A DNA stretch of 40,623 nt from Alphaproteobacteria bacterium (GTDB lineage Bacteria > Pseudomonadota > Alphaproteobacteria > Rhodobacterales > Rhodobacteraceae): contig JAUIDM010000002.1 in assembly GCA_030428915.1 (NCBI GenBank), positions 1 through 40,623 of the forward strand. The letters are read 5' to 3'. The notes beneath the pieces were generated by a model. It did not search any database. It saw nothing but the letters and a program-made list of their open reading frames with translations, and was not told where the DNA came from. This document shows positions 1 through 40,623 of this stretch, piece after piece; the first letter of the stretch is position 1; each line of letters begins with the position of its first letter. The position numbers and the translations under genes were made by a program.

Positions 1-1344
1 GCGCGCATCGCGGCCATGACCAACCCCGACCGGCAGCAGATGGAGCTGAAGCTCACCGCCAAGCTCTTCCTGCAGACCGACAATGAAAAGCTGAGCGGGC
101 TTTTGGCCGGGGGTATCGACCTCTTCGTGGCGGCCGGCCTTCTGGCCTTCGAGCGCGGCGTGCCGACCATCGGCGAGATCTATCGCATCACAGCCTCGGG
201 GGGCGACAAGCAGAAGGAATACCTGAAGCGTTCACAGGAGGTGAAGAACAAGTCGGCCAAACTGATCTTCGAGCGTATGGCATCGACCAACAACGACACC
301 CTCACTTCCTACCTCTCCCTCCTGATGACATCGGGCCTCGACACTTGGGACAACCGCGCGATTGACGCGGCCACCGCGACCTCTGACTTCTCATTCCGGG
401 ATATCCGCCGCCGCCCACATGCGATCTATCTTGTGGTCGAATCCGAGATGATCCGCCCGCTTGCCCCGCTGATCCGCCTCTTCTTTTCGGACCTGATTGC
501 CTCGCTGCAGGCACAGGAACCCGGCGATGACGAGCCGTGGCCCGTGATGATCATGCTCGACGAGTTTGACCGGCTCGGGAAAATGCCGATCGTCGCCGAA
601 AGCATAAAGACGCTGCGTTCCTTCGGCGGCAATCTCGCCATCGTGACCCAGACTATCCCCGCGCTGGACGAGATCTATGGTGAAAACACCCGCCGGTCGC
701 TGCAAGGCGGTGCTGGCGTGAAGCTCTATCTCACCCCCTCCGAGCAGAAGACCATCGAGGAATTGAGCCAGGCTGTCGGCAAGACCACAAAGCGCGTGGT
801 AACCAGGTCCCGCGCTGTTGGACGCAATCCGTTCGAAGGACGCAGCGTCTCGGAGAGGACCGAGGACACTCCGCTCCTGACCGAAGATCAGGCCCGGCGC
901 ATGGATCTCGACGAGGTCATTCTAGTGATAGACGCGCAAATGCCGATCCGCGCTCGGCGGATCAAGTACTTCGAGGATCCGACGCTCAATGTGCTGCACG
1001 CCGGTCAATCGGGAAGCTTCCCATATCCCGACGAGGATGGGCTGAGGCGGGATCGGCAGATGTCGGAGACCCGCGAGACGTTGGAAAAGCTGAAGCAGGA
1101 GCTACAAGAGGTGCGGGCGGCAAATGTTGCATCGGAAGTCGGTTCGAACGCGCCGAACACACCGAAGACTGAACCTGTCAACTCAGCGAAAGCCCGAGGC
1201 CGCGCAGCTCGTGCTGCTGCGAGCAGCGGTGGCCAGGGTCAGCTGTCGCTTGATATCGAGGGATTGGGGATTATCAGCTCAGACCGGACAGCGTTGGCTT
1301 CGGCTGTTCTAACGACGAGGGCTATTATCGCGGAGCATGGGTGA
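1..1344 (+). CDS. virD4: Type IV secretion coupling protein VirD4/TraG family, 5'-truncated by the window edge
   Basis: Frame open from base 1; Walker B-like VMIMLDEFDRLGK, GGNLAIVTQTIPALDEIYGENTRRSLQGGAGVKLYL typical of T4CPs; neighbouring virB genes. Confidence 0.9.
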   Translation, partial: ARIAAMTNPDRQQMELKLTAKLFLQTDNEKLSGLLAGGIDLFVAAGLLAFERGVPTIGEIYRITASGGDKQKEYLKRSQEVKNKSAKLIFERMASTNNDTLTSYLSLLMTSGLDTWDNRAIDAATATSDFSFRDIRRRPHAIYLVVESEMIRPLAPLIRLFFSDLIASLQAQEPGDDEPWPVMIMLDEFDRLGKMPIVAESIKTLRSFGGNLAIVTQTIPALDEIYGENTRRSLQGGAGVKLYLTPSEQKTIEELSQAVGKTTKRVVTRSRAVGRNPFEGRSVSERTEDTPLLTEDQARRMDLDEVILVIDAQMPIRARRIKYFEDPTLNVLHAGQSGSFPYPDEDGLRRDRQMSETRETLEKLKQELQEVRAANVASEVGSNAPNTPKTEPVNSAKARGRAARAAASSGGQGQLSLDIEGLGIISSDRTALASAVLTTRAIIAEHG

Positions 1345-1465
1345 GCGTGGGAGAACTCACTAAGCCCTTCTGCATCGGCGATTGGCCTTTTGCAGACGAA
1401 CTGAAAGGTGAAGTCTTTCACCCGATTGGTGCAGGGTAGGTGTTCGGAACGCCATGTGCATCCTA

Positions 1466-2569
1466 CTAAGCAGTTGATGTTCCGGGTGGAGGGGCAATCG
1501 AGCCGCGCGACAAGTAGCGCGGTCGCAACTTCAGGTTCCGCGCTCTGCCCTTGGCCCCCTTGATCCGTGCAATCAGCAGGGCCGTCGCCGCTTTGCCAAG
1601 ACGCCTGCGCGGTTGGGCGATTGCATCGATACCGCTACCCACGAAGGCCATCCAGTCCAGATCGTCAAAGCAGACAAGTGATAGATCATCCGGTACGCTC
1701 AATCCGCACGCCACGATAGCCGCCATGGCCCCAGATGACATCAGCCCATCTGCGCAGAACAGCGCGGTTGGCCGGTCGGGGGTCTCAAGAAGCGCGCGCA
1801 CCGATTGCTGCGCTGCCGATGCGGAATGCTCACCAACATGGACAATCAGCGCTGGGTCGATCTCAAGCTGCGCGTCACGATGCGCCGCAAGATAGCCTCC
1901 AAGACGCTGCCAGCTTGTCGAGACTTCGTTCAGATGGGTTCTGCCCCCCTGCCCTGCCGAGGCAAGGAATTTGGGCAGATCTTGAGAAGCAGTGCGGCCC
2001 AATTCCGCCACGACACCTATGCGGCAATGACCTGCCCGCAAAAGCCGGGCAACGCCATTGCGGGAGCATTCGATATTCTCGACCGAGACACTGTCGATCT
2101 GAAGACCCGTCACCTTGCGGTCGATTAGCACCATCGGTATTCCGGCTGCAGCCGCCTCTTTGAGGTGGGGGGAGTCCATAACATCGCAGGGAGAGACGAT
2201 GAGCCCGTCAACCTGGTTCTCCCGCAGCAGTTTCGTGGCGGCAATCTCACGCGCTACCGTTTCATCACTGTTTGTGATCAACATGCTCATGCCGCGCGCT
2301 TCCACCCCATCCGATATGCCCCGCAACACGGCAGCATAGAATGGGCTCGAGATATCGCCGGCAATTACCCCGATGGTGCGGGTCTGACCGGTGATCAGAC
2401 CGCGCGCCAGTTTGTTGGGCCGATAGCCAAGCTCGGAGGCAACAGCCTCAACCCGCTCTCTGGTTTTTGCACCTGCATAGCCGTAATTCCCGAGGACCCG
2501 GCTTGCTGTGGCGACGCTGACCCCGGCCTTGGCTGCAACCTCGACGATCGTTACTTTCGCTGCCTTCAT
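1466..2569 (-). CDS. LacI-family transcriptional regulator
   Basis: N-terminal HTH VTIVEVAAKAGVSVATASRVLGNYGYAGAKTRERVEAVASELGYRPNKLARGL plus periplasmic-binding-like sensor domain. Confidence 0.93.
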   Translation of the reverse strand: MKAAKVTIVEVAAKAGVSVATASRVLGNYGYAGAKTRERVEAVASELGYRPNKLARGLITGQTRTIGVIAGDISSPFYAAVLRGISDGVEARGMSMLITNSDETVAREIAATKLLRENQVDGLIVSPCDVMDSPHLKEAAAAGIPMVLIDRKVTGLQIDSVSVENIECSRNGVARLLRAGHCRIGVVAELGRTASQDLPKFLASAGQGGRTHLNEVSTSWQRLGGYLAAHRDAQLEIDPALIVHVGEHSASAAQQSVRALLETPDRPTALFCADGLMSSGAMAAIVACGLSVPDDLSLVCFDDLDWMAFVGSGIDAIAQPRRRLGKAATALLIARIKGAKGRARNLKLRPRYLSRGSIAPPPGTSTA

Positions 2570-2644
2570 GCGGTCCGATCCGTTTTGCTGCGCAGGCGTG
2601 GTAAACTACCCAGGTTCGCGCTCGCATCCCGCAACCCGTGCCGC

Positions 2645-3595
2645 CTATGGAAGACGTTCAGACAAGGCCACGGCGGCAAAAAGGTCAAGATGGCCGCCGC
2701 CGACATTTTTGAACACCGTGATTTCCGAGTCCGACTGACGCCCCGGATGCGCGCCCTGGCAGAGTTGATAGAGGTCTGCGCCGACGTCATCCCAGCCGAT
2801 AACCCCGGCTGCGACGGGGCGGGACAATTCACCCGAGCCCTTCATCCCGTCTCGGCAATCGACAAAGATCTGCCCGCGCGCCATCGCCTCGTCATCGGCC
2901 TCTCGCATATCCGGCCGATAGGCCCCGACCAAGTCGAGATGCGCCCCTGTTTTCAGGAGCGCCCCCTTGACCAGCGGCTCGCGGGTCATGGTGACACAGG
3001 AGATGATATCAGCCTCGGCCACGGCTGCATCCAGGTCGCGCGTGGCCGCGATATCGACGCCTTGCATATAGGCCCCCGCCTTGAGCGAACTGGCAAGCGC
3101 CTGAGCGCGGTCGGGCGTACGGTTCCAGATCAAGACACGCTTCAACGACGGGCGCGCGGCGTGATGGGCCGCGATGACATGCGGCGCAAGACCCCCTGCC
3201 CCAACGACCAACAGCGTCCCGCTATCAGTCCTCGCAAGCAGACGAGTGCCGAGCCCCGAATCCGCCGCTGTTTTGCGGAAGGTCATCGCCTCGCCATCGG
3301 CGGCAAGCATCGGTGCCCCGGTGGCAGGGTCGAAGAGCGCGACCAGCCCCTGTACCGAGGCCTGCGGCGGATCAAGCGCCAGATTGCCGGGAAAGACCCC
3401 AACCATCTTGACCGCGATGCCCTTGCCACCTTGCCAGCCCACAAGGGTCACGAATTGATTGTCGCCGCCCTCCGGCTCGGTGCTGACGATATGATCGGCG
3501 GCGGGATGCGCGCCCTGATGGGCCTGGTGCAGGGCCTCGATCAGATAGGGGTAATCCAGCAATCGGTGGACGGTTTCGGCATCTGCCAGTCTCAT
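2645..3595 (-). CDS. Ornithine cyclodeaminase / mu-crystallin family protein
   Basis: Rossmann region LLVVGAGGLAPHVIAAHHAARPSLKRVLIWNRTPDRAQALA; DLVGAYRPDMREADDEAMARGQIFVDCRDG. Confidence 0.88.
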   Translation of the reverse strand: MRLADAETVHRLLDYPYLIEALHQAHQGAHPAADHIVSTEPEGGDNQFVTLVGWQGGKGIAVKMVGVFPGNLALDPPQASVQGLVALFDPATGAPMLAADGEAMTFRKTAADSGLGTRLLARTDSGTLLVVGAGGLAPHVIAAHHAARPSLKRVLIWNRTPDRAQALASSLKAGAYMQGVDIAATRDLDAAVAEADIISCVTMTREPLVKGALLKTGAHLDLVGAYRPDMREADDEAMARGQIFVDCRDGMKGSGELSRPVAAGVIGWDDVGADLYQLCQGAHPGRQSDSEITVFKNVGGGHLDLFAAVALSERLP

Positions 3596-3605
3596 CGCGG
3601 GTTCC

Positions 3606-4613
3606 TCAGTAGTCGTCGAGTTTCTTCATGTAGCGCCGTGCCGACATCATCTCGTGTTGGCGCAAGTCCGCAAGGCGGTAGGCGAAGGCCCACAGCGTAT
3701 CGAAGAACACCAGTGGCGCAAGCGCGCCGCGAAACTCGGGTTCGATTCCGGTGAAATCGAGCTCGGCAGCATCAACCACCAGGATATTCTCGAGGCGACC
3801 AAAGCGCAGCAAGAAGTTTTCGGCGCGCTCTTCCAGTGGGCGCGTATCGTCCAGCCCTTTCATCAGGATGTAGCAACGGCTTTCGTCCAGAACCTCGAAC
3901 GCACCGTGGAAAAACTCGTTGGCGTGGATCGGGTGGCTGTTGATCCACTGCATCTCCATCAACACGCAGATCGCATAGGAGTAAGCCGCGCCATAGCAGG
4001 CCCCGCTGGCCAAGGTATAGATCACATCTTGTTTCGCAAAATGTGGGGCGTATTTGTCGAAACGCGGTGCGAAAACACCCTGCGCACGGTCGATGACCGA
4101 TTGCAGCGCATCAAGACTGTCCATCAACGCGACCATATTTCCACCACCATCATAGCGAGCGGCAAGCCCCTGCACGATCTGGTAGATCCGGGCGTAATTG
4201 CTGTTCTTGGCATCGATCGGAATGCCGGTCGTGTAGGGCGCTTCGAACGCCACGACATGATCGCTGGCTTTGGCCAGCGGGCTCTCAGGGTCCACTGTTA
4301 GCGAGATTGTCAACGCCCCGGCCTCTCGAGCGAACTTCGCCGCCGCGACGGTTTCGCGCGTTGTGCCTGTCATCGAGCACAGGATGACCAGCGATTGCGT
4401 AGTTAGCCGCCTAGGCGCGCGATGAGTGAATTCGGCCGCGTTGTAGAGATCCGATGGCAGTTTGGCCGAAGCCTGATCCAGCATGAATTTAGCCGGATAC
4501 ATGATCGAGAGCGACCCGCCACAGGCCACGAAGAACACGTGCTGCGTGTCGCGTCCGTCAAGCGCCTGGAGCGCACGCACGACATCGGGATGAGGGGATT
4601 GGGGTTCAGACAT
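3606..4613 (-). CDS. SIS-domain sugar isomerase/deglycase, FrlB-like (fructoselysine-6-P deglycase type)
   Basis: HVFFVACGGSLSIMYPAKFML, SMTGTTRETVAAAKFAREAGALTISLT, NEFFHGAFEVLDES, C-terminal RRYMKKLDDY; divergent from an FrlD-like kinase. Confidence 0.8.
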   Translation of the reverse strand: MSEPQSPHPDVVRALQALDGRDTQHVFFVACGGSLSIMYPAKFMLDQASAKLPSDLYNAAEFTHRAPRRLTTQSLVILCSMTGTTRETVAAAKFAREAGALTISLTVDPESPLAKASDHVVAFEAPYTTGIPIDAKNSNYARIYQIVQGLAARYDGGGNMVALMDSLDALQSVIDRAQGVFAPRFDKYAPHFAKQDVIYTLASGACYGAAYSYAICVLMEMQWINSHPIHANEFFHGAFEVLDESRCYILMKGLDDTRPLEERAENFLLRFGRLENILVVDAAELDFTGIEPEFRGALAPLVFFDTLWAFAYRLADLRQHEMMSARRYMKKLDDY

Positions 4614-4677
4614 CTTGTGGGGCTCCGCATTATTGACAACAGGAATTCGCGGGTGCTTGACAGCCGCATGTGATTTG

Positions 4678-4693
4678 TGTGAACCTTCTCACA
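4678..4693. promoter_or_regulatory. Candidate operator: dyad TGTGA-N6-TCACA overlapping the kinase start codon
   Basis: TGTGAACCTTCTCACA read directly in the divergent intergenic region; outer arms CATGTGA (4667-4673) / TCACATG (4689-4695). Confidence 0.4.
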
Positions 4694-5625
4694 TGATGTC
4701 TAGAAACGCAACCTCTCCGCAAATTGTTACCTTCGGGGACAACGATGTGGATTGCTACGAGGCGCACGGGGCGATGTATCCGGGCGGCAATGCGCTGAAT
4801 GTGGCGGTTTTTGCCCGACGCGCCGGCGCGGATGCGGCCTTTATCGGCGCCATGGCAGATGACCCCGCTGGCCGCCACATGAGCGTTGCCTTGGAAAGGG
4901 AAGGCGTCAATATCACACGCCTGCGCCGCGTTGCGGGGCGCACCGCATTCTGCGTCATTGGCAATACCGCCAGTGGTGAGCGAGAGTTCCTGCGCGCCGA
5001 TCTGGGCGTCTCCATCATCGCGCCCAATGCCGGTGATTTAGAAATGATCGCAAGGGCCGATGCCGTCCACACCGGTCGCTCTGCCCATGTCGAGGCGCAT
5101 TTGTCAGCATTCTCCAACCGCGCGCGATTGTCTTTCGATTTCGCGGACCAGACCGGGGTCGATTATGTAGATGCCATCGCGCCGATGTGTTTTCTGGCGA
5201 GCTTTTCGGGCGGTAGTATGACCGACGCAGAAGTCGCCACGTTGCAAGCGCGGGTGCGCAAGGCAGGGGCGATCTGGTGCCTTGTCACACGCGGCCAGAA
5301 CGGCGCCTACCTGACCGGACCTGATACGGATGTAGGTGTTCCCCCCGCGCCCGCCGAGATCGTCGATACGCTCGGTGCCGGGGACAGCTTCATCGCGCGG
5401 GTTCTCACCGGGCTTTTGCGTGGCGAAGACCCGCGCGCCTTGATGCAGGCCGCCGCCATCATGGCTGGCGAAACCTGCGGCCAGCGCGGTGGCTTCGGTC
5501 ACCCCGCACCCATCGACATTGACCAAAGCCACGCCATGCCGATCGGCTTGATCCATGCGCATGCCGCCGAACTGGCGGACCGGGCCAGAAAGCGCAGCGC
5601 CGAAACCGGCGTCCCGGCCAAGTAA
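4693..5625 (+). CDS. PfkB-family sugar kinase, FrlD-like (fructoselysine 6-kinase type)
   Basis: IVTFGDNDVDCYEAHGAMYPGGNALNVAVFARRAGADAAFIGAMADDPAG and VDTLGAGDSFIARVLTGLLRG (PfkB signatures); ATG at 4693 preferred over the ORF-track start 4615. Confidence 0.83.
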   Translation: MMSRNATSPQIVTFGDNDVDCYEAHGAMYPGGNALNVAVFARRAGADAAFIGAMADDPAGRHMSVALEREGVNITRLRRVAGRTAFCVIGNTASGEREFLRADLGVSIIAPNAGDLEMIARADAVHTGRSAHVEAHLSAFSNRARLSFDFADQTGVDYVDAIAPMCFLASFSGGSMTDAEVATLQARVRKAGAIWCLVTRGQNGAYLTGPDTDVGVPPAPAEIVDTLGAGDSFIARVLTGLLRGEDPRALMQAAAIMAGETCGQRGGFGHPAPIDIDQSHAMPIGLIHAHAAELADRARKRSAETGVPAK

Positions 5626-5645
5626 CGCAACACGGAGGACGAGAC

Positions 5646-6650
5646 ATGACCACCCCATTCAATGCCCTGACCCGACGCCACGCTCTTGCCATGCTGGCCA
5701 GCACACCGCTCGCCCTTTCGGCAAGAACTGCCTTCGCTCAGGATGCGGCAAATTTCAGGATCGCTTCGGTCAACGCGCCAACCGCGCTGTCCAACACGCT
5801 CGCCGAAGAGGTCGGCAACCGGATCATGGAGCGCACCGAAGGGCGCGTCACGTTCCAGATGTTCCCGAGTGCCCAATTGGGCACGACGACCGACACCATC
5901 GAACAGGCAAGCCAGGGTCAGCCGACCATCGCCTATACCTCGGCCAGCAACCTGTCGCAGTTCGGTGTGCCCGAGCTTGCCGCGGTCGAGGGGCCGTTCA
6001 TCGTCGGCAATGCCGCGGAAGCCGAGCGCCTCGCCAATTCGGACCTGATGCAGGGCTATTATGATCAGCTTGCCGAAACCGCCGGTCTGCGCGTGCTGGC
6101 GTTGAACTGGTTCGACGGGGCGCGCCACATGATCGGCACCGAGCCCTATCCGCACCCCTCCGACCTGGAGGGCGTCCTGATGCGCGTGCCGCCGCTTGAA
6201 ACTTGGCTCAACACCTTCGAGCCAATGGGCGTGGTCGCCACCACGGTGGAAGCCGCCGAGGCCTATTCTGCCTTGGCCCAAGGTGTCGTGACGGCCGGGG
6301 AATCCCCTTTGACTGGCCTGCGTGCGAACCGGTGGTATGAAGTCGTCAAGGAAATCACCCTGACCGGACACTTCAACCTGTTCCTTGGCTGGGTCACGTC
6401 AGAGGCGGCCTTCCAGGCCTTGTCGGAGGGCGACCGCGCCATCATGCTGGAGGAGTTCCGCGGTGGTGGGCAGGAGCTGACAGCGCAATCCATCGCGTTG
6501 GAAGAGGAAATCCGCGCCGAGTTTGAAGCGGCGGGAGTTACGTTCCACGAGGCGGACCTCGACGCCTATCGTGAAGCCACTTCCAGCTTCTTCGATGATC
6601 TGCCGGAAGGTCTGTTCGACAGCATTCGTTCCGCCGCGACACAGGGCTGA
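5646..6650 (+). CDS. dctP: TRAP transporter substrate-binding protein, DctP family
   Basis: Signal peptide (RRHALAMLASTPLALSARTAFA), NFRIASVNAPTALSNTLAEEVGNRIMERTEGRVTFQMFPSAQLGTTTDTIEQ; followed by dctQ and dctM. Confidence 0.92.
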   Translation: MTTPFNALTRRHALAMLASTPLALSARTAFAQDAANFRIASVNAPTALSNTLAEEVGNRIMERTEGRVTFQMFPSAQLGTTTDTIEQASQGQPTIAYTSASNLSQFGVPELAAVEGPFIVGNAAEAERLANSDLMQGYYDQLAETAGLRVLALNWFDGARHMIGTEPYPHPSDLEGVLMRVPPLETWLNTFEPMGVVATTVEAAEAYSALAQGVVTAGESPLTGLRANRWYEVVKEITLTGHFNLFLGWVTSEAAFQALSEGDRAIMLEEFRGGGQELTAQSIALEEEIRAEFEAAGVTFHEADLDAYREATSSFFDDLPEGLFDSIRSAATQG

Positions 6651-6656
6651 CCAATG

Positions 6657-6683
6657 GGTGCCGACACGATCTGTGTCGGCATC
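6657..6683 (+). promoter_or_regulatory. Intercistronic stem-loop between dctP and dctQ
   Basis: Perfect 9-bp stem TGCCGACAC (6659-6667) / GTGTCGGCA (6673-6681), 5-nt loop, extendable by a G-T wobble and a G-C pair; no U-tract. Confidence 0.55.
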
Positions 6684-7185
6684 TTCGAGCTGTGGGGAGG
6701 TATCCGGGATCGAACGTGTTTTTTTGCGACCTTTGCTGCGCCTGATCGGCGAATTGATCCCGACACTCCTTCTCGGGATAGTGCTTGTGGCGGTCGGTGC
6801 AAACGTCATTTCGCGAACAGTGCTTCGCGAAGGGTTCCAAGTCGCCAATGAACTGGCCGTGGTCTGTTTTGCGGGCGTGGTGTTCTTCGGGATCATCGGG
6901 GCCGCGTTGGGCAAGCAGATGTTCGGGGTTGATTTCTTCGTATCCAGATTGCCCCGGCGGCTTCAAGCCTGGGTGACAGCGCTGACCCATCTTCTTGTCA
7001 TCGCCATCGCACTGCAGGTTCTGAACGCAGCCATTGCACAGGTGTCGACCGCGCGGTTCACCACGTTTCTAGCACTGGGCTGGCCAAAATGGATCGTGTC
7101 GGCCGGTCTGGGTGTGGCAATGTCGGCCATCATCTTGGTCCAACTGCTCCATCTTGCCGAACTTTGGCGGGAGCGCCGCACATGA
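6658..7185 (+). CDS. dctQ: TRAP transporter small permease, DctQ family (start codon uncertain)
   Basis: Hydrophobic 4-TM-like protein VFLRPLLRLIGELIPTLLLGIVLVAVGANVISRTVLREGFQVANELAVVCFAGVVFFGIIGAALG; in-frame GTG candidates at 6658 and 6673; no ATG close to the conserved start. Confidence 0.8.
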   Translation: MPTRSVSASSSCGEVSGIERVFLRPLLRLIGELIPTLLLGIVLVAVGANVISRTVLREGFQVANELAVVCFAGVVFFGIIGAALGKQMFGVDFFVSRLPRRLQAWVTALTHLLVIAIALQVLNAAIAQVSTARFTTFLALGWPKWIVSAGLGVAMSAIILVQLLHLAELWRERRT

Positions 7186-8459
7186 TTGCGTCAGGCATTG
7201 CCTTCCTTGCGCTGCTGGTGCTGCGTGTTCCCATCGCCTTCGTGATCCTGGGGGCCTCGGTGATCTATTTCGCCCTCAACCCGATGATGGCCAGCACCGT
7301 GGCGCAACGCATGGCTTCTTCACTGGAGAGTTTCCCGCTGCTCGCGGTGCCGTTTTTTATCGTTGCAGGCGCCGCTATGGCCCGTGGCGGCATCGCCCAA
7401 CGTCTCTACGATTTCGCCGATGGGCTTGTCGGACACTGGCATGGCGGGCTGGCGCAGGTGGCAGTGATGAACTCGCTTTTCCTGGGGGCGATGTCGGGTT
7501 CATCCAACGCGGACGCCGCCATTGACGCGCGCACCATCGCGCCGATCATGCGTCAGCGCGGCTATTCCAACGGCTTCGCCTCGGTGGTCAGCGCCGCCTC
7601 GGGGGCCATCGCGCCGATTATGCCGCCCTCGATCGGGCTGATCGTCTATGGGTTGCTGACCGACACCTCCATTGGACGCCTGTTTATCGGCGGCATTATC
7701 CCGGCATTCATCATCACCTGCGCGTTACTGCTGACGGTGCGCATCATGGCGAAACGGCGCGGTTACAAACCCGAGCGTGCGCAGAGATTGCCCGCGCGCC
7801 AGATCGCGGCGCGCGGGCAATCTGCCCTTTGGGCGCTGGCGATGCCGGTGCTGCTGATCGTCGGGTTGCGCGGTGGCTGGTTCACACCGACCGAGTTGGG
7901 GGCAATGGCCGCTCTTTATGCTTTCGTTATCGGCATCTTCGTCTATCGCGGCTTTCGACTGTCCGAAACCTATAACCTGCTGCGCGAATCCGCGCTGACA
8001 ACCGCGAATGTCCTGTTCATCGTGGCCTCGGCGGCCGTCTTCTCACTGGTTCTGGCGCTGGAGCAGGTGCCGCAATCTCTGTTGACCAGCCTGCTGTCTC
8101 TGTCCGACAACAAATATGTCATCCTGATGATCCTGACCGTGATGCTGCTGGTGCTTGGCACCATGCTTGAAGGCCTTGCGTTGATGGTGATCCTGGTCCC
8201 GATCCTCAATGAGGTGACGCGCACCCTCGGCATTGACCCGGTCCATTTCGGTATCGTCCTGGTATTCAACACAACCATCGGCTCGATCACGCCACCCGTT
8301 GGCACGGTCCTTTATACCGTCTGCTCGATCACCAAATGCTCGATTGAGGAGTTCAGTCGCGAATCCCTGCCCTTCCTGGCCAGCCTGATCGGCGTGCTGC
8401 TTCTCTTGACCTATGTGCCAGCGCTGGTGACGTTCCTGCCGAACCTGTTGTTCCGCTGA
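7182..8459 (+). CDS. dctM: TRAP transporter large permease, DctM family
   Basis: ATGA overlap with dctQ stop; multi-TM protein with GAMSGSSNADAAIDARTIAPIMRQRGYSNGFASVVSAASGAIAPIMPPSIGLIVYGLLT and LVFNTTIGSITPPVGTVLYTVCSI. Confidence 0.93.
   Translation: MIASGIAFLALLVLRVPIAFVILGASVIYFALNPMMASTVAQRMASSLESFPLLAVPFFIVAGAAMARGGIAQRLYDFADGLVGHWHGGLAQVAVMNSLFLGAMSGSSNADAAIDARTIAPIMRQRGYSNGFASVVSAASGAIAPIMPPSIGLIVYGLLTDTSIGRLFIGGIIPAFIITCALLLTVRIMAKRRGYKPERAQRLPARQIAARGQSALWALAMPVLLIVGLRGGWFTPTELGAMAALYAFVIGIFVYRGFRLSETYNLLRESALTTANVLFIVASAAVFSLVLALEQVPQSLLTSLLSLSDNKYVILMILTVMLLVLGTMLEGLALMVILVPILNEVTRTLGIDPVHFGIVLVFNTTIGSITPPVGTVLYTVCSITKCSIEEFSRESLPFLASLIGVLLLLTYVPALVTFLPNLLFR
7785..7823. repeat. 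Perfect 16-bp inverted repeat inside dctM
   Basis: AGATTGCCCGCGCGCC (7785-7800) - 7 nt - GGCGCGCGGGCAATCT (7808-7823); arms exactly complementary. Confidence 0.85.
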
Positions 8460-8789
8460 TCCTGGAAGCTATAAGTGCCCATGACAGTGGTTTTTAAATG
8501 GCGGCGCGTGCCATATTGACCGTGCGGCCACAATTCCACTCGTCATTCTCGGCGTCCGCGACCGGTCGGCGGAACCGTTCGCCTTTGCAGCTTTCGGCAC
8601 GGGCACGCAAATGGGTCGGTTATTCCATGCAAATGGTGCAATCCAACACCGGAGTTGAGACCTACCATCTGCACCTGCCTTCACCGCTTCCCCAAACTGG
8701 CACTGAACCGAAGAAATTGGTAGCCACAGTATAGGATTGGCAACGGTGAGCCGCCTCAGATACTGCATGAATGCTCACCCACCTGGTCT

Positions 8790-8847
8790 TGACTTCACGA
8801 AGTCATCGCCCCGACCAATAATCCAACGCGGTGAGACGAGGGGCGAT
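8790..8847. repeat. Nested dyads in the gap between dctM and virB6
   Basis: TGACTTC-AC-GAAGTCA (8790-8805) and ATCGCCCC (8805-8812) / GGGGCGAT (8840-8847). Confidence 0.5.
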
Positions 8848-8918
8848 CTTGAGTTGAACCTATTATGTTAAAGGAGTTCAGTAACTCATTGAAGATAAAA
8901 GTAAACTCGTCCAACCCA

Positions 8919-9944
8919 TCACGGGGCCAACCGTTTCGCCCTCTCCGCTATCCGCACCACTTGCGCGCTCGCGGTCGCCGCAGCGCTCCACACAACCACA
9001 GGCGCCTGCACCGCACCTCGTCCGATCGCTTCGCCTGTCGTGAGCGCACCGATCCGTGATCTGCCCTTGACGCCGTTCGTATTGAAGATCCCTCGCATGA
9101 TCCCCGTCGAACCAGCAACCACCGCTGGTGCCGCTGCCACCATCAGGTTCCCTGAAATCCCCCGGACGATCAGGGGCGTTGCCGCGACGAATCCCTTCGC
9201 CAGGAAAACCATCACAAAAAATGGGACGAGCGACCCGATATTGGTCGCCGAGTTCGGATCATCGAGTTGGGCCAGCAGTGAATTCGCCATGCCGACGACT
9301 GTTGAGAACATGGCGGCGATGACGATGGGGTAGAAGGCGTAGCTGATCGTTGTCGAAACCCATCTGTGGAAGAAATCCTTGGTCGCATCGAAGAGCGACA
9401 AAGCGATCATGATCGGGGCGAGGCCGAGCATGAGTGTCAGCATCATCTTGGCGAAGATGAGGACGATGCCGGTCATGAAGCCAAGAAGGCTAAGGAGCAC
9501 GAGGCCGATGCCGCCGAGGATCGCGCCAGTCATCCAGTTCAGATTGCTGCCGATCGCGTTCAGGTACTGACTGAACTCCGTGATCAGATCATCGAACTCA
9601 GCCGCAAAGTATGTGGCCCCTGCCCCGCCGCCGCCAACCGAGGAGATCAGGGCCCCGGCGACATAGTCGAGCCCGCCGATGACGGCATTGGCGACCGCGT
9701 TGAAGTTGGCCCAGTTGAAGGCGAACAACCCGATCAGGGTCAGCTTGATCAGGTACCAGAAGAAGCTGGCCCCATCCATGCTGCGGAACTGGAAGGCCAT
9801 GTTGATGCAGACGCCGATCAGCGAGAGCGTGACCATCAGCAGGACGATCGTGCCGGTATTGCTTGCCACCGCCCCGAACTGGGACTCGGCGGCATCGGCA
9901 AGGAAGCCATCGGCAGTTCCGACCATCCAGCTGACGATGCTCAT
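8919..9944 (-). CDS. virB6: T4SS inner-membrane protein VirB6/TrbL family
   Basis: Multi-TM protein at the end of the virB operon; FRSMDGASFFWYLIKLTLIGLFAFNWANFNAVANAVIGGLDYVAGALI. Confidence 0.85.
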   Translation of the reverse strand: MSIVSWMVGTADGFLADAAESQFGAVASNTGTIVLLMVTLSLIGVCINMAFQFRSMDGASFFWYLIKLTLIGLFAFNWANFNAVANAVIGGLDYVAGALISSVGGGGAGATYFAAEFDDLITEFSQYLNAIGSNLNWMTGAILGGIGLVLLSLLGFMTGIVLIFAKMMLTLMLGLAPIMIALSLFDATKDFFHRWVSTTISYAFYPIVIAAMFSTVVGMANSLLAQLDDPNSATNIGSLVPFFVMVFLAKGFVAATPLIVRGISGNLMVAAAPAVVAGSTGIMRGIFNTNGVKGRSRIGALTTGEAIGRGAVQAPVVVWSAAATASAQVVRIAERAKRLAP

Positions 9945-10363
9945 TACCAGTTGCCTTGGGTTTCGCAGATGTCCTGGACGTCGCGGGCGATCTGGTTCTG
10001 TTCGTTGCGAATGGCCAGCCTCGCTTGAGTATGCTCGGCCTGCGTGCTTGTTGCGAACCGCTCCTCATACTCGGCGGAGGCTGCATCCCATGACGGGAAG
10101 CGGACATCACAGCCGCAGTCGCCAATTTCCTTGATCGCCTCCCAGGACCGCAGCTCATAGAGCCGCATCAACGTTAGCGCCTTATAGGACTCTCGCGGGT
10201 GGACTTCATCCATCCAGGTCGGTCGTGCGGGCCGGTCGTTGCAGATCCGGTACTGCTGGGGCGTGACGGTCACGGTGAGATCATTCGTGACCTGAGGCGA
10301 GGTCTGGGCCGCGAGCGGCGCGGCCAGCAGGGTGACAACTGCGGCGAGGATGGTATGGCGCAT
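9944..10363 (-). CDS. Secreted hypothetical protein in the virB operon
   Basis: Signal peptide MRHTILAAVVTLLAAPLAAQ; AAAGGA ribosome-binding site before ATG at 10363; lies between virB6 and virB11. Confidence 0.7.
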   Translation of the reverse strand: MRHTILAAVVTLLAAPLAAQTSPQVTNDLTVTVTPQQYRICNDRPARPTWMDEVHPRESYKALTLMRLYELRSWEAIKEIGDCGCDVRFPSWDAASAEYEERFATSTQAEHTQARLAIRNEQNQIARDVQDICETQGNW

Positions 10364-10380
10364 GGGGATTTCCTTTCGGT

Positions 10381-11415
10381 TCATTCGGCCGCGACCGTGG
10401 GGCGCTCGGCACCCCCGGCTGGACCCGTGTTCTGGTCTGGATGTCTCGCCTGCCCCGGCAGGAAGAACTCGGTGATGCCGCGGGCGCCGTCATGACGGCC
10501 GGCCTGAATGATCACGTCGATGGAGCCCTCGATGTAGTCCACCATATCGGCATAGGTCATCGGCACATCGGTCTTGAGCGCGGCAATGGCGAGGCGACGG
10601 ACGGCGAGTTGCGGTGTTTCGGCATGCAGCGTGGTGAGCGAGCCGCCATGGCCGGTGTTGATCGCCTCAAGGAAGGTCATGGCCTCCCGACCACGGACCT
10701 CGCCCAGCACGATCCGATCAGGCCGCATCCGCAGGGTCGAGGCCAGAAGCACATCGGCGCTGCGGGCGTCGGTATCCCGGTCGGCGATCAGCGTTACGGC
10801 ATTCGGCTGTTCGGGGCGCAGTTCGGCTGCCTCCTCAATGGTGATGATCCGCTCCTCGGGTGGGATCAGCGAGAGGATCTTGCGCGCCGCGACCGTCTTG
10901 CCGGTCGAGTTGCCCCCCGAGACGATCATGTTGAGCTTGTTCTCGACGCAGAACCGCAGGGATGCATCGATGTCGCCGGAGGCCACCACATCGCGCAGGG
11001 CGGCATTCCGTTCGCGGCGCAGGCCTTCGAGGCTGCGCTCCTTGCCATAGAGAAACCTGAGCTTGATCGCCTCCAGCGGCAGGGAGGAGAAGAACCGTAG
11101 CGAGATCGAAAACCCACCCTCGACGGCGGGTGGCTGGATCACCTGCGCCCGGATCGGACGATCCCGATAGAGGATCGAGACCGAGACGATGGGCTTCTTG
11201 GTGCTGAGCGTGGTTGAGGCGGCCGAGGCGATCTGGTTGCCGAGGTCCTTGATCTCGGTCTGGGTAAGCGAGTTGCCGAGACCTCGCATGAAATGATCGC
11301 CCTGGAATTCGCCCCAGACCTTCCCGTCGGGGTTGATGCAGATCTCGATCGTGTCGTCGCGTTGCACGTGCGCGCCCAGCCGGTCGAGCGAGGCTTCGAG
11401 ATAGCTTGCGGCCAT
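10381..11415 (-). CDS. virB11: T4SS ATPase VirB11
   Basis: Walker A IVSGGNSTGKTVAARKIL; IITIEEAAELR; RPDRIVLGEVRGREAMTFLEAINTGHGGSLTTLHAETPQLAVRRL; ATG at 11415 preferred. Confidence 0.95.
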   Translation of the reverse strand: MAASYLEASLDRLGAHVQRDDTIEICINPDGKVWGEFQGDHFMRGLGNSLTQTEIKDLGNQIASAASTTLSTKKPIVSVSILYRDRPIRAQVIQPPAVEGGFSISLRFFSSLPLEAIKLRFLYGKERSLEGLRRERNAALRDVVASGDIDASLRFCVENKLNMIVSGGNSTGKTVAARKILSLIPPEERIITIEEAAELRPEQPNAVTLIADRDTDARSADVLLASTLRMRPDRIVLGEVRGREAMTFLEAINTGHGGSLTTLHAETPQLAVRRLAIAALKTDVPMTYADMVDYIEGSIDVIIQAGRHDGARGITEFFLPGQARHPDQNTGPAGGAERPTVAAE

Positions 11416-11416
11416 G

Positions 11417-12739
11417 TCAGAAGATCTCCAGATCGCGGTCGACCATGACCGTGATCCGCGTGCCCTGATCGACATGGATCACGGGGCGGATCGCCAGATA
11501 GTCCTGCATGACGCTTTGGGTGCTGTCGCGCAGGTCCGTGCCGACGTCGCTCGCGATGTCGGCCGCGGCCTCATCATCGATCTGTCCAGCGGCCGCCGCG
11601 GGCAAGGCCCCGATCAGCGAGATCAGCGCGGCCGAACCGAAGCGCTGCGCAAAGCGGGTGTCGACAAAGCCGGTGGTGCCGGTGCGGCCGAGCTCGTCGC
11701 CACCAAAGGCGCTGATCTCGACTGTCTGGTTGTCGGGCAGGATGATGCGGTCCCAGGCCACCATGACTCGCGACTGCGCGAGCGCCACATCGGAGCGATA
11801 GCGCCCCACAAGACGTGCACCGCGCGGGATCAGGACCCGCGCGCCGTCGAAGGAATGCACATCTTCCGAGACGATGGCCCGGATTGCACCGGGCAGCGTG
11901 CTGTCCAGCGCCGTCTCGGTCACGGCCTGGATCATCGTGCCCTGCACGACGGTGTTGCCGGGGTTCAGGATCACTTCGGCCCGCGTCACTGCGGCAGGTC
12001 TGGCGCCCGCGCGCACGAAAGCTTCGTCCTCATTCAGGCGCGCGGCTTCGAGGCTGTTCTCCCGGTCGGTCCCTGCCCCCATCCCGGAAAACGCGATCAT
12101 GGGCGACGCGATGCGTTCGGCCCGGGCTTCGGCTTCCGCGATGCGGCGGCGCTCAAGTTCGGCGAGCCGCAACTCTTCCTCGTTCGGCCCGAGGTCGGTG
12201 GGGGCAGGCGGGGTCAGCCGCGCGACTTCGAGGTCCATGCGCAGCTGGTCGAGCTCGCGGTCGCGTTCGGTCAATTGCCGCTCGAGCGCGCGCTGCGCCT
12301 CGGTCGAGGCCTCCTGCAGCGCCGCGATCTGCGCCGTGAGATCGGCGATAGCCTGCTCCGCGCCGCTGTCCGATGCCTCGACAGGCCGCGCGCGCAGGTC
12401 TTCGAGTTCCGCCCGAAGCGTCGCGAGGCTTTCCATCAGCGCCAGTTCCGACGCAGAGGGGCCCGTTTCGGCGGGCGGCGGCGCAGACTCGACCACGGGC
12501 ATTGGGGCCAGGTCCCCAAAGCCCGATCCTGTGGTCTGGAACTCTTCCGGAGCTGCGGTCGGCAGTGGGGCTTCCGGCGATGGCTGTAGGGCGGCCCAGG
12601 CCAGCCCGCCCACGGCCACGATCCCGGCCACACCGAGGATTGCGGCCAGCGGGGAGGGCCGCGCGGCACCGCGCTTCTTGTCGCCTGTCGCTTCAAGGGC
12701 CGCGAGGCGGGCGGCGAGGTCTTCGGTGTCCTGGCTCAT
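11417..12739 (-). CDS. virB10: T4SS outer-membrane core complex protein VirB10/TrbI
   Basis: VVQGTMIQAVTETALDSTLPGAIRAIVSEDVHSFDGARVLIPRGARLVGRYRSDVALAQSRVMVAWDRIILPD. Confidence 0.95.
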   Translation of the reverse strand: MSQDTEDLAARLAALEATGDKKRGAARPSPLAAILGVAGIVAVGGLAWAALQPSPEAPLPTAAPEEFQTTGSGFGDLAPMPVVESAPPPAETGPSASELALMESLATLRAELEDLRARPVEASDSGAEQAIADLTAQIAALQEASTEAQRALERQLTERDRELDQLRMDLEVARLTPPAPTDLGPNEEELRLAELERRRIAEAEARAERIASPMIAFSGMGAGTDRENSLEAARLNEDEAFVRAGARPAAVTRAEVILNPGNTVVQGTMIQAVTETALDSTLPGAIRAIVSEDVHSFDGARVLIPRGARLVGRYRSDVALAQSRVMVAWDRIILPDNQTVEISAFGGDELGRTGTTGFVDTRFAQRFGSAALISLIGALPAAAAGQIDDEAAADIASDVGTDLRDSTQSVMQDYLAIRPVIHVDQGTRITVMVDRDLEIF

Positions 12740-13449
12740 GATGTGGGCCCACCCATATCCTGAACACAGACTTCGTCTTCGCCGAGGCGCAGGACCCATT
12801 GCCGGTTCACACCCGAGACGCGGATGACGCCGTCCTCGAGTGCCGTGCTGTTCACCGCCCGCTCGCCGCCATTGGCATAGCGGAAGATCGCGGGAACAGG
12901 CGCGTTCCGCGCAAAGCGGAAATACGTGAAGGTGCCGTCATCCCAGATAGCCGTCGGCGTGAACTCCTCGCTTGCGCTGACGGCGTAGTTGGCATTCGGC
13001 GCATCAGCCGCGACGGCCCGAGCCGGTTGAACGCGACTCTCGGGATAGCGGAACTGCACGACGTAATGCGGGGTCTCGCGCGCCTCGACCACGTGGAAAT
13101 AGTAGGAGCGGCGGTTCGTGTAGACCGTGATGTTGGTGGCGACACCCGAGGCCGCGGGCTTGATCGCGAAGGCCCGACCGCCGGGCACGCCGTCGAACTG
13201 GAAGCCAACCGTGTCACCCGCGATGATCGAACGGATCGTCTCGCCCTCGCCGAATTCGACTGTGGTCACCCGGGTCAGGGTGGTGACGACGCGGTAAACC
13301 TGCCCCTCGGTCCAGGTGGCGATCCGGACGCGGTTGTCATGGGGACCGGGGCGTGGCGTGGTCTCGGCAAAGGCTGCGGGCGCCATGAGCGCCAGCGCAC
13401 CGACGACGAGCAGGGCGTGAACGGGTGTGAGAACTGGAACAGAGGTCAT
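12736..13449 (-). CDS. virB9: T4SS protein VirB9/TrbG
   Basis: RPGPHDNRVRIATWTEGQVYRVVTTLTRVTTVEFGEGETIRSIIAGDTVGFQ; NYAVSASEEFTPTAIWDDGTFTYFRF. Confidence 0.95.
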   Translation of the reverse strand: MTSVPVLTPVHALLVVGALALMAPAAFAETTPRPGPHDNRVRIATWTEGQVYRVVTTLTRVTTVEFGEGETIRSIIAGDTVGFQFDGVPGGRAFAIKPAASGVATNITVYTNRRSYYFHVVEARETPHYVVQFRYPESRVQPARAVAADAPNANYAVSASEEFTPTAIWDDGTFTYFRFARNAPVPAIFRYANGGERAVNSTALEDGVIRVSGVNRQWVLRLGEDEVCVQDMGGPTS

Positions 13450-14123
13450 TCGGAACGGTCCGATCGGATGGCATATTGGGTAACGGTGAAGCCGAAGGGG
13501 TTTTGCCAGACGTCGTCGATCGAGCGGGTCCGTTCGGGCTGAAAAGCGAACATCAATGTTGCGGTGAAGGAGCCGTCCTGCACCCCTTGCGGGCTGGTCA
13601 GGCGCTTTCTGAGACGTACCTGGGCGCGGTTGTCACCGATCAGCGTGATCGAGGCGATCTCGACAGCCATCTCTGCGGCGGGACCGTAGCGAGACGGCGG
13701 ATAGCTCTCCTGCCCCGAGGTCCACATGGTGCGCATGCTGGCCTCGGCAGCCCCTGTGGATTGCGCCAACACCCGGCGGACGCGCAGATCGTTGTCGAGC
13801 TGGTTGTAGGCCTCGCGGTCGAGGATGTAGCGGTAGATCTGCGCCTCGATGATGGCGGGCCGCTCGGCAAGCGAGACCGTTTCGACCGTGGCGTTCGGCA
13901 GAGCGAGACCGGTCGCGGGGTCATAGGGCACGACGACGGGCGGAGGCGTCTCTACCATCAGGGCGACAGCAGCGGCCGCAAGGCAGCCTAAAACGCCAAA
14001 GCCTGCCCCGCCAAGGCCGATCATCCGCCAGAGCTGCTCCCGGCGCAGCGCTCCGTGGATCAGTTCCTCTTCGACCAGTTCCCGCGCACTCATCCCTGCC
14101 GTCATGTCCGGTGCCTTGCTCAT
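13446..14123 (-). CDS. virB8: T4SS protein VirB8
   Basis: Single N-terminal TM; YDPATGLALPNATVETVSLAERPAIIEAQIYRYILDREAYNQLDNDLRVRRVLAQSTGAAEASMR; operon position. Confidence 0.9.
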   Translation of the reverse strand: MSKAPDMTAGMSARELVEEELIHGALRREQLWRMIGLGGAGFGVLGCLAAAAVALMVETPPPVVVPYDPATGLALPNATVETVSLAERPAIIEAQIYRYILDREAYNQLDNDLRVRRVLAQSTGAAEASMRTMWTSGQESYPPSRYGPAAEMAVEIASITLIGDNRAQVRLRKRLTSPQGVQDGSFTATLMFAFQPERTRSIDDVWQNPFGFTVTQYAIRSDRSE

Positions 14124-14917
14124 GGCCGCAGGCTCGGCAGGGTGAAGTCCATGTAGCGGCGCTCTTCGGCGACGGTGGCCGCATCCACCACGCCGGCATT
14201 GCCCGCGCCGAGGGTCTGGATGGCTTCAAGCTCCCACATGCGGGTCATGGCGATGGCGAGTTCCGCCGTGACGCGGGTGTTGTGGTCCATCGACGCCTTC
14301 AGGTCGTCCATGTCGGGGATCATTGCGACGAGCTGTTCGACGCGTTCGAGCGACTGAGCGGCCTCTGCATGGCTGTTCTGGGCCGCCGCCGACATCACGG
14401 CGCCGGTCGTGGCGCGGGTCACAACACCTTCCGCGCCTGGATTGCCGCTGGTGGCGATCTCGCGGAGTGAATCCTCATCGAAGCCCGCACTGGCCAGCGC
14501 CTGTTCCATCTGCGTGCGCAGAGGCCCTGCATTGGGGCCGATCAGGCTCGACCAGTCGCCCGCCTGGATGCCGCGGATCAGGCCTGGGATGTCTTCGAAA
14601 TTAGCTTGCAACAGGTTGTCGAGATCGCCGCCCATGGCCAACCCAAGGATACTGCGCGGCCCGGTGAGCGAGGCATACATTTCGTTCAGCTGATCGAGCT
14701 GGCCTTGCAGCGTCTCCAGTTGTTCGAGCGCATTGTCCAGAAGATCGGTCTGGATCCCGAAATCCTGCAGCATCTGCTGAAGCTGGCGGATTTCCTGGGC
14801 GATGTTCTGCGTGTCGACCGTGGGCACGCCCTGTGCGGCGACGGGGCCCGCGAGGGCAAGGCCAAGCGCGAGGGTCGCGGCGGTAGTGGTAAGGGAAATG
14901 CGCAGTGGCCTTCTCAT
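14120..14917 (-). CDS. virB5: T4SS minor-pilin-like protein VirB5/TrbJ type
   Basis: Signal peptide then QGVPTVDTQNIAQEIRQLQQMLQDFGIQTDLLDNALEQLETLQGQLDQLNEMYASLTG; C-term EERRYMDFTLPSLRP. Confidence 0.85.
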   Translation of the reverse strand: MRRPLRISLTTTAATLALGLALAGPVAAQGVPTVDTQNIAQEIRQLQQMLQDFGIQTDLLDNALEQLETLQGQLDQLNEMYASLTGPRSILGLAMGGDLDNLLQANFEDIPGLIRGIQAGDWSSLIGPNAGPLRTQMEQALASAGFDEDSLREIATSGNPGAEGVVTRATTGAVMSAAAQNSHAEAAQSLERVEQLVAMIPDMDDLKASMDHNTRVTAELAIAMTRMWELEAIQTLGAGNAGVVDAATVAEERRYMDFTLPSLRP

Positions 14918-16080
14918 CGCAATGTCTCCTGGGTGAAATCCATATATTGCCGCTCGGCTGCCTGTGCGGCTGCCATGGCGAGTTGTTCCTCGCTCAGCGG
15001 CTGGGTGTGAGTGGCCTTGATCCGGGTGCGGATCGCGACCAGCCGGGCAAGCTCGGCGCGCGCGTAGGTGTTGAGCGCGATGGCCTCGTGCAGGTCTTCG
15101 GTCTCGCCGATGCGGGTGATGATGTCCTGCACACGCAGGGCGGCCGCGCGGACCGAGACCAGCGAATAATCCCCGTACACCCCCGCCCCATGGGCCGAGA
15201 GGCTGAAGCTCGCATTCGCCAGAAGGACCGGGTCGATGGTGCCGAGCGCATCGATGCCGCCGACGGCGGCGAGGTAGCTGTTGTACTGCTGTGGGATGAC
15301 CACGACGTAATGCTGCGTTTCGGCAAAGGGCGGCACGCCACCGTAGTTCTGCACGTTGCCGGGGCCCGCGTTATAGGCCGCAAGCGCATGGATGATGTTG
15401 CCATCGAACATGTTCAGCATCTGCGCGAGGTATCGCGCGCCGCCGGTGACCTGCAGCCAGGGGTCGTCATAATAGGCCGGGTAGATCCCTAGATCGCCCG
15501 CCGTGCCGGGCATGATCTGGGTGAGCCCAAACGCCCCCACGGGGGAGCGCGCGCCGATCTGGAAGCGGCTTTCCTGCCAGATCAGCGCCTGCAGCAGGCA
15601 GCGCCATTGCACAAGCGACAGGCCGGCACGGCTTACGCCCGGCAGACCGTGCGTGTCGCGCGCGGCGCGGATGATCAGCTCTTCGATCCCTTCCCGGGCA
15701 TCGCCGAACATCCGGGCTGCGGCCGGATTGTTGTCATCGGGCGCGTAAAGGCTGGCAGCTGCGCTTTCGACGTCACCAACCGCCCCCTGCCCCGCCTCGA
15801 GCCCGGCCACGGTTCCTGCGACATCGCCCGAGCCGAGGGACATTGCATCCATGAGCCCTTCGAGAGAGGCGAGTTGCTGTCGCTCGATCTCGGCCAGTTC
15901 CTCTTCGCGGGTCAGCCGGTCTTGCTGCAGTGCGAGATCCTGATCGGTTTGCTCGAGGATCGCTTGGCGCTCTGCGAAAAGGCGCAGATCGAAGGTCGGC
16001 ACGCCTTGGGCGACAGCTGGCCCCGCAGCGGGACCAGCCAGCGCAAGGCTGACCATCGAGAGGGGAAGCCAGCTCCGCAT
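14914..16080 (-). CDS. Lytic transglycosylase (SLT) with VirB5-like N- and C-terminal segments
   Basis: SLT core LSLVQWRCLLQALIWQESRFQIGARSPVGAFGLTQIMPGTAGDLGI...GGARYLAQMLNMFDGNIIHALAAYNAGPGNVQNYGGVPPFAETQHYV; termini QGVPTFDLRLFAERQ and ERQYMDFTQETLR. Confidence 0.88.
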   Translation of the reverse strand: MRSWLPLSMVSLALAGPAAGPAVAQGVPTFDLRLFAERQAILEQTDQDLALQQDRLTREEELAEIERQQLASLEGLMDAMSLGSGDVAGTVAGLEAGQGAVGDVESAAASLYAPDDNNPAAARMFGDAREGIEELIIRAARDTHGLPGVSRAGLSLVQWRCLLQALIWQESRFQIGARSPVGAFGLTQIMPGTAGDLGIYPAYYDDPWLQVTGGARYLAQMLNMFDGNIIHALAAYNAGPGNVQNYGGVPPFAETQHYVVVIPQQYNSYLAAVGGIDALGTIDPVLLANASFSLSAHGAGVYGDYSLVSVRAAALRVQDIITRIGETEDLHEAIALNTYARAELARLVAIRTRIKATHTQPLSEEQLAMAAAQAAERQYMDFTQETLR

Positions 16081-16084
16081 GGGC

Positions 16085-16300
16085 TTAGCCGCCAGCCCCC
16101 AGCATCACGAAATCGCACGCCGTGTCGCGGCGCGTAACCTCCGCCCCCATGGTCGAGATCGTGGCTGTCGCGGTTGCACCTGGTGCGGGCGCGTCGCGGA
16201 AGTTGAAGCAGTTCGCCTGCGCAGGGTTATGCTGCGCGCAGGCTGTCAGGGTCAGGCCGAGCCCGAGCAGCACGACGCCGCGAATGAGGATACAGGTCAT
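16085..16300 (-). CDS. Small lipoprotein, VirB7-like candidate
   Basis: Lipobox LTLTAC in MTCILIRGVVLLGLGLTLTACAQHNPAQANC; between virB4 and the SLT gene. Confidence 0.65.
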   Translation of the reverse strand: MTCILIRGVVLLGLGLTLTACAQHNPAQANCFNFRDAPAPGATATATISTMGAEVTRRDTACDFVMLGAGG

Positions 16301-18693
16301 GTCACTCTCCAGAAATCAGGGCGGTCGCGGTAATCGGGACCGACAAGGGCCTCGCCCTTCTCCATGCCGCCGAGGATGGTCACGAGGGGGCCAAGGGCGC
16401 TGAGATCGGCGTCGATCACCACCGAACCCCGGTCATCGCGCACGAGGGCCAGCCGGGAGGCGGAGCCGACGCCCAAGAGCACGTCGAGTTCCTTCTCGCT
16501 TAGGCCGAGCATTGCGTAATCCGCGGCCGAGGCGCGGATGTTGGGCAGAAGCACCTGGGTCGGCACCGCTTCCACGATGGTCTTGCCGGTCCGCGTGCGC
16601 TCGAGCTGGCTGGCATATTGGGTCATCATCACGACGACCGCGTTTTGCTTGCGCGCGGTCACCAGCCAGTTCGAAAGCCGCTCCGCGAAATACGCGTTGT
16701 CGAGCGCCTTCCATGCCTCGTCGATGACAATGATCGTGGGCTTGCGGTCCTCGATCACCCGCTCGACCCGGCGGAAAAGGTAGGACAGGACCGCCATGCG
16801 TTCCCGCTCGCTCTCGGAATCGAGGATGCCGGTCAGATCAAAGCCCGCGACATCAGCGTCGGTGCTGCCCCCGATTTGGAACGTATCGTCTGCGTTCGCC
16901 CCGAAGATCCAACCGTAGCGGCCATCGGCCGTCCATTCCTGCATCCGCTCAAACAGATCGCCATCGTCATCGGTCGAGACGAGGAGCGAGGCGAAATCCG
17001 ACCAGTTTCGCAGCCCTGCGTTCCCGGCGCTGGCGTTCTGGCGCACGACCTCCTGCAGGCGGTTGGTTTGCACCGGGGTCAGGGGTCGGTCGCGGCGTTC
17101 GAGGAGGGTCGCGAGCCAGTCGGCAAGCCAGGCTTGGCCGCGCGGGTCGATCTCGGTCTGCAGTGGGTTCAGGCCCGTGGGCCGTCCCGCCCGCACGGTC
17201 GAATAGCTACCACCAAGCGCGCGGACGGCCATTTCCATGCCAGCCCGATAGTCGAAGACGAAGAGTCGGGCACCTGCGCGCCGGGCCATGGTCATGAGGA
17301 AAGCCGCCAGCACGGATTTGCCCGAACCGGGGCGCCCCAAGATCAGCGTATGGCCACCTGTGGGCTCGCGGTCCGGCGCGCCCTGTTCGTGGAAGTTGAA
17401 GCGGAACCCGCTGCGCTCGGGCGTCGGAAAAAGCGTGATCGGCACGCCCCAGGGCACTTGCGCGGCCGTCTTGCCGAGCGGCGTGCGGTGAAAGGTGGCG
17501 AGATCGGCGAAGTTGTGGTTGGTGATCGCAGCCTTGCGGCTGCGCGCGCCAGTGTTCCCCGGATGCTGCGCCATGAAATGCGCCCGTGCGCCGAAGGCTT
17601 CCGAGATCAGATTGATCCCGGAAGTGGCAGAGATGTTGCGGATTTCGGCCGCGATATCGTCAAGCGCGGCCTGGCTCCGCGCATAGACCGCCACGGTCAT
17701 GTGGTGCTCGCCGAAGATCAGACGTTTCGATTCCAGATCGTCCTGGGCCAGTTCCAGCTCCTGCGCGAGGCTGACCGCCCCGTCATTGGCGGCTTGCATC
17801 AGCCGCAGCTGCCGCTTGATCCGTCCCGCCATGATGTTGGCGTTGATCGGCACGAAAGAATGGGTGACTACCATGTCGACGGGTAGGTTCAGCTCGTCGA
17901 GCATCAGGCTGTCGGTCTTGGCGGGGTAGTTCTTCACCGCAAAGATCGCCCCGAGCTTGTTGCCGACAGCACCATCGGACAGCGCAATTGTCTCGCCGCG
18001 GAAGGTGACCCGGGTATTGGCCACATCCTCGGCGATCACGCCGAGGCGCGATCGCGGGAAGAGCGGGTGCTCTTCGCCGGTGTTGAGCGAGCCGAGAAAG
18101 CCCAGAAGCTCGCCGCTGCCGGCGGCAAGCAGGCGAGGCTTCAGCTCGTCGAAAGACGACAGCAGAAACCCCACGACTTCGTCGAGTTTGCGCAGACGAC
18201 GGGTCGTGTCCGCTGCATGTCGCGCACGCGACGCCCCCAGACCGAAGGGCAGACGGCTGCCTGTCTCGGGGCGCTTCAGCACGGTCAGGGTCAGGGTCTT
18301 GTCGCGAAGGCCTGCCCGACCCAGATGCGCGTGCCATCGTTTGTCGACGGCGGCGGCAAAGCCCTCGCCAGGGATGGGCGGCAGGGTCACGTCGACCGCT
18401 TTCGAGACCTTGTGCAGGTAGAAGGAAAATTCCGTCCCCACCTGTGCGACGATGCCTGCGAGAAGCCCGCCGATCCGGTCGAGATGCGCATCCTCGCTTG
18501 TGGTGCTGTTCACCCCTTCCAGCCGGATGCATTGCATCAGCTCGTTGCCGCGCGTCCGGATCGTCCGGTCGGTGACAAGGCTCACATAGGGCAGCATCGA
18601 CGAGAGCCGCTTCTCGCCCTTGACCCATGCGGGCAGCGCGGTAAGCGGATCGAGACCCTCAGCCACGTCATCGGCCAGTCCATCACGGGGCAT
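16297..18693 (-). CDS. virB4: T4SS ATPase VirB4/TrbE
   Basis: Walker A LILGRPGSGKSVLAAFLMTMA; TIIVIDEAWKALDNAYFAERLSNWLVTARKQNAVVVMMTQYASQLE. Confidence 0.95.
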   Translation of the reverse strand: MPRDGLADDVAEGLDPLTALPAWVKGEKRLSSMLPYVSLVTDRTIRTRGNELMQCIRLEGVNSTTSEDAHLDRIGGLLAGIVAQVGTEFSFYLHKVSKAVDVTLPPIPGEGFAAAVDKRWHAHLGRAGLRDKTLTLTVLKRPETGSRLPFGLGASRARHAADTTRRLRKLDEVVGFLLSSFDELKPRLLAAGSGELLGFLGSLNTGEEHPLFPRSRLGVIAEDVANTRVTFRGETIALSDGAVGNKLGAIFAVKNYPAKTDSLMLDELNLPVDMVVTHSFVPINANIMAGRIKRQLRLMQAANDGAVSLAQELELAQDDLESKRLIFGEHHMTVAVYARSQAALDDIAAEIRNISATSGINLISEAFGARAHFMAQHPGNTGARSRKAAITNHNFADLATFHRTPLGKTAAQVPWGVPITLFPTPERSGFRFNFHEQGAPDREPTGGHTLILGRPGSGKSVLAAFLMTMARRAGARLFVFDYRAGMEMAVRALGGSYSTVRAGRPTGLNPLQTEIDPRGQAWLADWLATLLERRDRPLTPVQTNRLQEVVRQNASAGNAGLRNWSDFASLLVSTDDDGDLFERMQEWTADGRYGWIFGANADDTFQIGGSTDADVAGFDLTGILDSESERERMAVLSYLFRRVERVIEDRKPTIIVIDEAWKALDNAYFAERLSNWLVTARKQNAVVVMMTQYASQLERTRTGKTIVEAVPTQVLLPNIRASAADYAMLGLSEKELDVLLGVGSASRLALVRDDRGSVVIDADLSALGPLVTILGGMEKGEALVGPDYRDRPDFWRVT

Positions 18694-18961
18694 AGCTGTC
18701 GCCCCCGTGGAGCTTGCGGTTCGTGGTCGGCGGGGTTTCCTGCAATGTGATCACCAGGACATCGAGAAAGTTCGGATCCCAGTCCGCGGCTTTCCAAAGC
18801 GCCGGCCAGGCCAATCCTGCGGCCAAGGCAACCACCCAGCTCTGCACCCAGAGAAACAGAAGCGTCGAGCCGAAGAGCCAGACCATGGCGTACATGATCG
18901 GCAAGCCCATCAGCTTGGGCGGCCTGAGAAGGCCGATGAACACGCGGGACTGGTCGGACAT
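18683..18961 (-). CDS. virB3: T4SS protein VirB3
   Basis: 92 aa with two TM segments; SRVFIGLLRPPKLMGLPIMYAMVWLFGSTLLFLW; between virB2 and virB4. Confidence 0.85.
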   Translation of the reverse strand: MSDQSRVFIGLLRPPKLMGLPIMYAMVWLFGSTLLFLWVQSWVVALAAGLAWPALWKAADWDPNFLDVLVITLQETPPTTNRKLHGGDSYAP

Positions 18962-18970
18962 GGGTGCTTC

Positions 18971-19261
18971 TCAGGTCGTCCAGATTGCGGCGACGATGGT
19001 GGGGGCTGCGGCAATGCCTGCGATCGCGACCACGACCCAGAGCGCCTGGCGGAAATCGAGGATGCCGAAGAGCCAGGAGAGGAACACGCCGATCAGCGCG
19101 AGCGTGCCGATCACGATGCCCAACGGGCCGGTGATCGCATCGACGATGCCTTGGAGAAGCGTCTGCACGGGCGAGAGGTCGATGCTTTGGGCAAGCGCCG
19201 GTCCCGCCAGCACGATGAGGGCCATCGCGCCGAGCGCGACAATAGAAGATTTGGACGTCAC
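18971..19261 (-). CDS. virB2: T4SS major pilin VirB2/TrbC
   Basis: 96 aa, signal sequence and two TMs; LSPVQTLLQGIVDAITGPLGIVIGTLALIGVFLSWLFGILDFRQALWVVVAIAGIA. Confidence 0.88.
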   Translation of the reverse strand: MTSKSSIVALGAMALIVLAGPALAQSIDLSPVQTLLQGIVDAITGPLGIVIGTLALIGVFLSWLFGILDFRQALWVVVAIAGIAAAPTIVAAIWTT

Positions 19262-20028
19262 GAAAGGTCTCCTCTCAGCCGCTGGAACACGGCTGTCACA
19301 CGGGCCACATGGCCTTGGGTTTCTCGAAAGGGGGGAATGCCGCCATGGCGGGTGACCGCATGGGGACCGGCATTGTAGGCCGCGAGCGCCAGCGCGGGAT
19401 CGCCGAACTGCTCAAGCATCATCAGAAGGTAACGGGCCGAGCCGTCGAGGTTCTGGGCGATATCATGGGGGTCGACACCGAGCTCGTGGGCGGTGTCGGG
19501 CATGAGCTGGCCGAGCCCGATGGCCCCGACCGGGCTCAGCGCAAGCGGGTTATAGGCGCTCTCGACCTCGATATTGGCGCGGTAGAACAGCGCCCAATCG
19601 GTGACCGACAGGCCCGCCTGACGCAGAGCGTCATGGCTGCCGTAGCGCAGCGCGGTTGTTTCGATGGCGTGGAGGATTTCGGGTGAGGCGCGGACCGCGC
19701 GCGGGGCGACCGCTGCTGCAGCCGTCACATCGCTCAGGGGATCATCATCCCCGCGGGACTGCGGCGCTGCAAAAAGAAAGAGGCGATCTGGAAGGGGCCC
19801 ATTCCGGGCATCGTCGTCGCCGGTGAACGAGCGCAGGCTGCTCGTGGTCTCGGCCATGTCGATCAGTCGGCCATCGGGGCTGACCTGGAAGATGAAACCG
19901 TCGGCAAGGGCCGGGGGTGCTGAACAAACACCTGTACCCAATGCAACAACGAGCGCAAATGCGCGGTCAGTTGTCCTTGACCAGAACCGGGCCGGTTCGT
20001 GGCTCGGGCGTGCGCCCGGGTGCTGCAT
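19258..20028 (-). CDS. virB1: Lytic transglycosylase, VirB1-like
   Basis: YNPLALSPVGAIGLGQLMPDTAHELGVDPHDIAQNLDGSARYLLMMLEQFGDPALALAAYNAGPHAVTRHGGIPPFRETQGHV; ATG at 20028 precedes the signal peptide. Confidence 0.88.
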   Translation of the reverse strand: MQHPGARPSHEPARFWSRTTDRAFALVVALGTGVCSAPPALADGFIFQVSPDGRLIDMAETTSSLRSFTGDDDARNGPLPDRLFLFAAPQSRGDDDPLSDVTAAAAVAPRAVRASPEILHAIETTALRYGSHDALRQAGLSVTDWALFYRANIEVESAYNPLALSPVGAIGLGQLMPDTAHELGVDPHDIAQNLDGSARYLLMMLEQFGDPALALAAYNAGPHAVTRHGGIPPFRETQGHVARVTAVFQRLRGDLS

Positions 20029-20326
20029 GGCGCTCGCGGGCGCCTTCGATGAGCGGGATGCTGGCAGTCGTGCAGCCCATGTCGGCAAGGAAGCTGACAA
20101 GTCCGACAATCGTCTTGAACTCGCGAACCTTGAGATAGCTACGGCTCGTGACGAGCATCTTGTCGTCACGCCCGTCTTCAGCAACGGCACGGATGACCCA
20201 TGTGCCGTACCAACTGTTATGGCGCTTTTCGGCGCCTTCCTTGCAGACCACCTCGATAAGGTAGTGTTCGGCCAGCAGGCCGCGCAATCCGTCTTCTGTA
20301 ACCACATTCGGTGCTTCTTCTATCAT
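19967..20326 (-). CDS. Hypothetical protein heading the virB operon, overlapping the virB1 start
   Basis: MIEEAPNVVTEDGLRGLLAEHYLIEVVCKEGAEKRHNSWYGTWVIRAVAEDGRDDKMLVTSRSYLKVREFKTIVGLVSFLADMGC; 62-bp overlap with virB1. Confidence 0.65.
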   Translation of the reverse strand: MIEEAPNVVTEDGLRGLLAEHYLIEVVCKEGAEKRHNSWYGTWVIRAVAEDGRDDKMLVTSRSYLKVREFKTIVGLVSFLADMGCTTASIPLIEGARERHAAPGRTPEPRTGPVLVKDN

Positions 20327-20391
20327 GGCCTTCCCTTGGGTCCTTTCCTGCCTGAGGTGCAGTACCGGTCCCACGGGTTCGAAACACCGTG

Positions 20392-20421
20392 GGCGATACA
20401 AGACAACATGAACGATGGCAA
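20392..20421 (-). promoter_or_regulatory. Promoter-like shared box, copy 1 (upstream of the virB operon)
   Basis: Minus strand TTGCCA-TCGTTCATGTTGTCTTG-TATCGCC; 17-bp spacing between -35-like and -10-like hexamers; closely matches 24963-24992. Confidence 0.55.
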
Positions 20422-20520
20422 GACAATTAAAACGACTTGACGCAGATTGCCTTGCTCCGATAACGGTGATAGCTGACAAAGCCGTGATCTTAAAGGCGGC
20501 AAAGGAGTTTTGCCCTGCAC

Positions 20521-20796
20521 ATGTCCTGTGCGTGCAACATTCCCCTGGCGCTGCTGATCACCGTCCTTGTGGTGAGTGGTCCGGCCCATGCCTGCATTCC
20601 GCCCGAACGGCCGTTCCTGCCCGCATCGCGAGAAGACATGCGCGCCTATGCGGACCTGATCCGGGGGGATTTCGAGGCCTACATCGCCGACGCGCAGAAC
20701 TACTTCCGTTGCATCGACGAGGAACGCGCGCGGGCCTTTATCGAAGCCAGGGAAGTGAGCGAGGAATACGGGCGGTTCGTCGAGGCTGTCGAGTAG
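20521..20796 (+). CDS. Small secreted hypothetical protein
   Basis: MSCACNIPLALLITVLVVSGPAHACIPPERPFLPASREDMRAYADLIRGDFEAYIADAQNYFRCIDEERARAFIEAREVSEEYGRFVEAVE; signal peptide. Confidence 0.65.
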   Translation: MSCACNIPLALLITVLVVSGPAHACIPPERPFLPASREDMRAYADLIRGDFEAYIADAQNYFRCIDEERARAFIEAREVSEEYGRFVEAVE

Positions 20797-20976
20797 CCCC
20801 TTCCCGCCGGCACTGGGCACCCCTCATCCTGTGCCGATGATACGGCGATGATTTTGCTAGAGGATGTTCGGTCTGTAACCCGTCCAAGGCACGCCACGCA
20901 TCAGTTGCTTATGCGGCGACCATGCGGTTCAATCAGGGTTCGTCTCCGGCCAATTTACAGAAAGGATTTACACCCC

Positions 20977-21978
20977 GTGTCTTTGCGTTTCTGGCAACGT
21001 ATCCGTCTTGCGCCCGGGGTGACGCTGAACCTCTCGAAATCGACAGCATCTCTGTCGTTCGGACCGCGCGGTGCCAAATACACTGTCAGCCCCCGGGGAA
21101 ACCGGGCCACACTCGGGCTGCCGGGCACGGGCCTCTTCTACACCATTCAGGACCGCAAGGGCGCGCGTGCAGCCACCCCAACACGGGACAAGCTGTCCCT
21201 CGGGTTTTTCCGAAGGCTCGTGACCCCACCCGAGGAAAAGGCGCTCATAGACGGGCTGCGTGCGCTCAACGACGGTGATGAGAATGCGGCGCTGTCCCAG
21301 CTGGAAGCCGCAAGCGATCTGCCCGACTCCGCCTGGATGGCCGGCATGATCCGCTTGAAGCAGGAGGCATTTGCGCGGGCGCGCGGGCATCTGGAAAGCG
21401 CGCTTGCGGCGGGCGACAGGCTAGGCGCGCAGTTCGCGAAATATGACCTCTCGCCCCAAATCACCCTGCCGATCGCCAAGGGCATCTTTGCTCACATCTC
21501 CCCCACCGAGCGCGGCACACGGCTTGCGCTGGTGGAACTGTGCGAGGCGAGCGGAGACGCCGAAGGCGCGGCGCAGCATCTCGAGCAGCTGATGGTCATC
21601 GCACCGGAGGATCCCGTGGTGCTCTTGTCCTTCGTCCAGATCGCGCTCGACGTACCCCAAGATCACAACCTGCTCGACCGGGTGATCGCCCTGACCGTGG
21701 CCACCCAGAATGAGACACCGATCGACACGGGCATTCTGCTCTACCGTGCTCGGGCGCTCGCGGCCCGCGGCCTGCTCGACGCCGCCATCGACGTGCTCAC
21801 CCGCGCGGGCCGCCGTCGCAAGGACCGCCCCGATCGTCTTCTCCACCAGATCCGTCATGACCGCGCGGAGCTTTACGAACGCGTGGGTCGCAAGGCCCAG
21901 GCACGCCGTGAGTTCGAGAAGCTCTTCGTGGAGGCACCGGAGTTTGAAGGCTTGGCAGAGAGACTGGGGTTAACGTGA
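20977..21978 (+). CDS. DUF4236 domain protein with TPR-like C-terminal region
   Basis: N-term VSLRFWQRIRLAPGVTLNLSKSTASLSFGPRGAKYTVSPRGNRATLGLPGTGLFYTI (DUF4236 pattern); GTG start with upstream AAAGGA; helical repeats after residue 90. Confidence 0.8.
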   Translation: MSLRFWQRIRLAPGVTLNLSKSTASLSFGPRGAKYTVSPRGNRATLGLPGTGLFYTIQDRKGARAATPTRDKLSLGFFRRLVTPPEEKALIDGLRALNDGDENAALSQLEAASDLPDSAWMAGMIRLKQEAFARARGHLESALAAGDRLGAQFAKYDLSPQITLPIAKGIFAHISPTERGTRLALVELCEASGDAEGAAQHLEQLMVIAPEDPVVLLSFVQIALDVPQDHNLLDRVIALTVATQNETPIDTGILLYRARALAARGLLDAAIDVLTRAGRRRKDRPDRLLHQIRHDRAELYERVGRKAQARREFEKLFVEAPEFEGLAERLGLT

Positions 21979-22345
21979 ATCGTTCGACGGGTCGGGCGGG
22001 AAGTTGCCGTTCGCTGCGCATTGGATGAATGACCCAGGTTCGTAGTGGAGCGGACGTTCGGTGCCCCGCCGTTGGTCAGCCATCGCCCCCTCGGCTCTCG
22101 TCATCCGCTGATTATGAATAATGACCCTCGTAAGGTAAGATGGGCGCTTTTCGGTTCTCGAGATAAAAGTTAACCCTTTCCGTAGGTTGGATCGATCCTG
22201 AAATGGATCTGCCAACATTTCTCGGGTATGTGGGCCGATCGCTCTACGCACTCGGCCATGTCAATGGTGACTTTCGTTAGTGTATGGGTTTGACTATTCT
22301 CAAAGTGGCGAAATTCGGCGCTGACTAATTACGGTAGGTATTTAA

Positions 22346-23854
22346 GTGGCGAGAAGTATCACTGACGAGGAAATCGGCTTGATAAAGGCCTTACTTGCTA
22401 GAGGCGAGCGCAATGTAGACATACAATTCCATTTTAACCGGCCAGATAGGCCAGTCAACTCTGGGCGCATTAGTCAAATTAGTAACGGAACTTACGGGCC
22501 AAACGTCCCTGCTGCATCACAAGTTGAGCTCGCGAACTTCCTTGCGATTTTTCAGGTTGCTGGGGTTAGCGTGGCCAAGGATGCGTGGCGGGTTGCGTAT
22601 CGCTTCCACCCCGTGGGACAAGGCATGCTCCACTCTGGCGAATTGCGTCAGGGAAGCCGCCAGCCTTTCACTTGGGTATATGATTGCGGCAGCGTCACCG
22701 CGGCAGCACAGGTCGAGAGCGAGCTCAATGACTTATGCACCGCGCGCAACGCTGCGCCTGGATCAAAACCCAGTCTCGATTTTGTCGCTCTGTCTCATTT
22801 CGACGCCGACCATATTTCCGGCCTCGTGTACCTGCTTGGGCTTTTCGAGGTGAAGATGATCCTCCTGCCCTTCCTGCAGCTCTGGCAGCGGTTCTGGATC
22901 GCGGCATCATCTGATGATCTCGACGCAGACTTTCTGCGGTTTCTAGTCGATCCCGCCGGCTACCTCCGTGACGTAGACGGAGGTGGGGAGGCGAGGATCG
23001 TTTTCGTGCCACCGAGCGCGGACGGCCCCCCGCCCCCGCCCGCGCCCGACGCCGGTCCGCCCGTCGGTCCGCGTGGGGAGGTCGACGACCGGCCGATGAA
23101 ATTACGACTGGAGACTGAACGCGTCCTAGACGTGGTCGGCGGCGAGATCCCCGGCGTGACAGGGCAGCGCCTGTCGGCGGCGGAATTCCTGAAAATGGGA
23201 TCGGTGCTCGACATCGACGGATTATGGGAGTTCGTCCCGTATAACGATGCACACCAAGCCAAGCGTTGCCCGGCAGGTTTCCCGGCGACCGTCGAGCCGC
23301 TGATCAAGACCTTGCTAGACGCCAACCATCCGGCCGATCGGAAAAAGGCCCAGGATGCACTTAAAGCCCATTATGACACGACCTTCGGCAACAGCGCCTA
23401 TCGCCGCAATATCATCTCACTGTTCCTGTACGGCGGTCCGGTGTCGACACCTGCCGAGGCCTATTTCAAGACCGGCGAGACACAACTTGGCAATATGGCC
23501 TGTCACCACAAGCCAGATAGGCCGCGCCTATCCGCGACCCATTTCTCGATGCTGTTCACAGGAGATGGTTCGCTGAACTCAAAGCCGCGCCGGACTGGGT
23601 TCGAGAATTTCTTCACGCCCTATGGCCGCCTCAGCAAGGCCTCGGTTTTCCAAGTGATGCATCATGGCGCGTCCGGGAACTCGTCGCCCGAGGCCGCAGC
23701 CCTTGTGATGCCGCGCGCGAGCATCTTTTGTTCCGACCCCAGCAAGGGCCAAAAGCATCCCGATGCTGACGTGTTGCGGCAGTTCTGGCCCTATAACTGC
23801 ATCCAAGTCGATGATGCGATCGGCTGGCTGATGCTTGGGGTGTTCGTGTTCTAG
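22346..23854 (+). CDS. HTH-like N-terminal domain fused to a ComEC-type metallo-beta-lactamase domain
   Basis: N-term ITDEEIGLIKALLARGERNVDIQFHFNRPDRPVNSGRISQISNGTYG; LSHFDADHISGL metal motif; MLFTGDGS; FQVMHHGASGNSSPEAAALVMPRASIFCSDPSKGQKHPDADVL. Confidence 0.82.
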   Translation: MARSITDEEIGLIKALLARGERNVDIQFHFNRPDRPVNSGRISQISNGTYGPNVPAASQVELANFLAIFQVAGVSVAKDAWRVAYRFHPVGQGMLHSGELRQGSRQPFTWVYDCGSVTAAAQVESELNDLCTARNAAPGSKPSLDFVALSHFDADHISGLVYLLGLFEVKMILLPFLQLWQRFWIAASSDDLDADFLRFLVDPAGYLRDVDGGGEARIVFVPPSADGPPPPPAPDAGPPVGPRGEVDDRPMKLRLETERVLDVVGGEIPGVTGQRLSAAEFLKMGSVLDIDGLWEFVPYNDAHQAKRCPAGFPATVEPLIKTLLDANHPADRKKAQDALKAHYDTTFGNSAYRRNIISLFLYGGPVSTPAEAYFKTGETQLGNMACHHKPDRPRLSATHFSMLFTGDGSLNSKPRRTGFENFFTPYGRLSKASVFQVMHHGASGNSSPEAAALVMPRASIFCSDPSKGQKHPDADVLRQFWPYNCIQVDDAIGWLMLGVFVF

Positions 23855-24113
23855 GTCGTTAAGGTCGTTCCCGACTGCTGTATGGGCGACAACGGTTCGA
23901 AACAGATAACCGGTCGTCCAACGGCGATGCCCGTATAGTCGCTCTTTGGCGCAAAGAAGTGCCATCGAGCCCCGATCGGGCCTTGGCGTATGACTCCGGC
24001 CTGTCAGTCCATGCCGCACGATGTCGTTGATGACCGGTTCAGGGAAGCTGCGCTGCAGCGAAGGGCTTTTCTGAGAACGGCCGCTCAGGGCCGGGCACGT
24101 CAGTTGTGGCGCT

Positions 24114-24713
24114 TCACTCCAGATCGACGTCGCCCAAGCGCGGTGCATGGACATGCGTTCGGACCAAGAACGCAGCGGCAGCGCCGGCGATGGCACCGAA
24201 GAGGTGCGCCTCCCACGACACGCCGGGTTGGCCCGGAAGAACGCCCCAGAGAATGGAGCCATAGAGAACACCGACCACCAATGCCGCGCCCAGCGTGATC
24301 GGCGAGCGATCCACGAGGCCACGCACGACGAGGAAGCCGAACCAGCCGAAGACCAGCCCTGACGCACCGATATGAGTGGCCGAGCTGCCGAACAGCCAGA
24401 CGAGAGCGCCGCCGAGCCCGATCACCACGGCGTTCACCGGCAGCAAGGCCCGCGTGGTTGTTGCCACCAGCAGTCCACCCATCACCAGCAGCGGTGGCGT
24501 ATTGGCCATCAGGTGCCCGAAGCTTCCATGCAGGAGGGGCATTGCGATGATACCATCCAACCCACCGAGGTACCGTGGGATCAGCCCGAACGCCGGGTTC
24601 AGGCCGTAGCCGGTGATCCAGTTGACGACCTGGATCGCCCAGAGCACGGCGATAAACGCGACAAGCGCCGCGGCGCGCCGCAGGAAGGCGCGCATTTGAT
24701 CCCGGTTCATCAT
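24114..24713 (-). CDS. Rhomboid-family intramembrane serine protease
   Basis: Active-site motif [19 protein letters not shown] and [17 protein letters not shown]; multi-TM. Confidence 0.9.
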
Positions 24714-24962
24714 GGGGGCGACAGTAGACGTCTCCGCAAGGCCTTCAACGGCTTTCGCTCGCTTCATAGGATGCGGCTATGGGACCGAGGTTCAGGGCGG
24801 AGAACCTCGCCACGGCTCAAACCAAGAGCGCGGCTGCCTACCGATGGCTATGATGAGGCATCAGAGCCTCATCTCCAAGAATGGTGAACGCCTTTCCACC
24901 CCTTGTCGCTCTCTTTCGAAGCACGACCGAGGCGAACGCCGTTTCTTGGCGATCAAATCTGC

Positions 24963-24992
24963 TTGCTATCGTAAGTGTTGTTTTGTATCGCC
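24963..24992 (+). promoter_or_regulatory. Promoter-like shared box, copy 2
   Basis: TTGCTA-TCGTAAGTGTTGTTTTG-TATCGCC, about 26 bp before ATG 25019. Confidence 0.55.
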
Positions 24993-25018
24993 ACACTATT
25001 ATAGATGGAGTCGGCGTC

Positions 25019-25675
25019 ATGAAACACAAAGTCCGGACCGCGGCAGCCGCCGCGGCCATCACTGTATCGAGCCTCGTCGGTTCGGTCGAGCCGGCGCAAT
25101 CCTACCAGGTCGACTGTGCCATTCTGCTCTGTCTGGCAGGCGGCTGGCCGGCATCGGCGCCCTGTGCCCATGCGCGTGCGGTCTTCATCCGCAGGATCAC
25201 ACCTTGGCCGATCGAGCCACCCTTGCAGATCTGGCGTTGCCCGATGGGAGCGTCGTTCAACGCCCCCGCCCCGCTCTCGCCGATGGAACGGCTTTACGAC
25301 ATTGCCTTCCGGGCGGCGCCTCAGGTCAGCGTACCGCAAGCTCCTCTGCCCCTGGTCCAAGTCCAATCAGACGAGCAGGCCGACATCGACATTTCGGGCG
25401 ACGCCTTCGACTTCGTCCGCAGCATCCGTGTCTTTCACATCCAGTTCAGCCAACGCGAAAACAGTGACGGCGACTGCAACACCTACGACGCCACGCGCCT
25501 CGGTTCCTACGGTGTGCAGGGTGACTATCGATGGACACGGTCGAGTGTCGCCCAGGTCCCGCCCGCATCACAACTGCCAGACACCGGGCACTGTAACTGG
25601 GTCAGCTACCGCTCGGTCTTCGTGGACTGGCGAGATCATGAGGGGAACTACGGCTTCGAAGAGGTCCGCTACTGA
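25019..25675 (+). CDS. Secreted hypothetical protein
   Basis: MKHKVRTAAAAAAITVSSLVGSVEPAQSYQVDCAILLCLAGGWPASAPCAHARAVFIRRITPWPIEPPLQIWRCPMG; signal peptide; ATG 25019. Confidence 0.7.
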   Translation: MKHKVRTAAAAAAITVSSLVGSVEPAQSYQVDCAILLCLAGGWPASAPCAHARAVFIRRITPWPIEPPLQIWRCPMGASFNAPAPLSPMERLYDIAFRAAPQVSVPQAPLPLVQVQSDEQADIDISGDAFDFVRSIRVFHIQFSQRENSDGDCNTYDATRLGSYGVQGDYRWTRSSVAQVPPASQLPDTGHCNWVSYRSVFVDWRDHEGNYGFEEVRY

Positions 25676-25838
25676 ACTTGCCCGGGCCTGCCGGAGGCAG
25701 GTCCGCACCTGATCATCTTGCACCTGTGACGGTGCACCGAACCCAAAAAGGGAAACGACGCCAGACCGAAAAGCCTGACGCCGCGCTAGAAGAACCCGTG
25801 AACAAGGAGCTTCTAACGCACTGTCAGAACCGCCGCAA

Positions 25839-25882
25839 CCAGCAAAGTTGTTTTGCTGGCAAGAATGTTGTTTGCTCTCGGC
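25839..25882 (+). promoter_or_regulatory. Operator-like dyad plus a diverged third copy of the shared box
   Basis: CCAGCAAA-GTTGT-TTTGCTGG (25839-25859) overlapping TTGCTG-GCAAGAATGTTGTTTGC-TCTCGGC (25853-25882); GTTGTTTTGC/GTTGTTTGC direct repeat spaced 20 bp. Confidence 0.45.
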
Positions 25883-25913
25883 ATGGGGTCGTCTCTTACA
25901 GGAGACACCGACC

Positions 25914-26756
25914 ATGGAACCCACGACCGGCCTGATCCTGAGACGGATCACCCAGACAGAGCTGTCCGTTTCCGCTCACAAGCTGGCGACCGTCATCCTC
26001 GACGCCATTGCGTGGAAGGAGGGATACAACGGGCTGCCGCGCGGGACGGCCGCCTTTACCCTCGCCGACCTCGCGTCGAAGATGGGCATCTCGCGCCAGT
26101 ACCTGACCGAGCTGCTGGCTGAACTCGAGGCGTCCGAACTGGAGCTGAAGCGAGAGAAGCCCAACGGTAAGTTCGCCCCTTGGCTCTTCCGCTTCACAGC
26201 CTTCGATACCGAGGACGGAGATCAGGATGTTGCGTCAGGCACAGGCGACACATCACTATCTAGAGAAAGAAATAACAAAACTATCTTCTCGGGACAGATC
26301 ACCATTTCTGAAACATCGAACGTCTTTCAGACTTGTTGGGCGGAGTTGATCAAAGCTGCGAAGAGGGCCCTGCCCTGCTGGAACGTCGACACGCAGGTGA
26401 TCTGGGACCGCTTCTTGGCTTTCAACCGAGCGCGCGGGAACGACAGGGTTCCCGCCGGCTACCTTCTCGGGTTCATGCGCCGATGGCGCACCTCACCCGA
26501 TTCGGTAAGCCGACCGGCGGAAGCGCCATCTCCGCAGCAGGCGGCTGACCCACGGGAGCGGGAGTTGCACGCTCAGATCAAGGCCGCACCCAGCGGTAAC
26601 CGGCAGTTTCACGCGTCAGACCTGTGTCGGCTCATCGGGCAGGCTGCCTACGACGCGCGGGTCGTCGATGTCATCCGGCAGTTCGGCTGTCCAAGGTTTA
26701 CGGCCACCCTTGCGGTGCATGGTCAGGCCGTGATGGCTGGAGAAATTCAGCGATGA
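25914..26756 (+). CDS. HTH-domain protein (plasmid/ICE-type regulator or replication-associated)
   Basis: LSVSAHKLATVILDAIAWKEGYNGLPRGTAAFTLADLASKMGISRQYLTELLAELEASELELKRE resembles a winged-helix/HTH; ATG 25914 with upstream GGAGA. Confidence 0.65.
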   Translation: MEPTTGLILRRITQTELSVSAHKLATVILDAIAWKEGYNGLPRGTAAFTLADLASKMGISRQYLTELLAELEASELELKREKPNGKFAPWLFRFTAFDTEDGDQDVASGTGDTSLSRERNNKTIFSGQITISETSNVFQTCWAELIKAAKRALPCWNVDTQVIWDRFLAFNRARGNDRVPAGYLLGFMRRWRTSPDSVSRPAEAPSPQQAADPRERELHAQIKAAPSGNRQFHASDLCRLIGQAAYDARVVDVIRQFGCPRFTATLAVHGQAVMAGEIQR

Positions 26757-26776
26757 ACGAAAATACACTGGATGGG

Positions 26777-26790
26777 TTGACATGGATCAA
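26777..26790. promoter_or_regulatory. FNR/FnrL-type box
   Basis: TTGAC-ATGG-ATCAA fits TTGAY-N4-RTCAA exactly, 36 bp before arsR ATG. Confidence 0.65.
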
Positions 26791-26791
26791 G

Positions 26792-26814
26792 GCGCATATG
26801 CGCTACGACGCATA
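26792..26814. promoter_or_regulatory. Candidate ArsR operator dyads
   Basis: GCGCATATGCGC palindrome (26792-26803) and TATGCG-CTACGA-CGCATA (26797-26814) just before arsR. Confidence 0.5.
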
Positions 26815-26825
26815 ATCATTTAACC

Positions 26826-27113
26826 ATGCAGGATGTACTGACCGCCATTTGCGACCCGACCCGCCGCGCAGCACTCGCCCTTCTCTGGGATGGGGGAGAG
26901 CACTGTGTTTGCGAATTGATGGCGAGGCTCGACGCGAGCCAGAGCCGGATGTCGCGGCACATGAAGGTGCTGCGTGAGGCCGGCCTCGTGCTGGACAGAC
27001 GCGACGCGCAATGGGTGCGCTACCGCCGGAACCCCGACCTCGCGCCGGAATTCGCGGCCGTGATCGACGCTGTGCTGACCGCCGAATTCAATCTTGAAAG
27101 GAAGGTCGCATGA
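26826..27113 (+). CDS. ArsR-family metalloregulator
   Basis: DPTRRAALALLWDGGEHCVCELMARLDASQSRMSRHMKVLREAGLVLDRRDAQWVRYR; CVC motif as in As(III)-sensing ArsR. Confidence 0.92.
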   Translation: MQDVLTAICDPTRRAALALLWDGGEHCVCELMARLDASQSRMSRHMKVLREAGLVLDRRDAQWVRYRRNPDLAPEFAAVIDAVLTAEFNLERKVA

Positions 27114-28168
27114 CCGTCGAGACACATGACCCGGCCCCGCATCGCGGCGCGCCCGACTGGCTCTGGTATGTCGGCGTCCCCGCCGTCGGCGCGGTCCTCT
27201 ACCTGCTCTATGGTCAGCTGATACCGATTTCGGAATGGGTGACAGCGCTGTTTCCGGTGGCGCGCGACAGCCACACAGGCGAGGCCATCGCGTTTTTCGT
27301 CTACGACGTGCCGAAGGTACTGCTGCTGCTCACAGGCATCGTCTTCGTCACCGGCGTGCTGCGCAGCTGGTTCAGCCCGGAAAAGACCCGCGCGATCCTG
27401 GCGGGCAAGAACCAGATCTGGGGCTATCCGCTGGCCTCGCTTCTGGGCGTGATGACGCCGTTCTGTTCGTGCTCATCGGTGCCGCTCTTCATCGGCTTTG
27501 TCTCGGCAGGCATCCCGCTGGGGGTGACGTTTTCCTTCCTGATCGCGGGGCCGATGGTCGGTCCGGTGGGCCTCGGGCTGCTCTATGGCCTCGTCGGCTG
27601 GCAGATCGCCACGATCTACCTCGTCTTCGGATTCACCATCGCCACGGTCGCAGGGTTCGTCCTCGGGCGCATGGGGCTGGAGCGCTACCTGCAGGACTGG
27701 GTGCGCGAGCTGAACGCGGGCCCCGTGAGCGATCTGCCCGAGGAACGGCTGACGCTGGTGGACCGGCTGAAGATCGGTGTCGAACAGGTGCGTGAGATCG
27801 TTGGCAAGGTCTGGATCTGGGTCCTCGTCGGCATCGGCATCGGCGCCGCGATCCATGGCTACTTACCCGAAGAGATGATGCTGCGGATCATGGGCGGCGA
27901 GGCCTGGTGGTCGGTTCCCGCGGCCGTCGTCGTGGGCGTGCCGATGTACACCAATGCGGCTGGCGTCATTCCCATCGTCGAGGCGCTGCTGGGCAAGGGC
28001 GCGGCGCTTGGCACGACGCTGGCCTTCATGATGTCGGTCATTGCGCTGAGCTTGCCCGAAATGATCATCCTGAAGCAGGTGCTGAAACTTCGCCTGATCG
28101 CGATCTTCCTCGCGGTCGTTTCGGCGGGGATCCTCGCCACCGGCTTTCTCTTCAACTTCCTGCTGTGA
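27110..28168 (+). CDS. COG0701 permease (ArsP/YraQ-like)
   Basis: TPFCSCSSVPLFIGFVSAGIPLGVTFSFLIAGPMVGP; two-half permease with GVPMYTNAAGVIPIVEALLGKGAALGTTLAFMMSV. Confidence 0.9.
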   Translation: MTVETHDPAPHRGAPDWLWYVGVPAVGAVLYLLYGQLIPISEWVTALFPVARDSHTGEAIAFFVYDVPKVLLLLTGIVFVTGVLRSWFSPEKTRAILAGKNQIWGYPLASLLGVMTPFCSCSSVPLFIGFVSAGIPLGVTFSFLIAGPMVGPVGLGLLYGLVGWQIATIYLVFGFTIATVAGFVLGRMGLERYLQDWVRELNAGPVSDLPEERLTLVDRLKIGVEQVREIVGKVWIWVLVGIGIGAAIHGYLPEEMMLRIMGGEAWWSVPAAVVVGVPMYTNAAGVIPIVEALLGKGAALGTTLAFMMSVIALSLPEMIILKQVLKLRLIAIFLAVVSAGILATGFLFNFLL

Positions 28169-28210
28169 GCGACCCTCCGGGTTGAAGCAATTCTTTGAAA
28201 GGACACGCAC

Positions 28211-28447
28211 ATGAAAACCGTCAAGGTCTACGGCCCCGGCTGCAAGCGCTGCGAGACGACCGAAGCCATGGTCAAGGAGGCCGCCGCAAAGCTCGGCGTC
28301 GCGGTCGAGGTCGAAAAGGTCACGGACGCGAAATCCATCGCCATGGCGGGCGTCATGTCCACGCCGGGCATCTCCGTCGATGGCAAACTGGTCCATGCCG
28401 GTGGCCTGCCGGATGCCGGGAAGCTTGATGGCTGGCTCCGCGCATGA
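28211..28447 (+). CDS. Small thioredoxin/glutaredoxin-like protein
   Basis: MKTVKVYGPGCKRCETTEAMVKEAAAKLGVAVEVEKVTD..VMSTPGISVDGKLVHAG; CKRC redox motif and cis-Pro. Confidence 0.9.
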   Translation: MKTVKVYGPGCKRCETTEAMVKEAAAKLGVAVEVEKVTDAKSIAMAGVMSTPGISVDGKLVHAGGLPDAGKLDGWLRA

Positions 28448-29358
28448 TCCGCGCTTTGGTCGCCGCCGTTGCCGTCCTCGCTTCTTCGACCTTCGCCTTG
28501 GCGGATGCCCTCGAGATCCAGCCGGTCACAGATGATGTCTGGGCGATCGTCGGCCCGCTGGAACAGCGTAGCCCGGAAAATCTCGCCAACAACGCCACCT
28601 TCGGACTGGTTGTGACGCCCGAGGGGGCGGTCCTGATCGACCCGGGCGGGTCCTGGCAGGGTGCCGAGATGCTGCACGCCGTCATCCGCACCGTCACCGA
28701 TCAGCCGGTGGTCCATGTCATCAATACGGGCGGACAGGATCACCGCTGGCTCGGCAACGGCTACTGGCAGGCGCAGGGTGCCACGGTGATCGCCTCGGAA
28801 GCGGCGGTCGAGGATCATCGCGCCCGCGCCGACGACCACATGATCGCACTGTCGCAGTTTCTGGGCGAAGGGCTGGACGGGACCGAACCGGCTTATGCCG
28901 ATGTGACCTTTGAGACCGATTATACGCTCGAGTTTGGAGGCCTCACCTTCGAGATCATGCATCGCGGCGCCGCCCATACGCCGGGCGAAAGTTTCATCTG
29001 GCTCGACGAGCGCGACGTGATGTTCACTGGCGATATCGTCTATGTGGATCGTATCCTTGGCAATGGCCCGGCCCGCGACACTGACAGCTGGATCGCTGTG
29101 TTCGAGGTCATGGCGGCATTTGATCCCGCCCACATTGTGCCAGGACATGGCCACGCGACCGATCTGGCCACGGCCACGCGCGACACCTACGACTACCTTG
29201 TGAACTTGCGCACGCAGATCGGCGCGCTGATCGAGGCTGGCGGGGACATCATGGACGCGCCGCAGATCGACCAGTCGGCCTGGGCCTACCTGGACCAGTT
29301 CGAGGCGCTGGCGGGCCGCAATGCGCAGGCGACCTATGAAGAAATGGAGTGGGAGTAA
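28444..29358 (+). CDS. Secreted MBL-fold hydrolase with atypical metal motif
   Basis: Signal peptide; VVHVINTGGQDHRWLGNGYW in place of HxHxDH; HRGAAHTPGESFIWLDERDVMFTGDIVYVDRI; PGHGHATD. Confidence 0.85.
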   Translation: MIRALVAAVAVLASSTFALADALEIQPVTDDVWAIVGPLEQRSPENLANNATFGLVVTPEGAVLIDPGGSWQGAEMLHAVIRTVTDQPVVHVINTGGQDHRWLGNGYWQAQGATVIASEAAVEDHRARADDHMIALSQFLGEGLDGTEPAYADVTFETDYTLEFGGLTFEIMHRGAAHTPGESFIWLDERDVMFTGDIVYVDRILGNGPARDTDSWIAVFEVMAAFDPAHIVPGHGHATDLATATRDTYDYLVNLRTQIGALIEAGGDIMDAPQIDQSAWAYLDQFEALAGRNAQATYEEMEWE

Positions 29359-29762
29359 TGTTGGAGTATCGCGTCACCGCCCGCCGCATCGACAGCCATG
29401 GCTCGGAGGCCGAGGCGAAGGCCGCGCGTCTGGTGCTCGACACCGACATGGCTGGGCGTGACGACGCCTTCAATCCGGCCGAGATGCTGCTGGCCAGCCT
29501 TGCGGCCTGCCTCCTGAAGGGGGCCGAGCGGGTGACGCCAATGCTCAAGTTCGATCTGCGCGGCATCGAGGTCAGCCTGCATGGCGTGCGGCAGGACAGC
29601 CCGCCGAAGATGGTCCGTATCGACTACGAGATCGTGGTCGATACCGACGAAACCGACCAGCGGCTGGACCTCCTGCACCGAAACCTGCGCAAATACGGCA
29701 CCATCTCGAACACGCTGGCTGAGGCCACCGAACTTGTCGGGACGATCCGGCGGAAAGTCTGA
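29358..29762 (+). CDS. OsmC-family protein
   Basis: FNPAEMLLASLAACLLKGAERV ... DSPPKMVRIDYEIVVDTDETDQRLDLLHRNLRKYGTISNTLAEATEL. Confidence 0.88.
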   Translation: MLEYRVTARRIDSHGSEAEAKAARLVLDTDMAGRDDAFNPAEMLLASLAACLLKGAERVTPMLKFDLRGIEVSLHGVRQDSPPKMVRIDYEIVVDTDETDQRLDLLHRNLRKYGTISNTLAEATELVGTIRRKV

Positions 29763-29765
29763 TCC

Positions 29766-30665
29766 GTGCCCCAGACCCATGCCCACGATCACGCGCCGTC
29801 TGTTGATCTTGGCCCGGCCTTTCGTTGGGCCGTCGGGCTCAACACCGCCTATGTGATCGTTGAGGCCATCGCGGGGTTCCTGACCGGGTCGCTGGCGCTG
29901 CTGGCGGATGCGGCGCATAACCTGACCGACGTGGCGGGGCTGCTGATCGCATGGGCGGCGGCGGTTCTGGCGAAACGTGCGGCGACGCGAGCCCACAGCT
30001 GGGGGTTGGGCCGCGCCACGATCATGGCGGCGATGCTGAATGCGCTCGCCATCCTGATTGGCGTCGTCTGGGTGATCTGGGAGGCGTCGCAGCGGTTCCA
30101 GTCGCCGGTCGAGGTGCCGGGGCTGACCATCCTGATCGTGGCGCTGGTGGGGGTCGGCGTGAACACCGGCTCTGCGCTCCTGTTCATGCGCGCGCAGAAG
30201 GACGACCTGAACGCCAAGGGGGCGTTTCTGCACATGGCGGCCGACGCCGCCGTCTCGGGCGCGGTGGTGCTGGCGGCGGCGGGCATTCTGCTGACCGGCT
30301 GGACATGGCTCGATCCGGCCGTCGCCATCGCTGTCAGCCTGCTGATCGCCGTGACGGCTGCGGGACTGTTCCGCGAGGCGCTGCACCTCAGCCTCGATGG
30401 CGTCCCCGACCGGGTGGACCTGGGCGAGGTGGCCGCGTGGCTTGCCCGGCAGGAGGGCATTCGCGATGTGCATGACCTGCATATCTGGCCGCTCTCGACC
30501 ACGCGCACGGCGCTCGCGGTGCATGTGGTCAGCAAGGCGCAGGACACCGATGCGATGCTGCACGACCTTGCCGAGGGGTTGGAGCACGGGTTCGGGATCG
30601 CGCACAGCACGATTCAGGTCGAGCGCGAGCCCTGCGGCGCCAGCTGCCTTCGGGCCCACGCGTAA
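29766..30665 (+). CDS. Cation diffusion facilitator (CDF) transporter
   Basis: GSLALLADAAHNLTDVAGLLIAWAAAVLAKRAATRAHSWGLGRATIMAAMLNA; HMAADAAVSGAVVLAA; GTG start. Confidence 0.92.
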   Translation: MPQTHAHDHAPSVDLGPAFRWAVGLNTAYVIVEAIAGFLTGSLALLADAAHNLTDVAGLLIAWAAAVLAKRAATRAHSWGLGRATIMAAMLNALAILIGVVWVIWEASQRFQSPVEVPGLTILIVALVGVGVNTGSALLFMRAQKDDLNAKGAFLHMAADAAVSGAVVLAAAGILLTGWTWLDPAVAIAVSLLIAVTAAGLFREALHLSLDGVPDRVDLGEVAAWLARQEGIRDVHDLHIWPLSTTRTALAVHVVSKAQDTDAMLHDLAEGLEHGFGIAHSTIQVEREPCGASCLRAHA

Positions 30666-30748
30666 CGCAGGGCATCCATTCCGGGCGCAGCACCAGGTCC
30701 GTCCAGAAGAATCATTTACAAAACTAGGATTGTGGTTATTTTGACGTC

Positions 30749-31066
30749 ATGACCACGACCAGTCCCAATGCCCGCGCCCTTGCCGCACTTGGCCATGATG
30801 CCCGCCTGTCGATCTTTCGCCTGCTGGTGAAGGCCGGGGACGACGGGCTGCGCGTCAGCGATATCGGCGAGCACCTGGGGCTCGCCCCGTCGACCTTGGC
30901 GCATCACCTCTCGACGCTGGTCGATGCGGGGCTGGTGCTGCAGGACAAGCAGGGCCGCGAGGTGTTCAACCGGGTCGATTTTCCCGCGATGCACCGTGTT
31001 GTCGGATTCCTGACCTCCGAATGCTGCGCCGGTGTTGCGGTCCGCGCGTCGGAGGATGCGGCGTGA
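30749..31066 (+). CDS. ArsR-family regulator with C-terminal CC
   Basis: ALAALGHDARLSIFRLLVKAGDDGLRVSDIGEHLGLAPSTLAHHLSTLVDAGLVLQDKQGREVFNRVDF ... TSECCAGV. Confidence 0.92.
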   Translation: MTTTSPNARALAALGHDARLSIFRLLVKAGDDGLRVSDIGEHLGLAPSTLAHHLSTLVDAGLVLQDKQGREVFNRVDFPAMHRVVGFLTSECCAGVAVRASEDAA

Positions 31067-31121
31067 GATGCGCGTGCTCTTTTTCTTGCTCTGAAACAAC
31101 TGCAATTCCGGAGATTTGGTT

Positions 31122-32174
31122 ATGACTGACACAACCCTCCCGACACCCGGCCTCCGGTCCACGCTGCGCCATCTGTGGCAGGACCAGCGGGTCTGGCTCG
31201 CTTCGGCGCTGATCCTCGCGGCGCTGGCGGTGTTCGACGCGCCCCAGGCCGCGGACAGCGCCCTGTTCGCAGGCAATGCCCTGCTGGGCACGGCGCCCTT
31301 CCTGATCCTGTCGATCGCGATCGCCGCTTGGGCAAACGCCACCGGCGCCGACAACCTGATCGCCAAGGCCTTCACCGGCGCGCCGATCCTGATGATCGGG
31401 CTGGGCGCGCTGGCGGGGGGCATCTCGCCTTTCTGCTCTTGCGGGGTGATCCCGCTGATTGCGGCGCTGCTGGCGATGGGCGTGCCGCTGTCCGCCGTCA
31501 TGGCCTTCTGGCTCGCCTCGCCGATCATGGACCCGTCGATGTTCGTGCTGACGGCGGGCGTGCTGGACCTCGAGTTCGCTGTGGCCAAGACCATTGCCGC
31601 CATCGGTCTTGGCGTATTCGGCGGGACGGTGGTGCACCTGATGATGAAGGGCGGTGCCTTCGCCGATCCGCTGCGCGAGGGCATCGGTAACGGCGGCTGC
31701 GGCGGCGCGAAGATCCGCGCGCCGAAGCCGGTGGTGTGGCGCTTCTGGACCGATGCGGACCGCCGGGCGAAGTTCGGCAAGACGGCGCTGACCACGACGC
31801 TGTTCCTCGCCAAATGGCTGACGCTGGCATTCATCCTCGAGAGTCTCATGCTGGCGTGGATCCCGGCGGAAACCGTCACCGCCGCGCTCGGAGGCGAGGG
31901 GCTGCTGCCGATTGTGACCGCGACGCTGGTGGGAGTGCCCGCCTATCTGAACGGCTACGCGGCCCTGCCGCTGGTCGGCGGTCTGATCGAGCAGGGCATG
32001 GCGCCAGGGGCGGGCATGGCATTCCTTGTGGCGGGGGGCGTCACCTCAATCCCGGCGGCGATGGCGGTCTGGGCGCTGGCGCGGCCGCAGGTCTTTGCGC
32101 TCTACATCGGGCTGTCGCTGACCGGTGCCTTTGCATCGGGGCTGCTGTTCCAGCTCTGGACGCAGATGGCATGA
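31122..32174 (+). CDS. COG0701 permease, second copy
   Basis: SPFCSCGVIPLIAALLAMGVPLSAVMAFWLASPIMDPSMFVLTAG; GVPAYLNGYAALPLVGGLIEQGMAPGAGMAFLVAGG; ATG 31122. Confidence 0.9.
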   Translation: MTDTTLPTPGLRSTLRHLWQDQRVWLASALILAALAVFDAPQAADSALFAGNALLGTAPFLILSIAIAAWANATGADNLIAKAFTGAPILMIGLGALAGGISPFCSCGVIPLIAALLAMGVPLSAVMAFWLASPIMDPSMFVLTAGVLDLEFAVAKTIAAIGLGVFGGTVVHLMMKGGAFADPLREGIGNGGCGGAKIRAPKPVVWRFWTDADRRAKFGKTALTTTLFLAKWLTLAFILESLMLAWIPAETVTAALGGEGLLPIVTATLVGVPAYLNGYAALPLVGGLIEQGMAPGAGMAFLVAGGVTSIPAAMAVWALARPQVFALYIGLSLTGAFASGLLFQLWTQMA

Positions 32175-32229
32175 ACACCAGCGGCGGGGCGAATTGCCTC
32201 GCCGCCTTCTTCCAGATCGAAGCCCCATC

Positions 32230-33390
32230 ATGATCCCAAGACTATCCCCGGCGCGACGCGGGCTGATCGTCGCCGCGCTCGGCTCGTCCCTCACCGTGAG
32301 CTGGGCCTCCAGCTACTACATCCCCGCCGTTCTGGCCGTGCCCATGGCCGAAGACCTCGGCCTGTCGCCGGTCTGGGTGTTCGGCGCGTTTTCCATGGCG
32401 ATGGTGGTTTCGGCAATGGTCGGACCCTGGGCCGGGGCGCGGATCGACGGTTTTGGCGGCCGGGGCGTGCTGATGCTGTCCAACCTCGTCTTCGCAGCAG
32501 GACTTGGGCTGCTCGCCGTGGCGCCCTCACCGCTTGTCCTGTTCGCGGGCTGGGCGGTCATCGGGCTCGGCATGGGGATCGGGCTTTACGAGGCGGGGTT
32601 CGCCACGCTGGCGGGGATCTACGGGAAGGAGGCGCGGGGGCCGATCACTGGGATCACCCTGATCGCCGGGTTCGCGAGCACTGTCGGCTGGCCCCTCTCC
32701 GGATTGATGCTGGCGACGTGGGGCTGGCGGGAAGCCTGTATCGGATGGGCGCTGATCCATCTGGCCGTGGCCTTGCCGCTGAATGCGTGGCTGCCAAAGG
32801 GCACCAGGGTGGTAACCACACCGGAGACGCCGGTCGAGGACGGTCCGCCGCCATCCCGACTTGCGCTCTGGCTGCTGGCCTTCGTCTTCGCCGCGACCTG
32901 GTTCAACTCGACCGCCATGGCCGCGCACCTGCCCGGGCTGCTCCAGGCCGCAGGGGCAAGCACGGCGGTCGCCATCGGGGCGGGCGCGCTCATCGGTCCG
33001 GCGCAGGTCGCGGCACGGGTGCTGGAGTTTGGCCTGCTGCGCCGGTTCCATCCGCTTGTCTCGACACGCGTGGCGGCTGCGGCGCATCCCATGGCCGCCG
33101 TGGCGTTGGTGAGTTTCGGGGGACCGGCTGCCTATGCCTTCGCCCTCCTGCACGGGGCGGGGAACGGCATCCTCACCATCGCCAAGGGCACGCTGCCGCT
33201 GGCGCTTTTCGGCGCCGCGGGATACGGGCGGCGGATCGGCTGGCTCAATGCACCCGCCCGCATCCTGCAGGCTGCAGCACCCCTGATCTTCGGCGCCGCC
33301 CTGACGGCCTGGGGCATCTCGGCGATTTGGCTGACAGCGGGGATCGGGGTCGCCTCGTTCATCGCCTTGCTTATCCTCAGGCGAAGCTAA
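32230..33390 (+). CDS. MFS transporter
   Basis: 12-TM-like; LGLSPVWVFGAFSMAMVVSAMVGPWAGARIDGFGGRGVLMLSNLVFAAGLGLLAVAPSP; ATG 32230 preferred. Confidence 0.88.
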   Translation: MIPRLSPARRGLIVAALGSSLTVSWASSYYIPAVLAVPMAEDLGLSPVWVFGAFSMAMVVSAMVGPWAGARIDGFGGRGVLMLSNLVFAAGLGLLAVAPSPLVLFAGWAVIGLGMGIGLYEAGFATLAGIYGKEARGPITGITLIAGFASTVGWPLSGLMLATWGWREACIGWALIHLAVALPLNAWLPKGTRVVTTPETPVEDGPPPSRLALWLLAFVFAATWFNSTAMAAHLPGLLQAAGASTAVAIGAGALIGPAQVAARVLEFGLLRRFHPLVSTRVAAAAHPMAAVALVSFGGPAAYAFALLHGAGNGILTIAKGTLPLALFGAAGYGRRIGWLNAPARILQAAAPLIFGAALTAWGISAIWLTAGIGVASFIALLILRRS

Positions 33391-33402
33391 GGCGCGCTGT
33401 TT

Positions 33403-33978
33403 CTAGGCAGAGGACCATGTCTGCAGGATTTCTTCAGCCCTACGCCTGGGCCTCTTAGTCCGTGGACCAGTGTGGCGACCAAGAACAACAAAGGCGGCCA
33501 GATGCTTGTCGGCAGACAAGTGAAAGGCGTCCCGAAGTGCTCTGGAACGCATTCTCTTGCCGCTCAACGGCTTGGCATGCAGGTCGAGTGACAAAGCGGC
33601 CAGCAGCAGGTTCTGCAACCCCGCCCCGACGCTGATCCATTGCTCCTCTACGGGGACGACGGGGTGGTCTGGCGTCAGACTCGCCAGAATCGCGATAAGA
33701 CACGGCCCCGCCATCGCGCGATCCCGCGCAGATTGTAGTGTCGCAGCATCGGCGGCAGGATCAGCCTCAAGTGCCGCATTCGCAAAAATCTCGCCCAAGG
33801 CCGCCCGCTGATGGGCGGGGACATGAACGAGTTGCAAAGGGTATAGACCACCATGATCGGGCGCTGCGGCCGCAGCACTCGCCAAGACTGCAAGTTCTTC
33901 AGGCGAAAGGTCCGGTCCGGTCAGATGCCGTGGCCCGACGGATCGGCGGGACAGGATTTGCCCCAGTATATCCGTCAT
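33403..33978 (-). CDS. Nitroreductase-family protein
   Basis: LGQILSRRSVGPRHLTGPDLSPEELAVLASAAAAAPDHGGLYPLQLVHV; EEQWISVGAGLQNLLLAALSLDLHAKPLSG; ATGA overlap with moeA stop. Confidence 0.8.
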   Translation of the reverse strand: MTDILGQILSRRSVGPRHLTGPDLSPEELAVLASAAAAAPDHGGLYPLQLVHVPAHQRAALGEIFANAALEADPAADAATLQSARDRAMAGPCLIAILASLTPDHPVVPVEEQWISVGAGLQNLLLAALSLDLHAKPLSGKRMRSRALRDAFHLSADKHLAAFVVLGRHTGPRTKRPRRRAEEILQTWSSA

Positions 33979-35231
33979 TCGCACAATGGCTCGACAGTCA
34001 GCGACTGGCCCGGTCTGACCACCTCGATTTCCGGAGGGATGACGGCGATCCCCATGGCCAGTGCAATGGGCGACATCGAGGCTGAGGCACCCTGTCCAAG
34101 CCGAACTAAGACCGGGCGCCCGAAGGCGTCGCGGGAATCCCACCTGACGGGCACATATTCCCGCCGTCCCGTCGCCCGAACATAGTTGAAGCCTGCGACG
34201 GCGGGTAGCCAGGTGTCCGGTTCTTCCGTCAGCCCTGCAGCCCGGCGCAAGGCGGGCTTGGCGATCTGGGAAAAGGTGATGGCGGCAGCGTAAGGGTTGC
34301 CGGGCAGTCCGAAATACAGCGCCTGACCAAGCCGACCGACGGTCAGCGGCTTGCCGGGGCGGATCGCGACCTTGAGCACGTCAAGCTCGGCGGCCTCGAG
34401 ACGTAACGCGTCAAGGATGTGATCTTCTTCACCCGCCGATACGCCGCCCGAGGAAATTACCACGTCATTGGTCTGTGCGGCATGGCGGATGGCAACACGG
34501 ATGCTTGCGGGGTCGTCCGGAAGGATGCCGAGATCGGTCAGCTCGACCCACGGGAGACGAGACAGCTTCGCCCGCAGAAGCACACGGTTGGAATTATAGA
34601 TTTGCCCCGGCCCAAGGGCGCTACCCGGCTCGGACAACTCGTCGCCGGTGGACAGGATGGCGACGCGCAGGAGGGGCCGCACGGTGACGGACGCGACACC
34701 ACAACCCGCCAGCAGCGCCAGCCTGGGCGGGGTCAGCGCCAGCCCGGCGGCCAAGGCCTGGGCACCATCGGCCACATCCTCACCGCAGCGACGGATGTTC
34801 TGGCCGGAGCGGGGCGCGTTCGTCAGAGAAATCTTGTCTCCGTCGCGTGAGACCTGTTCCTGCATAACGACGGCATCAGCCCCGAATGGCACCGGCGCGC
34901 CGGTGAAGATGCGGGCCGCGGTGCCGGACGCAAGGGTGAGGGCGCGCGCGTCGCCTGCCGCGATGCGGACAGACACGGGCAGGTGCCATGGGCCTTCGCC
35001 GGTCAGATCTGACAGGCGCAAAGCATAGCCATCCATGGCGGAATTGTCGAAGGGTGGCAGCGCGTGAGCCGCCATGATCGGAGTGGCCGTCACGCGACCG
35101 ACCGCTTGATCAAGCGGCAGCATCTCTTGCCCGGTAACTGGGCAGGCCGCAGCGATGGCACGTAGGCGTGCAGCGTCGACGGAAAGCGTTGGCCCGGATT
35201 TGCCTGCTGAACAGACCGCAAGACTCGACAT
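33975..35231 (-). CDS. moeA: Molybdopterin molybdotransferase MoeA
   Basis: PPFDNSAMDGYALR; GTAARIFTGAPVPFGADAVVMQE; VAILSTGDELSEPGSALGPGQIYNSNRVLL; VVISSGGVSAGEEDHI. Confidence 0.95.
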   Translation of the reverse strand: MSSLAVCSAGKSGPTLSVDAARLRAIAAACPVTGQEMLPLDQAVGRVTATPIMAAHALPPFDNSAMDGYALRLSDLTGEGPWHLPVSVRIAAGDARALTLASGTAARIFTGAPVPFGADAVVMQEQVSRDGDKISLTNAPRSGQNIRRCGEDVADGAQALAAGLALTPPRLALLAGCGVASVTVRPLLRVAILSTGDELSEPGSALGPGQIYNSNRVLLRAKLSRLPWVELTDLGILPDDPASIRVAIRHAAQTNDVVISSGGVSAGEEDHILDALRLEAAELDVLKVAIRPGKPLTVGRLGQALYFGLPGNPYAAAITFSQIAKPALRRAAGLTEEPDTWLPAVAGFNYVRATGRREYVPVRWDSRDAFGRPVLVRLGQGASASMSPIALAMGIAVIPPEIEVVRPGQSLTVEPLCE

Positions 35232-35253
35232 GGCTTTTCCCCCTCCCAAAGGA

Positions 35254-35285
35254 AAAAAGCCCGCCCCGAGTGTCTGGGGCGGGCC
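35254..35285 (-). terminator. Rho-independent terminator after aioA
   Basis: Minus strand GCCCGCCCC-AGACACTC-GGGGCGGGC-TTTTTT, perfect 9-bp GC stem followed by six T. Confidence 0.9.
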
Positions 35286-35297
35286 GCTGTAGTCAGA

Positions 35298-37763
35298 TCA
35301 GAGCATGATCTCGTGGGACTTGAACGAGATGCCCCGGGTCTGGGCAGTCGCATCCGAGATCTTGCGGATGTCGCCCCAGCAGTGCTTGTAATCCGGCAGC
35401 ACCAACTCGTTCACGCCCGGGTTCACCACATTGCCCTGGCTGCCCGCAGGCGAGCCGAATACCATCGCTACGGTGTTCCGCTTCAGCGTCGGCATCGGAT
35501 AGGCCATGCCCTGCGTCACGCCGTTGTCGTTGATGATCTCGAGCAGATCTCCCGGGTTCAGGCCCAGATCGACCATGTCATCGGGATGCATCTCGACGAA
35601 CGGATGCGGATAGCGGTCCTGAACGAAGTCGTTGTCCTGGTCGAGGAACTGGTTCTGCCAGAAGATGTTGGCACGAACGTTGTTGATCCAGAACCGGTGC
35701 GCGGCCTGTTCGCGGGCCTTGCCCGGGGCCTGCCAGCCTCGCCAGCCCGCCGCACAGAACAGCGCCTTGCCGTCCTCGCGACCATGCCGGGTGAACACGC
35801 CATCGGTGTAAAGGCGCGTTGTACCGACAAGCTGGCCGTTCTCGTAACCAACGACCGGTTCCTGCACACCGTTGTTACCCGCAGCGCGCAGATGCTCGTA
35901 GGTCACTGCCGTATGAGCGGCGCCGTAGCCATCCATGAAGGCGTCTTCCTCGGTTTCCCAATCGTAGCCCTGGAACTGGTCGGCATAGGCATCTTCACCC
36001 ATCTCGCGCAGAACGCGTTCCATGTGCTGGGCGATCCGTGCTGCAATCAGCGCATCGGGCAGGGAGTTGCCGAACGGGTCCATGTACTTCTCGGACAACC
36101 GCAAGCGCCGTTCGCCGTTCATCGAGGTGAGGTTCATCTCGTTGGCTTCGCAGGCGGGCAAAATGACATGGGCATTCTGGCCGATCTGGCTGTGAATGAT
36201 GTCGACGTCCACAACGAAGAGGCCACCGGCGTTGATCGCCGAGACGATGGCATCGACCACCTGCTCGCGTGTGCCGCCAGCGGCCATGTCGATCGCATCC
36301 TTGACCATGTCCGAGCGCCGCTTGTGGACCCGCTTGAACTCGGACGCGTTGAGCGTGGTCTTGTAGTGATCGCAGGCCCAGATGTGATGCACGCCGCCAA
36401 GCCCTCGGATCAGGAACTGGTCCACATATTCTGAGGGTCGGCCGACATGCGCCTCGGACGGACGGAAGTAGCCTTCTTGGTGGCCGCCCAGACGGCAGAC
36501 CCCACCGCCGATCCGGCCCACATTTCCTGTCGCCAGCGCGATATTCACAAGCGCGCCGATGGTGCGGTAGTTGTCGTTGCCCCAGATGATGCCTTTTTCG
36601 TAGCAGGTCACACATTTGCGGCGGCTGCCATCATCATGGGGCTGGGCAATCCACTCGGCAGCCTTCTGAATATCAGCCGCTGATACGCCGCAGATTTCCG
36701 CCGCCTCTTCCAGAGTGGTGCGGCAGGTCTGCATTGCGTATTCGAGGCTGCCGAGGCCCGCCGGGTGGGCGGAATCCTGTGCCACCGCTTCGCCGCCTTG
36801 AAAGGTCGATGCAGCGATGAAGTCGGCATCGACCCAGCCCTGATCCACGATGTGCGTCAGCAGCGCATTGAACAGGACCATGTCCGTGCCTTCAGCAATC
36901 GCGAGATGAAGCACGTTTTCCGGCCCGGCATATTGTTCGGACGAGGCGATGGTCAGCGTGCGGCGCGGATCGACCACGATCATCTTCGCGCCACCCTGAA
37001 GGCCCGGGACCATGTGGTTCAGGTAGAGATTGGTCTGGGTCTCCATCGAGTTCGCGCCGACCATGAAGATCGTGTCGGTCAGCGTGTAGTCCTCGTAGGC
37101 GTAATTCAACTCATCCACGCCCATGTCACGTGAGGAATGGACCTCGGAATTATAGGCTGGGCGGTTGTGGATCCGGCAGTTCTTGATCTTCATGCTCTCG
37201 AAGTAGAGCTTTCCGGTGCCCCAGGTGTTTTCATAGCCTCCGGCGGAACCGCCGTGGTCGAACATCGACACGACGATGTCGTCCTCGGACCCCTCCACGG
37301 CTACTTTCGCCGTCACCCGTGCCACGAGGTCAAGTGCATCGTCCCAAGACGTCGGTTGCCAGACACCGTTGCGCCAGACCAACGGATCAGAGAGACGTTG
37401 CTGCTGTGTGCCGGTCACCCGAGATGGCCGGTTTTCGGCCATGCGTGCTCCGCGGATTGACCCCAGGCCCGAGTTGACGACGCAATTCGCATCAGGCTTG
37501 ACCACCAGATGCACGTCGCGGCCGTTCTGGCGGACTACGTTATACATCGAGGGGGCATACCATGCCTCCGTCTCCATGAACTGCTGTTCGCTGAGGTCGA
37601 CTCCGAACTTGTTCTGGTTCGGGGCCGTGCCGCCCTGACGGTTCATCGGCCAAGTGTAGGCCTTGTAGCCACAACCCACGATGCAGTAGTGGCAGGTCAC
37701 GTTGAATTCGTCAGCATCTGCGGGAATGATCGGCAGCCGGTCGATCTGTCTCTTGTATGCCAT
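35298..37763 (-). CDS. aioA: Arsenite oxidase large (molybdopterin) subunit
   Basis: N-term MAYKRQIDRLPIIPADADEFNVTCHYCIVGCGYKAYTWPMNRQGGTAPNQNKFGVDLSEQQ; CxxCxxxC cluster motif; molybdopterin oxidoreductase throughout. Confidence 0.95.
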   Translation of the reverse strand: MAYKRQIDRLPIIPADADEFNVTCHYCIVGCGYKAYTWPMNRQGGTAPNQNKFGVDLSEQQFMETEAWYAPSMYNVVRQNGRDVHLVVKPDANCVVNSGLGSIRGARMAENRPSRVTGTQQQRLSDPLVWRNGVWQPTSWDDALDLVARVTAKVAVEGSEDDIVVSMFDHGGSAGGYENTWGTGKLYFESMKIKNCRIHNRPAYNSEVHSSRDMGVDELNYAYEDYTLTDTIFMVGANSMETQTNLYLNHMVPGLQGGAKMIVVDPRRTLTIASSEQYAGPENVLHLAIAEGTDMVLFNALLTHIVDQGWVDADFIAASTFQGGEAVAQDSAHPAGLGSLEYAMQTCRTTLEEAAEICGVSAADIQKAAEWIAQPHDDGSRRKCVTCYEKGIIWGNDNYRTIGALVNIALATGNVGRIGGGVCRLGGHQEGYFRPSEAHVGRPSEYVDQFLIRGLGGVHHIWACDHYKTTLNASEFKRVHKRRSDMVKDAIDMAAGGTREQVVDAIVSAINAGGLFVVDVDIIHSQIGQNAHVILPACEANEMNLTSMNGERRLRLSEKYMDPFGNSLPDALIAARIAQHMERVLREMGEDAYADQFQGYDWETEEDAFMDGYGAAHTAVTYEHLRAAGNNGVQEPVVGYENGQLVGTTRLYTDGVFTRHGREDGKALFCAAGWRGWQAPGKAREQAAHRFWINNVRANIFWQNQFLDQDNDFVQDRYPHPFVEMHPDDMVDLGLNPGDLLEIINDNGVTQGMAYPMPTLKRNTVAMVFGSPAGSQGNVVNPGVNELVLPDYKHCWGDIRKISDATAQTRGISFKSHEIML

Positions 37764-37776
37764 TGCTCTTTCTCCC

Positions 37777-38298
37777 TTATGCCAGAACGTTCGACAGGCG
37801 ACCGTAAATCAGCTCGTCCACACCTTCGGCATGGATGTCGCCCTGATCGTCGACCCGCAGCAGGAATTGCGCGAGATTGCTTGTCGCATGGCCCCAGATC
37901 TGCTGGCCTCCGGCCTCGCAATCGAAGCGGGAATGATGGCCGGGGCAATTGAGCGTCATGTCCTCGGCGGAATAGCTCATCAGCCAGCCCTTGTGTGGGC
38001 AGAGCACTGAAAACGCCACGATATCGCCATCCGGGCCGACGCCGCCCTCGACCGCCTGGCCGAGCTTGAGCAGCACACCCGGGCTGTCCGCGTCGGGATA
38101 GGCAATGTCCATCGGTTCGTTCACCACCAGATCGGCAATGTTGGCAAGGCGGTTTGCCGGGTAATCGACGCGGGCCAGTGCCTGCGCCTTGGCCTGTTCC
38201 GGTGTCATCACAGTGGCTGCAACGGCGCCTGCCGTCGCCATCACGCCGCCTCTCAAAAACTGTCGACGTCCTGCGTCGACCAACTTGTTGCACTTCAT
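37777..38298 (-). CDS. aioB: Arsenite oxidase small (Rieske) subunit
   Basis: Tat signal RRQFLRGGVMATAGAVAATV; Rieske motifs CPHKGW and CPGHHSRFDCEAGG; directly upstream of aioA. Confidence 0.95.
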   Translation of the reverse strand: MKCNKLVDAGRRQFLRGGVMATAGAVAATVMTPEQAKAQALARVDYPANRLANIADLVVNEPMDIAYPDADSPGVLLKLGQAVEGGVGPDGDIVAFSVLCPHKGWLMSYSAEDMTLNCPGHHSRFDCEAGGQQIWGHATSNLAQFLLRVDDQGDIHAEGVDELIYGRLSNVLA

Positions 38299-38432
38299 TG
38301 GCTAGATTCCTCCCTGGCTCATCAAGTGTCGGATGATTGCCATGAGCCTAACGCTTGCTTTCAGGGCGTGCGATGGCACAGAGAGGCATGCCGCGCTGCG
38401 GCTATCCCATGATTTTAAATTGGAAAATTCGA

Positions 38433-38450
38433 TGTTCGGAAATCCGAACA
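38433..38450. promoter_or_regulatory. 18-bp dyad TGTTCGGA-AA-TCCGAACA between aioR 3' end and aioB
   Basis: Perfect 8-bp arms; about 135 bp upstream of the aioB ATG; could be an activator site or the aioR terminator. Confidence 0.5.
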
Positions 38451-38466
38451 CATGCAACGGGATTTA

Positions 38467-39714
38467 TCAGGATCCTGACAGCCCAAGTTTCTGCATTTTC
38501 TCCCAAAGTGTTGTGCGGGCAATCCGCAAGAGCTTTGCCGCCTCGCCGATCTGGCCATCGGTCCGGTCGAGGGCAGCAATGATCTGTGCCTTCTCCGCGG
38601 CTTCACGGGCCTGGGCCAAGGACATCATGTCGTCCGGTCCTGCAAGACGTTCGGGGAAGAGATCTGAAGGCTGCAAGAGCGGCCCTGTCGCCATGGCCAG
38701 CCCGCGCAGCAATCTTGCTCGAAGATCCCGGCCGCCACCCGGCCAGTCATGTGTGCGCACGGCCTCTTCGCAAAGCGCGCCGATGCCGACCAACCCCGGT
38801 GCATGGCGAGGAGCCAGCTTACGAAAAAGCTGCTGAAGCAGCCAGACGGCATCTTCGGGTCGTGTGCCGAGCGGCGGTATTGGGATTTCGATCCGTGCTA
38901 ACCTGTAGAAAAGTTCAGAATTGAAAGCACCTTGCCCAATCAGCGCCTCGAGATCGTTTCCACAGGCTGCGATGAGTCTGCCGTCGAAGTCTTTATCCAG
39001 CCGCTCCAACAGGTGCGCCTGGACCTGTGCGGTCATCTTGCTGATAGAGTTGATGAACAAGGTTCCTTCACCCACGGTATCAACTCCACCGCCGGGGCGG
39101 AACAAGGCCGCCTCCGCGTCGGCTTCGCGCGCGAGATTGACCAAAACGAATGGGGCAGCGGACCGGTCTGACAGGTCATGGATACGTCGCGCCACAAGGT
39201 CCTTGCCAGTTCCCGGCCCGCCCCGGATCAGCACGGGATCGCTTGCCTTTGCAGCCTTGACGATCAGCGCTTCAACCCGGCGCGCCGCGACTGAGACCCC
39301 CATCAAGGGCGGAAAGTCATCATCCTGAAACGGCTTCTCGCGGTTTCCGACGAGCAGGCTGAGGCGATCGAGGAAGACAGACATTTCGAACGGTTTGGTC
39401 ACGTAGTCCGCGGCACCCGATTTGATCAGCCGGACCGCCTGACCGATCCCACCTTGCCCGGTGATGAACAGGAAAGGCGGGGGTGTCCCGGTGCGCAGAA
39501 GCGTTGAAAACAGCTCTTCCCCCGACCCGTCCGGCAGGCCGATATCACAGATTACTGCGTCGATTGGCTTCTTGGGGGTGCGGATTGCGCCGAGCGCCCG
39601 CACCATCTGCTTCAGCCAGAGAACCTTCGCCCCTTCCAGTTCCAACCGCTGCAGCAGCGACCCGCCCATGATCTCGTCGTCCTCGACAAGAACGATGTAT
39701 CTATCCTTTAGCAT
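38467..39714 (-). CDS. aioR: AioR-like response regulator (receiver + AAA+-like + Fis HTH)
   Basis: Receiver ICDIGLPDGSGEE; Walker A-like RGGPGTGKDLVARRIH; C-term DGQIGEAAKLLRIARTTLWEKMQKLGLSG; next to aioBA and a histidine kinase. Confidence 0.85.
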   Translation of the reverse strand: MLKDRYIVLVEDDEIMGGSLLQRLELEGAKVLWLKQMVRALGAIRTPKKPIDAVICDIGLPDGSGEELFSTLLRTGTPPPFLFITGQGGIGQAVRLIKSGAADYVTKPFEMSVFLDRLSLLVGNREKPFQDDDFPPLMGVSVAARRVEALIVKAAKASDPVLIRGGPGTGKDLVARRIHDLSDRSAAPFVLVNLAREADAEAALFRPGGGVDTVGEGTLFINSISKMTAQVQAHLLERLDKDFDGRLIAACGNDLEALIGQGAFNSELFYRLARIEIPIPPLGTRPEDAVWLLQQLFRKLAPRHAPGLVGIGALCEEAVRTHDWPGGGRDLRARLLRGLAMATGPLLQPSDLFPERLAGPDDMMSLAQAREAAEKAQIIAALDRTDGQIGEAAKLLRIARTTLWEKMQKLGLSGS

Positions 39715-40623
39715 CGCGCGCCTCCCATGACGCAGGCAGGGTGACAGTCACGCGCGTTACGCCATTTTCTTGCGCATGGCAGACAGCGCCACCCATTGTT
39801 TTCGCGAGGTCGCGGACCAGCCGCAGCCCGACGCCGCCACCGGGCAAGAGCGGACCATCCCCGAGCAAGCGATCCAACGCGGCCTGCGGCATGGACGCGC
39901 CCGTGTTCGTGATCTGAAGGCTGAGGTTGCCGTCCGTTGTACGGGCCATCAGGCCAACGCAGCCGTTTTGGCCTGCCGCCGAGCAGGCGTTCAGCAGCAG
40001 GTTGAGCGCAATCTGCCGCACAGGCCCGGCGGTCAGGCTGCACCCTGTGACTGCTGCCGGATCGACAGACCACCCCAGATCCAATGCCAGTCGCGAGACC
40101 TCGGATTGGATCAACAGCTTGATGTCCTCGAAGTCATCGGATGTCAGCGCGCGGGTCTCGGGGTCCATGCGGTTCTGGTCAAGGGTTGCTCGGGTCACAT
40201 CACGCAAATGGCGCAGGCCCCTGTCGAGCAGATCTGCCGACTGACGCACCACCTCGGGACGATCAGGATAGCTGCGTATCGTATCTGTCGCGTTCAGTAG
40301 CCCGCCGAGTGGGTTGTTGATCTCATGCGCCAGTGACGAGGACAGACGGCCAAGGGCAACGAACCGTTCCCGTTCCGCCAACCGCCGCTCGGCTTCGGCC
40401 TTGGCGGCTACGGCGCCGACCATCGAGTTGTAGGTACGTGCCAGCCGTGCCAGTTCGCCATCGCCGCGCGGGATGTCCGCGGCCGGGATAGGATGCGGCT
40501 CTCCCTTCGTCTCGGTCATCTGGCGTGCCAGCGTCGTGACCGGCTTCAGCATCCTTCGTATCGCCAAAAACCCCGCCATCGACAGAAAGCCGATGGCAAC
40601 CGCATTGCCCATGATCAAATAGA
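39701..40623 (-). CDS. aioS: AioS-like sensor histidine kinase, N-terminus cut by window edge
   Basis: HAMP-like segment; LSSSLAHEINNPLGGLLNATDTI H-box; QIALNLLLNACSAA; GGGVGLRLVRDLAKTMGG. Confidence 0.85.
   Translation of the reverse strand, partial: YLIMGNAVAIGFLSMAGFLAIRRMLKPVTTLARQMTETKGEPHPIPAADIPRGDGELARLARTYNSMVGAVAAKAEAERRLAERERFVALGRLSSSLAHEINNPLGGLLNATDTIRSYPDRPEVVRQSADLLDRGLRHLRDVTRATLDQNRMDPETRALTSDDFEDIKLLIQSEVSRLALDLGWSVDPAAVTGCSLTAGPVRQIALNLLLNACSAAGQNGCVGLMARTTDGNLSLQITNTGASMPQAALDRLLGDGPLLPGGGVGLRLVRDLAKTMGGAVCHAQENGVTRVTVTLPASWEARDAKG

Follow-up and report, generated by a model that had tools for sequence, protein, structure and literature searches.

A stand-alone alphaproteobacterial protein that joins a predicted helix-turn-helix module to a ComEC-type metallo-beta-lactamase domain: a candidate anti-invader nuclease

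ComEC-like metallo-beta-lactamase (MBL) nucleases are already known from several defense systems, namely AVAST (Avs1a), Hachiman (HamM), Lamassu and Canu (CanC), and two related defense nucleases, HamM and CanC, act as activated DNases (PMC12799240). Here, we describe a gene that joins a domain of this type to an N-terminal helix-turn-helix (HTH) module. Its source is the window, by which we mean the whole 40,623-nucleotide stretch of DNA analyzed, an entire 40.6-kb contig of an alphaproteobacterial assembly. On the whole, we lean toward reading its product as a stand-alone anti-invader effector, in which a ComEC-type MBL nuclease, by analogy most likely a DNase, would be controlled by an exchangeable N-terminal HTH. 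In the part of the literature searched, neither the HTH-MBL architecture nor the occurrence of its module on DUF3644 and Schlafen proteins has been described.

An initial annotation, made from the sequence alone, had placed an open reading frame at 22346-23854. This frame was recovered in full, encoding 502 aa from a GTG start, and it contains every string quoted at the time: RGERNVDIQFHFNRPDRPVNSGRISQISNGTYG (residues 19-51), SHFDADHISG, LFTGDG, HHGASGNSSPEA and HPDAD. A Paracoccaceae MAG contig (L026), which is 99.1% identical to the window over 15.9 kb, encodes the identical HTH-MBL protein, and full-length orthologs occur in Rhizobium, Neorhizobium, Tistrella, Jiella, Citromicrobium, Primorskyibacter and Sphingomonas. 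A phage origin of the gene was rejected, with 0 matches in 50,697 phage records. The single IMG/VR match (L001) and a Gemmobacter contig (L040) are both 43,923 bp long and carry the same gene, and were therefore counted once, while one candidate relative (L014) was discarded because it matched in the Pro-rich part only, which is low complexity. The features of the gene are as follows.

22346..23854, + strand: HTH-MBL gene, 502 aa, GTG start (ORF listing; identical protein in L026)
22346..22555, + strand: N-terminal HTH module, residues 1-70 (AlphaFold2 models; module HMM matches on DUF3644, SLFN and MBL proteins)
22556..22585, + strand: low-confidence linker, apparent recombination junction; identity to L023/L025 begins at 22578
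22586..23851, + strand: ComEC-type metallo-beta-lactamase domain, residues 81-502 (local Pfam, NCBIfam and PADLOC matches; Foldseek match to 9ic4; family alignment A3)
22793..22813, + strand: metal-binding motif S150-H151-F-D153-A-D155-H156 (H151, D155 and H156 invariant; D or H at 153)
23009..23218, + strand: Pro/Asp/Glu/Gly-rich, largely low-confidence insert, residues 222-291 (in all 34 relatives)
23408..23419, + strand: N355-x-x-S358 motif (N355 invariant, S358 nearly invariant)
23441..23551, + strand: second low-confidence loop, residues 366-402 (12-56 residues across the family)
23558..23569, + strand: T405-G-D407-G motif (G406 and D407 invariant)
23660..23668, + strand: H439-H440-G441 motif (invariant)
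23756..23761, + strand: H471-P472 motif (invariant)
23855..24085, no strand assigned: downstream stretch, ~73-90% identical to L025 (identity profile)

The DNA-binding-like N-terminal module suggested in the initial annotation is supported by AlphaFold2, which predicts helices at residues 7-18, 23-30 and 39-46 that form a three-helix HTH (residues 7-46), and a fourth helix at residues 59-70. The three-helix HTH was reproduced when the module was folded alone (pLDDT 82.5). No Pfam model matched the module significantly, and a Foldseek search with the HTH model returned almost only HTH DNA-binding proteins (ArdK, GerE, NarL, KorA), at E of about 1 and none of them significant, so that the fold class is plausible and DNA binding is a prediction. 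Short solo homologs of the module show weak Sigma70_r4, KorA and HTH_28 matches. Solo proteins without the RPxRP turn insert were observed in Alphaproteobacteria (L070, L071, L072, L073, L077, L097, L098, L110 and L111).

The module recurs on effectors of quite different kinds. Proteins that match residues 3-70 only already turned up in a plain search with the window protein; in single-sequence phmmer searches, these residues match an SLFN protein (L006) at 1e-18 and a DUF3644 protein (L009) at 1.7e-8, and profile matches of the module reach 1e-35. With profile A1, which consists of nine rows, 26 of 395 genomes from the window's order proved to carry the module, as did 14 of 337 in the class sample and 7 of 399 in the phylum sample, and all matches across these samples fell within the window's class. 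The carriers in the tree comprise 18 DUF3644, 15 MBL and 11 SLFN_AlbA_2 proteins and one other protein (L094), in addition to short solo proteins. Sequence motifs served to sort most carriers, and Pfam confirmed SLFN_AlbA_2 in L006, L010 and L088 and DUF3644 in L009 and L012. Annotated DUF3644 proteins on Phaeobacter plasmids also carry the module. The N-terminal likeness to DUF3644 proteins that the initial annotation had pointed out is real and extends to SLFN AlbA_2 and solo proteins. DUF3644 is a HEPN family (PMC3710099). In PADLOC, a DUF3644 carrier corresponds to the phage-defense candidate PDC-S19 (3e-116), and one SLFN carrier matches PDC-S50 (1e-10) and is referred to here as PDC-S50-like. 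Two further carriers deserve mention. In L094 (1486-2631), the same HTH stands on a fourth effector type, about 310 aa following the module, and this effector part had no Pfam or PADLOC match. In Zymomonas mobilis AN0101 (L047:9992-11545), an in-frame stop parts the HTH from the MBL.

The window gene itself looks like a chimera in which an SLFN-like HTH was joined to an MBL of the L023/L025 type, judging from its sequence. Compared with L025 (Cognatishimia), nucleotide identity stands at 37-48% (~42%) across the first 80 residues, then jumps at around residue 80 to 73-98% (~88%) and stays in that range until ~230 bases beyond the stop; because the downstream stretch is still ~73-90% identical, the segment common to both runs from residue ~80 to past the stop. 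With blastn, similarity to both L023 and L025 starts at 22578. The HTHs of L023 and L025 are of a different, Jiella type, whereas the window HTH is 73% identical in nucleotides over 115 bases, and 68% in amino acids, to that of the Schlafen-type gene L088. The HTH part has a GC3 of 0.50 and the MBL part one of 0.71, and within the MBL part every 78-codon stretch reaches at least 0.62. The MBL tree groups the window with L023 and L025 (100/99), and the HTH tree places the window HTH inside a set made up mostly of SLFN proteins (96/81). When the 80-column HTH alignment was put to AU tests, a single clade of MBL-linked HTHs was not rejected (p 0.13, 0.21), and the case for a swap is therefore built on the nucleotide junction, the best matches and GC3 rather than on the HTH tree. 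We also observed in L023, by eye, an IS66-like transposase between HTH and MBL.

Because chemically different effectors carry one head, the HTH is most simply seen as an input, with an MBL, HEPN or Schlafen domain as output. A broader and more tentative proposal, which we regard as a fair way short of established, is that this mobile HTH can be exchanged between proteins as an input domain and marks out a class of single-gene defense proteins in Alphaproteobacteria. It would have recombined onto a DNase (MBL), two RNase kinds (HEPN DUF3644 and Schlafen) and at least one other effector, often beside restriction-modification (R-M) genes, and would sense invading DNA or failed restriction. In defense systems, effectors are known to be shared between different sensors. 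Here, one small input module appears to be common to effectors that are unrelated, and the swap between them to fall at a sharp boundary of domains. If this is true, then a single HTH ligand would explain the triggering of PDC-S19, PDC-S50-like and HTH-MBL candidates, and natural chimeras such as the window gene would be ready-made swap experiments.

The main rival to the HTH as a sensor, and in our view a rather unlikely one, is that it acts as an autoregulator of the kind found in toxin-antitoxin or phage repressor genes: by repressing the promoter of its own gene, it would keep a toxic nuclease, HEPN or Schlafen enzyme from being expressed until repression fails. Such a role would accommodate one HTH type on effectors of different chemistry and the repressor-like character of the short solo homologs (the weak KorA match, and KorA and ArdK in the Foldseek list), and in the window gene the upstream DNA changed along with the HTH, as is expected if operator and HTH travel together. 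To be set against this is the in-frame stop of the Zymomonas gene, which splits off the HTH, so that the HTH-MBL fusion is not strictly required, whether the HTH is a sensor or an autoregulator.

At the other end of the protein, residues ~81-500 form a predicted ComEC-type MBL domain. The whole-protein AlphaFold2 model, computed from a 34-member alignment of the window protein and proteins from its relatives' loci, has a pLDDT of 83 and a pTM of 0.79, and in Foldseek the MBL part has its best PDB match in 9ic4, the nuclease domain of ComEC (E 2.4e-8). All 34 aligned members keep H151, D/H153, D155, H156, D407, H439, H440 and H471. This match and the invariant metal motifs bear out the MBL domain with a ComEC-like signature that had been claimed, and the claim that a ComEC membrane domain is missing also stands, as the Competence domain was not found in the protein. 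A role in competence was rejected on this ground and because TIGR00361 gave a local match of 22.6 bits, far under its 190-bit cut-off. The Pro-rich insert that had been described as interrupting the MBL domain is real, but it is not peculiar to the window gene: present in every aligned member at 45-92 residues, acidic, and composed of 15% P, 10% D, 10% G and 10% E, it is a disordered loop of the whole family. The output of the MBL is most likely the cutting of DNA, given that the domain in ComEC is a nuclease and that its relatives HamM and CanC work as DNases once activated.

If the protein were a gated pro-nuclease of the AVAST, Hachiman or Canu kind, its two disordered loops would obstruct the active site, and a protease would have to take them off. 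Such gating would fit the ComEC-like MBL fold, the pair of disordered loops that every member has, as do HamM and CanC (PMC12799240), and the local matches obtained with the Avs1a and LmuA models. We nevertheless find it improbable. No trypsin- or caspase-type motif pair was found in the ORFs of the loci, in what was a weak, regular-expression motif scan only; the rhomboid gene that neighbors the window gene is convergent and was not seen beside relatives; and the second loop is, by eye, placed differently from Avs1a-like proteins, which seem to pass from the N-x-x-S strand to the GD motif without a loop. MBL phosphodiesterases such as Apyc1 have the same fold, and one distant relative gave a weak Apyc1 match, but a phosphodiesterase that tunes or counteracts signaling by cyclic nucleotides or other small molecules seems just as improbable, given that the best structural and motif matches are to ComEC, a nuclease, and that no cyclase, CBASS or Pycsar gene was prominent among the neighbors examined. 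The alternative description of the protein as a signaling effector found no specific support.

The neighborhoods of relatives point toward defense. At a threshold of 1e-10, the 89 neighbors of HTH-MBL genes gave matches to 276 PADLOC models, and 89 control genes, which came from ten stretches, few and chromosomal, gave matches to 17; as PADLOC models are redundant and models rather than proteins were counted, this comparison gives a direction and not a fold enrichment. One HTH-MBL gene (L018) adjoins a complete Gabija system, with GajA (1.5e-261) and GajB (1.2e-220), and in L046 a complete SIR2-HerA system precedes the MBL gene. Around the DUF3644, SLFN and L094 carriers, 115 neighbors match 248 PADLOC models, led by type IIG restriction enzymes (5 proteins), and Pfam identifies Eco57I/MmeI and C5-methylase genes beside these carriers. 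Tistrella, Citromicrobium and some SLFN carriers have ordinary metabolic surroundings.

Several other arrangements were seen in these loci. SIR2-HerA pairs (L046:6689-9732, L057:6731-9909) or a HerA gene (L051:7953-9962) lie directly upstream of the MBL gene, and a gene for an ~870-aa SMC/AAA_13-like ATPase (L029:6653-9265; also L036, L038 and L043) recurs upstream of MBL genes with and without the HTH. Similar PLD-like proteins are encoded near an HTH-MBL gene (L018:10507-11859) and near the HTH-L094 gene (L136:13078-14424), the evidence being a PLDc_2 match in L136 and the same N-terminal pattern, by eye, in the L018 protein. In Jiella (L024:11765-16604), the HTH-MBL gene adjoins TniA/TniB/TniQ-like transposition genes, as judged by eye.

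Many of the MBL relatives that have no HTH are operonic with type I R-M genes and coupled to hsdS. Among 42 independent MBL loci, in which L001 and L040 were entered once, hsdM-like genes were near 12, hsdS near 11 and hsdR near 6. There is a 4-nt overlap between the end of hsdS and the beginning of the MBL gene in L001 (7989-9281), L042 (9989-11275) and L037 (7065-8480), with gene identities confirmed by Pfam in L001 and L037, and this overlap spans Alphaproteobacteria and Verrucomicrobia (L037 being verrucomicrobial). These hsdS-coupled relatives suggest a possible, overlooked nuclease add-on to type I R-M.

The window gene is surrounded by VirB-type T4SS genes, a DUF4236-TPR gene, a rhomboid gene and ArsP/ArsR genes, and is not in or beside an hsdRMS operon. 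The initial annotation had assigned it to T4SS-linked accessory DNA, and indeed VirB4 and a T2SSE/VirB11-like gene lie on the same contig. No recognized defense gene was present among the genes scanned in this neighborhood, which is T4SS accessory DNA and not a defense island, and so the reading of the gene as a defense gene derives from its relatives. It is the relatives of both halves that occur in R-M and defense neighborhoods. The window also holds a SoxH-like (quinoprotein relay) metallo-hydrolase gene adjoining genes for an ArsP/SaoE-type permease and an ArsR-like protein (28444-29358 and 27110-28168; ArsR by eye).

Under our preferred reading of the window protein as an anti-invader effector, we infer that the HTH would form the input side, binding DNA or a regulator/DNA complex that is present during invasion. 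The bound HTH may hold the nuclease domain in place or bring it there, and the disordered loops could keep the nuclease quiet until it is engaged, upon which it would cut invader or host DNA. The MBL-only relatives would probably receive the same input from partner proteins instead, perhaps from HsdRMS, SIR2-HerA or the SMC-like ATPases.

With the MBL pro-nucleases of AVAST, Hachiman, Lamassu and Canu, the window protein shares a ComEC-type MBL fold, the HxDxDH, GD, HHG and HP motifs, disordered loops and, through its relatives, a defense context. It belongs, however, to another sequence family, with 25.3 bits for NF041809 against a 420-bit cut-off and only local PADLOC matches, and its family differs in its N-terminal HTH, in having no partner protease by motif scan and in the apparently different position of the second loop. 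The ComEC/Rec2 nuclease domain (9ic4) resembles it in fold and metal motifs, whereas the window family has no Competence membrane domain and is fused to an HTH or coupled to R-M genes. The DUF3644 HEPN proteins (PDC-S19) have the same N-terminal HTH and R-M neighborhoods, but their effector is a HEPN domain and not an MBL. Finally, the bacterial Schlafen AlbA_2 proteins (PDC-S50-like) also carry this HTH, and it is to theirs that the window HTH is nearest, although the effector to which it is attached is in their case Schlafen AlbA_2.
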